Positions 1 to 64,000 of a DNA stretch of 64,000 nucleotides are shown here, one piece after another. Position numbers and translations under genes: made by a program. Every line of letters begins with the position of its first letter. The stretch's first letter is position 1. Origin of the DNA: Trebonia kvetii (GTDB taxonomy: Bacteria; Actinomycetota; Actinomycetes; Streptosporangiales; Streptosporangiaceae); contig NZ_RPFW01000004.1 in assembly GCF_007827045.1 (NCBI RefSeq), positions 62,001 through 126,000 on the forward strand. The letters are read 5' to 3'. The notes below the pieces were generated by a model. That model saw only the letters and a list, made by a program, of their open reading frames with translations, ran no database searches and was not told where the DNA came from.

Positions 1-1
1 G

Positions 2-3000
2 CCCGCGCCTCCGCCATCGGCGGGAGAGCGGGATTCCGGCGACAGGGATGCGGCCGACCGGGACTCCGGTGACCGGGAGTCCGCAGGTGGCCAGGGATCC
101 GGTGGCCGGACCGAGTCCGAGCCGGGGACAAGCCGGACGAGCCGCAGGACCCGCGGTCGCGGGCGCACCACGTCCCGGGTCCGTGAGGCTGCCGCCGACG
201 ATGACCTGTTCAGCGCGGACGCCGCCGCGGCGGTGGCCGAGGCGGACGCCGGCGGCGGCGACGTCCCCGCGAGCGCGGCCGTGACCGACGACGCCGACGA
301 GCAGGCGGCTGGCCGCCGTCCTCGCCGGCGCCGCAACACCAGGACCAGGACTCGCGCTAGCGACGCCGCGGCCGATGACGACCTCGACGGCCAGGGCGGC
401 CCGGAAGGCGCCGACGCCGAGGCTGACGCCGAAGGCGATGGAGAGCTGGGCGAGGACGGCGGCGAGGCGGGCACCGCGGGCCGACGCCGCCGCCGCAAGC
501 GCCGCCGCGGTTCGGCAGACGGTGACGCGCTGTCACCGGATGACCCGCCGGACACCGTGGTGCACGTCAGGGAGGCGCACAACCCCGCCGACGACGTGCG
601 TGCCATCAGGGGCTCTACCCGCCTCGAGGCGAAGAAGCAGCGCAGGCGGGAGGGACGCGAGTCCGGCCGCAGGCGCCCGCCGGTGGTCACCGAGTCGGAG
701 TTCCTCGCCCGCCGGGAGTCGGTCGAGCGGACGATGGTCGTCAGGCAGCGCGGCGACCGCACCCAGATCGCGGTGCTCGAGGACGGCATCCTCGTTGAGC
801 ACTACGTGAACCGGACCACGCACGCCTCGTATGTCGGCAACGTGTACCTGGGCAAGGTGCAGAACGTGCTGCCGTCGATGGAGGCGGCGTTCGTCGACAT
901 CGGCAAGGGCCGCAACGCCGTGCTGTACGCCGGCGAGGTCAACTTCGACGCCAGCGGCCTCGAGGGCCAGCCCAAGCGGATCGAGGCGGCCCTCAAGCCG
1001 GGCCAGTCGGTGATCGTCCAGGTCACCAAGGACCCGGTCGGCCACAAGGGCGCGCGCCTCACGTCGCAGGTCTCGCTGCCCGGGCGTTACCTCGTCTACG
1101 TGCCAGGCGCGTCGATGACCGGCATCAGCCGCAAGCTGCCAGACACCGAGCGGACCAGGCTCAAGCAGATCCTGAAGAAGGTGACTCCGGAGAACGCCGG
1201 CGTGATCGTGCGCACCGCCGCCGAGGGCGCCGCGGAGGCCGAGCTCGACCGTGACATCACCCGGCTTGCCGCCCAGTGGGAGAGCATCGAGAAGAAGGCC
1301 AAGACGGCTTCCGCGCCCGCCCTCCTGTACGGCGAGCCCGACCTGACCATCCGCGTGGTCCGCGACGTGTTCAACGAGGACTTCAGCAGGCTGATCGTGT
1401 CCGGCGACGAGGGCTGGGAGATCATCGACGAGTACGTCAAGTACGTCGCGCCGCACCTGGCCGACCGGATCAGCCGCTGGGACCACGACGAGGACCCCGC
1501 CGACGACGTGTTCGCCGCCTACCGCATCGACGAGCAGCTCGCCAAGGCGCTCGACCGCAAGGTCTGGCTGCCGAGCGGCGGCTCCCTCGTCATCGACCGC
1601 ACCGAGGCGATGACGGTCGTCGACGTCAACACCGGGAAGTTCACCGGGCAGGGCGGCAACCTCGAGGAGACCGTCACCAGGAACAACCTGGAGGCGGCCG
1701 AGGAGCTCGTCCGCCAGCTGCGGCTGCGTGACGTCGGCGGCATCGTTGTCATCGACTTCATCGACATGGTGCTCGAGTCCAACCGCGAGCTGGTGCTGCG
1801 GCGGCTGCTCGAATGCCTGGCCAGGGACCGGACCAAGCACCAGGTCGCCGAGGTCACCTCGCTCGGCCTTGTCCAGATGACCCGCAAGCGGGTCGGCGCC
1901 GGGCTGCTGGAAGCCTTCTCGCAGCAGTGCGAGTGCTGCAACGGGCGCGGCGTCATCGTCTCGCTCGACGCACCGGCCGAGCCGGCCCACCGCGCATCGG
2001 CTGGCACCGCGCACCGGCCAGTGCCGGCGCCGCCCGCGCACGGTCCCGCCAACGGGAACGGCAAGAGCCAGGGCAACGGCTCGGGCGCGGGTTCTAGCTC
2101 CGGTTCCGGCGCCGCCAAGGGCGGCGGCTACGCCAACGGCCGCCGTGACAGCGACCGCCGTGACAGCGACCGCCGCGACAGCGGTCGGCGGGACGAGGGC
2201 CGCGGCCGGGATGCACAGCGAGAAACCGCGACGGCAACGACAGTCGACGACAGTGAGCTGACAGGCGCTGGGCTGACCAGCACTGGGCTGACCGATACCG
2301 CGCTTTCCGGTGCCACCGGCGCGTCGCTCGCGGGCACCAGCGCTACTGGCACGGAAGGCGGCCGCCGTACCCGCCGCCCCACCTCGGCAGGCACCGCCTT
2401 CGCGGCCGCGGTCCAGGTGGAGGACTCCCCGGCACCCGCCGTGGTCGTCCCCGTCGCGCCGGACCCTGCGCTCGCCGACCAGGCAACCGCAGGCGCCACC
2501 GCCCCGGTCGACGACGCCACGGACGCGGCGGCCCCGCCGGTCCGCCGCACCCGCGCCGGCTCCGCCGTCGCCCGCGTCACCGTCGTCACCGACACCACCC
2601 CGACCCCGGCTCCGGTCGAGGACGCGGCTCCGGCCCCGGTCGAGGACGCGCTGGCTCCGGCTACAAGCGAGGCCGCGGCGGTCGCCCCCGAACAGGCGGA
2701 ATCCCCGGTCCCAGCGCAGACCCCGGAGTCATTCGTGGCCCCTGAGCCCGCGGAAACCACGGAGTCGCAGACCCCTGAGCCCGCGGAGACACCCGAGGCC
2801 GCGGTCGAGTCCGCCGACGCGGCCGACGCGCTGGCCCTGGCGGAGCCCAGCGCCGAGGCAATCGACGCCGAGGCAACCGTCGCCGGCCAGGCAGCATCGG
2901 CCGAGGCCGACGTCGCGGCTCCGGCCGAGGCAGCGCCTGAGGTGCCCCTCGACGAGGCAGCGGCCCCGGCCTGGACCGGCGGCGCGGAGGCCTTCGCGGC

Positions 3001-3313
3001 CGACGTGCCCGCACACGACGCGTTCGCGGCCGAGGCGGCACCGGCCGAGGAGGCACCGGCCGAGGCGGCGCCCGGAGGGGTCGACGAGGCTGCGGCCGAG
3101 CCTGCCGCTGAGGTCGCGCCCGAGCCCGTCACCGCGTGGTCGGCCGAGCCGGCCATCGTCTCGCCAAGCCTCTTCGAGGCGACGCCAGGCGACTCCGCCG
3201 TCACGCCTGCCGAGTCCGGCGCGACCCCGGCAGAAACGGATTCCGCCCAGGACGGCGCCGCGAGCACGGACGACGCCACGGCGGAAGGCGACGAGCCCCC
3301 GGTCTGGTCCTAG
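2..3313 (+). CDS. rne: Ribonuclease E/G family endoribonuclease (5' end outside window)
   Basis: Endoribonuclease for mRNA turnover and rRNA/tRNA processing. The frame is open from base 2, so the true start lies upstream; the first in-frame GTG (about 233) sits inside the acidic/Arg-rich N-terminal tail. The order seen is: a long charged low-complexity N-terminus; an S1-type RNA-binding region at about 730-950 (key residues NVYLGKVQNVLPSMEAAFVD); the DNase I-like catalytic part with VDVNTGKFTG (about 1618-1647) and VVIDFIDM (about 1747-1770), supplying the two metal-binding aspartates; the Zn-link CECCNGRG (about 1927-1950); then an Ala/Pro/Glu-rich tail of about 430 residues. The tail is probably disordered. 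It is followed by a strong terminator, which separates it from rplU. Confidence 0.95.
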   Translation, partial: PAPPPSAGERDSGDRDAADRDSGDRESAGGQGSGGRTESEPGTSRTSRRTRGRGRTTSRVREAAADDDLFSADAAAAVAEADAGGGDVPASAAVTDDADEQAAGRRPRRRRNTRTRTRASDAAADDDLDGQGGPEGADAEADAEGDGELGEDGGEAGTAGRRRRRKRRRGSADGDALSPDDPPDTVVHVREAHNPADDVRAIRGSTRLEAKKQRRREGRESGRRRPPVVTESEFLARRESVERTMVVRQRGDRTQIAVLEDGILVEHYVNRTTHASYVGNVYLGKVQNVLPSMEAAFVDIGKGRNAVLYAGEVNFDASGLEGQPKRIEAALKPGQSVIVQVTKDPVGHKGARLTSQVSLPGRYLVYVPGASMTGISRKLPDTERTRLKQILKKVTPENAGVIVRTAAEGAAEAELDRDITRLAAQWESIEKKAKTASAPALLYGEPDLTIRVVRDVFNEDFSRLIVSGDEGWEIIDEYVKYVAPHLADRISRWDHDEDPADDVFAAYRIDEQLAKALDRKVWLPSGGSLVIDRTEAMTVVDVNTGKFTGQGGNLEETVTRNNLEAAEELVRQLRLRDVGGIVVIDFIDMVLESNRELVLRRLLECLARDRTKHQVAEVTSLGLVQMTRKRVGAGLLEAFSQQCECCNGRGVIVSLDAPAEPAHRASAGTAHRPVPAPPAHGPANGNGKSQGNGSGAGSSSGSGAAKGGGYANGRRDSDRRDSDRRDSGRRDEGRGRDAQRETATATTVDDSELTGAGLTSTGLTDTALSGATGASLAGTSATGTEGGRRTRRPTSAGTAFAAAVQVEDSPAPAVVVPVAPDPALADQATAGATAPVDDATDAAAPPVRRTRAGSAVARVTVVTDTTPTPAPVEDAAPAPVEDALAPATSEAAAVAPEQAESPVPAQTPESFVAPEPAETTESQTPEPAETPEAAVESADAADALALAEPSAEAIDAEATVAGQAASAEADVAAPAEAAPEVPLDEAAAPAWTGGAEAFAADVPAHDAFAAEAAPAEEAPAEAAPGGVDEAAAEPAAEVAPEPVTAWSAEPAIVSPSLFEATPGDSAVTPAESGATPAETDSAQDGAASTDDATAEGDEPPVWS

Positions 3314-3333
3314 CGCACAAGATCGTTTAGGCC

Positions 3334-3384
3334 ATGCCCTTGTCATTACCGGGACCATTACCCCGGTGATGACAAGGGCATTTT
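3334..3384 (+). terminator. Rho-independent terminator after rne
   Basis: A 20-base stem (3334-3353 with 3362-3381, one G-U position) closes an 8-base loop and is followed by TTTT. It is placed 20 bases after the rne stop codon and insulates rne from rplU-rpmA. Confidence 0.88.
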
Positions 3385-3662
3385 CGGAATGATCTTCGCG
3401 GGGACGGCGAAGCCGGCTCTTGAGCACTAACAGCCGGAGGACCCGGCGATCACGGCTGCCAGACCTGGTATGCTTGGCGAAGCAAATAGTGCGATGACAC
3501 GTCGGCCCGCCAGCTCATAGCCCGGGCTCTTGTGCCGTGCATCGCGATCATGCGCGTAAGATGGCATGTCAGTTCATGGCGAGCCCGCAAACGGCAAGAA
3601 GGCCAGCGAGAATGCTGGCTAAAGACCGGCGGAGCACGCATACAGGGAGAGGCAGTTCTCGG
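3385..3662 (+). promoter_or_regulatory. rplU-rpmA-obgE upstream region with candidate promoters
   Basis: This gap has no gene, and because a terminator precedes it, it must hold the ribosomal protein promoter. Two candidates are visible: an extended -10 TGG-TATGCT at 3466-3474, and a TAAGAT at 3557-3562 whose only -35-like partner (TTGTGC, 3530-3535) is 21 bases away. A clear Shine-Dalgarno AGGGAGAGG at 3644-3652 lies 10 bases before the rplU GTG. The TSS cannot be chosen from sequence alone. Confidence 0.35.
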
Positions 3663-3977
3663 GTGTACGCGATTGTGCGCTGCGGTGGCAGGCAAGAGAA
3701 GGTCGCCCTCGATGACGTGCTCACCGTCGACAAGCTTGCGGACGAGGAGGCCGGGTCGAGCGTTACGTTCCCCGCCCTGCTCGTGGTGGACGACGGCACG
3801 GTCATCAGCGACCCGGAGGAGCTTAGTGCTTACCAGGTCACTGGCGAGGTGGTCGGCCCGGCCAAGGGGCCGAAGATCAACATGATCCACTACCGGAACA
3901 AGACGGGCTACAAGCGCCGTCAGGGACACCGGCAGCAGTACACCCAGGTCCGGATCACCGGCATCGAGAAGGCCTGA
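3663..3977 (+). CDS. rplU: 50S ribosomal protein L21
   Basis: Large-subunit protein that binds 23S rRNA. The GTG at 3663 is chosen because it gives the usual L21 start (VYAIVRCGGRQEKV), a product of 104 residues (family about 100-105) and a good ribosome-binding site 10 bases upstream. An in-frame ATG at 3537 would add 42 residues with no L21 character. Conserved GGRQ is at residues 8-11 and the basic segment YRNKTGYKRRQGHRQ at about 77-91. It is first in the rplU-rpmA-obgE-proB series. Confidence 0.96.
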   Translation: MYAIVRCGGRQEKVALDDVLTVDKLADEEAGSSVTFPALLVVDDGTVISDPEELSAYQVTGEVVGPAKGPKINMIHYRNKTGYKRRQGHRQQYTQVRITGIEKA

Positions 3978-4011
3978 CAAGGACCCGAGAAGGCATAAGG
4001 ACTGACACGAC

Positions 4012-4281
4012 ATGGCACACAAGAAGGGCGCGTCCTCCAGCCGTAACGGCCGGGACTCGAACGCGCAGCGGCTTGGCGTCAAGCGCTTCGGCGGTCAGCG
4101 CGTGAACGCCGGCGAGATCATCGTCCGGCAGCGCGGCACCCACTTCCACCCCGGTCTCGGCGTCGGCCGTGGCGACGACGACACTCTGTTCGCGCTTGTC
4201 GCGGGCAAGGTCGAGTTCGCGCGGTTCCGCGGTCGCCGTGCCGTGAACATTGTTCCAGAGCCGGAGAAGGTCTCGGCCTGA
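4012..4281 (+). CDS. rpmA: 50S ribosomal protein L27
   Basis: Large-subunit protein whose N-terminus reaches the peptidyl-transferase centre. The product is 89 residues and begins [16 protein letters not shown], the classical L27 start without the cleavable extension found in some Firmicutes. The conserved GVKRFGGQ and [13 protein letters not shown] follow. It starts 34 bases after rplU and is surely cotranscribed with it. Confidence 0.97.
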
Positions 4282-4361
4282 GCCGCATAGCGGCGAACGC
4301 GACAAACGTTTATGGCGGGCCGGGTAACCGGCCCGCCATTCGCATGTAAGGGGATCGAATC

Positions 4362-5747
4362 ATGGCGGAGTTCGCCGATCACGCTGAGCTGCGTGTGCAG
4401 GCAGGCCACGGCGGCAACGGCTGCGCCTCGGTCCACAGGGAGAAGTTCAAACCGCTTGGCGGCCCGGACGGCGGCAACGGCGGCCGCGGCGGCAGCGTGA
4501 TACTCGAGGTCGACGCCTCCACCTCCACGCTGCTCGACTTCCACCGTCGCCCCGTCCGCAAGGCGGCCAACGGCGTCCAGGGCGAGGGCTCGAACCGCAA
4601 CGGCGCCGCGGGCGACGACCAGGTCGTGAAGGTGCCGAGCGGCACCGTCGTCCTCGACAAGGCCGGCAACGTGCTCGCCGACCTGGTCGGCACCGGCACC
4701 CAGTTCGTCGCCGCCGCGGGCGGTCGCGGCGGGCTCGGCAACGCGGCGCTGGCCTCGCAGAGGCGCAAGGCGCCTGGATTCGCGCTCAAGGGCGAGCCGG
4801 GGGAGACGCGCGAGCTCACCCTCGAGCTCAAGACCGTCGCGGACATCGGCCTGATCGGCTTCCCGAGCGCGGGCAAGTCCTCCCTGATCGCCGCCATGTC
4901 CGCGGCGCGGCCCAAGATCGCCGACTACCCGTTCACCACCCTCATCCCGAACCTGGGCGTCGCCGAGGCGGGCGACGTGCAGTTCGTCGTCGCCGACGTG
5001 CCTGGCCTGATTCCCGGCGCGAGCGAGGGCAGGGGCCTCGGCCACGACTTCCTCCGCCATGTCGAGCGCTGCTCCGCTCTCGTGCACGTCCTCGACTGCG
5101 CCACGCATGAGCCGGGCCGCGACCCGATCTCCGACCTGGACACGATCGAGGCCGAGCTCGCCGCCTACGAGGACATGAACGGTCCGGGCCTGACGGGTAC
5201 CCGCCTAACGGACCGGCCACGGCTCGTGGTGCTCAACAAGATCGACGTCCCCGAGGCCCGTGACCTCGCCGACTTGGTCAAGCCCGAGCTGGAAGCCCGC
5301 GGACTCAACGTCTTCGAGATCTCCGCCGCGACGCACGAGGGCCTGCGCGAGCTGGGCTTCGCGATGGCGGAACTGGTGGCAAGCGCACGCGAGAACGCAC
5401 CGGAGCCGGAGCCCGTCCGTGTCGTGATCAAGCCCGCGCCGGTCAAGGACGCCGGCTTCGAGATCGTCCGCACCGGTGACGGCGCCTACCTGATCCGCGG
5501 CGAGAAGACGACCCGCTGGGTCAACCAGACCGACTTCACCAACGACGAGGCGGTCGGCTACCTCGCCGACCGGCTGGCCAGGCTCGGCGTCGAGGAGGCC
5601 CTGGCCAAGGCGGGCGCAGAGCAGGGAGACACGGTCCTGATCGGCGACGAAACCGACGCGGTCGTCTTCGACTGGAATCCGGAACTTCAGGCTGGCGGCG
5701 GTCACGTGCCCGGCCCGCGCGGCTCGGATCGACGTCTGGAAAGATGA
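4362..5747 (+). CDS. obgE: Obg/CgtA family ribosome-assembly GTPase
   Basis: Essential GTPase linked to 50S assembly and stress signalling. The Gly-rich Obg domain (about residues 1-160) precedes a G domain with G1 GFPSAGKSS (166-174), G3 DVPGLI (from 212), G4 NKID (from 292) and G5 SAAT. A C-terminal OCT domain (about 360-440) follows, and then a short unconserved tail. The total of 461 residues is usual for actinobacterial Obg. The start ATG follows AAGGGG by 8 bases. proB begins 4 bases after its stop, so the two are coupled. Confidence 0.97.
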
Positions 5748-5751
5748 GTCC

Positions 5752-6903
5752 GTGCCGGACGCTGCCCCCGCGGATGCTGTTCCCGACGATCCTGGCCGCC
5801 CCGACATCGCAGGATCGCCACGGACCGTCGTCAAGATCGGCTCCTCGTCGCTGACCACGAAGACCGGGTCGATCGACGAGAGCCGCATCGAGGACCTGGT
5901 CGCGACGATCGCCAACCGGGTCAAGGACGGTCACCAGGTTCTGCTGGTCTCGTCCGGCGCGATCGCGACAGGGATGGCGCCCCTCGGCCTGCTGAAGCGG
6001 CCACAGGACCTGGCGACACAGCAGGCGGCGGCGAGCGTCGGCCAGGGCCTGCTCATCGCCCGCTACACGCACGCCTTCGCCAGGCACCGGCTCGGTGTCG
6101 GCCAGGTGCTGCTGACCGCGGACGACCTGATGCGCCGCGCCCACTACCGCAACGCGCAGCGCACCCTGGACCGGTTGCTCGAGCTCGGCATCGTCCCGAT
6201 CATCAATGAGAACGACACGGTGGCGACCGACGAGATCCGGTTCGGCGATAACGACCGGCTCGCCGCGCTCGTCGCCCACGTCTGCCGGGCCAGCGCGCTT
6301 ATCCTGCTCTCCGACGTGGATGGCCTGTACGACGGCGACCCGCGCAAGGGCGGCGCCCGCAAGATCGAAAGCGTCAGCGGACCAAAAGACCTGGAGAACG
6401 TCAGGGCGGGCAAGACAGGCGCCAGCGGCGTGGGCCGCGGCGGCATGTCCACCAAGGTCGACTCGGCGCTGATCGCCACCGCGGCCGGCATCCCCACCGT
6501 CGTCACCAGCGCGCCGCACGCGGCCGCAGCCCTGGCCGGTGAGCAGACGGGCACCTACTTCGCCCCAACCGGCCAGCGCCCGAGCACCAGGCTCCTCTGG
6601 CTCGCGCACGCCGCCGTCGCGCAAGGAAGTCTCAAACTGGACGACGGCGCCGTAGAGGCGATCACCGTCCGCCGCGCCTCCCTCCTCCCGGCAGGCATCA
6701 CCGCCGCCGCCGGCTCCTTCGAGGCAGGCGACCCGGTAGACCTAACGGACGAGTCAGGCAAGCCCGTGGCAAGGGGCCTGGTCAACTACGATGCGACCGA
6801 GCTCCCCGCCATCATGGGCCGCTCCACTCGCTGGCTGGCAAGCAAGCTAGGCCCAGAATACGAGCGCGAGGTCATCCACCGCGACGACCTGGTAATCCTC
6901 TGA
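5752..6903 (+). CDS. proB: Glutamate 5-kinase
   Basis: Phosphorylates glutamate to gamma-glutamyl phosphate, the first step of proline synthesis. It starts with GTG four bases after obgE. The first 25 or so residues are a variable Pro/Asp-rich leader; the amino acid kinase domain follows (TVVKIGSSSLT, LVSSGAIATGM, INENDTVATDEIRFGDND, GRGGMSTKVDSA). A C-terminal PUA domain (about 285-383) completes it. proA, which commonly follows proB in relatives, is not next to it here: the next gene is a peptidase on the other strand. Confidence 0.96.
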   Translation: MPDAAPADAVPDDPGRPDIAGSPRTVVKIGSSSLTTKTGSIDESRIEDLVATIANRVKDGHQVLLVSSGAIATGMAPLGLLKRPQDLATQQAAASVGQGLLIARYTHAFARHRLGVGQVLLTADDLMRRAHYRNAQRTLDRLLELGIVPIINENDTVATDEIRFGDNDRLAALVAHVCRASALILLSDVDGLYDGDPRKGGARKIESVSGPKDLENVRAGKTGASGVGRGGMSTKVDSALIATAAGIPTVVTSAPHAAAALAGEQTGTYFAPTGQRPSTRLLWLAHAAVAQGSLKLDDGAVEAITVRRASLLPAGITAAAGSFEAGDPVDLTDESGKPVARGLVNYDATELPAIMGRSTRWLASKLGPEYEREVIHRDDLVIL

Positions 6904-6909
6904 AAAGGA

Positions 6910-6979
6910 GAACGGGGCCGGGGAGATCCCCTCGCGGCCTCCCGCAGGAGTGCCGCGAGGAATCTTCCCAGCCCCGTTC
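6910..6979. terminator. Bidirectional terminator hairpin between proB and M48 gene
   Basis: A long imperfect inverted repeat: GAACGGGGC (6910-6918) pairs with GCCCCGTTC (6971-6979), and CCTCGCGGC pairs with GCCGCGAGG nearer the centre. It lies between the ends of two converging genes. Confidence 0.7.
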
Positions 6980-7006
6980 AACGACCCTCTGGGGTCAAGA
7001 AGGGTG

Positions 7007-8068
7007 CTAGTTGTTGTCGTTGTCGTTCGACGACCCCGACCCCGACCCGGACCCAGACCCGCGGTTACCGCCAAGCCGGTCGAACAGCCCGGAAGCCGCC
7101 CGCGCCCCGGTCTCGGCAACCCCGCGGACGATTCCGGCCAGCGGGTCCTCGGACCGGTTCCACGACTCGCGGTAGGAGTTGGCCGCGTTCTTCATCTCTT
7201 CTGTGACCGAGGCGTCCCTGTCGGTCTCCCGCCGCGGGTAGTCCCCGGCCAGGATCGACTCGTAAGAACCGTCGGTCGCCCACCGGTCGAGCTCGGCGAA
7301 CCGCACCACGGCGAACGGGTGCGTGTTCCCCTGTAGCTGCAGCAGCTTCAGGATCGAGTCGCGCAGGTCGGGCACCGCGTCGTACTCGTGCGCCTGCTCG
7401 CGGAACGCGTCGGGGTTGAGCTCGGACAGGTAGGGCCCGCCCGCCAGCTTCATCAGCGCCCGCCGCGCGGCGTCCACGTCCTGGCCGGCCAGCAGCCCGG
7501 CCCGGTCACAGGACAGCTCGGACTTGCGGAACCACTCCTCGAGGCCCCAGATGATGGCCCGCAGCCCGAGGTAGCCGAGCGGCATCCAGGCGATCCTCGC
7601 GGCGAGCTGGATGAGGATGAGCATCATCGTCCGGTACACCGCGTGCCCGGACAGGATGTGCCCGAGCTCGTGGCCGATGACCCAGCGCAGCTCCTCCTCG
7701 TCGTGCAGGTTGACCAGGCCCGTGGTCACCACGACGAACGGCCTGTCGCGCCCGATCGCCATCGCGTTGACGATCGGCGACTGCATGACATAGCACTCGG
7801 GAACCTCGGGGAGGTCAAGGATGTAGGCGCCGTCCCGCACGAGTGCGTGGATGTGCGGGAACTGGCGCTCGGAGACCTTGACAGCGCCGGCCAGGAAGGT
7901 CAGCCGCAAGGCACGTTCGTTGATGAGGCCGAAGAGCTTGCTCAGCAGCACGTCGAAGCCGCTCAGCTTGCGCAGCGCGACTAGCGCGGAGCGGTCTGCC
8001 GGGTGCTCGTAGGCGCGGGACGAAATGCCCGTGAGCCGGACTCTGGCACGATCTGGCACTGAAGTCAT
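7007..8068 (-). CDS. M48 family zinc metalloprotease
   Basis: Membrane-linked peptidase of the HtpX/Ste24 type. The zinc motif HELGH is at residues 133-137, and the third ligand is probably the Glu of KSELSCDRAG (about 184). A hydrophobic stretch at about 146-176 (MMLILIQLAARIAWMPLGYL) can anchor it in the membrane. The C-terminus ends in a Gly-Ser repeat and an Asp/Asn-rich tail. It faces proB and is divergent from nadD. The substrate is unknown; the family includes both housekeeping and quality-control proteases. Confidence 0.9.
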   Translation of the reverse strand: MTSVPDRARVRLTGISSRAYEHPADRSALVALRKLSGFDVLLSKLFGLINERALRLTFLAGAVKVSERQFPHIHALVRDGAYILDLPEVPECYVMQSPIVNAMAIGRDRPFVVVTTGLVNLHDEEELRWVIGHELGHILSGHAVYRTMMLILIQLAARIAWMPLGYLGLRAIIWGLEEWFRKSELSCDRAGLLAGQDVDAARRALMKLAGGPYLSELNPDAFREQAHEYDAVPDLRDSILKLLQLQGNTHPFAVVRFAELDRWATDGSYESILAGDYPRRETDRDASVTEEMKNAANSYRESWNRSEDPLAGIVRGVAETGARAASGLFDRLGGNRGSGSGSGSGSSNDNDNN

Positions 8069-8199
8069 ATCTCGAATGGTAGACCCACCCGCGACCAGAA
8101 CGCATCGCCCGCAGGGCGTAACCCGCAGGGATTACCAGGAACGTTTTCCGGCTGGCCGGCCCGATACCATCTCGGTACGGTGCACAAAGGAGATAGCAG

Positions 8200-8823
8200 T
8201 TGATCAACGGGCGCAGGCGGGTCGGAGTGATGGGCGGTACGTTCGACCCTGTCCACCACGGTCACCTGGTGGCCGGCAGCGAGGTCGCGCACATCTTCGC
8301 GCTCGACGAGGTCATCTTCGTGCCGACCGGCGAGCCGTACCAGAAGTCCGGCAGGGATATCTCGAGCGCCGAGGACCGCTACCTGATGACGGTGATCGCC
8401 ACCGCGTCCAACCCGCGATTCTCCGTCAGCCGCGTCGACATCGACCGCCCGGGTCCCACCTACACCATCGACACCCTGCGCGACCTGGCGGACGCGAACG
8501 GTCCCGGCACCGACCTATACTTCATCACCGGGGCGGACGCGCTGGCGAACATCCTGACATGGCACGACGTCGACGCGCTCTTCGGACTCGCGCACTTCAT
8601 CGGCTGTACGCGTCCGGGCCACCGGCTGACCGGCCAGGGCCTGCCCGACGGCAAGGTGTCCCTGGTGGAGATCCCCGCCCTCGCGATTTCGAGCAGCGAA
8701 TGCCGCCACCGGGTCGCGGCGGGCGAACCCGTCTGGTACCTGGTCCCGGATGGCGTCGTGCAGTACATCGCCAAGCGCGGCCTGTACCAGCGGGCAGGTC
8801 AGAACAACAAAAATCATGAATAG
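8200..8823 (+). CDS. nadD: Nicotinate-nucleotide adenylyltransferase
   Basis: Transfers AMP to nicotinate mononucleotide in NAD synthesis. The nucleotidyltransferase motif [11 protein letters not shown] is at residues 12-22 and the ISSSECRHR motif sits in the C-terminal third; 207 residues is normal. A TTG start at 8200 is chosen because AAAGGAG lies 7 bases upstream. The order nadD, rsfS, histidine phosphatase matches Mycobacterium and other actinobacteria. Confidence 0.95.
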
Positions 8824-8949
8824 TCCGAACGGAATCGGCTGACTCTGGTCCCCAACACCAGGAACCGGCCACTCACGCAGCGCCACCGGTTGCGCCGCCA
8901 TGAGATCCTAGGGACAAGTAACCCCGACCGAGGAGGCCGAGTCAGCCAC

Positions 8950-9339
8950 GTGACTGCCACCGCAAGGGCCATCGAGCTCACCGAAATCGCCGCGCTCGCC
9001 GCGGCGGAGAAGCTGGCCAACGACATCGTTGCCTACGATGTCAGCGACCAGCTAGCGATCACCGACGCATTCCTGCTCTGCTCAGGCGCCAACGACAGGC
9101 AGGTCCGCTCGATCATCGACGAGGTGGAGCTGAGGCTCAAGCAGGCAGGGGCCACCCTGGTTCGCCGTGAGGGCGAGCAGGAGGGCCGCTGGGTGCTGCT
9201 TGACTACAACGATGTCGTGGTCCACGTCCAGAACAAGGAGGAGCGCATCTTCTACGCCCTCGAGCGCATCTGGAAGGACTGCCCGCGGATCGAGCTGCCC
9301 GATGTGGCGCTCATCGGCAACCCGGGCGCGGGGGAGTAA
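8950..9339 (+). CDS. rsfS: Ribosome silencing factor RsfS
   Basis: Binds L14 and blocks 30S-50S joining during starvation. The core of the family is seen (KLANDIVAYDVSDQLAITDAFLLCSG, then EGRWVLLDYNDVVVHV). GTG 8950 is preferred over an ATG at 8890, because AGGAGG at 8931-8936 lies upstream of it and the added residues are not conserved; the 13-base spacing is slightly long. The product is 129 residues. Confidence 0.93.
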   Translation: MTATARAIELTEIAALAAAEKLANDIVAYDVSDQLAITDAFLLCSGANDRQVRSIIDEVELRLKQAGATLVRREGEQEGRWVLLDYNDVVVHVQNKEERIFYALERIWKDCPRIELPDVALIGNPGAGE

Positions 9340-9341
9340 CG

Positions 9342-9962
9342 CTGAGCGCAGCCAAGCGGCTCGTGCTGTGGCGGCACGGCCAGACGACCTGGAACGCCGA
9401 GCACCGCTTCCAGGGCCAGACCGACATACCGCTCGACGAGACGGGCGAGGCGCAGGCCGAATACGCCGCGCGCCGCCTCGCCACCCTCAGACCCGATGCG
9501 ATCTTCGCCTCCGACCTATCCCGCGCGCTGCAGACCGCCGCGCCGCTCGCCCGGCTGACCGGCCTGCCGGTCGCGTCGGACAAGGAGCTGCGCGAGCGGT
9601 CAGGCGGTGACTGGGAGGGCCTGTCGGATCAGGAGATCCGCGAGCGCTACCCGGCCGAGCGCGCCACCTGGAACCCGCCCAACGGCGAGCCGACGGCCGC
9701 CGTCGCCGAGCGCGTGAACCTCGCGCTGAACAGGATCGCCAGCACCCTCGACGACGGGCAGCTCGCGGTCGTGGTCAGCCACGGCGCCGCGCTGCGGCTC
9801 GGCATGGAGCGGCTGCTCGGCCTGCCCGCCCTCAGCGTGAGCGTGCTCGGCCCGCTTGCGAACTGCTCCTGGTCGGTGCTGTCGCTGCAGGGCACCCACT
9901 GGCGGCTGCTCGAGTACAACGCGGGCACCCTGCCGGAACCAGTCATCGGCGACGACCGCTAG
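9342..9962 (+). CDS. Histidine phosphatase (phosphoglycerate mutase family)
   Basis: Phosphohistidine enzyme with the RHG motif (WRHGQTTWN) at the N-terminus, the acid ERSGGDWEG and the second histidine VVSHGAAL. By position it is the counterpart of the mycobacterial glucosyl-3-phosphoglycerate phosphatase gene, but the substrate is not certain. The start is a problem. GTG 9363 leaves only three residues before RHG and has no ribosome-binding site. CTG 9342 has GGGGGAG five bases upstream and restores the usual first strand (KRLVLWRHG), so the CTG start is preferred. Confidence 0.88.
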   Translation: MSAAKRLVLWRHGQTTWNAEHRFQGQTDIPLDETGEAQAEYAARRLATLRPDAIFASDLSRALQTAAPLARLTGLPVASDKELRERSGGDWEGLSDQEIRERYPAERATWNPPNGEPTAAVAERVNLALNRIASTLDDGQLAVVVSHGAALRLGMERLLGLPALSVSVLGPLANCSWSVLSLQGTHWRLLEYNAGTLPEPVIGDDR

Positions 9963-10181
9963 GGCCTCGTCAGCACGCCCGTTCTCCCGCATGGTTGTGG
10001 CAACGATACGGCTACAGGCGCATGGTTGCCGCAACCATGCGCCCAGACCACTCGCAAGGGGGGTGCCGGCCAGGCCTCTTTGCTTAGCAGGCGACCACAT
10101 TTTCATCTTTGCTTAACCGGCGACCACTTCCGCGTCCGATTCGCGGCAAATGTCCCGCCGCCGGTTAAGCAAAGATGAGTG
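9963..10181. repeat. Repeat-rich gap with palindromes
   Basis: There is no gene here. A perfect 27-base palindrome lies at 10017-10043 (arms GGCGCATGGTTGC). A second perfect inverted repeat has 19-base arms at 10104-10122 and 10159-10177 (CATCTTTGCTTAACCGGCG) around a 36-base centre that itself holds a small hairpin (10130-10146). A partial direct copy of the left arm and its flank lies at 10077-10098. The gap lies between two converging genes, so part of it may act as a terminator. Confidence 0.8.
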
Positions 10182-10496
10182 TTACGGGACGCCGGCCCGG
10201 CGGAGCAGCGCGGTGACGGCGGCGGCGCCGATCACCACGACGGGGAACGGGGCGCGGCGCGCCGCGAGCAGCCCGCCGACCAGCACTCCGGCGGGGCGCG
10301 CCCAGCCGGCGAACCCGTGGCCTGCGGTCAGCGCCGAGGTAGCGGCGAGCGCGATGAGCAGCACCGTGGCCGAGTCGGCGAACAACCGCTCCGCCGTTGG
10401 GGGCACAACCATCCGCCCGCGCAGCAGTGGCCCGGCCAGCCGCATCCCGTAGGTCAGCGCGGCAAGCGCCACGATGGCGGTCATGGGCAGCATCAC
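10182..10496 (-). CDS. azlD: AzlD-family branched-chain amino acid exporter small subunit
   Basis: Small integral membrane partner of AzlC. The 104 residues are mostly hydrophobic with about three to four membrane segments and a positively charged C-terminus. Its GTG start (10496) overlaps the azlC stop, with an alternative ATG one codon later, so translation is coupled. The azlC-azlD order and overlap are typical of LIV-E exporter pairs. The substrate is inferred from the family only. Confidence 0.85.
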   Translation of the reverse strand: MMLPMTAIVALAALTYGMRLAGPLLRGRMVVPPTAERLFADSATVLLIALAATSALTAGHGFAGWARPAGVLVGGLLAARRAPFPVVVIGAAAVTALLRRAGVP

Positions 10497-11356
10497 AAGC
10501 CTCCAGCCTGTCCCGCGCGGACCTTTGTTTCGTCCCCGGTGAACTGGTCGTCGTCAGCCTTGACCCGCGGGCCGCGGCGGCCGAAGCGCGAGCCGGCCCG
10601 CCACCCGTCTCGCCGGGCGGCGAGCCCGCCGAGCGCGGCGAGCAGCGGCAGTCCGGCGGGCAGCACCGGGGTGAGCGCGACCGCGATCACCGCGCCGGCG
10701 CCTGCCGCCTTTCTGATCGGCCGGGAGGTCAGGGCGGGCAGCGCGAGCGCGACCACGACGGCGGGGAACGTGGCATCGAGGCCGAACGCGGCGGTGTTCG
10801 TGATCATCGACCCGGCGAGCACGCCGAGCAGCACGGTCGTGTTCCATACCGCGAACAGCACGATGCCGCAGGTCCAGAACGCGAACCGGCGCCTGGCCCG
10901 ACTAGCCTGCCGCAGCGCGAAGGCGACCGACTCGTCGGTGATCAGGTGCGCGCCGACGATTCTGGTCAGCCAGCCGCGAACAGTGCTCCACGCGCCGCGC
11001 GCGCCGTCACCCGCGGCCGGACCGACCACGTCGGCGACCGCCAGGCCGTAGGGGAGCAGTCGGGTGTTCAGCACCGCCCCGGCCGCTACGGCCGCGACCG
11101 GCGACCCGCCCCCAAGCACCACGCCGATCGCCGCGATCTGCGACCCGCCCGCGAAGACGAGCACCGATAGCGCCACCGGGACCCACCACGGCAACCCGCC
11201 GGCGACGGCCGCCGCGCCGAACGAGAGCCCGACGATCCCGTCCGCCAGGGCAACCAGGGCGATGTCGCGGTAGAGCCTGGCATTCTCGGCGTCCGCGACA
11301 TCGCGGGACCGCTCGCGTGGCACTGCCGGCGAGCTTGTTCGCCATAGAGTCCGCAT
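10493..11356 (-). CDS. azlC: AzlC-family branched-chain amino acid exporter large subunit
   Basis: Polytopic membrane protein with the AzlC signature region (LSFGAAAVAGGLPWWVPVAL, then GGSQIAAIGVVLGGG). ATG 11356 is chosen because a promoter TTGACG (11392-11387) with a 17-base spacer and CATTAT (11369-11364) would start transcription at about 11357, making the message leaderless. A GTG at 11323 would give 276 residues. The C-terminus carries an extra basic and polar tail of about 40 residues. It is divergent from an XRE-cupin regulator gene, whose predicted sites overlap this promoter. Confidence 0.87.
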   Translation of the reverse strand: MRTLWRTSSPAVPRERSRDVADAENARLYRDIALVALADGIVGLSFGAAAVAGGLPWWVPVALSVLVFAGGSQIAAIGVVLGGGSPVAAVAAGAVLNTRLLPYGLAVADVVGPAAGDGARGAWSTVRGWLTRIVGAHLITDESVAFALRQASRARRRFAFWTCGIVLFAVWNTTVLLGVLAGSMITNTAAFGLDATFPAVVVALALPALTSRPIRKAAGAGAVIAVALTPVLPAGLPLLAALGGLAARRDGWRAGSRFGRRGPRVKADDDQFTGDETKVRAGQAGGL

Positions 11357-11399
11357 GTTCAATATAATGAACGACAGGCGGACGTTCGTCAAACCGAAC
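11357..11399. promoter_or_regulatory. Paired inverted-repeat operators between azlC and its regulator
   Basis: Two inverted repeats share one architecture, GTTCR-N6-YGAAC: GTTCA-N6-TGAAC at 11357-11372 and GTTCG-N6-CGAAC at 11384-11399, 27 bases centre to centre. The first covers the -10 of azlC (CATTAT, minus) and a perfect TATAAT on the plus strand (11363-11368). The second covers the azlC -35. This is the expected layout for repression of both genes by the adjacent XRE regulator. Confidence 0.65.
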
Positions 11400-11423
11400 A
11401 AAGCGGAGTCTGGAGCGAACCAC

Positions 11424-12023
11424 GTGACCCAGGAAGGCACCGAGGGAAGCCAGGGCCGGGCGGACCCCGGCACGCCGACGGACATCGTCGCGCTGGTCTC
11501 CATGTCGCTGCGCCGCGAGCGTGCCCGCGCCGCAGTGTCGCTCACCGAACTGGCCAGGCGGGCAGGCATCGCCAAGTCGACGCTGTCCCAGCTGGAGAAC
11601 GGCACCGGCAACCCGTCCCTTGAGACCCTGTGGGCTCTCGGCACGGCGCTCGGCGTGCCGCTCAGCCGCCTGATCGACCCGCCGCGGAGCGACATCCGGG
11701 TGATCCGTGCCGACGAGGGCGTGGTCATGCACGCCGAGCGCGACCCGTACGAGGCGGCGATGCTGGCGTCCTGCCCGCCGGGCGCGCGCCGCGACATCTA
11801 CCGGGTCGGCGCGGCGCCCGGCACCGCCCACCTGGCCCGGCCGCATACCGCGGGCACGGTGGAGCACCTGATACTCGGCAGCGGCCGCGTCCTCGCCGGA
11901 CCCGAGGGCGAGGCGGTCGAGCTCGGCCCGGGCGACTACCTGCGCTACCCCGGCGACGTCCCGCACATCTTCCACGCGCTCGAGCCGGACACGGTCGGCA
12001 TCATCGTCATGGAACACGTCTGA
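11424..12023 (+). CDS. XRE-family regulator with C-terminal cupin domain
   Basis: HTH_3 DNA-binding domain near residues 25-85 (LTELARRAGIAKSTLSQLEN) followed by a sensory cupin (about 110-199; PGDYLRYPGDVPHIF). GTG 11424 is preferred, with GGAG 8 bases upstream and 199 residues; an ATG at 11355 would add 23 uncharacteristic residues that overlap the operators. Being divergent from azlCD, it probably controls the exporter and itself. Small-molecule binding by the cupin is an inference from the family. Confidence 0.9.
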   Translation: MTQEGTEGSQGRADPGTPTDIVALVSMSLRRERARAAVSLTELARRAGIAKSTLSQLENGTGNPSLETLWALGTALGVPLSRLIDPPRSDIRVIRADEGVVMHAERDPYEAAMLASCPPGARRDIYRVGAAPGTAHLARPHTAGTVEHLILGSGRVLAGPEGEAVELGPGDYLRYPGDVPHIFHALEPDTVGIIVMEHV

Positions 12024-12040
12024 CTGTCACAACGTCGCAT

Positions 12041-12085
12041 CGCGAACAGCCGGGCAGGCATCGGTTCTCTGCCCGGCTGTTCGCG
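12041..12085. terminator. Bidirectional terminator hairpin
   Basis: A perfect 17-base stem (12041-12057 with 12069-12085, arm CGCGAACAGCCGGGCAG) with an 11-base loop, between the XRE regulator and the converging glycosidase gene. Confidence 0.8.
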
Positions 12086-12131
12086 TAATGCGTTACGCGT
12101 GTCGCCTAATGCGTTCGGCGTGGCGTGCCGG

Positions 12132-13655
12132 TCAGCCCGTCGTGAGCACCACGATCGACTCGGCCGGCACGGTGAGTCCCTTGGCGACCGCCGTGGCGGT
12201 GGTGACGCCGGCCACGGTCCTGGTGTTGGACGAGTTCTGGCCGGCCGCCTTGTAGCTCAGCGTCTTCAGCTTGCCGTGCAGCGAGGAGGCGAACTTGAGG
12301 TGGATGCCCGACTTCGTGTTGGTGTTGATGAGGGCCACCGCGACCTTGCCGTTGCTCACCGACTGGAAGGCGAGCACGTTCGCGTTGTTGGACGTGGAGA
12401 GCGTCCGCAGCTGAGCGCCAGGCTTGGTGAGCGCGGAGACGAGCAGGTAGCCGATGTACGGGGTCTGCGGCACCGGCTTGGCCGCCGAGGTGAACATCCC
12501 CTCGTCCGGCTTGCTGCACTTGGACCCGATGTTGCCGTAGCTGTTCAGCTGCCACCAGTCGACGCTCTCCGCGCCCGCCGCCAGCCAGGACAGGGCGTCA
12601 CCGGCGGCGAACAGGGCGCCGACCGGCGTGCACGGGATGGTCGTGGGCAGGTAGGTCACGCCCGTCTCGCCGACGACCATCTTCGCCGCCGGTGCGAGGG
12701 CGTTGAGCTGCGCCCTGGTCTGCTTGTACACGGGTGCGATCTGGAACAGCGACTTCAGCACCGCCTGAGCGGTCGGGTTCTTGCCGCCCATGTTGCCGCC
12801 GAAGTTGAACGGGTACCAGTGCACGTCGACGAAGCTCAGGTACTTCCTGACCGCGGGAATCACCGTGTTGTTCCACTCGGTGTTGTCGCCGACCGAGGCG
12901 CCGCCGACGTTAGCGCCGAACGCCCACGGCACGCCGAGCTGCGCGCTCGAGCTGACGGCCTTCATCGCGGCCATGAACCGCGGCGCGTGCGCGGCATAGG
13001 AGGTCGCCATCGTCGTCATGCCGGCGTCGAGGCCCTGCACGTTCATCGGGCAGTCCGCGTTGACGCCCTCCTTGTAGCCCTTGAAGTCGGCAGGAGCGGT
13101 GGCGAGCTCGTTGTTGACCTCCCAGCAGCCGTAGTTCTCGTTGCCGATCTCCCACAGCCCGACCTGCTGGCCTGCCTTGGTCTTGGACTGCTTCACCCAG
13201 GCCGCGGCCAGGGCGGGAGTGCCGGAGCCGTAGTTGACCGTCACGAAGCTCTGCGCGTGCAGCGCCCTGGCGTTCTTCGAGAACAGGCCGAAGTACAGGG
13301 CGTCGTGCACGGCGCACTTCGCGCTGTATTCGGCGGGCGCGCTATTGGGCAGGCACCTGCCGATGTCGGTGTTGGTCTTGAAGTTGAAGTAGTCGGCGGT
13401 GACCCCGCCGCCGTAGCGGATCTGGTTGATGCCCGCCTTTTTCATCAGCCCCTGAATGATGGCGCCGCTCGACCCGGTGTAAAGGGCGTCCCATGGTGCG
13501 ATGTTCATGCCCAGTGGCCCGCCGGCGAGCTTCACGCCGACTGCCGCCGGTGCCGTCGTTTGCGCCGAGGCCGGTACTGTAACGGCGGCGAGGAGCGCGA
13601 GTGCGCCCCCGGCCCCCGCGAACAGCATGCGACGTCGGCCGCGCAAAAAGATCAT
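12132..13655 (-). CDS. Secreted glycoside hydrolase, alpha-L-arabinofuranosidase-like
   Basis: The product of 507 residues has a signal peptide (RGRRR, then a hydrophobic run, ending near VPASAQT at residues 27-33). Clan GH-A features are visible: acid/base Glu173 in WEIGNENYG and a probable nucleophile Glu330 in VVGETGV, about 157 residues apart. Both contexts resemble GH51-type arabinofuranosidases and related retaining enzymes. A small beta domain ends the protein (about 415-507). Start ATG 13655 follows AGGAG by 8 bases. It probably acts on plant polysaccharide outside the cell; the exact family is uncertain. Confidence 0.8.
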   Translation of the reverse strand: MIFLRGRRRMLFAGAGGALALLAAVTVPASAQTTAPAAVGVKLAGGPLGMNIAPWDALYTGSSGAIIQGLMKKAGINQIRYGGGVTADYFNFKTNTDIGRCLPNSAPAEYSAKCAVHDALYFGLFSKNARALHAQSFVTVNYGSGTPALAAAWVKQSKTKAGQQVGLWEIGNENYGCWEVNNELATAPADFKGYKEGVNADCPMNVQGLDAGMTTMATSYAAHAPRFMAAMKAVSSSAQLGVPWAFGANVGGASVGDNTEWNNTVIPAVRKYLSFVDVHWYPFNFGGNMGGKNPTAQAVLKSLFQIAPVYKQTRAQLNALAPAAKMVVGETGVTYLPTTIPCTPVGALFAAGDALSWLAAGAESVDWWQLNSYGNIGSKCSKPDEGMFTSAAKPVPQTPYIGYLLVSALTKPGAQLRTLSTSNNANVLAFQSVSNGKVAVALINTNTKSGIHLKFASSLHGKLKTLSYKAAGQNSSNTRTVAGVTTATAVAKGLTVPAESIVVLTTG

Positions 13656-13812
13656 TCTGCTTACTCCTAGTTTCGGTCCTGACCCCGAGGACAGAAATCC
13701 AGCACAGAACGCCAGATCTCTAGGCAAAGCAGGCGGGGAGCCTTACCCTCTTCCACTGGCAATATACAGGGATGATTAGCGGACGTTGATATGGGCCATG
13801 CGATGCGGGAAA

Positions 13813-14460
13813 TTACCTTCGTGCGATCGTTTCCGCGGCGAGCCGCGCCTCTTCGGCGACCAGGTCGGCGTTGATCTGCGCGGCGGCGAATGCCCCGGCC
13901 GCCGCAGCCGCGCCGACCTGCGCGGACAGGTCGGCAACGTTCCCCGCCGCCCACACGCCGGGCACCTCGGTACGCCCGGCGGCGTCGACGGGAATGTGCT
14001 CGCCCATACCCGAGGGATGGACACTGGCGCGCAGGCCGAGACCGCCAAGGAATCCGCCCCGCGCCACCATGCGGGCGCCGACCGCAACCACCGCACGCGG
14101 CACGACGCCGCCGTCGGCGAGCCGCACGCCGGCCAGCCGGTCGCGGTCGATCGCCAGCCCGGTCACCCGGCCGTCGATCACCCGGATGCCGCGCGCGGCC
14201 AGTTGCGCCGCCTGCGCCGCGTCGAGCGCGGTCTCGTTCCCGAAGTACACCACGTCGTCGCTGAGCTGCCGGAACAGCAGCGCCTGATGCACCTACAGCG
14301 GCCCGGTGGCGAGCACGCCGATGGCCCTGTCGCGGACCTCCCAGCCGTGGCAGTACGGGCAGTGCACCACGTCCCTGCGCCACCGCTCGCGCAGCCCCGG
14401 CACGTCGGGCAGCTCATCGACGAGGCCGCTGGCCACGAGCAGCCGCCTGGCGAGCAAACA
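13813..14460 (-). pseudogene. Thioredoxin-reductase-like FAD oxidoreductase, truncated and interrupted
   Basis: One frame encodes the middle and C-terminal parts of a pyridine-nucleotide-disulphide oxidoreductase: HCPYCHGWEVRDRAIGVL, VHQALLFRQLSDDVV, and the FAD-binding end VPGVWAAGNVADLSAQV. An in-frame TAG at 14293-14295 splits it exactly inside a conserved stretch. About the first 95-100 residues (FAD Rossmann GxGxxG) are missing: the homology starts at LLARRLLVASGLV, directly beside the operator of the divergent XRE gene. The upstream deletion plus the stop codon make a functional product unlikely. Confidence 0.8.
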
Positions 14461-14462
14461 AC

Positions 14463-14479
14463 TTTGCCGAAATGGCAAA
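14463..14479. promoter_or_regulatory. Inverted-repeat operator TTTGCC-N5-GGCAAA
   Basis: A perfect inverted repeat, 14463-14468 with 14474-14479, lies immediately before the XRE-cupin start codons and at the truncated edge of the oxidoreductase pseudogene. It is probably the autoregulatory site of the regulator and formerly the shared operator of both genes. Confidence 0.6.
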
Positions 14480-14488
14480 ATGGTGACC

Positions 14489-15085
14489 ATGGAAGAAGAC
14501 GTGAGCCCGACCCTCGCGGCGGTGGGACCGAGGCTGCGGGCCCTGCGGTTGCGGCGCGACATCACCCTGACCGACTTGTCGGCGCAGACCGGAGTCTCGG
14601 TGAGCACGCTGTCCCGGCTCGAGTCCGGCGACCGCAAGCCCACCCTTGAGCTGCTGCTTCCCTTGGCCAGGGCGTACGGAGTCACCCTCGACGAGCTCGT
14701 CGACGCGCCGCCGACCGGCGATCCGCGTGTCCACCTGCGCCCGATGACCAGGCAGGGCATGACGATGATCCCGCTGACGCAGCGGGCAGGCGGCATCCAG
14801 GCCTACAAGCTGATCATTCCCGCCGAAGGCCGGGGCGGGAACAACGACCCCGACCCGCGCACACACGAGGGCTACGAGTGGGTCTACGTGCTCAACGGCC
14901 GGCTCCGCCTCGTGCTCGGCGAGCACGACCTGACGCTCGCGCCCGGCGAGGCGGCCGAGTTCGACACCCGCGTCCCGCACTGGTTCGGCCCCGCCTGCGG
15001 GGAGGCCGTGGAGTTCCTCAGTCTGTTCGGCCGCGAAGGACAGCGCGCCCACCTGCGCGCCCGTCCGAGTGGCACCGCTGCCTGA
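14489..15085 (+). CDS. XRE-family regulator with cupin domain
   Basis: HTH domain at about residues 15-70 (LTDLSAQTGVSVSTLSRLES) and a cupin at about 105-185 (EGYEWVYVLNGRLRLVLGEH, then PHWFGP). ATG 14489 gives 198 residues; ATG 14480 (three residues longer, directly after the inverted repeat) is equally possible. No strong ribosome-binding site is seen, so the message may be leaderless or nearly so. Its likely target, the adjacent oxidoreductase, is broken, so the regulator may now control only itself or distant genes. Confidence 0.9.
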   Translation: MEEDVSPTLAAVGPRLRALRLRRDITLTDLSAQTGVSVSTLSRLESGDRKPTLELLLPLARAYGVTLDELVDAPPTGDPRVHLRPMTRQGMTMIPLTQRAGGIQAYKLIIPAEGRGGNNDPDPRTHEGYEWVYVLNGRLRLVLGEHDLTLAPGEAAEFDTRVPHWFGPACGEAVEFLSLFGREGQRAHLRARPSGTAA

Positions 15086-15100
15086 CCAGATGGCGCGCCT

Positions 15101-15547
15101 ATGCTCGGCACCATGCAGGAGCAGGAGCGCCCGGGTACCGTCGCGGACGTCCACGCGCTGGCCCTGGCCATGCCGTACGTCACCACGGTGGAAGGCTCAC
15201 AGGGCAAGCCGGTCTACCAGGTGGGCGGCAAGTCCTTCATCTTTTTCCGCAACCCGCGCCCCGACGCGACCGACCCGGTAACCGGGAAGCGATACGACGA
15301 CGTCATCGTCTTCTGGGTCGGAAACGAGGCGGACAAGCAGTCCCTCATCGGCGAACCTGGCTCGCCGTTCTTCACCACCGCCCACTTCGATGGTCATCCG
15401 TCGGTCCTGCTCCGCGCCAGGGACCTGCCTGCGCTGACCCGCACCGAACTCGCCGAAGTCATCCAGGACGCCTGGCTGTCCCGTGCCTCCGCCCGCCGCG
15501 CCGCCGACTGGCTGCGGGAACATCCGCAGGCCGGCCAGGCACCGTGA
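15101..15547 (+). CDS. MmcQ/YjbR family protein
   Basis: A 148-residue protein of the MmcQ/YjbR (CyaY-like fold, DUF419) family. Recognisable parts are the N-terminal VHALALAMPYVTTVEGSQGK, the central GKSFIFFRNP, and the C-terminal LTRTELAEVIQDAWLSRAS. ATG 15113 is an alternative start four codons downstream. The family is often described as DNA-binding-like, but its role is not established. It lies 15 bases after the XRE gene. Confidence 0.85.
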   Translation: MLGTMQEQERPGTVADVHALALAMPYVTTVEGSQGKPVYQVGGKSFIFFRNPRPDATDPVTGKRYDDVIVFWVGNEADKQSLIGEPGSPFFTTAHFDGHPSVLLRARDLPALTRTELAEVIQDAWLSRASARRAADWLREHPQAGQAP

Positions 15548-15628
15548 AGGCCGGCCAGTCCAATCGAGAGTCAAAACACCGTAGGACCACGGTGGTGAAG
15601 CCGCGACGAGGCGGCGGATACTGGCGGC

Positions 15629-16996
15629 ATGATCGACAGGAAGATCGCACTCGATACCGCGGCCGGGCACGCCAAGCGCTGGCTGGACAGTCTGGACACC
15701 CGCCAGGTGCCGCCGCAGGCCACCGTCGCCGAGGTCATCAAGGAGCTCGGCACCGAGCTGCCCGACGGGCCGACGCCCGCGCCCGAGGTCGTCGACCTGC
15801 TGGCCACCGCCTGCGAGCCCGGCCTGACCGCGATGCCGTCTGGCCGGTTCTACGGCATGGTCATCGGCGGCGCGCACCCGGCGGCGCTCGCGGCCGACTG
15901 GCTGGTCAGCGCCTGGGACCAGAACTCCGCCATGCGCCAGGTGACACCCGCCCACTCGGCCGTCGAAGACGTAACGAGCGCCTGGCTGCTCGACCTGCTC
16001 GGCCTGCCAGCGGGCAGCGCCGTCGGCTTCGTCACCGGCGCGACGATGTCGATCTTCACCTGCCTCGCCGCCGCCCGCGACGCGGTGCTGCAGCGGGCCG
16101 GCTGGGACGTCGCGACCCGCGGCCTTTCCGGATCCCCGCGCATCCGCGTCCTCGTCGGAGCGCAGCGCCACGACACGGTGGACCTGGCCCTGCGCTACCT
16201 GGGCCTCGGCGCTCCGCAGCCGGTCGCCGCCGACGACCAGGGCCGCATCGACCCCGGTGCCCTGGCCGAGGCGCTGGAACAGGGCCCGCGGGGCATGCCG
16301 GCGATCGTCGTGCTGCAGGCAGGCAACCTGCACTCCGGCGCCTTCGACCCGTTCCCCCGTGCCATCGCAGTCGCCAAGGAGCACGGTGCCTGGGTGCACG
16401 TCGACGGCGCGTTCGGCCTGTTCGCCGCCGCGTCGCCCAAGACACGCCACCTCACGGCCGGCTATGAGCGGGCCGATTCGTGGACCACCGACGCGCACAA
16501 GACGCTCAACGTCCCCTACGACTGCGGCATGGCGATCGTCGCCGACCGTGCCGCGCTGCGCGCCGCGATGAGCATCCGCACCGACTACCTGATGCAGGAC
16601 ACCGAGGGCGACCCCTTCGAGACTGTCCCCGAGATGTCACGGCGCGGCCGCGCGTTCACAGTCTGGGCGGTGCTGCGCGCACTCGGCCGCTCCGGCGTGG
16701 CCGACCTGGTCGACGGCTTCTGCAGGCATGCGGCCGCCTTCGCCGAGGGCATCGCCACCATCGACGGTGCCACCGTCGAGAACGACGTGGTGTTCTCTCA
16801 GGTGTGCGCGAGCTTCGGCTCCGACCAGCGCACGGCGGACGTCACCGCGCGGCTGATGGCCGACGGCACCACCTGGATGACCGGCTCCCGCTGGCGGGGC
16901 AAGGCGGTGCTCCGCGTCTCGGTGAGCAACTGGTCCACCACCGACGACGACGTGGCCCGCAGCCTGGACGCCCTGCGGAAGGCAGCCGCACCCTGA
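15629..16996 (+). CDS. Group II PLP-dependent decarboxylase-like enzyme
   Basis: Fold-type I pyridoxal-phosphate enzyme of the aromatic-amino-acid/glutamate decarboxylase group, 455 residues. The Schiff-base lysine is K291 in TTDAHKTLN, and the cofactor Asp is D259 in VHVDGAF. The GFVTGATMSIFTCLAAAR segment (133-150) contacts the phosphate. Members of this branch include amino acid decarboxylases, tyrosine decarboxylases and aminotransferase-like enzymes, so the substrate is open. The next gene is also a PLP enzyme in the same direction, 114 bases later. Confidence 0.88.
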   Translation: MIDRKIALDTAAGHAKRWLDSLDTRQVPPQATVAEVIKELGTELPDGPTPAPEVVDLLATACEPGLTAMPSGRFYGMVIGGAHPAALAADWLVSAWDQNSAMRQVTPAHSAVEDVTSAWLLDLLGLPAGSAVGFVTGATMSIFTCLAAARDAVLQRAGWDVATRGLSGSPRIRVLVGAQRHDTVDLALRYLGLGAPQPVAADDQGRIDPGALAEALEQGPRGMPAIVVLQAGNLHSGAFDPFPRAIAVAKEHGAWVHVDGAFGLFAAASPKTRHLTAGYERADSWTTDAHKTLNVPYDCGMAIVADRAALRAAMSIRTDYLMQDTEGDPFETVPEMSRRGRAFTVWAVLRALGRSGVADLVDGFCRHAAAFAEGIATIDGATVENDVVFSQVCASFGSDQRTADVTARLMADGTTWMTGSRWRGKAVLRVSVSNWSTTDDDVARSLDALRKAAAP

Positions 16997-17015
16997 TGCC
17001 TCGACTCACGAACAG

Positions 17016-17034
17016 GATCATCCCGAACGGTTGC
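17016..17034 (+). repeat. Copy of dispersed intergenic motif GATCATCCCGAACGGTTGC
   Basis: Found 20 bases after the decarboxylase stop. An 18/19 copy occurs at 21486-21504, and shorter forms occur at 57967-57981 and within the hairpin at 36731-36773. All are just outside coding regions. Confidence 0.6.
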
Positions 17035-17110
17035 GGCTCTCCGCCCGGCCCGGCCCGCAGTCACGCCACCGCCCGGACGGCGTGACAACCACTAACGAAG
17101 GGACGCAGAG

Positions 17111-18370
17111 GTGGAGTTCGCCTTCCGGTCGGGCCCCGATGCGGGCAGCCCGCCGGGCACGTGCGTACTGACTGGCGCCGTCGAGTACCCGCAGCTGGTG
17201 CTCAAGCAGGCGGAGTTCGAGCACAACCTGGCGGCGATGCGCGAGTTCTGCGCGGCCAAGGGGGTCGCGCTCGCGCCGCACGCCAAGACGAGCATGTCCC
17301 CGGCCATCATCAACCGCCAGCTGGCGGCGGGCGCCTGGGGCATGACGGTCGCGAGCGTGGGTCAGCTTCGCGTCTGCCTGGAGATCGGCGTGCCGGTCAT
17401 GATCCTCGCGAACGAGCTGGTCAACCCGGCCGCCGGGCGCTGGCTCGGCGAGGCCATGGCCGGGCGTCCGGCGCAGCGGGTGTACTGCGTCGTCGACTCG
17501 GCCGCGGGTGTCGAGCGGCTTGCCGATGGCTGGCAGGCGAGCGGCAACCCCGCGGCGCTGCCGGTTCTCGTCGAGCTCGGCATCTCCGGCGGACGATGCG
17601 GCTGCCGGACAGCAGCCGAGGCAGAATCGGTCGCCCGCGCCGTCGCCGGCCGGCCGGAGCTGTGCCTGGCCGGTGTCGAAGCCTTCGAGGGCATCCTGCC
17701 CGGCGGGTCGGCCGAGGAGCTGCACGCGGTGGACGAGTTCCTGCGGCGTCTCGGGGACGTCGCGGTCCGCCTGGACCGGCTTGGCCTGCTGTCGCAGGAG
17801 ACCGAGCCGGTGCTGACGGCAGGCGGCAGCCTGTACTTCGACCGGGTGGCCGAGCTCCTCAGCGCCGTCCGCCTCTCCCGGCCGCACCGGGTGGTGCTGC
17901 GCAGCGGCTGCTACGCCTTCCACGACCACGCGAAGCACGCGCCCCCCAGCCGCACCGGACGCCCCCGCCACTCCACGCGCGCCGACACCGGTCCGCTGGC
18001 CGGCGCCGAGGGCACCACGGAGCTGCGCCCGGCCCTGGAGGCCTGGTGCGAGGTGGTCAGCGTCCCCGAGCCCGGCCAGGCCATCGCGGCGCTCGGCAGG
18101 CGAGACGCGCCGTACGACGCGGGCTACCCCGTCGTGTTCGCCCGCCGCCCGGCCGCCGGCGGCCCGGCCGAGCCGTGCGCGGGCGTGTCTGTCACGGCGA
18201 TGAACGACCAGCACGCCTACCTCAGCGTGCCCGCCGGGTCGCCGCTCGCCGTCGGTGACCTACTCGGCTGCGGCATCATCCACCCCTGCACCGCCTTCGA
18301 CAAGTGGCGCAGGATCGCCCTGGTGGACGAGAACTATCGCGTGCTCGACACCATCGAAACCTGCTTCTAG
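17111..18370 (+). CDS. D-threonine aldolase / D-serine dehydratase-like PLP enzyme
   Basis: Fold-type III (alanine-racemase-like) PLP enzyme of 419 residues. The cofactor lysine is K59 in LAPHAKTSMSP, and the C-terminal metal site HPCTAFDKW contributes H391 and C393, the hallmark of the D-serine dehydratase/D-threonine aldolase family. It probably cleaves or deaminates a beta-hydroxy D-amino acid. The GTG start has GAAGGGA 8 bases upstream. It may work with the decarboxylase just upstream in amino acid catabolism. Confidence 0.87.
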   Translation: MEFAFRSGPDAGSPPGTCVLTGAVEYPQLVLKQAEFEHNLAAMREFCAAKGVALAPHAKTSMSPAIINRQLAAGAWGMTVASVGQLRVCLEIGVPVMILANELVNPAAGRWLGEAMAGRPAQRVYCVVDSAAGVERLADGWQASGNPAALPVLVELGISGGRCGCRTAAEAESVARAVAGRPELCLAGVEAFEGILPGGSAEELHAVDEFLRRLGDVAVRLDRLGLLSQETEPVLTAGGSLYFDRVAELLSAVRLSRPHRVVLRSGCYAFHDHAKHAPPSRTGRPRHSTRADTGPLAGAEGTTELRPALEAWCEVVSVPEPGQAIAALGRRDAPYDAGYPVVFARRPAAGGPAEPCAGVSVTAMNDQHAYLSVPAGSPLAVGDLLGCGIIHPCTAFDKWRRIALVDENYRVLDTIETCF

Positions 18371-18379
18371 GCAGCTCGC

Positions 18380-18412
18380 AGCCCGGTGCGCGCTGATGAC
18401 GCGCACCGGGCT
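18380..18412. terminator. Bidirectional terminator hairpin
   Basis: A perfect 13-base stem (18380-18392 with 18400-18412, arm AGCCCGGTGCGCG) with a 7-base loop, between two converging genes. Confidence 0.82.
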
Positions 18413-18422
18413 CCGCGGCGAG

Positions 18423-20078
18423 CTATCCGGCGTTCCAGAAGGAGCACTGGTGCTCGGCGCTGAAGGTCGCCGCCGAGATCGTCTGCGATTGGTCACCAGG
18501 CCGCAGCGACATCAGCTGGCCGCTGGTGTACCTGGGCCAGTACGGCTGTCCCTGAACCGACGGCCTGCCGGTCTTCACGAAGGCGCCCCAATACCTGATC
18601 ATCTGCCTGGACAGCTCAAGCTGGGCCGGCGTGAACAGGTCATACAGCGAGTAGCCGTTGTTGAAGCTCGGCCACAGGTAGGCGAGCTCCATCGCGTGCC
18701 CGGCGCCCCACTGGTATCCGGGATGGTCCATGTTCAGCCCGGGGGCGTGCAGGTCGTCGAACTGGTAGAAGTACGTCCGCGTGCCGCTCGCGAACTGTGC
18801 CGCCAGGTTCTGCGTGGGACACCCGCCGATCCCGGTGAGGAAACCGCTGTCGGTCCAGATGTCGCCGATCTGGTAGGCGGCGGTGTACGGGCTCGGGTAG
18901 GAGCTCCACGGGTAGTGCGCGAGGATGGCCGGCGCCGCGGACGCCCCGTACAGGCTGGTGATGAACGCGGCGGCCTGCGCCTGCGTGAAGCCGGTGAAGC
19001 CCTGCGCGAAGGTCCTGCCCTCGTTGTGGTTGGTGCCCATCAGCACCGGCAGGTGGTCGTAGTGTCCCGACGCCACCGCGGACGCGGGCGCGACGGGCAG
19101 CTCGGGACCGCCGTAGGTGAACAGCGGCTGGTAGCTGCTGCTGGCGTCGAGCAGCGTCTTTTCCGGCAGCGCCCGCAGGCACGCCGCCGCGGTCGCCTGG
19201 TCGGGGCATCCGGCCGCCTTGGCGAACGCGAGGCTCGCGGTCTGCGCCGTGGCCCGGCTCTGCGAGGCGCAGCTGCCGCTCTGCATGATCACGCCGCGGA
19301 ACAGCCCGCGGGCCGGCGGTGAGGTCAGCAGCGCGCACATGGACCAGCCGCCCGCCGACTCGCCGTCGATGGTGACCTTGGACGGGTTGCCGCCGAAGGA
19401 GCGGATGTTCCGCTGCACCCAGCGCAGCGCCGCCGCCTGGTCGAGCAGACCGTAGTTGCCGCTGCCCGTCGACTTGCCCTTGCCGAGGCCCGGAATGTCG
19501 AGGAAGCCGAACGGGCCGAGCCGGTAGTTGATGGACACCACGATGATGTGGTCGGTCGTCACGATGAGCGAACCGTCGTGCTGGTCGCCGGCGCCGGTGG
19601 TAAGCCCGCCGCCATGGATCATGACGAGAACAGGAAGGCCGGAACCCCGGCCGTGGCGGGATTGCCGGTCCTGGCCGGGCGGCGTGTACACGTTCAGGTA
19701 GAGGCAGTCCTCGTTGTCGATGCGCGGGCCGTTGCCGCTCGCCGTCTGCGCGCACCGGCCGCCGTACGAGGTGGCCTGGCGGACGCCCTTCCAACGGGCC
19801 GCCGGCTGGGGTGCCGCCCAGCGCAGCGCGCCGGTCGGCGGCGCCGCGTAGGGGATGCCGAGGTACTGGTCGGCGCCCTCCGCATTGGTGCCATGCAGCA
19901 GGCCCTTGTCGGTCCGCACAATCAGTCCGTGGCTCCCGCCTGTTGGAGCGGAGCCCGCGGCCGACGCGCCCGGTGCCAGGGTCACCCCGGTGACCAGCGT
20001 GGCGGCGGCGAGCAGCAGTCCCGCCGCCGTCCGCGCCCTCGTTGCTCTGCCGCGCACGCGGCCAGTCTCGGAAATCAC
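18423..20078 (-). CDS. Secreted type-B carboxylesterase
   Basis: Alpha/beta hydrolase of 551 residues with a signal peptide (basic start, hydrophobic LLLAAATLVTGVTL, cleavage near APGASAAG at about 35-42). The nucleophile is S241 in GESAGG; HGGG (155-158) forms the oxyanion hole; EDCLYLNVYTP is the family signature. The catalytic acid and histidine lie further on (GTNHNEGRTF; GAGHAMELAYLW). GTG 20078 is chosen because GGAGGGA lies just upstream and it opens directly into the signal peptide. It is divergent from a ROK regulator. Confidence 0.92.
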   Translation of the reverse strand: MISETGRVRGRATRARTAAGLLLAAATLVTGVTLAPGASAAGSAPTGGSHGLIVRTDKGLLHGTNAEGADQYLGIPYAAPPTGALRWAAPQPAARWKGVRQATSYGGRCAQTASGNGPRIDNEDCLYLNVYTPPGQDRQSRHGRGSGLPVLVMIHGGGLTTGAGDQHDGSLIVTTDHIIVVSINYRLGPFGFLDIPGLGKGKSTGSGNYGLLDQAAALRWVQRNIRSFGGNPSKVTIDGESAGGWSMCALLTSPPARGLFRGVIMQSGSCASQSRATAQTASLAFAKAAGCPDQATAAACLRALPEKTLLDASSSYQPLFTYGGPELPVAPASAVASGHYDHLPVLMGTNHNEGRTFAQGFTGFTQAQAAAFITSLYGASAAPAILAHYPWSSYPSPYTAAYQIGDIWTDSGFLTGIGGCPTQNLAAQFASGTRTYFYQFDDLHAPGLNMDHPGYQWGAGHAMELAYLWPSFNNGYSLYDLFTPAQLELSRQMIRYWGAFVKTGRPSVQGQPYWPRYTSGQLMSLRPGDQSQTISAATFSAEHQCSFWNAG

Positions 20079-20166
20079 GAGTCCCTCCAGCGCTTGGTGG
20101 CTGCGATGACACTTGTCACGCCGATACAACGGGACACTCATCCACTTCTTGAATTCTGTCAACAAA

Positions 20167-20204
20167 TGAAGTAATGAGCGTAAAATCCGGGATTAGTTAC
20201 TTCA
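20167..20204. promoter_or_regulatory. Inverted repeat TGAAGTAA-N22-TTACTTCA in divergent promoter region
   Basis: Perfect 8-base arms (20167-20174 and 20197-20204) lie in the 192-base, locally AT-richer gap between the carboxylesterase gene and the ROK regulator. It is a candidate site for the ROK protein. Confidence 0.4.
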
Positions 20205-20270
20205 GATCTGGAGAAATGAAGGGGTCTGACAACGGCACTTAGACCGGCTTTATTCGCCAGGAGGCCGACC

Positions 20271-21482
20271 ATGCAGCCGCGCACCCGGATGGACAGGCCA
20301 GCACCCAGGTCAAGCCGTGATCTCGTGCTGACAGCGCTCCGCGCGCGCGGACCGATGAGCAGGGCGGAGCTCGCCAGGCAGGCCGGCATCGCACCGTCGA
20401 CGATCAGCGCCGTGGTGCAGGAACTGGCGGCCGCCGGCCTGGTCGTCGCCGCGCACCAACCGCGCGAGGAAACACAGCCGGGCGAGGAAACACAGCCGAG
20501 CGAGGCGCCACGGCCAGGCAGGCCGGGCCTGCGGCTGACGCTCAACCCGCGGCTCGGCGCGGTCGCCGGCGTGGAGTTCTGCTTCGACAAGGTCCGCGTC
20601 CTGCTGTGCGACCTCGCGCACAACGTCGTCGCCACGGCCGAATGCGACCTGCCCCGCGCGCACAGCAGCGACGCCGCCCTCGCCGCCGGGGGACGGCTTG
20701 TCGCCAAGGCGCTCGCCGACGCCGGGCTGCCACGCGACGCGCTCATCGCCGCCGGGGTCTCGGTGCCCGGCCCGGTTCGCCGGCACCCGGACACCGTCAC
20801 GCCGTCGGCGATACTCCCCGGCTGGCACGGCGTGAACGGCGACGACATCGCCGCGGCCCTCGGCGCCGCGGTCAGCATCGACAACGACGCCAACCTGGCC
20901 GCGCTCGGCGAGCACGTCTGGGGCGCGGGGCGCGGCTGCGTCGACAGCGTGACGCTCAAGTTCCACTACGGCATCGGTTGCGGCCTGTTCGTCAACGGCT
21001 CCCTGGTCCGCGGCAGCGGCGGCGCGGGCGAGATCGGGCACATCGTCGTCGACGAGCGAGGACCGCTGTGCCGCTGCGGCAAGCGCGGCTGCCTGGAAAC
21101 CTACGCCGCGATCTCCGCCATCATGGAGGCACTCAGCCCGCAGCACGGCGAGCTGACGCTGCCGGAACTGCTGCGGCTGCTCGCCGCGCGCGACCCAGGC
21201 GCGGTGCGCGTGGTGGGCGACGCGGCGGAGCTCGTCGGCACGCACCTGGCCGCCGTGTGCAACCTGCTCGCGCCGAGCATGGTCATCGTGACCGGGCCGA
21301 TGGCCCGCGCCGGGGACCTGGTCCTCGACCCGATCAGGGCCGCGATCCGCCGGCACATCGCGCCCAACGCGGTCCCGCGGGTGGTGCTCGGCTCGCTCGG
21401 CAACAGGAACACCGCGCTGGGCGCGATCGCCCTCGCACTCGACGAGACCGAGTGGCTGCCTGCCAGGCGCGCGCGAGCCTAA
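20271..21482 (+). CDS. ROK-family transcriptional regulator
   Basis: An N-terminal winged HTH (about 15-60; MSRAELARQAGIAPSTISAV) joins a ROK sugar-kinase-like domain. The zinc motif CRCGKRGCLE is intact, as are the IDNDANLAALGE and GAGEIGHI segments. A short direct repeat (REETQPGEETQPSE) lies in the linker at about 64-77. NagC/XylR-type regulators answer to sugars or their phosphates. The divergent secreted esterase is its likely target, for example for deacylation of an acylated glycan, but this is inferred from position only. Confidence 0.9.
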   Translation: MQPRTRMDRPAPRSSRDLVLTALRARGPMSRAELARQAGIAPSTISAVVQELAAAGLVVAAHQPREETQPGEETQPSEAPRPGRPGLRLTLNPRLGAVAGVEFCFDKVRVLLCDLAHNVVATAECDLPRAHSSDAALAAGGRLVAKALADAGLPRDALIAAGVSVPGPVRRHPDTVTPSAILPGWHGVNGDDIAAALGAAVSIDNDANLAALGEHVWGAGRGCVDSVTLKFHYGIGCGLFVNGSLVRGSGGAGEIGHIVVDERGPLCRCGKRGCLETYAAISAIMEALSPQHGELTLPELLRLLAARDPGAVRVVGDAAELVGTHLAAVCNLLAPSMVIVTGPMARAGDLVLDPIRAAIRRHIAPNAVPRVVLGSLGNRNTALGAIALALDETEWLPARRARA

Positions 21483-21485
21483 CCC

Positions 21486-21504
21486 GATCATCCCAAACGG
21501 TTGC
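21486..21504 (+). repeat. Second copy of dispersed motif (18/19)
   Basis: GATCATCCCAAACGGTTGC begins 3 bases after the ROK stop codon and differs from the 17016 copy at one base. Confidence 0.6.
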
Positions 21505-21551
21505 CTGTCAAACCCGGCACCGCACCGCACCGCCGTGCCGCCAGGCGTGCG

Positions 21552-23087
21552 CTAGCCGTAGATCTTCTTGACCTCGTTCTTAAGCAGCTTCCCCGTCGGC
21601 GTGCGCGGCAGCTCAGCGGCGAAGACGAAGCTGCGCGGGATCTTGAAGCCGGCGATCCTGCCGCGCAGGTAGGCGGTCAGCTCCGCGGCGAGCTCGTCGC
21701 CGGGCTCGGCGTCCGCCGACGGCTGCACGACCGCCTTGACCTCCTCGCCCATCTCCGGGTTCGGCACCCCGATCACCGCCACGTCGGCGACCGCAGGGTG
21801 CAGCGCGAGAGCGCTCTCGATCTCCTGCGGGTAGATGTTCACGCCGCCCGAGATGATCATGAACGCCTTGCGGTCGGTGAGGTAGAGGAAGCCGTCCTCG
21901 TCGGCGTATCCCATGTCGCCGACCGTGGTCCAGTTCGGGTGGCCGGAGTGGCGGGATGCCTCGGTCTTCGCCGCGTCGTGCAGGTACTCGAACGGCGCCT
22001 GCTCCTGCTCGAAGTACACGGTGCCGACCTCGCCGGCCGGCAGCTCGTTGCCTTCTGGGTCGCAGATCCGCAGCACGCCGAGCACCGGCTTGCCGACAGA
22101 GCCTGGCCGGTCCGCCCACTGCGCCGAGTCGATGAAAGTGAAGCCGCTGCCCTCGGTTGAGGAGTAGTACTCGCGCAGGATCGGCCCCCACCAGTCGATC
22201 ATCGCCCGCTTGACGTCGACCGGGCAGGGCGCCGCCGCGTGCACCGCGACGCGGTGACTGGACAGGTCATAGCGCTGCCGTTCCTCATCGGGAAGACGGA
22301 GCATCCGCACGAAGTGAGTGGGCACCCACTGGCTGTGCGTCACCCGGTACTGCTCGATCGCCTCGAGAGCCTGCGCGGCGTCGAACCGGTCCATCAGCAC
22401 CACCGTGCCGCCGACCGCCTGGGCGGTACCGCACCAGCGCAGCGGCGCCGCGTGGTACAGCGGCGCGGGGGAGAGGTAAACCGGCGGCTGGTCGCCGCCG
22501 AAGTCGAAGAAGAAGCGGGCGAGCAGGGTCAGCGCCGCGTCCTGCTCGTCGACCTTGTGCTCGGGCAGCGGCGGCCGCACGCCCTTGGGGCGGCCGGTGG
22601 TGCCCGACGAGTACAGCATGGTCGAGCCGGACCACAGCTCGGGCACGTCCAGCTCGCCCGCCGCGTCGAGCGCGGCCTCGTAGGGATCGCAGCCGGTGAC
22701 GGCGCCGCCGTAGGCTAGCCGCGTCTTCGCCGCGGTGGCGCCGGCGGCGACCTCGGCGGCCAGCTCGCCGAGCCCGGCGGAGACGACAAGGGCCCGCGCG
22801 CCGCTGTCCGCGACGATGTATCCGGCCTCTTCCACGGTCAGGTGGGAGTTGACCGCCGTCAGGTAGAGCCCCGAGCGCAGAGCCGCCCAGTACACCTCGA
22901 ACGCGGGCAGCGCGTTATCGGTGAACAGCGCGACCACGTCGCCGCGCCGCAGACCCGCGTCGTACAGCAGCCGGCTGAGCCGACGGGAGCGGTCCTCGAG
23001 CTCGGCGTAGCTCAGCCGCTCGCCGGTTCGTGCCATGACCGCCGCGGTCCGATCGGGATCGATGCGGGCGAACGTGCCGGGATACAT
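21552..23087 (-). CDS. Acyl-CoA synthetase (FadD-type AMP-forming ligase)
   Basis: ANL-superfamily ligase of 511 residues. The phosphate-binding loop SSGTTGRPKGV is at 160-170, the adenine motif YYSSTEG and the hinge GDMGYADEDGFLYLTDRK follow, and the catalytic lysine is in PTGKLLKNEV. ATG 23087 follows AAGGAGG at good spacing. It lies 166 bases downstream of an enoyl-CoA hydratase gene on the same strand, which suggests a shared beta-oxidation or acid-degradation route. The chain length of its substrate cannot be told. Confidence 0.92.
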   Translation of the reverse strand: MYPGTFARIDPDRTAAVMARTGERLSYAELEDRSRRLSRLLYDAGLRRGDVVALFTDNALPAFEVYWAALRSGLYLTAVNSHLTVEEAGYIVADSGARALVVSAGLGELAAEVAAGATAAKTRLAYGGAVTGCDPYEAALDAAGELDVPELWSGSTMLYSSGTTGRPKGVRPPLPEHKVDEQDAALTLLARFFFDFGGDQPPVYLSPAPLYHAAPLRWCGTAQAVGGTVVLMDRFDAAQALEAIEQYRVTHSQWVPTHFVRMLRLPDEERQRYDLSSHRVAVHAAAPCPVDVKRAMIDWWGPILREYYSSTEGSGFTFIDSAQWADRPGSVGKPVLGVLRICDPEGNELPAGEVGTVYFEQEQAPFEYLHDAAKTEASRHSGHPNWTTVGDMGYADEDGFLYLTDRKAFMIISGGVNIYPQEIESALALHPAVADVAVIGVPNPEMGEEVKAVVQPSADAEPGDELAAELTAYLRGRIAGFKIPRSFVFAAELPRTPTGKLLKNEVKKIYG

Positions 23088-23173
23088 CGCGTCTTCCTCC
23101 TTGAATACGCGGTGCGCGGTGCAGCCTGGTCCGGCGGCGAGCACCAGGCTGCTGACTCACCGTCGGCAGTCCC

Positions 23174-23209
23174 GCGTGCCGAATGATCGTCAACGTATGT
23201 TCGGCACGC
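23174..23209. promoter_or_regulatory. 10-base inverted repeat before the acyl-CoA ligase gene
   Basis: GCGTGCCGAA (23174-23183) and TTCGGCACGC (23200-23209) are perfect arms around 16 bases, between the hydratase stop and the ligase start. It could be an operator or a weak terminator. Confidence 0.4.
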
Positions 23210-23252
23210 CGGGATTGTCCAGACCTGGGCGAGACGGCCCCCGGGCGGAGGG

Positions 23253-24017
23253 CTACCGCCCGGTCCAGCGCGGCAGGCGCTTCTCCGCGAAGGCGAGCGC
23301 TCCTTCACGCGCGTCCTCGGACGTGAAAACCGGCTCGACCAGGACTCCCTGCCGCTGCCAGAACTCGCCGGCCGGCCACCCGGCGGCCTCGGCGACGACC
23401 TTCTTGGTGGCGAGCACGGCGAGTGGCCCGTTGGCCGCGATCGCGGCCGCCAGCTCGCGCGCGGCGGCGAGCGCGCCGCCCGGCGCGGTGAGCCGGTTGA
23501 CCAGGCCGAAGTGGTGACCACGGGGCGCGTCGAGGAACTCGCCGGTCAGCGCGAGCTCCATGGCAACCTGGTAGGGGATCCGCTGGGGAAGCCGCAGCAG
23601 CCCGCCCGCCGCGGCGACCAGGCCGCGCTTGACCTCGGGAAGCCCGAACTTCGCGTTCTCCGCGGCGACCACCAGGTCGCAGGACAGCGCGATCTCGCAA
23701 CCGCCGGCCAGCGCGTAGCCCTCGACGGCCGCGATCAGCGGCTTGGCGGGCGGCGCCTCGGTGATGCCCGCGAAACCGCGGCCGGGGATCGACGGCCGGC
23801 CGCCGGTGAGGAACGCCTTCAGGTCCATCCCGGCGCAGAACGTGCCGCCCGCGCCGGTGATCACCCCGGCTCGCAGGTCGCCGCGGGCATCCAGGTCATC
23901 AAGTGCCGCCGCGATGCCGCTCGCGACCTCGCCGTTGACCGCGTTGCGGGCCTCGGGACGGTTGATGGTGATCACCAGGACGCCGTCGGCGTCTTCGGTC
24001 TGAACCGTGTCGGTCAC
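23253..24017 (-). CDS. Enoyl-CoA hydratase/isomerase (crotonase) family protein
   Basis: Crotonase fold, 254 residues. The oxyanion-hole segment is FCAGMDLKAF and the second conserved segment is EGYALAGGCEIALSCDL, followed by KFGLPEVKRGLV, which carries a Glu at the usual catalytic position. GTG 24017 is used because GGAGG lies a few bases upstream; the upstream ATG frame adds residues without family character. It probably hydrates an enoyl-CoA produced after the neighbouring ligase has activated the acid. Confidence 0.9.
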   Translation of the reverse strand: MTDTVQTEDADGVLVITINRPEARNAVNGEVASGIAAALDDLDARGDLRAGVITGAGGTFCAGMDLKAFLTGGRPSIPGRGFAGITEAPPAKPLIAAVEGYALAGGCEIALSCDLVVAAENAKFGLPEVKRGLVAAAGGLLRLPQRIPYQVAMELALTGEFLDAPRGHHFGLVNRLTAPGGALAAARELAAAIAANGPLAVLATKKVVAEAAGWPAGEFWQRQGVLVEPVFTSEDAREGALAFAEKRLPRWTGR

Positions 24018-24176
24018 GAATCCTCCAAGTAGCTCATTGGCGTGCGGAGCATATCCCTGGACGGCTCCCGTTCGCATCAACCGCGACCGGCCGTCACGGA
24101 AGCCGCCAGGCGCGGGCCGGCGCCCGGATAACCGCCAGTGCGGGCGGCGGCTGTCCTGGCACCGGCCCTCGCACGG

Positions 24177-25202
24177 TCAGAACGCCGCCGCGGCGGGCGA
24201 CGCGGGCCCGGAGCCGGCGCCGGAGGCACGGACGGCGGCGGCGATCTCCGACAGGTCGTCCTCCTTCAGTTCCAGGCTCGCCGCTGGCAGCCATCCGTCG
24301 ACCTGACGCGGGCTGCGAGCGCCGACGATCGCGCCGGTCACCCCGGGAAAGGCCAGCGTCCACGCGACGGCGATCGCGGCCGGCGTGACGCCGTGACGCT
24401 CGGCGACTGGGCACAGCGCCCGCGCCAGGGCCAGGTTCGCCGACAGGGCGGGCTCGGTGAAGTCGGGGTGCCTGGCCCGCCAGTCGCCCGGCTCGAGCAG
24501 GGCCGCCCTGCCCGCGGTGAACGCGCCGGTGAGCAGGCCCGAGGCCATCGGGCTGTAGACGATCGCCCCGGCCCGGTGATCGCGGGCCCACGGCAGGACG
24601 TCGCTCGCGGCGTCGCGGTGAATCAGGTTGAACGCCGGCTGGATGGCGTCGACCGCGCCGGTCTCGCCGGCCGTCTCCAGCTGGGCGACGCCGTGGTTGG
24701 ACAGCCCCGCCGCGCGGATCTTGCCCTCGCGCTTGAGATCGGTGAAGACCTGCCAGTACTCCTCGAGCGGGGTGCCGTCCTCGGCCGGCCAGTGCATCTG
24801 GTACAGGTCGATCCGCTCGACCCGCAGCCGCCGCAGTGAGCCCTCGACCTCGCGCCGCAGGCTGGCCGGCGCGCCGGCTCGCCGGGGCGTAGCGGATCGG
24901 TCGGCGGGGTCCCAGACCAGGCCGCCCTTGGTGAAGACATAGGGCCGGTCCGCCTCGGGCACGCCGCGCAGGGCGGTGGCCACCACCTCTTCTGAGTGCC
25001 CGAGCCCGTAGACGGCGGCGGTGTCGATCCAGTTGATGCCTGACTCCACCGCGTGCCTGATGGCCGCGACGGACGCGGCGTCGTCCTGGTTGCCCCAGGC
25101 GAAGGCCCAGTCTCCGCCGCCGATGGCCCAGGCGCCGAAGCCGGTCCTGGTCAGCTGCATGCCGGTGCTGCCAAGCTGTGTGGTCGGAAGAACGGTTGTC
25201 AT
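24177..25202 (-). CDS. Aldo/keto reductase
   Basis: NADPH-dependent TIM-barrel reductase of 341 residues. The catalytic tetrad can be placed: Asp and Tyr in NWIDTAAVYGLGHSE, Lys in VFTKGGLVWD, His in YQMHWPAED. The C-terminal cofactor region GAIVGARSPRQVDGW fits NADP binding. It is downstream of the VIT-type transporter and MFS genes on the same strand with gaps of 70 and 45 bases, so one transcript is possible. A hairpin lies in the 70-base gap. Confidence 0.92.
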   Translation of the reverse strand: MTTVLPTTQLGSTGMQLTRTGFGAWAIGGGDWAFAWGNQDDAASVAAIRHAVESGINWIDTAAVYGLGHSEEVVATALRGVPEADRPYVFTKGGLVWDPADRSATPRRAGAPASLRREVEGSLRRLRVERIDLYQMHWPAEDGTPLEEYWQVFTDLKREGKIRAAGLSNHGVAQLETAGETGAVDAIQPAFNLIHRDAASDVLPWARDHRAGAIVYSPMASGLLTGAFTAGRAALLEPGDWRARHPDFTEPALSANLALARALCPVAERHGVTPAAIAVAWTLAFPGVTGAIVGARSPRQVDGWLPAASLELKEDDLSEIAAAVRASGAGSGPASPAAAAF

Positions 25203-25242
25203 GATCTTTCTCCTTGCTGTGTTTGATCCGTTGGTGTTCGCT

Positions 25243-25261
25243 GGCTGGCCCGTGGCCAGCC
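25243..25261. terminator. Small hairpin between VIT-type and aldo/keto reductase genes
   Basis: GGCTGGCC (25243-25250) and GGCCAGCC (25254-25261) form an 8-base perfect stem with a 3-base loop. Without a T-run it may only reduce read-through. Confidence 0.4.
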
Positions 25262-25272
25262 CGCAGGCTCGC

Positions 25273-25797
25273 TCAGCCCGAGGCGAGAATGCCGAGGCCA
25301 GCGCTGAGCGAGGCGATGATGGCCCCGCCGACGGCGACCGCGACGAACGACCGGGCGAAGCTGGTCTGGAAGAACTTGTGCCGCAGGTAGGCGAGGATGA
25401 GCAGTTCGGTGGCGACCACGATGACCGCGGCGCTGATCGCCGCGCTGTAGCCGGGGATCAGGAACGGCAGGGTATGGAAGATGCCGCCGGCGAACGTGCC
25501 GCCGCCGGTGATCGCGCCGCGCAGCACTGGGCTCCCGCGCCCGGTGAGGTCACCGGTGTCGGACAGTCCTTCGGAGAAGGCCATGCTCACGCCCGCGCCC
25601 AGGGCCGTCGCCGCGCCGGTGTAGAACGCGGTCATCGGGTGGTGGGTGGCGAGGACCACCGCGAATATCGGCGCCAGGGTCGACAGTGATCCGTCCATCA
25701 GCCCGCTGAGCCCGGGCTGGACGCGCGTGAGCAGGAACGAGTGGCTGCCGGTGTCCGTGGTGACCGGCGGGGCCTCGGTGGTTGCGATGGTTGTCAT
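25273..25797 (-). CDS. VIT1/CCC1-type membrane transporter-like protein
   Basis: A 174-residue membrane protein with four or five hydrophobic segments and the VIT-family start (QPGLSGLMDGSLSTLAPIF) in which acidic residues face the pore; GAGVSMAFSEGLSD follows. The family moves Fe2+ or Mn2+. It is shorter than most VIT proteins and has no cytosolic metal-binding domain, so the transported ion is uncertain. It lies 45 bases after the MFS gene. Confidence 0.8.
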   Translation of the reverse strand: MTTIATTEAPPVTTDTGSHSFLLTRVQPGLSGLMDGSLSTLAPIFAVVLATHHPMTAFYTGAATALGAGVSMAFSEGLSDTGDLTGRGSPVLRGAITGGGTFAGGIFHTLPFLIPGYSAAISAAVIVVATELLILAYLRHKFFQTSFARSFVAVAVGGAIIASLSAGLGILASG

Positions 25798-25842
25798 GGC
25801 CGTGCCCTTTCAGTTCTTGGTGAAATGTCCGGAATGTCGTTG

Positions 25843-27087
25843 TCAGCTGAGCTCGGCGGCGGTGCCGTGGGCGAAGCGTGCGATCGAGTACAGGCACAGC
25901 ACCGCGAGCAGGATCGAGAAGGTCAGCACCGCGGTGAACGTCGCGGTGAGCTGCGACAGCACGCCCACGCCGACCACGGGGATGATCAGGCCCGCGTAGC
26001 ACGCCACGAAGAAGGCGGAAAGCGTCTGTCCGCGCCGCTGCGCCGGGGCCAGCCGATTGACCGTGGCCAGGCTGCCGAGGAAGATCGCGCCGGTGGCCAC
26101 GCCGCCCGCCACCGTGCCCGCGAGGAACAGGCCCATCGCGGACTGCGCCAGTGCGGCGACGATCAGGCCGAGCGCGATGAGGAACGCGCCCAGGCCGGCC
26201 AGCACCACTGGGCCGCTGCGGAACCGTGACACCGCGACCTGCGTGACCGCCGCCACCGCCAGCAGGAGGAACACGACGGCGCCCTGGATGGCGTGGCTGC
26301 CCTGATGCAGCTGTCCGGCCAGGAAGCCGGGGACCAGCGAACTGAAAAGGCCGAGCAGGGCGAAGGCGGCGAAGCCCGCCACGCCGGCGGCGATGAACTC
26401 ACCCCGGCCTCGTTCCGGTACGCCGAGCCCGGCGAACCGCAGGGCGGGCCGCGTGCGGCGCCGCACCGTCTCGGGGACCAGCAGCAGGATCAGGCCGGCC
26501 GCCGCCAGGACCGCCAGGTACGCCTCGAACACCAGCGTCGTGGGGTCCGGCGCGTACTGGGCGAACAGCCCGGCGACGAGCGGCCCGAGGCCAAGGCCCG
26601 TCATGTTCGCGGCAGTGGCCACCAGCGACGCCCGGCGGCCGGCCGAGGCCGGGGCCAGTTCGGTGAGCATGGCAGTCGCCGTGCCGGTCATCAGCCCGGC
26701 CGACAGTCCGGACACGATGCGGGCCGCGATCAGCGCCCCCACGTCGGGGGCGAGGATGAACACGACCGTGCTTATCGCGCTGGCGCCCAGGGCGACGGCG
26801 AGCACCGGCTTGCGTCCTGCCTGGTCCGAGGACCGCCCGGCGAGCAGCAGCGTCGCTATCACCGCGACGGCGTAGACGGCGAAGGTCACCGTCACGATGG
26901 CCGCGGAGAAATGCCAGCGGCCCTGGTAGATGACGTAGAGCGGGGTCGGCAGCGTGGTGCCGAGCATGGTGATCGTCAGCACCAGCGCCAGCAGCCAGAA
27001 CGCGATCCGCCCCGGGGCGGCCGAGGCTGCCCGCCCGGTTGGCGCCTGCTCGCCGGCTATTCGGCGAGCGACTTGGGTGCTCGTCAT
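25843..27087 (-). CDS. MFS transporter
   Basis: A 414-residue transporter with about twelve membrane segments. The MFS loop motif between segments 2 and 3 reads LAGRSSDQAGRKPVL. The drug-exporter-like segment LVATAANMTGLGLGPLVAG follows. ATG 27087 has AAGGGAG upstream. It is divergent from the LAL regulator, and a 31-base site at 27142-27172, matching one before the dehydrogenase gene at 30008, lies 54 bases before its start. Export of a small molecule under LAL control is the simplest reading. Confidence 0.9.
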   Translation of the reverse strand: MTSTQVARRIAGEQAPTGRAASAAPGRIAFWLLALVLTITMLGTTLPTPLYVIYQGRWHFSAAIVTVTFAVYAVAVIATLLLAGRSSDQAGRKPVLAVALGASAISTVVFILAPDVGALIAARIVSGLSAGLMTGTATAMLTELAPASAGRRASLVATAANMTGLGLGPLVAGLFAQYAPDPTTLVFEAYLAVLAAAGLILLLVPETVRRRTRPALRFAGLGVPERGRGEFIAAGVAGFAAFALLGLFSSLVPGFLAGQLHQGSHAIQGAVVFLLLAVAAVTQVAVSRFRSGPVVLAGLGAFLIALGLIVAALAQSAMGLFLAGTVAGGVATGAIFLGSLATVNRLAPAQRRGQTLSAFFVACYAGLIIPVVGVGVLSQLTATFTAVLTFSILLAVLCLYSIARFAHGTAAELS

Positions 27088-27141
27088 GTCTTGGCTCCCT
27101 TCTGGTGTTCCGATGGACGAGAACCACACTCGCGGCTGGCC

Positions 27142-27172
27142 GGGTGAGCCGGCGTCACACGACAGGGTGATC
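27142..27172 (-). promoter_or_regulatory. Candidate LAL-regulator site A (upstream of MFS)
   Basis: A 31-base block: GGGTGAGCC, one variable base, GCGTCACAC, four variable bases, GGGTGATC on the plus strand. It matches site B (29920-29950) at 26 of 31 positions in reverse orientation. Relative to the downstream gene (MFS here), orientation is the same as in site B and the distance to the start codon is 54 bases, against 57 for site B. Confidence 0.65.
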
Positions 27173-27242
27173 CGCGGGTCGGCGGCGCCCGCGGGTCCCT
27201 TGCGACGTACTGTGGGAGCGGTGCCTGTCGAGGAGAGCCGCC

Positions 27243-29909
27243 GTGGAGCCTGCCGCCCGGCCAGGGGCCGTTGACGCTCCGGCCGCCCCCGCCGTCCGGG
27301 ATGGGGTCGTCGCGCGCTCCTCGCTGTCGCGGCGGCTGACCGAGGCACAGCGCGTCGTGCAGGTGTCGGCGCCGGCGGGGAGCGGGAAGACGGTCCTGCT
27401 CCGGTCCTGGATCGCGGACTCCGGGCTGGATAAGCAGGTCGCCTGGGTGGTGGTGCCCGCCGGGTGCGACGCTCCGCGGTTCTGGATCTCGGTCGCGGAC
27501 GCGCTGCGTGGCACATCCGCCGGGTCCGCACTGGTGCGCGTGCTGACGGCCGCGCCCGACCTGGATGGCTGGACCGTGGTCGAACGGCTGCTCGACGACC
27601 TCGCCGCGCTGGCGGACCGGATCTGGCTGGTCATCGACGACCTGCACGAACTGTGCCCGCCCGAGACGCTGCGCCAGCTTGAGCTGCTGATCATGCGGGC
27701 ACCGCCCGATCTGCGGTTCGTTCTCGTCACCCGCAGCGACGTGAGACTTGGCCTGCACCGGCTGCGGCTGTCCGGCGAGCTCACCGAGATTCGCGCCGCC
27801 GACCTGCGGTTCAGCCCGGCGGAGGCGCGTGCGCTGCTGAACACGGCGGATGTACCGCTGTCCGACTCCGCGATGACCGTCCTGTACGAGCGGACCGAGG
27901 GCTGGGCGGCGGGACTGCGCCTCGCGGCGCTGTCGCTTGCCGGGCACCCCGATCCGGAACGCTTCGCGGCCGAGTTCGGCGGCAGCGAGCGCACCGTCGC
28001 CGAGTACCTGCTTGCCGAGGTTCTGGACAGACAGCCGGAAGAGGCGCGGCGGCTGCTGCTGCGGACCTCCATACTCGACCGTGTCAACGGCGAGCTTGCG
28101 GACCTGCTGACCGGGGATTCTGGCGGGGAACGAGTGCTGCAGCGGCTCGAGGCGGCAGGCGCGTTCGTCGTCTCACTCGATGCGCGGCGATCGGCGTTCC
28201 GCTACCACCAGCTGTTCGCCGAGCTCCTCCAGCTTGAGCTGCGGGCGAGCGCGCCGGACGAGCTGCCCACACTGCACGAGGCAGCGGCCGGCTGGTATGC
28301 CGAGCACGGGTATGCCGTGGAGGCGGTCCGCCACGCCCAGGCCGCTCGCAACTGGGACCTGGCCGCCCGGGTGCTGTCGGACCACTGGATCGGCCTCGGT
28401 CTCGCCGGGCTTGGCGGCACCGCGCACGAACTGCTCGCACGGTTCCCCGCGGCGGTGATCGCCGCGGACGCCGAGCTTGCCGCCCGAGAGGCCGGTGACC
28501 AGCTGACCAGGGGCTCGCTTGCGGAGGCGGAGCGGTACCTGGCGCTTTCCGCCCGGGCACTTGAGTCGATACCCGCGAACCGGCGCGGGCGCGCGCAGGT
28601 GGTGTTCGCCGCGGTGCGCATGCAACTGGCCCGCAAGCGCGGGGACATCACGGCCGTCGCCGAGCAGGCGCGGCCCCTGCTCGCCGCCGCCGGACAGGGC
28701 CAGCAGGAGCTTGGCGGGGACCTGCGGGCGCTCGCGCTGATCAACCTCGGCATCGCCGAGATGTGGACGTCGCGCGTCGATGAGGCGGACAGGCATCTCA
28801 CCGACGGCATCGCCCTGGCCCGCGAGATCGGCCGGCCCTACCTGGAGCTCAACGGCCTGGCGTTCCTGGCGCAGCTGGCGAGCTGGCGGTCCTTCCCGCT
28901 TGGCGCGGAGCGCGGGCGGCAGGCGATCGAGCTCGCCGCCAAGCACGGCTGGGCGGACGAGCCGGTCGCCGGCGTCGCCTACATGGCCATCGGCGTGGCG
29001 ATGATCGTCCAGGGACGGATCGAGGACGCGGAGCACGCCCTCGGCCAGGCAGAACGCATCGTCCGTACCGAGGCGGACCCGGCCGCGGGGATGCGGCTGC
29101 GGTACGGCCGCGGCATGCTGGAGTACGTGAGCGGCCGTCCCGACGCCGCGCTGCGCGCGTTCCAGGACGCGCAGCGGCTGTCAGACTCGCTCATCACGCC
29201 GCACACGCTCGCGCCGCGGCTCCGTTCCCACCTGTTGCAGACCCTCGCCCGCGGCGGCCGGACGGACCGCGTCGAACAGGCCCTTGCCAGCATGGACACG
29301 GCGGAACGTAAGCGGGGCGAGACCCGCATCGCCGAGGCATCGCTGCGCCTCGCCCAGCACGACCCGCAGGCGGCGGTCGCCGTGCTCGGGCCCGTTATCG
29401 ACGGATCGGCTCCGCTGCAGAACGCCCATCTCTGGGATGTCCAGGCGCTGCTGCTCCAGGCGATCGCCTGCGACACGCTCGGCGACGCGGCCGCCGCCAG
29501 GCGGGCGCTCGAAGGGGCCCTCGACCGCGCCGAGCCGGAGCGCCTGCTCTTCCCGTTCCTTTACGACCCGGCGCCCGACCTGCTCGACCGCCATCGCCGG
29601 CTCGGCACCGCCCACGCCGCGCTGATCGCCGAGATCCTCGGCCTGCTGGCCGGCCGGGAACCGGGCGCCGCGTCGGACGGACCGCGGCGGCTGCGCGAGC
29701 CCCTCAGCCACGCCGAGGCCCGCGTGCTGCGCTACCTGCCCACGAAGCTGTCGGCACCGGAGATCGCCGACGAGATGTACCTGTCGGTCAACACGGTCAA
29801 GACCCACATGCGCCACCTGTACGACAAGCTCGGCACGCACCGCCGCCACGAGGCGGTGGAGCAGGCCCGCGCACTCGGGCTGCTAGCGCCGTCACCGCGA
29901 CGGCCCTGA
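27243..29909 (+). CDS. LAL-type LuxR family regulator (MalT-like ATPase)
   Basis: An 888-residue signal-dependent activator. Walker A APAGSGKT is at 43-50 and Walker B WLVIDDLHE at about 122-130; then a NACHT/NB-ARC-like region, helical TPR-like repeats (about 330-790) and a C-terminal LuxR HTH (about 820-885; LSHAEARVLRYLPTKLSAPE, SVNTVKTHMRHLYDKL). The GTG start has GAGGAG upstream. It lies between its two probable targets: the divergent MFS/VIT/AKR genes and the dehydrogenase downstream. The MalT-like design suggests ATP- and ligand-dependent oligomerisation. Confidence 0.93.
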   Translation: MEPAARPGAVDAPAAPAVRDGVVARSSLSRRLTEAQRVVQVSAPAGSGKTVLLRSWIADSGLDKQVAWVVVPAGCDAPRFWISVADALRGTSAGSALVRVLTAAPDLDGWTVVERLLDDLAALADRIWLVIDDLHELCPPETLRQLELLIMRAPPDLRFVLVTRSDVRLGLHRLRLSGELTEIRAADLRFSPAEARALLNTADVPLSDSAMTVLYERTEGWAAGLRLAALSLAGHPDPERFAAEFGGSERTVAEYLLAEVLDRQPEEARRLLLRTSILDRVNGELADLLTGDSGGERVLQRLEAAGAFVVSLDARRSAFRYHQLFAELLQLELRASAPDELPTLHEAAAGWYAEHGYAVEAVRHAQAARNWDLAARVLSDHWIGLGLAGLGGTAHELLARFPAAVIAADAELAAREAGDQLTRGSLAEAERYLALSARALESIPANRRGRAQVVFAAVRMQLARKRGDITAVAEQARPLLAAAGQGQQELGGDLRALALINLGIAEMWTSRVDEADRHLTDGIALAREIGRPYLELNGLAFLAQLASWRSFPLGAERGRQAIELAAKHGWADEPVAGVAYMAIGVAMIVQGRIEDAEHALGQAERIVRTEADPAAGMRLRYGRGMLEYVSGRPDAALRAFQDAQRLSDSLITPHTLAPRLRSHLLQTLARGGRTDRVEQALASMDTAERKRGETRIAEASLRLAQHDPQAAVAVLGPVIDGSAPLQNAHLWDVQALLLQAIACDTLGDAAAARRALEGALDRAEPERLLFPFLYDPAPDLLDRHRRLGTAHAALIAEILGLLAGREPGAASDGPRRLREPLSHAEARVLRYLPTKLSAPEIADEMYLSVNTVKTHMRHLYDKLGTHRRHEAVEQARALGLLAPSPRRP

Positions 29910-29919
29910 TCCGGGCCGC

Positions 29920-29950
29920 GATCACCCGCCGGTGTGACGCGGGCTCACCC
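29920..29950 (+). promoter_or_regulatory. Candidate LAL-regulator site B (upstream of dehydrogenase)
   Basis: Reverse complement of the site A pattern (GATCACCC, four bases, GTGTGACGC, one base, GGCTCACCC), 57 bases before the dehydrogenase ATG and 11 bases after the LAL stop. Its presence argues that the dehydrogenase has its own regulated promoter. Confidence 0.65.
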
Positions 29951-30007
29951 TGTCACGTCGGACGCTGGGGCTTGTCGGATTAGCGCTCCAATCACGGGAG
30001 GCAGGAC

Positions 30008-30919
30008 ATGACCACCATTCAGCCTGCAGAGCAGCACGTCACCGCTGCCAATGGCCCGGCGGCGGCACCGGCCGTCGCGTTCCTCGGCACCGGCCGGATG
30101 GGCGGCCCGATGGCCGCCAACCTGGCCCGCGGCGGCCTGGACGTGCGCGTGTGGAACCGCACCGCCGCCCGCGCCGCGGCCATCGCGGCCGACGGCGCGG
30201 CCGTGGCGGCGAGCCCGAGCGAGGCCGTCAGCGGCGCCAGGGTCGTCATCACGATGCTCGCCGACGGGCCCGCCACCGAACAGGCCGCCACCGGTCCCGA
30301 TGGCTTCCTCGCCGCGGCGAAGGGAGCGATCTGGGTGCAGATGGGCACCATCGGCATCGAGTGGACGGACCGGCTGGCCGGCGTCGCCGCCGCCCACGGC
30401 GTCACCTTCGTCGATGCCCCGGTCTCCGGCAGCGAGGGGCCTGCCAGGGCCGGCCAGCTCACCATCCTGGCCAGCGGTCCCGACGAGGCGAGGGACGTAC
30501 TCGCCCCGGTGTTCCAGGTGCTCGGCCGGGCCACCGCCTGGCTCGGCGAGGCGGGTAACGGCACCCGCGCCAAGCTAGTGGTCAACACCTGGCTCGCCGA
30601 CCTCACCGAGACCACCGCGGAGACCCTGTCCTTCGCAAGGCGGCTCGGCCTCGACCCGGCCGGGATCGTGGACCTGCTCGCCGACAACCCGCTCGGCGCG
30701 CCGTATGCGGTGCAAAAGGCCCGTGTCATGCTGTCCGGGGACTTCAGCCCGGCGTTCGCGCTCAAGCACGCGCTCAAGGACGCGGAACTTGCCGTCGGCG
30801 CCGCCCGCGACGCGGGAGCCAACCTCGCCCTCACCAGCGCCCTGCTTCCGCGCTGGCGCGACACGGCGGCGAGCGGCCACGCCGACGACGACCTTTCCGC
30901 CGTCTACCTCACGGCCTGA
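30008..30919 (+). CDS. NAD(P)-dependent 3-hydroxyisobutyrate-dehydrogenase-like enzyme
   Basis: Beta-hydroxyacid dehydrogenase of 303 residues. The Rossmann motif FLGTGRMGGPMAANL begins at residue 25, the substrate-binding DAPVSGSEGPARAGQL is in the middle, and the catalytic Lys lies in GNGTRAKLVVNTWLAD. The C-terminal helical domain is complete. About 20 extra N-terminal residues (Ala/Gln-rich) precede the fold. Relatives act on 3-hydroxyisobutyrate, tartronate semialdehyde or similar acids; imine reductases also share this fold. Confidence 0.9.
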   Translation: MTTIQPAEQHVTAANGPAAAPAVAFLGTGRMGGPMAANLARGGLDVRVWNRTAARAAAIAADGAAVAASPSEAVSGARVVITMLADGPATEQAATGPDGFLAAAKGAIWVQMGTIGIEWTDRLAGVAAAHGVTFVDAPVSGSEGPARAGQLTILASGPDEARDVLAPVFQVLGRATAWLGEAGNGTRAKLVVNTWLADLTETTAETLSFARRLGLDPAGIVDLLADNPLGAPYAVQKARVMLSGDFSPAFALKHALKDAELAVGAARDAGANLALTSALLPRWRDTAASGHADDDLSAVYLTA

Positions 30920-30953
30920 CCAGGCCGGCCGCGCGGCACCAGGTAACCACCGG

Positions 30954-31133
30954 TTACGGGCTGCCGCCCATCCGGCTGATGATCTCGTCGACGAAGATGT
31001 TGTGACTGTTGCCGAATTCCACCAGCTGCGCACGGTCGATCTCGTCCGGCAGCGTCCGCAGCGCGTCGTCGGCTTCTTTCTCATAGCCGTTCTTGCGTAG
31101 GAGGTCGACCACCCATTGCCTGCTGTACGCCAT
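30954..31133 (-). CDS. Small conserved-looking protein, 59 residues
   Basis: I do not recognise a named family. The protein is soluble, mostly helical by eye and charged (YSRQWVVDLLRKNGYEKEAD, then DEIDRAQLVEFG), ending in the distinct ISRMGGSP. ATG 31133 is chosen; a GTG two codons upstream is possible and no strong ribosome-binding site is seen. It lies 137 bases after the membrane-protein gene of the CHAT operon and on the same strand. An inverted repeat (31192-31201 with 31245-31254) separates them, so it may be transcribed separately. Confidence 0.6.
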   Translation of the reverse strand: MAYSRQWVVDLLRKNGYEKEADDALRTLPDEIDRAQLVEFGNSHNIFVDEIISRMGGSP

Positions 31134-31191
31134 AAGCACCGCCAAGGCTCTCGTCAGGCAAGCACGCCCGCCGCACGGTAACGGCTGCGCG

Positions 31192-31254
31192 CCCCGGCCA
31201 CAGTGGCTACCGTAGCACCGGCTTCCGCGGGGGCAGCGGGCCGCGTGGCCGGGG
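31192..31254. terminator. Inverted repeat downstream of the CHAT operon membrane gene
   Basis: CCCCGGCCAC (31192-31201) and GTGGCCGGGG (31245-31254) are perfect 10-base arms around 43 bases. It is a possible terminator for the leftward operon. Confidence 0.35.
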
Positions 31255-31270
31255 GCTAGTGGGCCGGTGC

Positions 31271-31957
31271 TCAGCACGAGGCGACGATCCGCACGTCCGT
31301 GGCGGTGCTGACCGGGATCCGGACCTGACTTGAGGCGTTGGGCTGCTGCACCGTGTACGCGCCGCCGCTGCCGCTGATCAGGGTGCCGCAGACAGTTCCC
31401 TGCGGTGTGTCGACGCTTATCAGCGCCGGCGGCTGCGACGGTGCCCACCACCAGGTTCCGATCGCGGCCACGAAGAGCAGTAGCGATGCGCCGATCAGTA
31501 GCTTGGCCCTGCGGAGCTGACCAGACGCCGTGAGCGCGCAGGCGATTTCAAACTGGCGGACCCCGCCATAGGTGGCGACGACCTCGGTCAGGTTGAGTTT
31601 CGCCGGCGTGCCCGCGGCCGCCTGCAGCGCGAGCCACAGCCCGGCGATGGCCGCGAGCAGTCCGCCAAGTGCCAGGATGGTCAGCGCGATCAGCCAGCCG
31701 GTGGTGACGTCGCTGGCCGCGGCCGGCCCCTTCAGTAGCAGTCCGCCCGTGGCCAGGGTCACGAACGCGGCGAGCCCGGTGCGCCATTTCTCGGCCGCCG
31801 CCTGAGCCGACGGCAGGCTCTGGTCGCTTAGCTGCTGCCAGCGGGCCTGGTCCTGCAGGCTGGCCACCGTGGGGCCGGCCGCAGGCTTGCGATACTTGGG
31901 CGGCCGCTGGCCGGCCGTCGGCGCGACCGGTCCCGATGGCACCACGGGCGTCCCCAT
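31271..31957 (-). CDS. Membrane protein of the CHAT operon, function unknown
   Basis: A 228-residue protein. A Pro-rich cytosolic-looking start (about 1-55) is followed by a hydrophobic stretch at about 62-80, a long one at about 85-118 (TGWLIALTILALGGLLAAIA), a soluble stretch, then a third at about 155-172 (LLIGASLLLFVAAIGTWWWA). A C-terminal domain of about 55 residues with beta character and two Cys follows. It overlaps the preceding gene by TGATG, so the two are translated together. It could anchor the CHAT protein, be its cleaved substrate, or itself act on the membrane. No named family is recognised. Confidence 0.75.
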   Translation of the reverse strand: MGTPVVPSGPVAPTAGQRPPKYRKPAAGPTVASLQDQARWQQLSDQSLPSAQAAAEKWRTGLAAFVTLATGGLLLKGPAAASDVTTGWLIALTILALGGLLAAIAGLWLALQAAAGTPAKLNLTEVVATYGGVRQFEIACALTASGQLRRAKLLIGASLLLFVAAIGTWWWAPSQPPALISVDTPQGTVCGTLISGSGGAYTVQQPNASSQVRIPVSTATDVRIVASC

Positions 31958-32391
31958 CAGGCTTCCGGCTGGACTTCGACGCGGAAGTTGATGCCGCATC
32001 CGTACTTGACGCCATCCGGGCGTCCGGCATGCGCTTCGGTGCAGGCGCAGGAAACCGTCAGCGGCACGTAGTCGTCGTCGGCCTGGACAGACTCCGTCCG
32101 GCGCCAGCCGAGCGTCGTCATCGCCTCGCCGGTGACGACGTCGAGCACCTGGCTGAACTTCACGTCGTCCGTGCAATACGGACACGTTCCCGTCACCGTC
32201 GCGGTGCTGATGCCGCTCGCGCTGCGGATGCTGGCCGTGAGCTTGCCGTTGAGCAGGTAGTCGTAGGCGACTTCGGTCCAGCGGTACGCGTTCGGCGCGT
32301 CCGTCTGATAGGCGACGGGCGGCGGACTGGCGGAACCGGCGGAACCGGCGGGATTCGCCTGACCGCCGGAACCGGGATCTGCGGACACCAT
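31957..32391 (-). CDS. Cys-motif protein of the CHAT operon, function unknown
   Basis: A 144-residue protein. The first 30 or so residues are Gly/Ser/Pro-rich and probably disordered. The rest holds CPYC (about 80-83), CAC (about 124-126) and GCG near the end, a spacing that could bind zinc or form disulphides. The ATG follows AGAGGGAG at good distance. It lies 35 bases after the CHAT gene and overlaps the membrane-protein gene. A linker or substrate role next to the protease is plausible but unproven. Confidence 0.75.
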   Translation of the reverse strand: MVSADPGSGGQANPAGSAGSASPPPVAYQTDAPNAYRWTEVAYDYLLNGKLTASIRSASGISTATVTGTCPYCTDDVKFSQVLDVVTGEAMTTLGWRRTESVQADDDYVPLTVSCACTEAHAGRPDGVKYGCGINFRVEVQPEA

Positions 32392-32426
32392 GATTGTCTC
32401 CCTCTTTTCTCGCGCCGTGACGGCGC

Positions 32427-34982
32427 TCAGACAGCTCCGACGGTGATGAGCGGTGCCCAGCGGGACAGGTAGCCGTTCCTGTGCCGCGGGTCGGCAAGGA
32501 AGCGGCGGGTCATCGCGCGCAGCGCCTCCGGCATCGTGGACGCGGGCAGCCGGTGCAGGACTCCGTTGAGGAACCGGCTCGCGATCGGGTCGTCGGCCAG
32601 TTCGCTGGTCGTGGCGAGCACTGCCAGGCTCCCGCGGGTAAGCGCGATCGTGGCCAGGGTCAGCGGGTCGCTGTCCGCCGATCCGGGTGCGTTGGCTCCC
32701 CAGCAGGCGGCGAGCACGAGCTGGTCCGGGGTCCGCGCGTCAAGGAGTGCGGCCGGGGTGAGCAGCACGCGCGGCGCGAGCTCGAGGTAGTGCACCATTC
32801 CCGGCACTGGCCGGCCGTGTCCGGCGATGACGATCAGGTCATGCCGCCGCCCCGACGTGACGGCCGTCAGCGCCACATCGGCGGAGGAGAACGCGTCAAG
32901 CGCCACCCGCTTGTCGTCGGCGAACGCGACGAGGTCGTGGTGCTTGATCTGCGTGCTGCGCCACTGGCCGACCGTGCGCGGCCTGGACATTTCCCGTGAC
33001 CCGCGCACATGGTCCGCCAGCGTGAGTGACGGCGCGACGGCGAGCGTGAAGCGCTCGCCGAGGAACGCCTCGCCGACGGGAACCGCGGGCCACGGCAGCG
33101 CCCACAGGTCGCCGAGCGGCACGATGAGCAGCCGCGCGTCGTCCGCCAGTCCCTCGAATGCCTGGGCGGGCAGCAGGTCCGCGAGCGCGCTCACCTCGCC
33201 GGGCCGGGCCAGCGGATGCAGGCCATCGCGTGCCAGCGAGGAAACCAGCCGCTGAACGGCCGCGGAGATCTCCCGCAGGCCGCTCCGGGCCGGGCGGCCG
33301 GGCCCGGCGCTCAGCCAGGCCAGCTGATCCCCCGCACCGGGGACCAGCGTCACCAGCAGCACGTCCGCGTTCGCGGCGGCCCGGTCGAGCAGCGGCACTG
33401 CGTCATCAGGCGAAAACGACCGGTACAGGGCGGCGGCGATGTCGGCGATCGCCCGCTCGGCTCTTTCCGGCATCCCGCCGCGCAGCGCGAGCCGCCCGAC
33501 GAGCCTGGCCCGCCACTGCGCGCTTGCCATGTTCGCCGCGAGATCGGCGCCGTCGGCCGGCAGGCTGCTCGCCGTCGCCAGCACCTGCGACGCGAGCTGC
33601 GCGTCGGCGGCCGCTGCCGCCGGAGGGATCTTCTCGAGGAGGCCGGCCAGACGGCGGCCCGCGAGGTTCTCGAACACGGTGATGAACGCGCCGGGATCGG
33701 CGTTCCGTACCGCGGCCCGGATGGCGGCCGAGTAGACCATGGCGAACCGGCGGAGGTATTCCTGCTGGTACTGATGCAGGTCCTGGGATGACCGCATCGC
33801 CTCGATCGCCAGCACGGCGTCGACGCGCGCCCGCGTCTCCGCCGCGGTGTCCGCCATCGCGCCCGCCGCCCGCGCCATCCCGTCGAGCGCCGTCGCGGAA
33901 CTTGGCAGGTCCCCGAGCTCCCTGTTGGCCTCCAGTGCGCCCTCGAACAGCTGGTACGCCTCCTGCGGCAGGTCAAGCGCGTAGGCGCAGCGGCCAAGAC
34001 CGTACAGGGCCCACGCCTCGCCGCGGCGGTAGCCGCCTTCGGCGGACATTTCATAAGCCCGCAGGTAGTAGCTCCTTGCGCCGTCGAGGTCAGCGAGCCG
34101 CAGACATACCTCGCCGAGGGCGTCGCACGCGTTGACCGTTCCGATCAGCGTTCCCGACCGGCCGGCGGCGTCAAGCGCGCGGGTCAGGGCGGCCTTCGCC
34201 TCGTCCAGCCGGCCGCGGCTCCGGTACAGGTCGCCAAGCTGCTGTGCCGCGTTCACGATGCCGACGTCCGCCCCGAGTGACTCACTCAGCCGCAGCGCCT
34301 CGGCAAGCGCACGTTCGGCCGCATCGTCTTCGCGCAGCCGGACCAGTGCCTCACCGCGCCCGGTCAGCGCCGCGGCAAGGTAGACGCGCTCGTCCAGGTC
34401 CCTGGCCAGGTCTGCCGCCCGGCCGAACGTATCGGCGGCCTGCCCCGCCGACCCGGACAGCAGCGTCAGGTAGCCCACCGGCACCAGCGCGCGGACCAGG
34501 CCGAACCGGTAGCTCGCCGCCTGCGCCAGCTCCATGGCGCCCTCGTAGTGTGCGGCCGCCTCCTCGAACCGGTCGGCCTGCCGTGCCGCGTCACCCAGCC
34601 CGACGAGGGCGTCGACCACCGGCAGCGGGTGCAGCCCGTCCTCCTGGGTCGCGCGGAGCGCGGTGAGCGCGCTCCCTGCCGCCGCGGTGTCGTTGGCGAT
34701 CAGCGCGGCGTCGGCCGCATTAGTCAGCTCCACCTGACGCTGCCAGGTGTCCCAGGAAACCAGGAACTGGTCGCCGGGCATCGCGGGCACCGCCGGGTCC
34801 GTCAGGAAATGGAACCGTCCCCGCAGCCCAAGCGCGCCGGGCACCGGGATCCGGTCGGCGAGCGATTTCGCGAGCTCGCCCGCGGGGCCGCCAGTCCAGG
34901 ACGCGTGCAGCAGCCGAGACACGTCGGCCGCGCTGCGGTTCTGTCCCCCCACGCAGTCAGTATGCCGAAGCATGCCGTCCAT
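32427..34982 (-). CDS. TPR-CHAT protein (caspase-like protease)
   Basis: An 851-residue protein. TPR-like helical repeats fill about residues 95-420 (repeated A-x(2)-LG-x(3)-R patterns), and a C-terminal CHAT domain spans about 560-851. The catalytic dyad fits H722 in IAGHG and C760 in LAACWG, the usual CHAT spacing. CHAT proteases cut proteins after activation, and in several systems the TPR part senses a partner. Starts at ATG 34982, ATG 34973 or GTG 34952 are all possible. It is first in an operon with a Cys-motif protein and a membrane protein. Confidence 0.88.
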   Translation of the reverse strand: MDGMLRHTDCVGGQNRSAADVSRLLHASWTGGPAGELAKSLADRIPVPGALGLRGRFHFLTDPAVPAMPGDQFLVSWDTWQRQVELTNAADAALIANDTAAAGSALTALRATQEDGLHPLPVVDALVGLGDAARQADRFEEAAAHYEGAMELAQAASYRFGLVRALVPVGYLTLLSGSAGQAADTFGRAADLARDLDERVYLAAALTGRGEALVRLREDDAAERALAEALRLSESLGADVGIVNAAQQLGDLYRSRGRLDEAKAALTRALDAAGRSGTLIGTVNACDALGEVCLRLADLDGARSYYLRAYEMSAEGGYRRGEAWALYGLGRCAYALDLPQEAYQLFEGALEANRELGDLPSSATALDGMARAAGAMADTAAETRARVDAVLAIEAMRSSQDLHQYQQEYLRRFAMVYSAAIRAAVRNADPGAFITVFENLAGRRLAGLLEKIPPAAAAADAQLASQVLATASSLPADGADLAANMASAQWRARLVGRLALRGGMPERAERAIADIAAALYRSFSPDDAVPLLDRAAANADVLLVTLVPGAGDQLAWLSAGPGRPARSGLREISAAVQRLVSSLARDGLHPLARPGEVSALADLLPAQAFEGLADDARLLIVPLGDLWALPWPAVPVGEAFLGERFTLAVAPSLTLADHVRGSREMSRPRTVGQWRSTQIKHHDLVAFADDKRVALDAFSSADVALTAVTSGRRHDLIVIAGHGRPVPGMVHYLELAPRVLLTPAALLDARTPDQLVLAACWGANAPGSADSDPLTLATIALTRGSLAVLATTSELADDPIASRFLNGVLHRLPASTMPEALRAMTRRFLADPRHRNGYLSRWAPLITVGAV

Positions 34983-35122
34983 CAGGCGCCAGAACGGCAG
35001 ACGCCGGTCGCGCCGATCAAAGATCGTATATTTACCGACCGGCCCCGGTTCCGTAGGGTGGCCCTAGCGCCGGGCGCGGCGACCAGCCGCGCCCTGACCA
35101 CGTCCAATGAGGGGCAGGTGCG

Positions 35123-36673
<1,551 letters not shown>

Positions 36674-36730
36674 ATCCCGGCCAGCCGCTCTCCAGGCTCG
36701 CGCGCCGCGGCGGGCGGGCCAGAGTTAGCC

Positions 36731-36773
36731 CAACCCGTTCGGGAGATTCAAGATCGATATCCCGAACGGGTTG
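36731..36773. terminator. Bidirectional terminator containing the dispersed motif
   Basis: CAACCCGTTCGGG (36731-36743) and CCCGAACGGGTTG (36761-36773) are perfect 13-base arms around 17 bases, between converging genes. Each arm is close to the dispersed TCCCGAACGGTTG motif seen at 17016, 21486 and 57967. Confidence 0.75.
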
Positions 36774-36782
36774 AGCTTGCTG

Positions 36783-37595
36783 CTATCGCGGCAGGAAATC
36801 CAGCAGCAGGGCATTGACCTGATCGGGTGCTTCGAGCTGCATCCAGTGACCGGGGCCGTCCAGGCGCTCGTACCGCCACGGGCCGGCCACGTTCGCGGCC
36901 GATTCCGTCATCTGCGTCTCGGTCAGGGCCATGTCTTTGCTGCTCCAGATGCCCATGGTGGGCGCCTGCACCGGCGGCAGCGACGGCGGCGGCTGCACCC
37001 AGGTCTCCGGTGAGACGTTGGCCCGGTACCAGTTCAGGCCGGGCGTAAGCGATCCGTTCGTCTCCAGGTCGGCGATCACCTGGTCGGTGTCGGGATGCCC
37101 GGCCCAGTTGCGGAAGTTGGCCCAGTCGTCCCCGCTCAGCCAGCGCTCGGCGATGCCGGGGAACTGGAACAGCAGCATGTACCACGACTTCTCGCGCTGC
37201 CGCGGCGTGCGGCGGAAGGTGGTGGGGTGGCCGACCGACAGCACGACCAGGTGGTCGACGGCGGCGGGCGCCAGCGATGCCAGGCCCCAGGCCAGGGCGG
37301 CGCCCCAGTCGTGCCCCACCACGTGGGCCTTGGCGACGCCAACGTCGCCGAGGACCGCCAGGACGTCCCCGGCCAGCGTCATCAGGGAGTAGGCCTCGAC
37401 GGCCTCGGGCTTGCCCGAGCGGCCGTAGCCGCGCAGGTCGGGGACGATGACCTGGAACCCGGCGCCGGCGAGAGCCGGTACCTGATTCCGCCAGAGCCGG
37501 CCGGAGTCGGGAAAGCCGTGCAGCAGCACGACCGGCCGCCCCTGCCCGGTGACCTCGTACTCGATCCCGACCCCGTTGACCTCTACCCGTGCCAT
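36783..37595 (-). CDS. Alpha/beta hydrolase, epoxide-hydrolase-like
   Basis: A 270-residue hydrolase. HGFPDSGRLW gives the oxyanion region, the nucleophile is the Asp of VVGHDWGAALAW (as in epoxide hydrolases and haloalkane dehalogenases), and the catalytic His is in GPGHWMQLEAPDQVN. The Asp nucleophile argues against a plain serine esterase. It is 21 bases after the FAD monooxygenase gene, so the pair may carry out epoxidation then opening of an epoxide; this pairing is inferred. Confidence 0.9.
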   Translation of the reverse strand: MARVEVNGVGIEYEVTGQGRPVVLLHGFPDSGRLWRNQVPALAGAGFQVIVPDLRGYGRSGKPEAVEAYSLMTLAGDVLAVLGDVGVAKAHVVGHDWGAALAWGLASLAPAAVDHLVVLSVGHPTTFRRTPRQREKSWYMLLFQFPGIAERWLSGDDWANFRNWAGHPDTDQVIADLETNGSLTPGLNWYRANVSPETWVQPPPSLPPVQAPTMGIWSSKDMALTETQMTESAANVAGPWRYERLDGPGHWMQLEAPDQVNALLLDFLPR

Positions 37596-37616
37596 CTGTG
37601 TCCTTTCATCCGGCCT

Positions 37617-39038
37617 TCATGGGGAAACCAGTGCGAGAAGCTGCTCCCGGGTGGGCCCGAACGGCGGCGCGTCGCGCCAGCCGCCCCCCAGCCGCAGGGT
37701 CTTGTCCCGCAGTCCCGGCCGGGCGAAGACCTTCGCGGGCGTATCGAGCACGAACCTGATGTCAAAGTTCGCCCGCGTGCATTCCGGGTCCCGTCCGAAG
37801 GCGGCGTCGAGCGCCTTCTCCAGCTGATAGCCGGGGTCGCGCGAGTCGTAGCGGCCGCCGCGGATGCCGGCCTCGATCTCGCCGACCCGGTGCCGGTCAC
37901 TGGCGAGGGTGGCGCGGTACCACGGTTCGACTGTTTCCGCGGTAGCGGCGTGGAATGCCGCCGCGAAAGCCGCCGGATCGGCCGCGTCCACCGCCCGCAG
38001 CTGATCCCGCAGCGTCAGGGCGTGCAGCAGGCCGATCGACGCGCCACGGCCGTTGGCGGGATTGGAGCACGCCCAGGAGTCGGCCACCGCGACCACGCCA
38101 GTGGCGACCGGCTTGCCGTCAAGCACGAAGCCTCGGTACCGGTCCTCGAGCCGGGCCATCACCGCGACGCCGTCGTCGATCGGGGTACCGTCCACCCAGT
38201 GCGCGACGAGCGGAAGGCCGCGCATCACCGCTTCCCAGCGGCCTGCCTCGCGCAGCGGCCGCAGCGCCGTGTCGGTCGACGCGGTTACCAGGACGACGCC
38301 CCAGGTCCCGTTGTCCGCGGGCAGGGTGATCGACGAGATGGTGCCCCAGTGAATCTGGGCTGGCCCGATCATGGGCGGCAGCGACCCGTCCGCCGACCGG
38401 AAATGCCGGCCGTAGTACACGAAACCGACGTCTTCCAGTTCCTCGTCAGGGCGCCGGGCGCCGATGTCCTCCAGCCAGTGCGGCAGGGCGGACCGCCGTC
38501 CGCTCATGTCCACCACCAGGTCCGCGGTGATGACCTCGCCGGCCTTGGTCATGACTCCGGTCACGTGCGGGACCCCCGCCAGCGCCGGCGTGCCGCCTAC
38601 CAGGCCCGCGACCGCCGTGCCGCGGCGGATCTGCACGCCTGGAGCCGACTCGGCCGCGGCGGCGAGCACCGCTTCGACGAGGACGCGCCGGCCGGTCAGC
38701 AACGCGTAGCGTTCGTCGCCGTCGAGCCAGCCGCCGCTCATCTTCGCGGGCAGCACGTCGCGGACGTAGTTCATCCGCAATGCGCCGGCGTCCTTCAGCG
38801 TGCTGGCGGCAGCGGGCAACTCGGCGTCGAGAATGGCGCGGAATCGCGGCAGGAACGTATGCGCCATCCGGAACTGGTTCAGCCCGGGACGCTGCCATTG
38901 CTCCCACGCGTCAACCGGGTCGGCCGGCGGGCCGTCGGCGTCCCGCTCGAGCACGATGACCCGGTGACCGTCACCGGCCAGGAGCATCGCGGCCCCGAGG
39001 GCTACGACGCCTGCCCCCACCACCACGATCCGCGCCAT
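37617..39038 (-). CDS. FAD-dependent monooxygenase-like protein
   Basis: A 473-residue flavoprotein. The N-terminal dinucleotide motif is IVVVGAGVVALGAAMLLA, with Val-Ala in place of the usual Gly-Gly/Ser pair before the last Gly. A second FAD segment (VAVADSWACSNPANGRGASI) matches the GD motif region of p-hydroxybenzoate-hydroxylase-type enzymes, although GD is replaced by AD. An extra C-terminal stretch follows. It is likely coupled with the downstream hydrolase. Its substrate is unknown. Confidence 0.85.
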   Translation of the reverse strand: MARIVVVGAGVVALGAAMLLAGDGHRVIVLERDADGPPADPVDAWEQWQRPGLNQFRMAHTFLPRFRAILDAELPAAASTLKDAGALRMNYVRDVLPAKMSGGWLDGDERYALLTGRRVLVEAVLAAAAESAPGVQIRRGTAVAGLVGGTPALAGVPHVTGVMTKAGEVITADLVVDMSGRRSALPHWLEDIGARRPDEELEDVGFVYYGRHFRSADGSLPPMIGPAQIHWGTISSITLPADNGTWGVVLVTASTDTALRPLREAGRWEAVMRGLPLVAHWVDGTPIDDGVAVMARLEDRYRGFVLDGKPVATGVVAVADSWACSNPANGRGASIGLLHALTLRDQLRAVDAADPAAFAAAFHAATAETVEPWYRATLASDRHRVGEIEAGIRGGRYDSRDPGYQLEKALDAAFGRDPECTRANFDIRFVLDTPAKVFARPGLRDKTLRLGGGWRDAPPFGPTREQLLALVSP

Positions 39039-39139
39039 GATCCGCCCCCGTCGCCCGAACCAGCGCCACAGTCTGAGGTTAGCCTCGCACCCGCCGAGGC
39101 GACAGGCCTTGCGCGGATCCGCGCGGCGCGCTCATGCGT

Positions 39140-39994
39140 TCACCGTAACGCGGTGCCTGTCCAGGGACGTATTCGCCCGTGCTGTACCAGTTCGCCGTAC
39201 ATCCGCGGCTCGACCGGGCTGGTGGCGAGCCGCACGATGTCGATCGCCGCCGCGTCGGGTGACTGCGCCTTGGACATGTCGGTGAACCACGGCCGCGACG
39301 CCCGGGTGTCCACCAGGCCAGGGCAGACCGCCACGATCAGCTGCCCGGCTTGCCTGGCCTGCTCGCGCCGGTCGCGTGCGTAGATCCGGACGGCGGCGAC
39401 CTGGCCGATCTTGGACGCGATGTTGATCCAGTCGGGCCAGCCCTGCGCGGCGGCGGCGCCGGAGCACACGGCAGCGGCGTACTCGAGCATCGTCTTGTCA
39501 AGGTCGTCAATGCTCATGGTCTCGGTGTCGAAACGGGCGTGCAGGTGAGCCGGCAGCCCGGCGAGCGTGCCGAAGTCGCTGGCGGTGACCACGAACCGGC
39601 CGCCGGGGCGCAGCAGCGGGCCGAAGGAGCGGATCATCGCGGTGGTACCGAGATTGTTGGTGTCGATCAGGTCGCCGACCTGCGTGGCGTAAGCGACCCC
39701 TGGGCTGATCCCGGCGGCGGCGTTGGAATCCACGAAGTCCACCCCGCCGTGCCTGTCGGCAATGCGCCGGGCAAGCGCGCGTACCTCGCCGTCGTTTCGC
39801 ACGTCGCACACCTCGGGCATCACGGGCAGCCCGTCACCAGCCAGTGCGGCTGCGGCTGCTTCCACTCGCTGCCGGTTCCGCCCGGTCAGGTAGACGATGT
39901 CCCGCGTGCCCCACGCACGCGCGAGCCCGGCGACCACTGCCCGGCCGAGGCCCTGGTTGGCCCCGGTGACCAGGCCGATCCTGACGTCGCTCAC
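39140..39994 (-). CDS. SDR-family protein, carbonyl-reductase-like, catalytic Tyr missing
   Basis: A 284-residue Rossmann protein. TGANQGLG (10-17) binds the cofactor, and NAAAG and Ser139 (VTASDFG) are in place. The YxxxK motif reads NIASK (191-195): the lysine is present but Tyr is Asn. The context SKIGQ matches eukaryote-like carbonyl reductases. The enzyme may be inactive, use another base, or bind ligand only. It lies 74 bases after the HxlR regulator on the same strand. Confidence 0.85.
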   Translation of the reverse strand: MSDVRIGLVTGANQGLGRAVVAGLARAWGTRDIVYLTGRNRQRVEAAAAALAGDGLPVMPEVCDVRNDGEVRALARRIADRHGGVDFVDSNAAAGISPGVAYATQVGDLIDTNNLGTTAMIRSFGPLLRPGGRFVVTASDFGTLAGLPAHLHARFDTETMSIDDLDKTMLEYAAAVCSGAAAAQGWPDWINIASKIGQVAAVRIYARDRREQARQAGQLIVAVCPGLVDTRASRPWFTDMSKAQSPDAAAIDIVRLATSPVEPRMYGELVQHGRIRPWTGTALR

Positions 39995-40068
39995 CAGTTA
40001 CCTCCTGTCATCGCGATCCGATGCCAGGAACGGTACGAGCGCGTGGGGAACCAGCTGGTGCCCTGCGG

Positions 40069-40434
40069 TCACCCGTCCGCGGCCGCGGCACTGCGGTCCC
40101 TGGCGGCGAGCAACTCGTCGGTATGCTCCTCCGCCCACCGCGACAAGGTCCGCACCGGCTCAAGCAATGTCCGGCCAAGCGGGGTGAGCCGGTACTCAGA
40201 CCCGGGTGGAGCGGCGCGCAGCGCCCGCCGCTCCACCAGCCCGTTGGCCTCCAGCTTGCGCAGGGTCTGGGTCAGCATCTTCTTGCTGATCCCCCCGATT
40301 CGCTCGTGCAGCTGGCTGTACCTGGCGGGCCCTGCGGCCAGCGCGACCACGGCGACCATCGACCAGGTATCTGCGACCAGATCCAGCGTCGTGCGCGCCG
40401 GGCAGTCGGCGACGAACACGTCATAAGCGACCAC
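40069..40434 (-). CDS. HxlR-family transcriptional regulator
   Basis: A 121-residue winged-helix regulator. The conserved N-terminal Cys (VADCPARTTLDLVADTWSM) and the wing region ISKKMLTQTLRKLEANGLVE, then LTPLGRTLLEPV, are clear. HxlR proteins answer to aldehydes, quinones or redox change. GTG 40434 is used, with a G-rich Shine-Dalgarno just before it. It leads into the SDR gene on the same strand, where relatives are usually divergent. Confidence 0.92.
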   Translation of the reverse strand: MVAYDVFVADCPARTTLDLVADTWSMVAVVALAAGPARYSQLHERIGGISKKMLTQTLRKLEANGLVERRALRAAPPGSEYRLTPLGRTLLEPVRTLSRWAEEHTDELLAARDRSAAAADG

Positions 40435-40492
40435 GCCCCCGATGCTACGGCTACCGGCCGGCCTGCCGCGAAGACCGGCCGCGCCCGCTCGG

Positions 40493-41293
40493 TCAGGCCG
40501 CGAATACCACGGTGATGGAGACGCTGAGCTGCTGGCTGCCCGGTGAGATCGGCACCGACCCCTTCGCCGCGGCGGCACTCTCCGCGCCGTTGAACACCGG
40601 GTAGGGCTGGGTGGAGACCTGGTCGGTGATGCTGAGCACCGGTCCGAGCGGCTGGCCGAGCGCCTTGGCGTACTGTCCCGCCTTCGCCGTCGCGTCGGCC
40701 ACGGCCCTGGCCCTGGCCTGGGCCAGCAGTGCGCTGGTGTCGGTGAGGTTGAGCGAGATGCCGCTGACGGTCGTGGCGTTGCCGCCGGCGTGCACGGCCG
40801 CGTCAATCTGCCTGCCCGCGGCGGCGAGGCTGTTGAGCGTGGCGGTGATCGACTCGCTGACGCTGTAGCCGTTGGGCGTCTGCGAGTTGTTCGGGTAGTT
40901 CGGCCAGATCGAAAGGCCCGAGGTCTGGATGTCCTTAGCGGCGACGCCGTCGGCTCGCAGTGCCGCGGTCACCCGGGTGACCGCGTTGTTGGCGTTGCCA
41001 AGCGCCGATCCGACCGACGACCCGTTCACCTGGACGCCCATGGAAAGCACAAGCTGATTCGGGGTGCCCGTTACGTTGCCAGTGCCGGTGACGGTGATCC
41101 GCGCGGCCCCGTTCGTCGAGGTCAGCACCGCCGTCCGCGTGCCCGCGGTTGTCCCTCCGCCCGATGGCGATGCCGTCGGCGACGGCGCGGCGCCGCTCTG
41201 GCTGTTGCCGAGCGCGAACGCTCCGATCAGCGCGGCCGCGGCAATTCCGCCGATGGCAAGCGCACGATGAGCAGGGGTGAAGGTAATGGCCAT
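40493..41293 (-). CDS. Secreted SIMPL-domain protein
   Basis: A 266-residue protein with an N-terminal membrane or signal segment (ALAIGGIAAAALIGAFALG) and a Ser/Thr/Gly-rich linker, followed by a SIMPL (DUF541, YggE-like) domain. Family marks are ITVTGTGNVTGTPNQLVLSM, SQTPNGYSVSESITATL and the alternating ALLAQARARAVADATAKA. ATG 41293 has GGAG 7 bases upstream. It probably sits at the cell surface. Its role is unknown beyond a proposed link with stress and envelope functions in the family. Confidence 0.88.
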   Translation of the reverse strand: MAITFTPAHRALAIGGIAAAALIGAFALGNSQSGAAPSPTASPSGGGTTAGTRTAVLTSTNGAARITVTGTGNVTGTPNQLVLSMGVQVNGSSVGSALGNANNAVTRVTAALRADGVAAKDIQTSGLSIWPNYPNNSQTPNGYSVSESITATLNSLAAAGRQIDAAVHAGGNATTVSGISLNLTDTSALLAQARARAVADATAKAGQYAKALGQPLGPVLSITDQVSTQPYPVFNGAESAAAAKGSVPISPGSQQLSVSITVVFAA

Positions 41294-41612
41294 GGCCGGA
41301 CTCCGGTTCTGTGAGGTTCCTGCCACTTGGACGCGGCGGCACGGCACGCGGTTCCTCGTCAACTCACCAGAAACCCGCACCGCGTCCGCATCCTCAACGG
41401 CGCCCTTTATAGCCGGGTTCGTCCCTGCGGAAATCGATATATGTCACTGCAGGGGGCGGGGGGCGGAGCACCTGCGGCGCCAGGGGTCCGAAATGATTAG
41501 CGGCACTCTTTTTTGTGAATGATCGCGCGGTACGCTAGAGCTTCGCATCGTCGCGTGGGGGGCGCATGGTTAGTTCGTGCATAACAACCGCTAACATTTT
41601 CCTTTTCCGCAA
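41294..41612. promoter_or_regulatory. Divergent promoter gap without genes
   Basis: A gap of 319 bases between the SIMPL gene and the seven-gene rightward operon, richer in A/T than its surroundings. TTGTGA (41513-41518), 17 bases, TAGAGC (41536-41541) is a weak promoter candidate. TAACAT (41590-41595) would put a start about ten bases before the operon ATG. TTAGCGG near 41497 and CCGCTAA near 41588 form a distant inverted pair. No open frame is convincing. Confidence 0.35.
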
Positions 41613-42653
41613 ATGACAGCGGACACGCACGACGAGGTCGTGCCGTTTGAGGCCGCCGACGGCAGGACGGCAAACCTGCTGCACGTGGTCCGCACCGGCG
41701 CAGAGAGCGTCCCGGCCAAGGCGGCGGTGCTTCTCGTGCACGGAGCCGGAGTGCGGGCCAACATCTTCCGCGCCGCCGTGCCGATCACCGTGGTGGACGC
41801 GCTTCTTGATGACGGATTCGATGTCTGGCTGGAGAACTGGCGCGCCAGCATCGATTTGCCGCCCTCGCAGTGGACGCTCGACCAGGCGGCCGTCTTCGAC
41901 CACCCGGCTGCCGTCGCGAAGGTCCTCGAGCACACGGGGCGCGACAGCCTCAAGGCGGTCGTGCACTGTCAGGGCTCGACCAGCTTCATGATGGCGGCCG
42001 CCTCGGGCCTGCTCCCCGAGGTCACCACCATCGTCTCGAACGCGGTCTCGCTGCACCCGGTGATCCCGCCGCTCGCCAAGCTGAAGATCGACTGGTTCCA
42101 TCGGCCCGTCCGCGCGCTGACCCGCTACCTCGACCCGCACTGGGGTGTCGAGGCGCCCGACGCCATCGCGGCGGCGATCACCGGCTGGGTGCGCCTGACG
42201 CACCGGGAATGCGCGAACACCGTGTGCCGCCTGTCCAGCTTCACCTACGGGGTCGGGCATCCCACGCTCTGGTCGCATTCCCTGCTCAATGACGCCACGC
42301 ACGAATGGCTGAAGAACGAGTTCGGTCCGGTGCCGCTCAGCTTCTTCTTCCAGATGTCGCGGTGCGTCGACGCCGGGTACCTCGTTCCCGCCCAGCGCTT
42401 CCCGCAGTTCCCCGATCGCTTCGGCACCGGCGCGCCGCGCACCGACGCGGCGATCACGCTGCTTGCCGGGGAAGAGAACCGCTGTTACCTTCCGGAAAGC
42501 CAGCAGCGCACATTCGACTATCTCACCGCTAATGGCCGAGGCCAGTATGCCCTGCATGTCGTGCCGCGATACGGGCATCTGGACATGTTCATGGGGAAAG
42601 ACGCATCGCGCGACGTATTCCCGTTGATCCTGGACGCATTGCGGACCAATTGA
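41613..42653 (+). CDS. Alpha/beta hydrolase, first gene of the lipid-type operon
   Basis: A 346-residue hydrolase. VLLVHGAGVRANIF is the oxyanion region, the nucleophile elbow is HCQGSTSFM (Ser in GxSx variant form), and the His is in VPRYGHLDMFMG. The type matches hydrolases found with GMC oxidoreductases, with the characteristic FDVWLENWRASID. No clear ribosome-binding site precedes ATG 41613, so a start a few codons later (GTG near 41640) is possible. The following genes overlap or almost touch. It likely cleaves an ester of the operon's lipid substrate. Confidence 0.85.
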   Translation: MTADTHDEVVPFEAADGRTANLLHVVRTGAESVPAKAAVLLVHGAGVRANIFRAAVPITVVDALLDDGFDVWLENWRASIDLPPSQWTLDQAAVFDHPAAVAKVLEHTGRDSLKAVVHCQGSTSFMMAAASGLLPEVTTIVSNAVSLHPVIPPLAKLKIDWFHRPVRALTRYLDPHWGVEAPDAIAAAITGWVRLTHRECANTVCRLSSFTYGVGHPTLWSHSLLNDATHEWLKNEFGPVPLSFFFQMSRCVDAGYLVPAQRFPQFPDRFGTGAPRTDAAITLLAGEENRCYLPESQQRTFDYLTANGRGQYALHVVPRYGHLDMFMGKDASRDVFPLILDALRTN

Positions 42654-42669
42654 GAGGCGGTGCCTGAGG

Positions 42670-43608
42670 GTGAAGATACCGAAGAGGATCGCCGCCGAGT
42701 CCGGGCGTTACTCGCTGGTCGACGGAATCCCTTTCCGGCTGCCCGTCGAATCGCACCATTCGCCCGCGCTGATGGCGGCCTTCACCATCGACGCCGCCAA
42801 GGCGGCCGCGCTGCTTCCCGGCCGCGAGGTCCACCCGCTGACGCTATGGCGGGGGAGGGGACTGCTGCTGATCACCGTCGTGGACTACACGTCGACCAAC
42901 ATCGGCAAGTACATCGAGTTCAGCATCGCCATCGCCGTCACCCACGGCTCGCGGCCCGCGCCCGCCCTCGTTCCGGTGCTCCTGCGCAAGCACCATGACG
43001 TGGGCCAGTACGTGTATGACCTGCCGGTCAGCACCGAGATATCCGTCAAGGGCGGCAAGGGCATCTGGGGGATGCCGAAGCACCAGGCGAACCTGGACTT
43101 CCGCATCGACTCCCGCACGGTCTCCAGCCAGTACGACCTCGACGGCCAGCTCGCGATGCGGATCACGATCCGCCGTCCGCGCTGGACCGGACTGCCGCTG
43201 CGCCTGTCGGCGGCGAACTTCTGCCAGTTCCGCGGCATGCTGTGGAAGTCCGTGATCTATTTCCACGGCAACATCGGCGCGAGCGTGCTGCTCCCCGGTG
43301 CCGCCAAGCTGCTGATCGGCGACAGCCCCCGCACCAGGCCGCTGAAGGAGCTCGCCATCGCCAGGCAATCGCTGTTCACCGCGTTCTTCCCGTCATCGGC
43401 GGGCGTGCTCGACGACCACGTCGAAGGCTGGTTCCTCGGCTACGGCGATCCGCCGCAGACCGAGCCCCAGGGCCTGGCGAGCGTGGTTGGCCTCGGGCTG
43501 TCCCAGGCGTGGCCGCCACCGCCGTCCTGCGACGGCCGCCAGCCGGGCCAGACTGAGGCGCCGGGTGACGCGGCCGGCGCCGCCGACCAAGAGGACGCCG
43601 CCCGGTGA
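42670..43608 (+). CDS. Acetoacetate-decarboxylase-like protein
   Basis: A 312-residue protein of the ADC (acetoacetate decarboxylase fold) family. The strand pattern and the segment STEISVKGGKGIWGMPKHQA correspond to the ADC core. The catalytic Lys of true decarboxylases cannot be confirmed by eye. Relatives have been linked to natural-product or lipid cyclisation and aldol-type chemistry. The C-terminal 40 residues (Pro/Gly/Asp-rich) look disordered. Its stop overlaps the start of the 57-residue gene by GTGA. Confidence 0.8.
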   Translation: MKIPKRIAAESGRYSLVDGIPFRLPVESHHSPALMAAFTIDAAKAAALLPGREVHPLTLWRGRGLLLITVVDYTSTNIGKYIEFSIAIAVTHGSRPAPALVPVLLRKHHDVGQYVYDLPVSTEISVKGGKGIWGMPKHQANLDFRIDSRTVSSQYDLDGQLAMRITIRRPRWTGLPLRLSAANFCQFRGMLWKSVIYFHGNIGASVLLPGAAKLLIGDSPRTRPLKELAIARQSLFTAFFPSSAGVLDDHVEGWFLGYGDPPQTEPQGLASVVGLGLSQAWPPPPSCDGRQPGQTEAPGDAAGAADQEDAAR

Positions 43609-43778
43609 GCGCCGCGGCGGTTTCCGAGCACGGCGCGTCGGCCGCCATGAGCATCGGCGTGGGGCGCGGCCTGTACGCGCGGCGCGCGCTCGCCGTGGCC
43701 GGGTTCGACTTCCTGTCCGGCCTCGGCTGTCTCGCCTACGCCCGTCAGCTCAGCGCTCGCGGTAAGCGGCCGGAGTGA
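43605..43778 (+). CDS. 57-residue protein overlapping both neighbours
   Basis: It starts with GTG at 43605 inside the ADC-like stop (GTGA) and its TGA (43776-43778) overlaps the patatin GTG, so three genes are translated in series. The product has a polar Ala/Ser start and a weakly hydrophobic middle flanked by basic residues (YARRALAVAGFDFLSGLGCL, then ARQLSARGKRPE). It may be a small membrane-associated or linker protein. I recognise no family; the double overlap is the reason to believe it is real. Confidence 0.65.
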   Translation: MSAAAVSEHGASAAMSIGVGRGLYARRALAVAGFDFLSGLGCLAYARQLSARGKRPE

Positions 43779-45274
43779 CGTCCTCGCTGCTCGCTGACGG
43801 CGACACGGACGACCCGGCGGGGGAGCGGCGGTCCCTCGTCCTGGCCGGAGGCGGGATGCGCGTCGCCTACCAGGCGGGCGTGATCGCGGCGCTGGAGCAG
43901 GCGGGACTGCGGTTCCAGCACGTCGACGGGTCCTCGGGCGGCACGATGAACCTGTCCATGCTGCTGTCCGGGCTTGACGCCGAGGAGATCTGCCAGCGCT
44001 GGCGCACGCTGCGGCAGCGTCAGTTCGGAGCCGCGCTGCCCTGGCGCGCCTACGGCTCGCTGCGCTGGCCGGCGCTCGGCAGCGCGGACGGGCTGCGCGA
44101 GCAGGTCTTTCCGCACCTCGGGATCGACCCCGCGCTGATCCGCCGTGCGGCCGGGGTCATCGGGACCTACAACGTGTGCAACTTCGCGACCAAGACCGCG
44201 GAGGTGGTGGAGCACCCGGACGTCGACATGGACCTGCTGGTCGCCGCGGTGTCCCTGCCGGTCCTGATGCCGGCCGTGGAACGCTACGGCACGCCCTACA
44301 CCGACGCCGTCTGGATCCGCGACAGCAACGTACCTGAGGCGGTGGCCAGGGGAAGCGATGACATCTGGCTGGTCTGGTGCATCGGCAACACCGCCACCTA
44401 CCACAACGGGCTGTTCCGTCAGTACGTCCACATGATCGAGATGGCCGCGAACGGTTCGCTGCTGCGCGACCTTGGCCACGTCGCCGAGCACTGGCCGAAG
44501 CGGCCGGTACGGCTGCACGTGATCAAGCCCGAGTACCCGCTGCCGCTCGACCCCGCCTACTTCACCGGCCAGATCGACGCGGCCACCCTCATCGCGCTCG
44601 GATACGCCGACGCCCGCCGCTACCTGGACAACCCGGCGCCGCTGACGGCCCCCTGGCAGCCGGGCATCACCCAGATGCGGGAGGCGCCGCCGGGCGCGGC
44701 GGCGCGGCTGGTCCTGGCCGGCTCGTTCACCCGCACAAGTCCCGCGCCCGCCGGCAGTCCGGCGCCCGCCGGGCGCGACGGCGGCGGAATGGAGCTGCAC
44801 CTGCAGCTTCAGGCGCGCGGGCAGCTGCAGGCGCGCGCCGCTGACGGCGACGGCGGGCCGCGCGAGCTGGCCGTGGCCGGGGATGTCACTGTCCCCGGCG
44901 GGCGGCCGCACACGCTGATCGAGTCCGGCACCGCGGTCATTGACCCCGGAGCGGGCCTCACGCTCCGGCTTAGCTGGCGTGACGAGGCAGGACCGCGGAC
45001 GCTGGTCGCGGTCCCCGCGATCGGTGGCCTGGCGGTGACCCTGCGCGCGGATCGCGCCAGCGCGGATGACGACGGTGCTGACGACGACGGTGCTGACGAC
45101 GACGATGCTGACTTCGGCGGGGCGGTGCTCGGCACGGGCACCATCCCCGTCACCTGGCGGCAGCTGGCCAGGACGCTCGCCAGCGTGCACGCCACCGACG
45201 CCGGCTCGGCCGCGCAGGCCGTGCGGCACACGGCGGACCTGGCCATGGCGCTGCTGCGGGCAGCCGGGCGGTAG
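43775..45274 (+). CDS. Patatin-like phospholipase
   Basis: A 499-residue protein. The patatin part (about 15-330) has the oxyanion loop GGGMRVAYQAGV and the nucleophile in DGSSGG. The usual DGG/DGA catalytic motif is not exact; the Asp in YTDAVWIRDSNVPE is the best candidate. A C-terminal beta-rich domain (about 300-460) resembles the GMC partner-type lipid-binding region and contains a DDDGA repeat (about residues 431-446). It likely releases fatty acids from a lipid handled by the next enzymes. It starts by GTGA overlap. Confidence 0.85.
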   Translation: MTSSLLADGDTDDPAGERRSLVLAGGGMRVAYQAGVIAALEQAGLRFQHVDGSSGGTMNLSMLLSGLDAEEICQRWRTLRQRQFGAALPWRAYGSLRWPALGSADGLREQVFPHLGIDPALIRRAAGVIGTYNVCNFATKTAEVVEHPDVDMDLLVAAVSLPVLMPAVERYGTPYTDAVWIRDSNVPEAVARGSDDIWLVWCIGNTATYHNGLFRQYVHMIEMAANGSLLRDLGHVAEHWPKRPVRLHVIKPEYPLPLDPAYFTGQIDAATLIALGYADARRYLDNPAPLTAPWQPGITQMREAPPGAAARLVLAGSFTRTSPAPAGSPAPAGRDGGGMELHLQLQARGQLQARAADGDGGPRELAVAGDVTVPGGRPHTLIESGTAVIDPGAGLTLRLSWRDEAGPRTLVAVPAIGGLAVTLRADRASADDDGADDDGADDDDADFGGAVLGTGTIPVTWRQLARTLASVHATDAGSAAQAVRHTADLAMALLRAAGR

Positions 45275-45282
45275 GGGAACTG

Positions 45283-46950
45283 GTGGAAGAGCACTTTGAC
45301 GTGGTGGTGGTCGGCTCGGGCTTCGGCGCGTCGGCGGCGGCCTGCCGGCTCGCCCAGGCCGGCCGGTCCGTGCTGATACTCGAGCGCGGCAGGAGTTACC
45401 CGCCGGGCTCGTTCCCGCGCAGCCCGCGCGGGGTGGCCGCGAACCTATGGGCGCCATCGTCCGGCCTGTACGGGATGTTCGACATCTGGGCATTCCGCGG
45501 GATCGAGTCCGTGGTGAGCAGCGGACTTGGCGGCGGCTCGCTGATCTACGCCAACGTCATGCTCCGCAAGGACCCGGCCTGGTTCGTCGAGGACGCGCCC
45601 GACCAGCCGCCCCGGCCGTGGCCGGTCAGCTACGCCGACCTCGAGCCGTACTACGAGGCCGCCGAGGCCATGATGGGCGTGCAGCGCTACCCCTTCGACG
45701 CGGCACCCTATTCGGCCACGCCCAAGACCCGGGCGATGCACCAGGCAGCGCAAACGCTCGGCCTGGACTGGCGGCTGCCGCCGCTCGCGGTCAGTTTCGC
45801 GAGTCCCGGCCAGCCCCCGGTCCCCGGGCAGCCGCTCACCGAGGAGCACCAGAACCTCCACGGCAAGCCGCGCGTCACCTGCCGGCTGTGCGGGGAGTGC
45901 GACATCGGCTGCAACGACGGCGCGAAGAACACCCTCGACTACACCTACCTGTCCCGGGCAGCCGATGCCGGGGCGATGATCAGGCCACTGTGCGAGGTGC
46001 GGCGGATCGACAGGCGAGACGCCGCGGGCGGCTACCGGGTCGGCTACACGCAGCGGGACGCGGAACACCCCGACATGGCACGCGCTGTCACGGTCACCGG
46101 CGACCGGCTGGTCATCGGCGCGGGCACGTACGGTTCCACGTTCCTGCTGCTGCGCAACCGGGCGGCCTTCCCCGGCCTCGGCCCCGCACTCGGCACGCGG
46201 TTCTCCGGCAATGGCGACCTGCTGACGTTCCTGCGGCACAGCCGGCGCATGGCGCGGCACGAGTTGGTGGCGCGCGACCTGGACCCGGAGTTCGGTCCCG
46301 TCATCACCAGCGCCATCCGCATGCCGGACACCCTCGACGGCGACGGTCCCGCCGGGCGCGGCTTCTACATCGAGGACGGCGGCAACCCGTCCTTCCTCGA
46401 CTGGATTCTGCAGACGGCGGACGCGCCGAGCATGGCCGCCCGCCTTGGCCGGTTCGCTGTCCGGCGCGTCTGGTCTCACCTGAAAGGCAATCCCAGGTCC
46501 AGCATCGGCGACGACGTCTCCGGGCTGTTCGGCGGCGGTGCGGCATCGGCGGCCACGATGCCGGTCCTCGCCATGGGCCGTGACATCCCCAACGGGACAT
46601 TCAGCCTGCGGAACGGAAGTCTCGAACTTGACTGGTCCACCAGTGCCTCGTCCGCCTACTTCGACCGGGTCGAGGCGACGCTGCGGCAGCTGGCCGAGGC
46701 GCTTGAGGCCGGCCTGGCCAACACGCCGCTGTGGCTGTTCAAGCGCGTCATCACCGTGCACCCGCTTGGCGGTGTGCCCATGGGCGCCGATCCAGGCACG
46801 GGCGTGGTCGACGGGTGGGGCGAGTCGTTCGCCTACCCGGGATTGCACGTCGTGGACGGATCGGTTATGCCGGGTCCAGTGGGCGCTAACCCGTCCCTCA
46901 CCATCGCCGCGTTCGCCGAGCGGGCGGCCGCGCACATCATCGGGGAATGA
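45283..46950 (+). CDS. GMC oxidoreductase, cholesterol-oxidase-like
   Basis: A 555-residue flavoprotein. FAD motif VVVGSGFGASAAACRLA is at the N-terminus; GLGGGSLIYANVMLR follows, and the C-terminal HPLGGVPMGADP and VGANPSLTIAAFAERAA complete the GMC fold. The insert CRLCGECDIGCNDGAKN holds a ferredoxin-like Cys set, typical of the cholesterol-oxidase-like branch. It has no signal peptide. It probably oxidises a sterol-like or long-chain alcohol. It starts with GTG 8 bases after the patatin stop. Confidence 0.9.
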   Translation: MEEHFDVVVVGSGFGASAAACRLAQAGRSVLILERGRSYPPGSFPRSPRGVAANLWAPSSGLYGMFDIWAFRGIESVVSSGLGGGSLIYANVMLRKDPAWFVEDAPDQPPRPWPVSYADLEPYYEAAEAMMGVQRYPFDAAPYSATPKTRAMHQAAQTLGLDWRLPPLAVSFASPGQPPVPGQPLTEEHQNLHGKPRVTCRLCGECDIGCNDGAKNTLDYTYLSRAADAGAMIRPLCEVRRIDRRDAAGGYRVGYTQRDAEHPDMARAVTVTGDRLVIGAGTYGSTFLLLRNRAAFPGLGPALGTRFSGNGDLLTFLRHSRRMARHELVARDLDPEFGPVITSAIRMPDTLDGDGPAGRGFYIEDGGNPSFLDWILQTADAPSMAARLGRFAVRRVWSHLKGNPRSSIGDDVSGLFGGGAASAATMPVLAMGRDIPNGTFSLRNGSLELDWSTSASSAYFDRVEATLRQLAEALEAGLANTPLWLFKRVITVHPLGGVPMGADPGTGVVDGWGESFAYPGLHVVDGSVMPGPVGANPSLTIAAFAERAAAHIIGE

Positions 46951-46956
46951 CCGCCC

Positions 46957-47613
46957 ATGACCTACTCGCTTCAGTTCACCGAACGGATGACCGGCGCCTT
47001 CTCCTTCGGTGAGGCGGATTACCAGGCCGGCTACCGGGCAGGCAGGCGCGCCGGCAACCGCCTGCTCTTCCGGCTCACGATCGCCGCCGACGACGTGGAC
47101 TCCTTCCTCGCCGACCCGCGGCACCCGGCCACCGCCAGCGGCTACGTGGACTGCGACCCGCTTGGCGGCCGTTTCCCCGTCGAGCGGGGCGCGTTCGACC
47201 TGTTCACCGACGCGGGCCCGGCGACCAGGCACATGCTCTACCGGCTGTACTTCGCCGACGCCACCGGCAGGCCGCTCACCCTGGCCGGGTACAAGGACGT
47301 CAAGCCGGGACCGCTGACCGCGGTCTGGTCGGAGACGTCCACCCTCTACGTCCGGATACTGAACGGGCACGTCCCGGTCGAAGACGGCGGGGAGAACCCG
47401 ACCGAGGGCCTGGTGGGCTCGGGGATCTTGCGCATCCCCCCGCCCGACTTCGCCTGGCAGCTGACGACCTTTCGGGTGCACGGGCCGACCCTGGCGGGCA
47501 AGATCGCGGCGCTCGACTCGTTCGGCCAGCTGTTCCTGAGCGAGCTGTGGCAGGTCTTCGGCCCGGTGCGGCGGCTGGCGCGCAAGGCCATCGGGAACGG
47601 CGCGCCCGCATGA
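46957..47613 (+). CDS. GMC-partner protein (cholesterol-oxidase-associated domain)
   Basis: A 218-residue protein with no membrane segment: YSLQFTERMTGAFSFGEADY, GYVDCDPLGGRFPVERGAFD, then RHMLYRLYFADATGRPLTLAGYK. By recollection this kind of domain is joined to GMC oxidoreductase and hydrolase domains in longer proteins of other bacteria, so it probably forms a complex with the preceding enzyme or presents its lipid substrate. It lies 6 bases after the GMC stop and overlaps the next gene (ATGA). Confidence 0.7.
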   Translation: MTYSLQFTERMTGAFSFGEADYQAGYRAGRRAGNRLLFRLTIAADDVDSFLADPRHPATASGYVDCDPLGGRFPVERGAFDLFTDAGPATRHMLYRLYFADATGRPLTLAGYKDVKPGPLTAVWSETSTLYVRILNGHVPVEDGGENPTEGLVGSGILRIPPPDFAWQLTTFRVHGPTLAGKIAALDSFGQLFLSELWQVFGPVRRLARKAIGNGAPA

Positions 47614-49076
47614 CAGACATCCGCTACGTGGTCCTGTCTGACCTGCATTTCGGCGCGGAGAACAGCGTGCTCACCGCGCTCAGCGAACGGCCGTCGACAC
47701 CCGGCGTCACCGGCTTCTCGGCCGACCCGCAGCGGCCGAGCCCGCTGCTCACCGGGCTGATCGACGGGCTGCGCGCGCTCACCCGCGGCCAGGACAGGCC
47801 GCCGACGCTCATCCTGGCCGGCGACATCCTCGACCTTGCCCTGTCGCGCGACGAAGTGTGCGCCATGGTTTTCCGTCTCTTCGCGCACCTGTCGTTCGGC
47901 GGCGGCCAGCCCGCGTTCGATCCGCACGTGCACTACATCCCGGGCAACCACGACCATCACGAGTGGGAGATCACCAGGGAGGCTCAGTACGTGACCTACG
48001 TCTGCGGCCAGCCCGCCGACGCCCAGCTGGTCGCCCCCTGGCACACCACAAAGCTGGAGTACGTCGAGGAACGGCCCGCCGCCAGCTCTGCCCTGCTCAC
48101 TGGGCTCGCCAGAAGCCAGGCGGGCGGCAGCGGGGCCGAGGTCGAGGTGTCGTACCCGAACCTCGCGCTGCGGACCCCGGACGGGCGCCGCTGCCTCATC
48201 GTCAGCCACGGGCATTTCACCGAGTCCATCTACTCGATGATGTCCGGGCTGCGCGACATCCTCTATCCGGGGCAGCGGCAGACGCTCCCCGGCGACATCG
48301 ACCGCCTCGAGGAGGAGAACTTCGCCTGGATCGACTTCCTGTGGTCCACCCTCGGCCGCTCCGGTCAGGTGGGCACGGACATGGGGCTGATCTACGCGGA
48401 CCTGACAAGTCCGGGTGACCTCGCCGATCTGGTCGGCAACCTGACCGGCGCGCTAGTCGCCAGGGGCAAGGGCCCGCGCTGGCGGCGCCGGCCGGAGCAG
48501 TGGGCGCTGAACGCGATCATCGGGCACGTCGTGACCCGGGTGGCCACGACCGAACGCGGCACGCCCTCGGTCGCTCTCAGCGCCGCGGGCCAGACGGGGC
48601 TCATGAACTACCTGGAAGGACCGGTCCGCGGGCAGCTGCGGCAGGAGTGGGGATACGTACCGGAAGAGGTCACGTTCGTGTACGGGCACACCCACAAGCC
48701 GTTCGTCGACCGACGGTCCGTGCCCGGCTTCCCCGGCCCGGTCAGCGTCGCCAACACCGGGGGCTGGGTGGTGGACACGGCTGTTCCCGCACCGATCCAG
48801 GCGGGCGTGGCGGTGCTGGTCAGCGAGAACCTGGACACCGCGTCGCTGCAGTTCTACCGGCAAGACGCCGGATCGAACCCAGTCCCCGTCCAGCTGCTGC
48901 CGCCGTCGGCCGGCGCGCAGCCGTCCGCCTGGCACGCCGAGCTGGCGGCCCGCATCGACCCGGCGGCACCGCCGTGGACGGCAGTGGCGGAGTCCGCGGC
49001 GGACCTAGTCGCCCAGCGCCACCGCCTCCAGGCGGCCACCGTAGCGCTCCGCGCCGCCATGCGGTCCTCCCGCTGA
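47610..49076 (+). CDS. Metallophosphoesterase
   Basis: A 488-residue calcineurin-like phosphoesterase. The metal motifs are all present: SDLHFG, GDILDL, GNHDHHEW, VSHGHFTE and GHTHKPF. The insert between GNHD and GHTH is unusually long (over 200 residues). The C-terminus has a helical tail. ATG 47610 overlaps the preceding stop as ATGA. It is the last gene of the operon; a phosphate ester in the same lipid pathway is a possible substrate. Confidence 0.88.
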   Translation: MTDIRYVVLSDLHFGAENSVLTALSERPSTPGVTGFSADPQRPSPLLTGLIDGLRALTRGQDRPPTLILAGDILDLALSRDEVCAMVFRLFAHLSFGGGQPAFDPHVHYIPGNHDHHEWEITREAQYVTYVCGQPADAQLVAPWHTTKLEYVEERPAASSALLTGLARSQAGGSGAEVEVSYPNLALRTPDGRRCLIVSHGHFTESIYSMMSGLRDILYPGQRQTLPGDIDRLEEENFAWIDFLWSTLGRSGQVGTDMGLIYADLTSPGDLADLVGNLTGALVARGKGPRWRRRPEQWALNAIIGHVVTRVATTERGTPSVALSAAGQTGLMNYLEGPVRGQLRQEWGYVPEEVTFVYGHTHKPFVDRRSVPGFPGPVSVANTGGWVVDTAVPAPIQAGVAVLVSENLDTASLQFYRQDAGSNPVPVQLLPPSAGAQPSAWHAELAARIDPAAPPWTAVAESAADLVAQRHRLQAATVALRAAMRSSR

Positions 49077-49106
49077 CTTCGCAGGACGCCGGCCGGGCCA
49101 CGATCG

Positions 49107-49142
49107 TGGAAACATTTCTCCTGATGGAAACAACCGGGAGCG
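49107..49142 (+). repeat. Direct repeat TGGAAACA upstream of sigma factor gene
   Basis: TGGAAACA occurs at 49107-49114 and 49135-49142, 28 bases apart, in the 86-base gap before the sigma gene. The second copy could be an ECF-type -35 for autoregulation, but a matching -10 is not clear. Confidence 0.35.
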
Positions 49143-49162
49143 TTTGGCGGCATCTCTGACTC

Positions 49163-49732
49163 GTGGACCACTTGGACCCAGACGCGTCGCCGCGGCCCGG
49201 CCCGCGGCCCCCGGCCGATCTGCGGCCGCGGGCCGACACAGGCGTGACCGCACTGTACGCGGAGCACGCCGTCGGCCTGATCAGGCTGGGTTTCGTCATG
49301 CTCGGCGACCGCGGCGCGGCCGAGGACGTCGTCCAGGACGCGTTCTTCGGCCTGTACAGAAACTGGGACCGGCTCAACGACCCGGCCAACGCGCTGAACT
49401 ACGTCAGGTCCAGCGTGCTCAATGGCTGCCGCGCAGCGCTGCGCACCCAGGCACGCAGGGACCGCAGGCACCGCTCGGCGGCGACCGGCGACGACTGGCT
49501 GCCGTTCGACTCCGCCGAGGCCGCCGTCCTGCTGTCCGAGGAGCACCGCGAGGTCCTCGCCGCCGTGCGCAAGCTCGCATCCCGGCAGCGCGAAGCGGTG
49601 ATGCTGCGGTACTACCTCGGCCTTAGCCCGGACGAGACTGCCCGTGTCATGGGAATCAGCACCGGCACCGTGAAGTCCTCCGTCTCCCGCGCCGTCGCCG
49701 CGCTCGGCCGCGCCCTCAAGGAGGAATCGTGA
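49163..49732 (+). CDS. SigE-family ECF sigma factor
   Basis: A 189-residue sigma factor. Region 2 has AVGLIRLGFVMLGDRGAAED, with VVQDAFFGLYRNWDRL. Region 4 has REAVMLRYYLGLSPDETARV and GTVKSSVSRAVAAL. The layout is that of the actinobacterial SigE (sigma-70 SigE) group. Starting with GTG, it has about 20 disordered N-terminal residues. Its stop overlaps the next start as GTGA, as for sigma/anti-sigma pairs. Confidence 0.92.
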   Translation: MDHLDPDASPRPGPRPPADLRPRADTGVTALYAEHAVGLIRLGFVMLGDRGAAEDVVQDAFFGLYRNWDRLNDPANALNYVRSSVLNGCRAALRTQARRDRRHRSAATGDDWLPFDSAEAAVLLSEEHREVLAAVRKLASRQREAVMLRYYLGLSPDETARVMGISTGTVKSSVSRAVAALGRALKEES

Positions 49733-51108
49733 GCTCAGTCGAGGATCGCGTCCACGCGGCCATGTCGGCGGCCGCGGACCTGGCCGCCAGGGAAATCCCC
49801 GCCGCGCCGCCGCTGCGCCTGCCGCCCGAGCCGGCGCGAGGCGCCCGCCGCGCTCGCCCGCCACGCCGCTGGATCCGCTGGACGGTGCCGCTCACCGCCG
49901 CCGCGGCAGTCATCGCGCTCGCCGTATCCCTGGCACTCATCAAGGACATCCAGAACGGCAGCATGGTTCCACCGAACCCGACCACTTCGACGGGCCCGGG
50001 TGGCATACCCCGCTACTACGTGGCACTCAGCCATTTCGCCGGGCACGGTGACAACACTCGGAACGGCATCGTGGTGGGGGACTCGCTGACCGGCAAGGCG
50101 CTGACGACGATCGCGCCACCCGCCCGCACGACCTTCGAAAGCGTGACAGGGGCCGCCGACGACCGTACCTTCGCCGTGTTTGGCGTGACGTCCTCAACCG
50201 GCTCGTTCGCCCCGTCGTCCAAGGCAGCGATGACCGGCCGGTGGTACAAGGTGCTTATCGCTCCGGGCACCGCCCACCCGGCTCGCCTGACCCCTCTTCC
50301 GCTCAAGCCGTTCACGGGGCCCTACTTCCACGCGAGCGATGCCTTGGTCGAGCCGGACGACGCCTTCGCCATCGCGTTGTCCGGGTCCGGCCGGGAATTC
50401 GCCGCAGCCGTATCAGTCGCTCCGCACGGGCTGGCGGTGAAGGTCTTCTCTACCTCCACCGGCCGGCTGCTGCACGACTGGACGACGCACGACCAGGCGG
50501 TCGCCAGGTTGCCGTCCTTGGCGTGGATCGACGGAGACGAGAAGCTGGCCCTGCTGAGCCTCGGTATCGACGCGCAGCGGAATTCGACCTCCTCGTCCAC
50601 GGGCGTCACCGTGCGCGAGTGGCCCGTCGCCGGACCGGCCAGCGGCGACCTGGTGGCCGTCAGCAAGGTCGTCTGGGACCTGCCGATCGCGCAAACGCAG
50701 ACCCGGCTGACCCTGCTTGAGTCATGCGTCCGGCCGGTGATGGGCGGTCCCGTTCGGCTCAGCGCCGACGCCAAGACGTTCAGCTGCGCGACCGGCACCG
50801 TCGGGCCGACCGGCGACACCGTCAAGTTCTTCACCTACCGGCTCGCGGCAAGCACCACGGCAACCACGAAGAGCGGGCCCGGCTATCAGGCGACGCTCCC
50901 CAAAGCACAGGGCATCTACATTCCCGAGGTGCTGTGGCAGGGCGCTTCCAGCGGCCCGCTGATCGGCGGAGTGATCCCCTACGCCCTCAGTCCCGCGGCC
51001 ACTGCCAGCGGCCCGCGCATCGGCGTGATCAGCCACGGGACGTTCACGCCGCTGCGCTTTCCGCCGGGCCTGAATCTCAGTGCCGACACCAACAGCATCG
51101 CCTGGTAG
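49729..51108 (+). CDS. Probable anti-sigma-type single-pass membrane protein
   Basis: A 459-residue protein. A short cytosolic part (about 1-47, with basic ARGARRARPPRRW), one membrane segment at about 49-70 (TVPLTAAAAVIALAVSLALI), and a large outer domain of about 380 residues with repeated strands like a beta-propeller. Translation is coupled to the sigma gene. The cytosolic part is short and shows no zinc anti-sigma (ZAS) HxxxCxxC motif, so direct sigma binding is inferred from operon position. The outer part may sense an envelope signal. Confidence 0.78.
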   Translation: MSSVEDRVHAAMSAAADLAAREIPAAPPLRLPPEPARGARRARPPRRWIRWTVPLTAAAAVIALAVSLALIKDIQNGSMVPPNPTTSTGPGGIPRYYVALSHFAGHGDNTRNGIVVGDSLTGKALTTIAPPARTTFESVTGAADDRTFAVFGVTSSTGSFAPSSKAAMTGRWYKVLIAPGTAHPARLTPLPLKPFTGPYFHASDALVEPDDAFAIALSGSGREFAAAVSVAPHGLAVKVFSTSTGRLLHDWTTHDQAVARLPSLAWIDGDEKLALLSLGIDAQRNSTSSSTGVTVREWPVAGPASGDLVAVSKVVWDLPIAQTQTRLTLLESCVRPVMGGPVRLSADAKTFSCATGTVGPTGDTVKFFTYRLAASTTATTKSGPGYQATLPKAQGIYIPEVLWQGASSGPLIGGVIPYALSPAATASGPRIGVISHGTFTPLRFPPGLNLSADTNSIAW

Positions 51109-51120
51109 TGCCGCGCCGGC

Positions 51121-51804
51121 CTAGGCGTCCAGGTGATCGAGGTCCGCGTCCGGCAGGTCGTGCACCTGCTGGGTCGTGATGTCCAGGTGGAATCCGTCCG
51201 CGCCCACCGCGGTCACGGCGGACCGCGGGACGAGCACTGCCTTGCGGTTCCACAGGTGCCCGGCCCGGACGAGCACGAAGGCCACGCGCCCCGTGGCGGA
51301 GTCAACGACGATTCCCTCCACGTGCCCGATGTCGCCGTCCTTCGCATGCGCGTGCTGACCGCGGGCCACCTCATCCTCGCCGGGCAGCCGATCCGGGACG
51401 ATGTCGACGGTTGACTCCTGCCCTTCACCGCGATCGGGAGGCAAGCCGGGTCCGCCCAACAGTCCTGGTGGAGCATACTCGGGCCACGAGGCCTCCGAAG
51501 TCCCGGGACGGACCTGGTTGCCCTGGTCTTCGGGGTAGGAGTAGGTCGCCTCCGCGGGATCGAGCCATTCGAACTCCGCCACCGAGCAGCGGAGCTGAAT
51601 CTGGCTCCCGGCGCGCCCGGACCGCTCGCTGTCCACCAGATCGAACGGGACGAGCCTGGCCGGTATCTCCTTGCGTGCCGCCTCGACGACGAGGTGAGTG
51701 ACGACATCATCGCCGGGACTGACGACGAGGCTGGTGAGCTTGCCCGACTCCTTGTCGGCGCAGCGCACATCCGCCCCCAGCAGGAACAACCGCGTCTTAG
51801 ACAT
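51121..51804 (-). CDS. PRC-barrel domain protein
   Basis: A 227-residue protein with two PRC-barrel-like units. The N-terminal unit is about 1-80 (FLLGADVRCADKESGKLTSL) and the C-terminal unit is about 155-227 (GHVEGIVVDSATGRVAFVLV). A Pro/Gly/Glu-rich linker lies between. PRC barrels occur in RNA-processing and photosynthetic proteins and as stand-alone stress proteins in actinobacteria. It faces the sigma operon and is divergent from trpB. Confidence 0.82.
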   Translation of the reverse strand: MSKTRLFLLGADVRCADKESGKLTSLVVSPGDDVVTHLVVEAARKEIPARLVPFDLVDSERSGRAGSQIQLRCSVAEFEWLDPAEATYSYPEDQGNQVRPGTSEASWPEYAPPGLLGGPGLPPDRGEGQESTVDIVPDRLPGEDEVARGQHAHAKDGDIGHVEGIVVDSATGRVAFVLVRAGHLWNRKAVLVPRSAVTAVGADGFHLDITTQQVHDLPDADLDHLDA

Positions 51805-51883
51805 TGCCTTCCCCCTTCGGCATTGCCCTAGCTGAGCTAAGCGTACGTGAGCCGTGACAGAACGTGCCGCCGAGACCGGCGGC

Positions 51884-51934
51884 TTGCGCGGCCACCCTCA
51901 TCCGTTCTATAACTCTCTCATGAGTTCTATAACA
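51884..51934 (+). promoter_or_regulatory. trpB promoter (leaderless) with repeated GTTCTATAAC sites
   Basis: TTGCGC (51884-51889), an 18-base spacer and TATAAC (51908-51913) place +1 at 51920, the A of the trpB ATG, so the message appears leaderless. GTTCTATAAC occurs at 51904-51913 (covering the -10) and at 51924-51933 (inside codons 2-5), 20 bases or two helical turns apart. Each is a near-palindrome (GTT-N4-AAC). They are likely operators for the GntR regulator encoded downstream. Confidence 0.65.
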
Positions 51935-53104
51935 GTTGACGGACGCGCCCAGCAGACCCCAGGCCGGTTCGGCCGCTACGGCGGGCGCTACGTGCCGGAG
52001 TCGCTGGTGCCCGCCTGCCAGGCAGTCGCGGATGAGTTCGCCAGGGCATGGTCAGATCCCGGGTTCCGCGGCAGCCTCGCCGGGCTGCTCTCGGTCTACG
52101 CGGGCCGCCCGACGCCGCTGACCCCGGCCCTGCGGCTGTCTGCCGAACTCGACGTGACCGTCCTGCTCAAGCGGGAAGACCTGACCCACACCGGCTCCCA
52201 CAAGATCAACAACGTGATGGGGCAGGCGCTGCTTGCCCGCCGCATGGGGCGCGCGCGGCTGATCGCGGAGACCGGCGCCGGCATGCACGGGGTCGCGACC
52301 GCGACGGCGGGCGCCCTGCTCGGCCTGCCGGTGAAGGTCTTCATGGGGGAGCGTGACGTGGAACGCCAGGCGCATAACGTGTTCCGCATGCGGCTGCTCG
52401 GCGCCGAGGTCGTCCCGGTGAGCACCGGCAGCCGCACGCTCAAGGACGCGACAAGCGAGGCGATGCGTCACTGGGTCGCCGACGCCGACGAGGCGTACTA
52501 CTGCGTGGGTTCCGTCATCGGCCCGCACCCCTACCCGATGATGGTGCGCGAGTTCCAGCGCGTCATCGGCGACGAGGCCAGGCGGCAGTGCGCGGCCGAA
52601 CTGCCCGCGGCGGTGCCCGACTACGTCGTCGCCTGCGTCGGCGGCGGCAGCAATGCGGCGGGCACCTTCGCGGGCTTCGTCGGCACGGCGGCGAAGCTCG
52701 TGGGCGTCGAGGCCGAGGGCGGCGCGGGCGCATCGAACGGCGAGATCGGCGTGCTGCACGGCTTCCAGTCGCTGTTCCTGCAGGACGAAGACGGGCATAT
52801 CGAGGAGGCGCACTCGATGGCAGCCGGGCTGGATTACCCGGGCGTCGGCCCCGAGCACGCGCACCTGCGGGACCTGGGGCGCGCCCGCTATGTCACGGTG
52901 TCCGACGCCGAGGCGATCGCGGCAGCCGTGCGCCTGGCACGGACGGAGGGCATCCTGCCCGCGATCGAGTCGGCGCACGCCCTGGCCTGGGTGATCCGCG
53001 CGGCCGGGACCTCAGACCTGCCAGCCGGCTCGACCGTCCTCGTCACGCTCTCCGGGCGCGGCGACAAGGACGTCGCCACCCTCATGGCGGAGACGGAGCT
53101 GTGA
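51920..53104 (+). CDS. trpB: Tryptophan synthase beta chain
   Basis: Joins indole and serine to make tryptophan. It starts like other TrpB proteins (GRFGRYGGRYVPESL). The PLP lysine is in LTHTGSHKINN, with GAGMHGVATATAGA and CVGGGSNAAGTFAGF as cofactor-binding parts; SGRGDKD is at the end. ATG 51920 gives 394 residues and fits a leaderless promoter; a GTG at 51854 would add 22 unrelated residues. It sits outside a full trp operon, with trpA and a GntR regulator, so it may serve a special purpose. Confidence 0.94.
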   Translation: MSSITVDGRAQQTPGRFGRYGGRYVPESLVPACQAVADEFARAWSDPGFRGSLAGLLSVYAGRPTPLTPALRLSAELDVTVLLKREDLTHTGSHKINNVMGQALLARRMGRARLIAETGAGMHGVATATAGALLGLPVKVFMGERDVERQAHNVFRMRLLGAEVVPVSTGSRTLKDATSEAMRHWVADADEAYYCVGSVIGPHPYPMMVREFQRVIGDEARRQCAAELPAAVPDYVVACVGGGSNAAGTFAGFVGTAAKLVGVEAEGGAGASNGEIGVLHGFQSLFLQDEDGHIEEAHSMAAGLDYPGVGPEHAHLRDLGRARYVTVSDAEAIAAAVRLARTEGILPAIESAHALAWVIRAAGTSDLPAGSTVLVTLSGRGDKDVATLMAETEL

Positions 53105-53826
53105 CCAAGCTGCTGATGCCCTACATCACCGGCGGCGTGCGGCCGGACTGGACCGCCTACCTGACCGCGTTCGAGGACGCGGGCGCGGACATGATTGAGG
53201 TCGGGCTGCCGTTCTCCGACCCGACCGTGGACGGCCCGACCATCCAGGAGGCGTCAGACACCGCGCTCGCCCGCGGCGCCACCCCCGCCGCTGTCCTGGC
53301 GGACCTCGCCGCGATCCGCGTCGGCATCCCGCTCATCGCGAGCACCTACGCCAACATCGCGCTGCGGCCGGGCTTCGCCGCGGCGCTGCGGGCCGCGCGG
53401 ATCAGCGGGCTGATCGTGCCCGATCTCCCGGTCGACGAACTGGCCGGGCTGAGCGTGCCGGGCATCGAGGTCAGCCTGCTCGCGTCGCCCGCGACGCCGG
53501 ATGACCGGCTCGCCGAGATCGGGCGGCGCAGCCAGGGCTTCGTCTACGTCATCTCGGTCATGGGCACCACTGGCGAGCGCGACCGGCTGGCCCCGTCCGC
53601 CGCGGCGCTCGCCGCCCGGGTCAGGCAGGCCACAGAACTGCCTGTCCTGCTCGGCTTCGGGATATCCACCCCCGAGCAGGCGGCCGAGGCGGCGGCGGTC
53701 GCCGACGGGGTCATCGTCGGCGCGGCCGTCATGCGTCGCGTCCTGGACGGCGCGGGCCCGGCCGAGGCGGGCGCCTTCGTGGCGTCACTGCGGGCCGCGC
53801 TTTCCCGCCCGGCCGGCGTGGGATGA
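53101..53826 (+). CDS. trpA: Tryptophan synthase alpha chain
   Basis: Cleaves indole-3-glycerol phosphate to indole. The catalytic Glu is in DMIEVGLPFSDP and the Asp in PTVDGPTIQ. The phosphate-binding GFGISTPEQA is near the end. It is 241 residues, about 20-25 shorter than most TrpA, with a brief N-terminus (TKLLMPYITGG). GTG overlaps the trpB stop (GTGA), matching the equal subunit need of the complex. Confidence 0.93.
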   Translation: MTKLLMPYITGGVRPDWTAYLTAFEDAGADMIEVGLPFSDPTVDGPTIQEASDTALARGATPAAVLADLAAIRVGIPLIASTYANIALRPGFAAALRAARISGLIVPDLPVDELAGLSVPGIEVSLLASPATPDDRLAEIGRRSQGFVYVISVMGTTGERDRLAPSAAALAARVRQATELPVLLGFGISTPEQAAEAAAVADGVIVGAAVMRRVLDGAGPAEAGAFVASLRAALSRPAGVG

Positions 53827-53885
53827 TCGTCGTTGGCGACGACCGAGGGACGCGGCCCGCCGGGCCAAAAGGCCCGCCAGGGCAT

Positions 53886-53931
53886 CCGGGTCAACCAGGT
53901 CAGCCCGGGTCAACAAGGCCAACCGGGTCAC
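53886..53931 (+). repeat. Tandem CCGGGTCAAC repeats before the GntR gene
   Basis: CCGGGTCAAC at 53886-53895 and 53905-53914, and CCGGGTCAC at 53923-53931, spaced 19 and 18 bases. They lie between trpA and the GntR start and may bind the regulator; if a TTG at 53833 were the start they would instead encode a repetitive N-terminus. Confidence 0.5.
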
Positions 53932-53946
53932 GACGAGGGGAGCGGC

Positions 53947-54699
53947 ATGGCACGCTACCGAGCCATTGCCGCCGACCTTGCCGCGAAGATCCGCGACGGT
54001 CACTACGCGCCAGGCGAGGCACTGCCTGGGCAGCGCGAGCTGAGCACGGCGTACGGGGTCACGCTGATGACGCTGCGCCAGGCGCTGCGGGAGCTGAGCG
54101 ACGAGGGGCTGATCGTCCAGCGGCCGGGCAAGGGCACCTTCGTCGCCCCACTAGACGCGTCGCCGCAGCTGGCGTACCAGCTCGGCTCGTTGCGCAGCTT
54201 TGCCGACGACCTGCGCGAGCAGGGCCACGAGGTCCGTACGACCGTGATCGCCCGCGCGCAGCGCCGCCTGCCCGCGCGCATCGCGGCGCGGCTGCGGGTC
54301 CGCGAGACCGAGACGGGGCTGCGGCTGGAGCGGGTCCGCGCGTTCGCCGGCCGCCGCGCGATCCATCAGGTCTCCTGGGTTCGCGAGCCGCATGCGGAAC
54401 GGTTGCATGACGTCGATTTCACCGCCACGTCGCTGTACGCGGCCCTGACCGAGGCGGGGGCCGTGGTGGCCCGGGCGTCGGAGACGATCCGGCCGGAGGT
54501 GCTCGGGGCGGACGTGGCCAGGCACCTGGACGAGGACGAGGGCGCGCCGGTGCTTGTCAGCGACCGCGTCACGTACGGGCCGGACGGGACGGCCCTGGTG
54601 ACGGACCGGGCGACCATCCTGGGCAGCATGATGCAGATCACCGCGGAACGCGCCGCCACCGAACTATCCCTGCACTGGGGAGCGACGCCGCCGCCTTGA
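53947..54699 (+). CDS. GntR-family regulator of the HutC/UTRA type
   Basis: A 250-residue regulator. The winged HTH (about 1-70; RDGHYAPGEALPGQRELSTA, then LRQALRELSDEGLIVQRPGK) joins a UTRA ligand domain (about 90-245). ATG 53947 is chosen because GGGGAG lies just upstream and the fold begins at once. It is downstream of trpA in the same direction. The GTTCTATAAC pair at the trpB promoter is its probable site, so the trp genes may respond to a UTRA ligand rather than to tryptophan by attenuation. Confidence 0.9.
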   Translation: MARYRAIAADLAAKIRDGHYAPGEALPGQRELSTAYGVTLMTLRQALRELSDEGLIVQRPGKGTFVAPLDASPQLAYQLGSLRSFADDLREQGHEVRTTVIARAQRRLPARIAARLRVRETETGLRLERVRAFAGRRAIHQVSWVREPHAERLHDVDFTATSLYAALTEAGAVVARASETIRPEVLGADVARHLDEDEGAPVLVSDRVTYGPDGTALVTDRATILGSMMQITAERAATELSLHWGATPPP

Positions 54700-54702
54700 G
54701 CC

Positions 54703-55149
54703 TTATACCGACACCACGGTCATGACCGTCTGGCCGATCCTGATCTTGTCTCGTTTCTTCAGCAGCTGGACGGAAAGGATCGGACGCCCGTTGAGCGTGG
54801 TGCCGTTGGTGGAGTCGAGGTCCTCGACGTACCACAGGCCGCGAACGGTCAGGAAGCGGGCGTGCTGGCCAGAGGCGAAGTCGTCGTCGATCGTGAGCCT
54901 GCCTTCACGGCCGACGGTGAAGTCCGCACGGAAGGTGTGCCGCTGTTCTCCGAGCTGGATGACCAGGGACCTGCCGGAAGGCGCGTCAGTGAGCGTGCCG
55001 CCAGTTTGCCCCGCCACGGCGGTCACCGCGGCCTTCCACGCTTGCCGTTCCTGTTTGGTGAGGTCCTCCCACAGGAGGGCAGGGGTGGGAAGGGCGGCCC
55101 GGTAGGCTTCGTAGGCAACTTGCGCGAGGCGCTCAATGAGGGTGGCCAC
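54703..55149 (-). CDS. FHA-domain protein
   Basis: A 148-residue protein. The N-terminal part (about 1-50) is helical (LIERLAQVAYEAYRAALPTP, then EDLTKQERQAW). The C-terminal FHA domain (about 75-148) has VGREGRLTI, the HARF equivalent of the SxxH region, and DLDSTNGTTLNG. FHA domains bind phosphothreonine, so it is a natural partner for the Ser/Thr kinase fusion encoded upstream on the same strand (240-base gap). GTG 55149 is chosen; the frame upstream has no family character. Confidence 0.88.
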   Translation of the reverse strand: MATLIERLAQVAYEAYRAALPTPALLWEDLTKQERQAWKAAVTAVAGQTGGTLTDAPSGRSLVIQLGEQRHTFRADFTVGREGRLTIDDDFASGQHARFLTVRGLWYVEDLDSTNGTTLNGRPILSVQLLKKRDKIRIGQTVMTVVSV

Positions 55150-55279
55150 CCATTGATAATGCCAGCATTTCCGGCGCTGTTTAAAGGCGCGCGCGAATGA
55201 GAAATCCATTACCGCTCGGGCGACTGGCACTTCCGGCAGGTTCCTTTGGCTGACAGTTCACAACGCACCCGTTGTGCGC

Positions 55280-55365
55280 ACGCCAACCACGCGATGGCCA
55301 AGCTGGGCGCCAGGGACCGCGCCCAGCTCGTGGTCTTCGCCTACCAGGCCGGCCTCACCCGCTGA
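55280..55365 (+). pseudogene. C-terminal remnant of a LuxR-type response regulator
   Basis: The frame ending at the TGA 55363-55365 encodes NHAMAKLGARDRAQLVVFAY followed by QAGLTR, which matches the last helix and tail of NarL/FixJ-type HTH domains. No start, receiver domain or recognition helix lies upstream. This is the only coding trace in the 240-base gap between the FHA and kinase genes; it marks a past insertion or deletion there. Confidence 0.6.
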
Positions 55366-55389
55366 TGCGGCACCCGCCTGCGGCGCCGT

Positions 55390-57885
55390 TCACAGCTGAG
55401 CGCGGATATCGCGCAAGGCAAGCCGCATTTCCCCGGCCGTGGCGAAGCGGTCACGGCTGGCCGGAGCGCATGCCTTGACGAGGAATTCCGCGAGATCGGC
55501 GCCGAGATCGGAGCGGGAGGTTCGCGGATCGATCACCACTCCGTCGAGCACCGGCATCGCATTCGGATACGGGTGACTGCCGTTGCAGAGCAGTTGGTAC
55601 AGCAGCACGCCGACCGCGAACAGGTCGGTGGAAACGTCCCAGTGCGTGAGGTCGGCGTCCGGCGGCTGATAGGGCGGCGTGCCCGACTGCGTGTGCACCG
55701 GGTCGCCGAATCGGGAAGCGATGTTGAAGTCAAGGAGCTTCGCTCCCGCTCGCGACAGCATGACGTTGCGCGGTTTGATGTCGCGGTGGATCAGTCCGGG
55801 GTGGAAGGCGACGAGCGCCTCGAGCAGGTCGAGTGCGACGTCCAGGGCCTCCCGGTCGCGGAGATTCCGCTTGCCCGTGACGAACTCCTCCAGGGACTCC
55901 CCGTCAATGAACTCGGTGATGAGATACCACTCGCCCGAGCCCGTCTGGCCGGCCCAGAAGACCTCCACCACGTTGCGGTGATGGATTTCCCGCAGCGCGC
56001 CGATCTCGCGGCGCACCGCCTCGTGCCCGGCGGCGGTGTTGAAGAGCTTGAGCGCTCGCTCCTTGCCCTCGACCTCATCGCGAACCCGGTAGACCTTCGA
56101 GAACCCGCCCTGCCCGAGCACTCGGAGGATCTCGAACCGGTCGTCGATGACGTCACCCGCGGCGTACTCGGCGGCCCCGGTCCCTGCCGTGGATCGCATC
56201 CCCGCCGTGTCCGGCTTGGAGAGCACCTGGCCGCTGGCGAGCTGCGTGGTGGCGGCCAGTACCGCAGTGCGCCCGGGAGGGCGGAACGGGCGGGTGGCGC
56301 GCGCGGTTCCCGCGCCGGCGGAATTCCCGCGCACGTGCGCGATGCCGCCGACCGCGTACATGAGGCACGGGTGCAGCACGTAGGTGTCCACGTCCGGCGG
56401 GAAGTGAAACTGCTCGACGTCGCCCATGGAGTAGAAGCGGCGCTGCCCTGACTCGTCGACGTAGCCGAGCAGCCCGTTCTGCCACAGGACGGAGGCGAGG
56501 TGCGTCGTCTTCTCGAAGTGCAGATCCGCCACATCCTGCAGTGCGGCGAGGTCACCGCGGGAGAACCGGTCGACGCCCATCATCCGGACGAACGAGCGCA
56601 CGTCCTCCTGCACCCCGCTGATATAGGCCTGGGTGCTGGTGAACAACTCGGAGTAGTCCTGCAGCGCGGCGTTCTCCGGCATCAGGTCCGAGGAGATCTG
56701 GTTGGCGCACTGCGCGAGCTGGGAATCCCCGAACCGCTTGGCGCTGCGTTGCACCACCCCCTCCAGGGCGTCCGTGGGGATGCCCTCGCGGCCAGCCTGC
56801 TTCTGGCGCAACACCTCCTCGCTCAGCTCATTGCCAAGCGAGATGATGTCGCGCGGTATCAGCCTCGTATGGCTGAGCAGGTAGTCCTCGATCGACGCGT
56901 CCCCGTTGGGCCCCGGCCAGCTGCCGTTGACCCCGAGCCAGTCGTGGATCGTCGGATGACCGGTGGTGGAGCGCCGCATCAGCAGCGACACCGGCAGCCG
57001 CCGCAGCTTCTGCTCGAGCAGGTAGAGCAGCGAACTGCGGTCCCAGGTCAAGACGCGGATGTGCGGCTCGTTGTAATACCGCGGCGCGTGCTCAGAGCGG
57101 TACACCGACGACATCACGATGTCGCGGATGCAGACGACAACATGCAGCCGGCCGCCCAGCTTGTGATCGCGGAGCAGCCGCATCACCTGGTAGAACAGCC
57201 CCTCCTGGCACTTCAGCCAGTACATCGGCGCGTGGCTGAATTCCTCGTCTATCGCGTCGAGGTAGAAGTAAATCGGCTTGCACTGGCTGAGTATCTCGCC
57301 GAGCAGGTCCTCAAGGTCGTCCCACAGCGGATTATCGAGGTACGTGGACAGCTGATGGGCGTTGTGCTGCTGATTGATGATGTCGCGGACTTCGCTGTAG
57401 ATCGACCGCGGCCGGCGGAAATCACCGAGCAGCCGCCCGTATGACTGCTCGATCTCGGCGGCCTGCTCGTCGCGCACCTGCGGCCGCAACTCGGGATGAC
57501 GGAGCAAATGCGAGACCAGCGACCGCATGATCGCGCGCTCCCAGATCTGCATCCACTTCTCGACAAGGACGCGATCGGAGAACCACTGGCACGCCTTCAC
57601 GATGACTTCCGTCTTCGGCAGGCTCTGCTGCGGCGGACTGGCGTAGACGGAATCCTGATGTGCCTGGAAATCCTGGAGGCGTCGCAGGTAGACCGTCTTG
57701 CCGGCGCCGAGTTTTCCCACGATCACGCGCACTTTGGAGTCGTTCGCGCGAGTGGCGAGATGGCCGTACGCAGGATTGCCGCCGAAATCGACGAACTCAC
57801 TGATCAAGTCCTCGATGTCGGCCCGCGACCCGTCCGGGTTGCCAAAGGGGCCCACGGGGTCAAGCCGACGTCGTCTGGTACTCAT
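55390..57885 (-). CDS. P-loop ATPase fused to Ser/Thr kinase
   Basis: An 831-residue fusion. The N-terminal ATPase has Walker A GKLGAGKT (57-64) and Walker B YFYLDAIDEE (206-215), then helical and winged-helix-like parts (about 280-520) and a Thr/Pro-rich linker. The kinase starts at about 582: Gly loop GQGGFSKVY (590-598), K613, E627, HRDIKPRNV (700-708), DFN at 719-721 in place of DFG, and TPPYQPPD for the APE region. There is no membrane segment. ATG 57885 follows GAGGAGGGGG. DFN-type kinases occur, by recollection, in phage-defence proteins such as PglW; a defence or stress-signalling role is inferred. Confidence 0.87.
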   Translation of the reverse strand: MSTRRRRLDPVGPFGNPDGSRADIEDLISEFVDFGGNPAYGHLATRANDSKVRVIVGKLGAGKTVYLRRLQDFQAHQDSVYASPPQQSLPKTEVIVKACQWFSDRVLVEKWMQIWERAIMRSLVSHLLRHPELRPQVRDEQAAEIEQSYGRLLGDFRRPRSIYSEVRDIINQQHNAHQLSTYLDNPLWDDLEDLLGEILSQCKPIYFYLDAIDEEFSHAPMYWLKCQEGLFYQVMRLLRDHKLGGRLHVVVCIRDIVMSSVYRSEHAPRYYNEPHIRVLTWDRSSLLYLLEQKLRRLPVSLLMRRSTTGHPTIHDWLGVNGSWPGPNGDASIEDYLLSHTRLIPRDIISLGNELSEEVLRQKQAGREGIPTDALEGVVQRSAKRFGDSQLAQCANQISSDLMPENAALQDYSELFTSTQAYISGVQEDVRSFVRMMGVDRFSRGDLAALQDVADLHFEKTTHLASVLWQNGLLGYVDESGQRRFYSMGDVEQFHFPPDVDTYVLHPCLMYAVGGIAHVRGNSAGAGTARATRPFRPPGRTAVLAATTQLASGQVLSKPDTAGMRSTAGTGAAEYAAGDVIDDRFEILRVLGQGGFSKVYRVRDEVEGKERALKLFNTAAGHEAVRREIGALREIHHRNVVEVFWAGQTGSGEWYLITEFIDGESLEEFVTGKRNLRDREALDVALDLLEALVAFHPGLIHRDIKPRNVMLSRAGAKLLDFNIASRFGDPVHTQSGTPPYQPPDADLTHWDVSTDLFAVGVLLYQLLCNGSHPYPNAMPVLDGVVIDPRTSRSDLGADLAEFLVKACAPASRDRFATAGEMRLALRDIRAQL

Positions 57886-57966
57886 CCCCCTCCTCGCCCG
57901 AATCGTAGCGCTCTGTAAGAGAAAGGGCCACGATGAAGTCTCCAGAGCACAATAGGCGAAGATGTC

Positions 57967-57981
57967 CATCCCGAACGGTTG
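57967..57981 (+). repeat. Short copy of dispersed motif CATCCCGAACGGTTG
   Basis: Fifteen bases identical to the core of the 17016 element, about 80 bases upstream of the kinase gene start and in a noncoding stretch. Confidence 0.5.
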
Positions 57982-58011
57982 GTGGTTTTAATTCCCGGTT
58001 ACCGGTGCCCG

Positions 58012-58512
58012 CTAGGCAATATCGATAAGCTCCACGGTCACACTCGTCACGTCCCCCACGTCGAGCCCCTGGGCCTGGCGAACCGGCCTCTTGACCGGAA
58101 GCACGTAGCTACCCCCGCTGTCAGGGAAGATCGACGTGGTCCACGTGCTGCTCCCGATGGTCACCCGGACCCGCAGCGACCCGAAGCCGCGACGCAACCC
58201 GCCGGCCAGATCCCGGATCTCCTCGGACTCGTCGGCCGGCAGGCTGACGAAGACCCAGGTATCGGCACGCCGCGCATCCCAGAGCCACAACTCGCCATCG
58301 AAGATGATCTGCACCGGCTCAGCTTCCCACGCCACCCTCGTAGCAGCCGTGCATGTTGCCAAGCGCCAACATTCACAGCTGAACTGTAAATGTTGCAGGA
58401 CGGCAACATCGGTGCCCGCGTCAATTACCTGGGAGCCGACGATGATCACCTCAGGCCTGCCGATGATCTGGCAGGCGGTGCGGATCGCGTGCTCAAGCTG
58501 GTCGCGGCGCAT
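58012..58512 (-). pseudogene. Chimeric frame: nucleotidyltransferase N-terminus joined to DUF1905 protein
   Basis: Its first 30 or so residues (MRRDQLEHAIRTACQIIGRP, then VIIVGSQ) look like the start of a nucleotidyltransferase-type protein (DUF6036-like), which then breaks off. From about residue 60, a DUF1905 domain runs to the end (GELWLWDARRADTWVFVSLP, FGSLRVRVTIGSSTW, YVLPVKRPVRQAQGLDVGD). The join (58353-58409) carries nested inverted repeats. The DUF1905 part could still be made from a GTG at 58335; as a whole this looks like a deletion fusion, and it is not certain that it is dead. Confidence 0.55.
58353..58409. repeat. Nested inverted repeats at the chimeric join
   Basis: The outer arms are ATGTTGCC (58353-58360) and GGCAACAT (58402-58409). 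The inner arms AACATTCACAG (58368-58378) and CTGTAAATGTT (58384-58394) differ at one base and enclose 5 bases. Together they can fold into one long hairpin. Confidence 0.6.
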
Positions 58513-58618
58513 TGGTCATCCCCTGGAGTACGGCCTGCCGCTCTTCTTGGGGAAGCAGCCCTCCCATGGGGGACACTTCGCGCATAGATAAGAAACTTTG
58601 CCGGAGAGGAATGGGCGG

Positions 58619-60100
58619 TTAGCCGGTCACTGGCCAGGTGTGGACAGGCTCGTTGGTGTGCATGTGCTCGATGTAGCGCTGGGTCATCTGGCGCAGTGCC
58701 TCGGGCCGGTCGGATCCGCCGTGTGCGGAGATCTCCGCGACCGTTGCGATCTGCCAGGCGGCGCCGGTCTGGCCGGTGATGCAGCGCTGCTCGATGATGC
58801 CGAGCAGGCGGTCCGCATCGGCCGAGTCGACGCCCCAGTGGCTGAGGCCCTCGCGGGCCATCGGCAGCAGGCGGCGCAGCACGAGCTCGGCGGCCGGCAC
58901 CTCGCCGAGCCCGGGCCAGTACAGGTTCGCGTCCAGGCCGCGGCGGGCCGCCTCATGCAGGTTCTCGCCGGCGGCGGCGAACGACATCTGGGTCCAGATC
59001 GGCCGCTGCGCCTCGGCGAGCGTGCGCACAAGACCGTAGTAGAAGGCCGCGTTCGCCAGCACGTCGGCGACCGACGGGCCGGCTGGCAGCACCCGGTTCT
59101 CCACCCGCAGGTGTGGCGTGCCGTCAACGAGCGCGTAGATCGGCCGGTTCCACCGGTAGACCGTCCCGTTGTGCAGGCTCATCTCGGCGAGATTGGGGTA
59201 GGCGCCCCCGTCGAGCACCGCCACCGGATCCTCGTCCTCACAGATCGGCAGCAGTGCGGGGAAGTACCGCAGGTTCTCCTCGAATAGGTCGAACACCGAC
59301 GTGATCCAGTGCTCGCCGAACCACACGCGTGGCCGCACGCCCTGTTCCTTAAGCTCGTCCGGCCGGGTGTCGGTGGCCTGCTCGAACAGCGTGATCCTGG
59401 TCTCGTGCCAGAGTTGCTTGCCGAACAGGAACGGTGAGTTCGCGCCGAGCGCCACCTGGACCGCGGCGGCTGCCTGAGCGGCGTTCCAGTAGCTCGCGAA
59501 GCTCTCCGGGTTGACCTGCAGGTGAAGCTGAAGGCTCGTGCAGGCGGCCTCGGGAGTGATGCTGTCGGTGTGGGTGAGCAGTCTCTCCGCGCCGTCGATG
59601 GCGATCCGCATGTCCTCGCCGCGCGTGGCGAAGATCTGCTCGTTGAGCACGCGGAAGCGGTCGCTGGCGGAGAGATTGCCCAGGTGCACGTCCTCTTTCC
59701 GCAGCGTGGGCAGGATGCCGATCATCACCACCCGGGTCCCGGTGCCGCGGGCCTTCTCGTCCCCGGCGTTGAGATCGTCCCTGACCACCTGCTCAAGATC
59801 GGCAAGCGCGCCTCCGGCCAGCCGCCGGGGCGGCACGTTGATCTCCAGGTTGAACTGCCCGACCTCGACGCCCCAGGCCGGGTTCGCGATGGCGTCAAGC
59901 ACTTCGGCGTTGCGCATGGACGGCTGTGCCTCGGAGTCGACGAGGTTCAGTTCGATCTCCTGGCCCACATGCGCGGGCTTGTCCTCGAACGCATTGTCCC
60001 GCAGCATCCGGGCGAGCGCGTCAAGTGAGCGCCGCACCTTCTCCCGGTACAGTCGCCGATCCTCACCGGTGAACTTGATCGCCTGAATCTCACGGCCCAT
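58619..60100 (-). CDS. Glutamate-cysteine-ligase-like enzyme
   Basis: A 493-residue protein of the GCS2-like carboxylate-amine ligase group. Visible marks are VGQEIELNLVD (about 45-55), VEVGQFNLEINVPPR, TSLQLHLQVNPESF, and LFGKQLWHETR in the glutamine-synthetase-like fold, with acid residues placed to bind ATP-Mg. Such enzymes join an amino acid to glutamate or to another carboxylate through an acyl-phosphate. ATG 60100 has GGAGG upstream. It is last in a leftward group with an ATP-grasp enzyme and two esterases; its natural product is unknown. Confidence 0.82.
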   Translation of the reverse strand: MGREIQAIKFTGEDRRLYREKVRRSLDALARMLRDNAFEDKPAHVGQEIELNLVDSEAQPSMRNAEVLDAIANPAWGVEVGQFNLEINVPPRRLAGGALADLEQVVRDDLNAGDEKARGTGTRVVMIGILPTLRKEDVHLGNLSASDRFRVLNEQIFATRGEDMRIAIDGAERLLTHTDSITPEAACTSLQLHLQVNPESFASYWNAAQAAAAVQVALGANSPFLFGKQLWHETRITLFEQATDTRPDELKEQGVRPRVWFGEHWITSVFDLFEENLRYFPALLPICEDEDPVAVLDGGAYPNLAEMSLHNGTVYRWNRPIYALVDGTPHLRVENRVLPAGPSVADVLANAAFYYGLVRTLAEAQRPIWTQMSFAAAGENLHEAARRGLDANLYWPGLGEVPAAELVLRRLLPMAREGLSHWGVDSADADRLLGIIEQRCITGQTGAAWQIATVAEISAHGGSDRPEALRQMTQRYIEHMHTNEPVHTWPVTG

Positions 60101-60192
60101 GAGGCCTCCGCTCAACGCTGCTGGCGGGACCGTGTGCCTGAACAGCACCCCTCTTCTCTATACATTCGCACGCCCAGTAGCCCCAGCCAAGG

Positions 60193-61443
60193 TCAGGTGG
60201 CCCCCAGGCGGGCGGTCTCGTCGCGGACCCACAGGCCGAGCAGGCCGCGCAGGTGCGCGATGAACATGTCGTGCTCGTATGCCGGGTAGGTGGAGCGGAC
60301 GGTGTCGATCAGCAGCCGGTCGAAGTCCGGTCCCGCGACCCACTCGAGCACGATCTCGTCGACGTGCGGCAGGCTGGTCGCGCAGAAGTCCTGGTAGCGG
60401 TCTGCCTCGAAATAGCTGTCGGCTAGCTTCCGGTAGGTGTCCAGCTTTTCCTGGTATGTCATGTCCGGGTCGTCGCCCGCCTCGAAGAACCGGTCGCTAT
60501 CCAGGTCGAGCTTGGCTCGCCGCCCGGTTACCAGCGCGAAGACACACCACTTGACCAGTGCCCTGATCGCCCAGGGGAAGTAGTAGTGCAGGCTGGTCAG
60601 TGCCACGTCCGGGCAGGCGTTGGCATAGTCGATGGGATAGACCTCATCGCCCTTGACCAGCGTCTCGCACGAGTTGAACTCCCACCGGAAGAAGCTGTTG
60701 ACCAGCCGCCCGATCGTCACCACCTCTGACCCGGCCTGCGGCGCGAGGAAATCGTGGTCGACCGCGTAGCGAAGGTGCATCGGCTGGTCCGGCTGGAAGC
60801 GCGTCACCATCGTCTCGGCGCCGATCGACAGCGAGCGGGCGAAGACGTCGTAGTCGATGGCCTTCTGCAGGTGCATGAGCATCTCGCCGCTCTGGTCGTA
60901 GGCGGCGTGCAGTTCGGCCGGGTTGGCGATCCGGGAGACACCGCGCCAGGCGCCGCCGTCATACGGCTTCATGAACAGCGGATAGCCGATCCGCTCCGCG
61001 ATGGCGTCGAGGTCGAAGGGCTGGTTGTACCGGGCGGCGGTGTAGGCGTAGCGCGAGTTGTCCACCGGGTTCTTGTACGGGACCAGCACAGTTTCCGGCA
61101 CCTTGAGGCCCAGCCGCATCATCGCGCAGTAGGCCGCGTGCTTCTCCATCGACTGGAACGTGAACGGGCTGTTCAGCACGTACACACCGTCCATCAGTGA
61201 GATCTTCTTCAGCCACTCCCTCGGGTGGTAGTACCAGTACGCGAGCCGGTCGATGACCAGGTCGTAGCGGGGGCGGTCGCGCAGGCTGAACGGCTCGATG
61301 GTGATCCGCTCGCAGTCGAAGGCGTGCCGGGCGCCGTCGGCGCCTTCGACCGGGCCTATCCGGCGCAGGATCTCCTCGAATGCCCTGGGCCAGTCCTCCT
61401 CGGTGCCGAGCAGCAACCCGACCAGGTGCCTGGAAGCGGTCAA
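60193..61443 (-). CDS. ATP-grasp family ligase-like protein
   Basis: A 416-residue protein. RLGLKVPETVLVPYK, then RIGYPLFMKPYDGGAWRGVS fits the ATP-grasp nucleotide-binding lysines. VKGDEVYPIDYANACPDV corresponds to the metal-binding acidic/Asn end. A TTG start at 61443 is chosen because GGAGG lies 6 bases upstream; the frame continues open into the preceding gene without family character. It probably forms an amide or peptide bond, working with the GCS-like enzyme. It lies 28 bases after the esterase gene. Confidence 0.82.
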   Translation of the reverse strand: MTASRHLVGLLLGTEEDWPRAFEEILRRIGPVEGADGARHAFDCERITIEPFSLRDRPRYDLVIDRLAYWYYHPREWLKKISLMDGVYVLNSPFTFQSMEKHAAYCAMMRLGLKVPETVLVPYKNPVDNSRYAYTAARYNQPFDLDAIAERIGYPLFMKPYDGGAWRGVSRIANPAELHAAYDQSGEMLMHLQKAIDYDVFARSLSIGAETMVTRFQPDQPMHLRYAVDHDFLAPQAGSEVVTIGRLVNSFFRWEFNSCETLVKGDEVYPIDYANACPDVALTSLHYYFPWAIRALVKWCVFALVTGRRAKLDLDSDRFFEAGDDPDMTYQEKLDTYRKLADSYFEADRYQDFCATSLPHVDEIVLEWVAGPDFDRLLIDTVRSTYPAYEHDMFIAHLRGLLGLWVRDETARLGAT

Positions 61444-61471
61444 CGTTGGCCTCCGTTCAGCAGAGCACGGT

Positions 61472-62215
61472 TCAGCAGAATCGTGGCAGGTGGTGGGCGA
61501 GCTGTGCGCGCCAGGACGGCCAGTCGTGCGGCACGTCGAAGCCCCACAGGTCGAGCTCGTGCCTGATGCCCTTGCCGGCGAGCAGCCCGGCGAACTGCTT
61601 GGTGCTTGGCAGCGATCTCGTGGTGTCTTCCCACTGGCCCTGGCCGCACACCAGCAGCAGGCTGACCCGGCCGCGCAGCCAGTCGAGGTGGTCGCCGTGC
61701 AGGTTGGCGACGTAGTCAAGTGGGCTGTTGAAGTACGCCTCGCTGCCGCGCTCGCCCCAGCCGTTCCAGGACGCGGGGTCGTAGTTGCCGGAGAAGCACA
61801 TCGCAAGCGGGAAGAGGTCGGCCCGCTTGAGCGCGAAGTTGGCGGCGTGGAAGGCGCCAATGCTGCAGCCCAGGGTTGCCACCTCGACCGCGCCGCCGCA
61901 GTCCCGGTGTATCCACGGCACGACCTCGTTGAGTATCCATGACTCGTAGCGGCCGTGCTGACGCGCGCGTTCTTCCAGCGGGATGTTCTGGTTAGACCAG
62001 GAGGCGGCGTCGTAACTGTCGACGCAGTAAAGCTTCACCCGGCCCTCATCGATCAGGGTCGACACGGCCCCGACCATGCCGTTGTTCTCGAAGTCCCAGG
62101 CTCTGCCGCGCTCGGCGGGGAACACAAGCACCGCGCGCCCCCAGTGGCCGTACCGGATGACGGTGCCCGCGGCGCCGAGGTCGTTCGACCACAGCTCGGT
62201 CACCTCCCGGCTCAT
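61472..62215 (-). CDS. Esterase/hydrolase-like protein A of the ligase cluster
   Basis: A 247-residue alpha/beta hydrolase of the putative-esterase (antigen 85/esterase D-like) type. The nucleophile elbow is TLGCSIGAFHAANFAL and the last conserved His is probably in GFDVPHDWPSW. No signal peptide is seen, so it acts in the cytosol. It is 28 bases before the ATP-grasp gene and 73 after the second esterase. The two esterases share little beyond the fold, so they are not a recent duplication. Confidence 0.82.
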   Translation of the reverse strand: MSREVTELWSNDLGAAGTVIRYGHWGRAVLVFPAERGRAWDFENNGMVGAVSTLIDEGRVKLYCVDSYDAASWSNQNIPLEERARQHGRYESWILNEVVPWIHRDCGGAVEVATLGCSIGAFHAANFALKRADLFPLAMCFSGNYDPASWNGWGERGSEAYFNSPLDYVANLHGDHLDWLRGRVSLLLVCGQGQWEDTTRSLPSTKQFAGLLAGKGIRHELDLWGFDVPHDWPSWRAQLAHHLPRFC

Positions 62216-62288
62216 GAGGACACCTCGCAGGCGCCCGGAGTCCGCATTCGCGGACGCGCTGTACTTACGGATTCGCTCGCAAGCTCGC

Positions 62289-63326
62289 TCATTTGCTCAC
62301 CCGGCCGAGCAGTTCGGTGAGCCAGGGGTCGAACGCGTCACGCCAGGCGGTGTAGTTGTGCATGTCGGGCACCTCGTGCAGGGTCGCCGGGTAACCCCTG
62401 GCGGTCAGGGTCTTGGTCATCAGCCGGTTGTTCTCGATGTTCTCCTCGATCGCGCCGCAGGTAAAGACCGCGGGCACAGTCCGGGACGGCAGCCCGCGTT
62501 CGTGCACGCCGGTGACGAACCTGACGATCCGGCGGTAGTAGTGGAACCGCTGCTCCTGCGAGTCGAAGCGCGGCAGGAAGAAGCTGCCCGACTGCAGGAA
62601 CAGCGCGTCGAACGCGTCCGGGTAGCGGCAGTGCGCGTGCAGCAGCGACAGCGCGCCGAGGCTGGCGCCCATCCCCATCCGCACGCTCGTCGCCACCTGG
62701 CCGGTGATCGCGGGCAGCACGGTCGTGCACAGCGCCCCGGTGTAGCGCATGTTGGCGGAATACCAGCGGTCCCTCGGCCCCGGGCTGAGCAGCGCGGCCC
62801 GCAGCCGGGGCAGCCAGTGCCCGGCGACTCCCGCGGACAGGTAGCGGGTAAGGCTCGCGAGCCTGTCGTACTCCGGCCCGTCGTGCGCCACGAGCAGCGG
62901 CAGCAGCTCGTCGTGCCGCGCCCCGTCGGGAGACCAGAGCCGGACGGCGACCGCCGCGTCGAGCGCCGCGACCGGCACGTCGAAGTCGGTCACGGTTCCC
63001 GGCCCGGCCTCGACGCTCAGCCAGCCCGGCGGCGTGTAACCGGGGAACTCAAGGACGCTCTTCGGCCCGAACGCGCCCGCCACCTGCCGCGGGTTCCCCG
63101 GATCGAGCACGGTTTCCACTCCACCGTTCGGATGCCGCAGTTCAAACAGGTACTCCATCCGGTTCACCGGCGGCCGGTCGATGACCAAGAGCCATCCATC
63201 GCCGCCGCGGTGGAAGCCGAGCAGGTCGCCGGGGATGCGCACGTCCTGCACGAGGCGCACGCCCGTTAGCCGGTGCTCCGGATCCGCCAGCCGGAAGGTC
63301 ACCGTTTGCCCGCTCATCCGGCTCAC
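62289..63326 (-). CDS. Esterase-like protein B of the ligase cluster
   Basis: A 345-residue protein. An N-terminal beta domain (about 1-110, carbohydrate-esterase-like accessory fold: RIPGDLLGFHRGGDGWLLVI) precedes an esterase-D-type domain with GMGASLGALSLLHAH as nucleophile elbow and a His in EVPDMHNYTAW. GTG 63326 is chosen for its spacing from GGGGG; ATG 63317 is three codons later. It is first in the leftward four-gene cluster. Relatives include enterochelin-esterase-like enzymes, so hydrolysis of an ester or amide made by the cluster is possible. Confidence 0.8.
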   Translation of the reverse strand: MSRMSGQTVTFRLADPEHRLTGVRLVQDVRIPGDLLGFHRGGDGWLLVIDRPPVNRMEYLFELRHPNGGVETVLDPGNPRQVAGAFGPKSVLEFPGYTPPGWLSVEAGPGTVTDFDVPVAALDAAVAVRLWSPDGARHDELLPLLVAHDGPEYDRLASLTRYLSAGVAGHWLPRLRAALLSPGPRDRWYSANMRYTGALCTTVLPAITGQVATSVRMGMGASLGALSLLHAHCRYPDAFDALFLQSGSFFLPRFDSQEQRFHYYRRIVRFVTGVHERGLPSRTVPAVFTCGAIEENIENNRLMTKTLTARGYPATLHEVPDMHNYTAWRDAFDPWLTELLGRVSK

Positions 63327-63495
63327 ATGTCGTTGGTTCCCCCTGCCGCCACCGCCGATTCCCGGACTCACTTGAATCCGTCGCGGTCAAGTCGCGTGCA
63401 CCGTCTCCGGTCGGCTGCGCAGCCGATCTACGCCGCCCGTGCTGGCGGTTCGGCGCTCTCGGCTACGGAACCGCACGGGTCGCCGCCTCATGGCG

Positions 63496-63639
63496 TCACT
63501 TTTCAGCAGGCGGTATCCCGTAGCGGAACATCCGCTTTAGCTTGACAAAGAGCACACTATTGATAACCAGGAGAATGGTGAATGAACCAACAATCGCGAC
63601 AGTGAGTGCTGTACCTACTCGGATTAGTATTTTCGGCAT
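63496..63639 (-). CDS. 47-residue single-pass membrane peptide
   Basis: A short protein with one hydrophobic segment (VGTALTVAIVGSFTILLVIN at about 8-27) and a basic tail (KLKRMFRYG). ATG 63639 has AAGGA about 11 bases upstream; GTG 63645 is possible. The codons are clearly lower in G/C than elsewhere in the window. It could be a small membrane protein of transferred origin; no family is recognised. Confidence 0.45.
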   Translation of the reverse strand: MPKILIRVGTALTVAIVGSFTILLVINSVLFVKLKRMFRYGIPPAEK

Positions 63640-63701
63640 CGTGACTCGGTCCTTCTGATCCGCATGGTCGTGAAGCTTCCGCATAAGCTAGTGAGGTGCT
63701 G

Positions 63702-64000
63702 CTACCAGGGCACGCACACGAGCTCGCTGTATAGATCGTCTATCTGCCTGGCTTCCAAGCTCGTGCTGTAGTACATCTTGGGCCACGAATGCAGCCTGAA
63801 TGCCAAACGCGGCCGGCGTCCAATGATCCGCAGCTCGGCTAGGGTTCCCACCAACCCGTGACGGACTAGCAGGTAGCGCGTAAGCGGAACTATTGACCGG
63901 CGGAACAAGCCGGGATTGCTGACATGAAGAATTACCGCGACTATCGGGATATTCTTGAACCGCATCTCCCGGTAGATCACATAGCAGCAGTTCTCGCCTC
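63702..64000 (-). CDS. C-terminal part of a protein running out of the window
   Basis: The frame is open from the window edge to a stop at 63702. The visible part (about 99 residues) reads CCYVIYREMRFKNIPIVAVI at its start and ends in QIDDLYSELVCVPW. It is basic and mixed alpha/beta. It faintly recalls the C-terminal part of GNAT-like acyltransferases of sugar or polymer clusters, but this is not certain. The GC content is lower than in the rest of the window, as in the 47-residue gene beside it. Confidence 0.5.
   Translation of the reverse strand, partial: GENCCYVIYREMRFKNIPIVAVILHVSNPGLFRRSIVPLTRYLLVRHGLVGTLAELRIIGRRPRLAFRLHSWPKMYYSTSLEARQIDDLYSELVCVPW

Follow-up and report, generated by a model that had tools for sequence, protein, structure and literature searches.

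In bacterial gasdermin systems, a caspase-like protease stands beside a membrane-acting partner. In Craspase (type III-E CRISPR), the TPR-CHAT protein Csx29 joins a TPR array to a CHAT domain with a His and Cys dyad. The EACC1 two-gene system has a small one-helix membrane protein encoded 5' of a caspase gene, and the EACC1 protein was proposed to act as sensor or anchor for its caspase (Kaur et al., 2020; PMC7159879). CATRA (Burroughs and Aravind, 2020) is named in PMC8195603 as a caspase-dependent ternary conflict system. Here we describe, in a window of 64,000 nucleotides from Trebonia kvetii (the whole stretch of DNA analysed), a three-gene module in which a caspase-clan protease accompanies a constant membrane component, a variant of known logic built from an unnamed gene set.

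The three genes all lie on the minus strand, as do the features listed below, in the order TPR-CHAT protease, Cys protein and membrane protein. The protease gene (34982-32427) encodes 851 residues, with a TPR region at residues ~125-394 (33801..34610; Pfam TPR_12, E 1.6e-24; PDB matches to LGN/Pins-like TPR) followed by a CHAT domain (PF12770; 32436..33146), which scored 42.1 bits against the curated Pfam cut-off of 24 in a genome profile search, yet was absent from a plain Pfam scan of the protein. An intact-looking dyad had been reported in the preliminary description, and both residues were confirmed at codon level, His722 in the motif AGHGRP (32817..32819) and Cys760 in the motif AACWGA (32703..32705). 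By domain score and dyad, the protein is assigned to the CHAT peptidases (clan CD) and is predicted to be proteolytically active. It shares with Csx29 the TPR array preceding CHAT and the same His and Cys; moreover, the nearest solved structures to a profile of the CHAT domains that accompany the small proteins elsewhere are Csx29/TPR-CHAT (E ~1e-14), with His and Cys aligned. The partners differ, however: beside the present protease stand a three-helix membrane protein and a Cys/His protein. Membership in Craspase was rejected, as a RAMP/Cas7-11 gene was not found in this genome.

After a spacing of 35 bp follows the gene for the Cys/His protein (P0002; 144 aa; 31957..32391), which is predicted to bind zinc and carries CPxC, CxC, H and GCG motifs. 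Its stop codon overlaps by 1 base the start of the membrane-protein gene in TGATG (31955..31959), and similar overlaps occur in several relatives. The membrane protein (P0003; 228 aa; 31271..31957) has three hydrophobic segments that match AlphaFold2 helices, at residues ~62-80 (31718..31774, 3' of a conserved AExWRxGLA), ~88-115 (31613..31696) and ~150-173 (31439..31510), and ends in a five-stranded beta domain at residues 179-225 (31283..31423; pLDDT 85-90), predicted to be extramembrane, with conserved C190 and C228. The remaining elements of the preliminary description, namely the CPYC, CAC and GCG motifs of the 144-residue protein, about three membrane segments in the 228-residue protein and the TGATG overlap (31959-31955), were thus all found as described. 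Downstream, on the same strand, a small ORF at approximately 31134-30955 resembled DUF2795 weakly (E 0.004, short of the cut-off); with nothing pointing to its membership, it was left out of the module.

For neither the Cys nor the membrane protein was a credible match obtained in Pfam, NCBIfam, PADLOC or solved structures, and relatives of the two small proteins (n = 15 and n = 17) gave noise-level matches alone in family libraries. Within the Cys protein, C70, P71, C73, C115, C117, H121, G131, C132 and G133 were invariant among 17 aligned relatives; the CPxC, CxC, H, GCG set was found in 17/17 of these and, by pattern, in 53 of 59 loci collected as described below. Because this Cys/His set is conserved, the protein is predicted to bind zinc and is probably zinc-ribbon-like; a fold search with its structure model returned no match.

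Relatives of the membrane protein keep the AExWRxGLA motif ahead of segment 1 and the two cysteines of the C-terminal beta domain, and a CG..C pattern was found in 51/59 loci. The AlphaFold2 model has three long helices, and its five-stranded end domain is confidently predicted, but overall confidence is modest (pLDDT 74.6 for the membrane protein, and 70.8 for the second model). A fold search with this model gave weak small-barrel (Hfq-like) matches alone (E ~0.02), which were not used as homology. At four loci (L040, L041, L049 and L095) the protein stops directly after segment 3, without the beta domain; sequencing errors are possible there, but these cases suggest that the domain is at times dispensable. 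The layout of a helix followed by membrane segments recalls SLATT proteins, and one of 15 relatives matched NCBIfam SLATT_1 (E 0.0077). P0003 differs in having three segments and an outer domain, and homology was rejected on an hhalign probability of 2-3% versus 1.5% for a reversed control. Likewise, assignment to a gasdermin system was rejected, P0003 having three membrane helices and no gasdermin-model match in Pfam or PADLOC.

Outward searches that started from the two small proteins and left CHAT out of the queries gathered 59 annotated loci, not all of them independent, as near-duplicates such as L029/L051 and L049/L095 are included. The Cys and membrane genes were adjacent and co-directional in 59/59 loci, as a fused reading frame at one of them (L038), and a caspase-clan protease was within reach of the pair in 54/59 (38 CHAT, 16 C14). 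Of the 38 loci with a CHAT gene beside the pair, 20 have it upstream and co-directional, 13 upstream and divergent, and 5 downstream; the His and Cys dyad was kept in all 38 proteins. The other 16 loci carry a giant gene encoding an N-terminal caspase (Peptidase C14), an iHD-CE/HD-CE region and a C-terminal wHTH-HSP90-associated domain, three of these genes being read by Pfam and the remainder by our own models; one giant protein also has a weak Hsp90-type ATPase match. By motif search, FxGHG was kept in 15 of these 16 C14 proteins. By our own models, neither protease was found at L038, L107, L031, L105 and L119 (5/59), the last three of which are partly degraded in appearance. At L107 (G694:C1), an ORF at 405-1040, ~6 kb from the pair, shows, by eye only and with no confirmation from a profile, a CHAT-like His...Cys pattern. 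At L106 (G968; 7691-14308), the pair lies beside a CHAT gene whose N-terminus resembles that of the window's CHAT, and that gene adjoins a second protein of 1305 aa with a caspase-like start.

Given that the two small proteins are without annotation in every library searched, the possibility that unrelated genes are neighbours by chance, or that the annotation is at fault, had to be considered. Genomes carrying the pair hold just 0-7 CHAT genes each, and therefore a linkage of 59/59 and 54/59, from searches in which CHAT was not used, is far beyond chance; furthermore, CHAT sits in four orientations relative to the pair, which argues against mere operon inertia. Pairwise distances of CHAT covary with those of the membrane protein (r 0.64) and of the Cys protein (0.54), and the distances of these two covary with each other (0.74), values that include a contribution from shared host ancestry and that were reached in 0/2000 permutations. 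The linkage, the conservation of dyad and motif and this co-variation rule out a chance neighbourhood, and we consider it extremely improbable.

The preliminary description had called for a search for the three proteins together across genomes, and the same order was found in a second genus of the family and in Mycolicibacterium, Streptomyces, Nocardia and others. It had also asked whether the small partners occur solely beside CHAT genes; they do not, as 16/59 pairs adjoin the C14-iHD-CE-Hsp90-type giant instead; the module is wider than a TPR-CHAT operon, with the protease logic retained. On the pair tree, the C14 partners group in a single clade (SH-aLRT 96) amid CHAT partners, and hence the pair was retained through at least one swap of protease type. 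What stays constant is therefore the membrane component, the pair, and what varies is the caspase-clan protease.

This combination of a constant pair with an exchangeable protease suggests that the protease acts through the pair. The reading that we favour, to which we assign a probability of about 0.42, is a protease-controlled membrane switch for cell death or defence in which the pair is both target and membrane output. Its constant part would be the translationally coupled pair, in which a three-helix membrane protein is joined by a protein predicted to be zinc-ribbon-like. Its variable part would be a caspase-clan cysteine protease, TPR-CHAT in the window and C14-iHD-CE-Hsp90-type elsewhere, with sensing probably done by the other domains of the protease (repeats or the Hsp90-type part). 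In the resting cell, the protease would be bound and held or restrained at the membrane by the pair. An invader or damage would trigger the sensor part and switch on the His-Cys protease, which would then act on the pair, cutting either the membrane protein in a cytosolic stretch or the Cys protein; the three-helix protein would thereby become an effector, and membrane damage would bring the cell to a stop. The suggestion of the preliminary description that the membrane protein may be an effector released by proteolysis is likewise kept here as a hypothesis. The predicted outer beta domain would be odd for a simple pore-former, although a few relatives are without it.

The main rival holds that the pair is sensor or anchor rather than effector: the outer beta domain and the zinc protein would sense a signal from the envelope or the cytosol and turn on the protease, which would have its substrates elsewhere. 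We regard this as possible, if somewhat doubtful. It would account for the conserved predicted outer domain with its two cysteines and for a pair that stays constant while the protease changes, and it is like the proposal made for the EACC1 protein (PMC7159879). It fits less well with L040, L041, L049 and L095, which retain the pair and CHAT without the outer domain, and with proteases that bring large, variable, sensor-looking repeat or Hsp90-type parts of their own. The likeness to EACC1 is otherwise one of design, an unvarying small membrane component next to a caspase-superfamily protein whose domains vary, mostly in actinobacteria (PMC7159879), whereas the present module has three helices and a separate Cys/His protein, is usually 3' of the protease and uses CHAT or C14. 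With three segments, another gene order and no Pfam match to the EACC1 model, membership in that system was rejected. The module proteins also match no Pfam model named for CATRA, a comparison made by model name alone.

Returning to the pair as target and output, the module would share by analogy with gasdermin systems a caspase-like protease beside a putative membrane-acting partner. We put forward, as a tentative and rather unlikely extension, gasdermin-like death without gasdermin, in which the unnamed pair would be held or released by interchangeable caspase-clan proteases, so that TPR or Hsp90/HD-CE sensors could plug into one membrane output. The preliminary description had held that the operon matches no named type; a conserved module of protease and partners with an intact dyad indeed fits none of the named defence types that could be checked, and no paper on this gene set was found in a literature search that did not reach the defining papers of several related systems. 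Two families unnamed in Pfam, NCBIfam and PADLOC are accordingly tied to caspase-clan proteases in Actinomycetota, many Streptomyces included. To our knowledge, few substrates of bacterial CHAT and caspase proteases have been described; should the pair be the target of the protease, it would provide natural candidate substrates for both, and a protease-gated membrane output distinct from gasdermin.

The closest counterpart, in a second genus of the same family (L014), has the three genes in identical order, with 61% identity for CHAT and 59% for the membrane protein; its Cys gene is interrupted by a frame break, and the copy may therefore be decayed or mis-assembled. A scan of close relatives with the CHAT protein alone gave no match, and the module was found in 0/7 relatives of the same genus. 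Relatives of the small proteins were found on plasmids of Mycolicibacterium arabiense, Streptomyces, Gordonia terrae and Rhodococcus opacus, and on genome contigs of Streptomyces, Nocardia, Actinokineospora, Paractinoplanes, Actinacidiphila and Microtetraspora. In Streptomycetaceae, 39/298 genomes carried relatives, a few weak ones being false or degraded; a class-level draw of 395 genomes gave 11 with relatives, and a phylum-level draw added one further convincing locus (L107). No relatives of the small proteins were found among viral contigs and phage records, and within what was searched the module is limited to Actinomycetota. On the M. arabiense plasmid NZ_AP022592.1 (L028), tblastn places the Cys protein, the membrane protein and CHAT at two sites apiece, and the module may therefore be present there in duplicate. 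In Actinacidiphila paucisporea (L052; 8441-9309), the membrane gene is broken and the beginning of a CHAT-type gene runs straight into the end of a Cys protein, which looks like a decayed copy.

The confinement to Actinomycetota would also suit a circuit of regulated proteolysis that serves filamentous actinobacteria in development or under stress, for instance one acting on a membrane-held regulator, with no immune function. Such a circuit would agree with the flanks as well. The genes flanking the module in the window are metabolic-looking, and a PADLOC scan of 100 flanking genes at 31 loci, nearly all from Streptomycetaceae, showed no enrichment of defence genes over 77 random-locus genes, the matches being chiefly generic kinases and proteases. 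A location in defence islands, which the preliminary description had raised as a question, was thus not observed in this sample, and a defence role is presented as a hypothesis. We nevertheless consider a developmental circuit unlikely: the module is patchy even inside a genus, is found on plasmids and is at times degraded or next to insertion sequences, all of which would be odd for core development. One copy (G085) adjoins, by eye, transposase and toxin-antitoxin-like genes, the Gordonia copy has restriction-modification genes nearby, and two loci have EAD1, TIR, macro or trypsin neighbours, namely L038 (EAD1-trypsin and a ThsA-like EAD1-macro) and L041 (EAD1-TIR).

At L041 (G147:C5; 3-1142), an EAD1-TIR-ATPase gene lies near a pair whose CHAT gene is downstream. 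At L038 (G192:C50; 982-4281), EAD1-ThsA-macro and EAD1-trypsin genes are convergent to the fused Cys-membrane protein, an arrangement that suggests a trypsin-type variant of the same logic.
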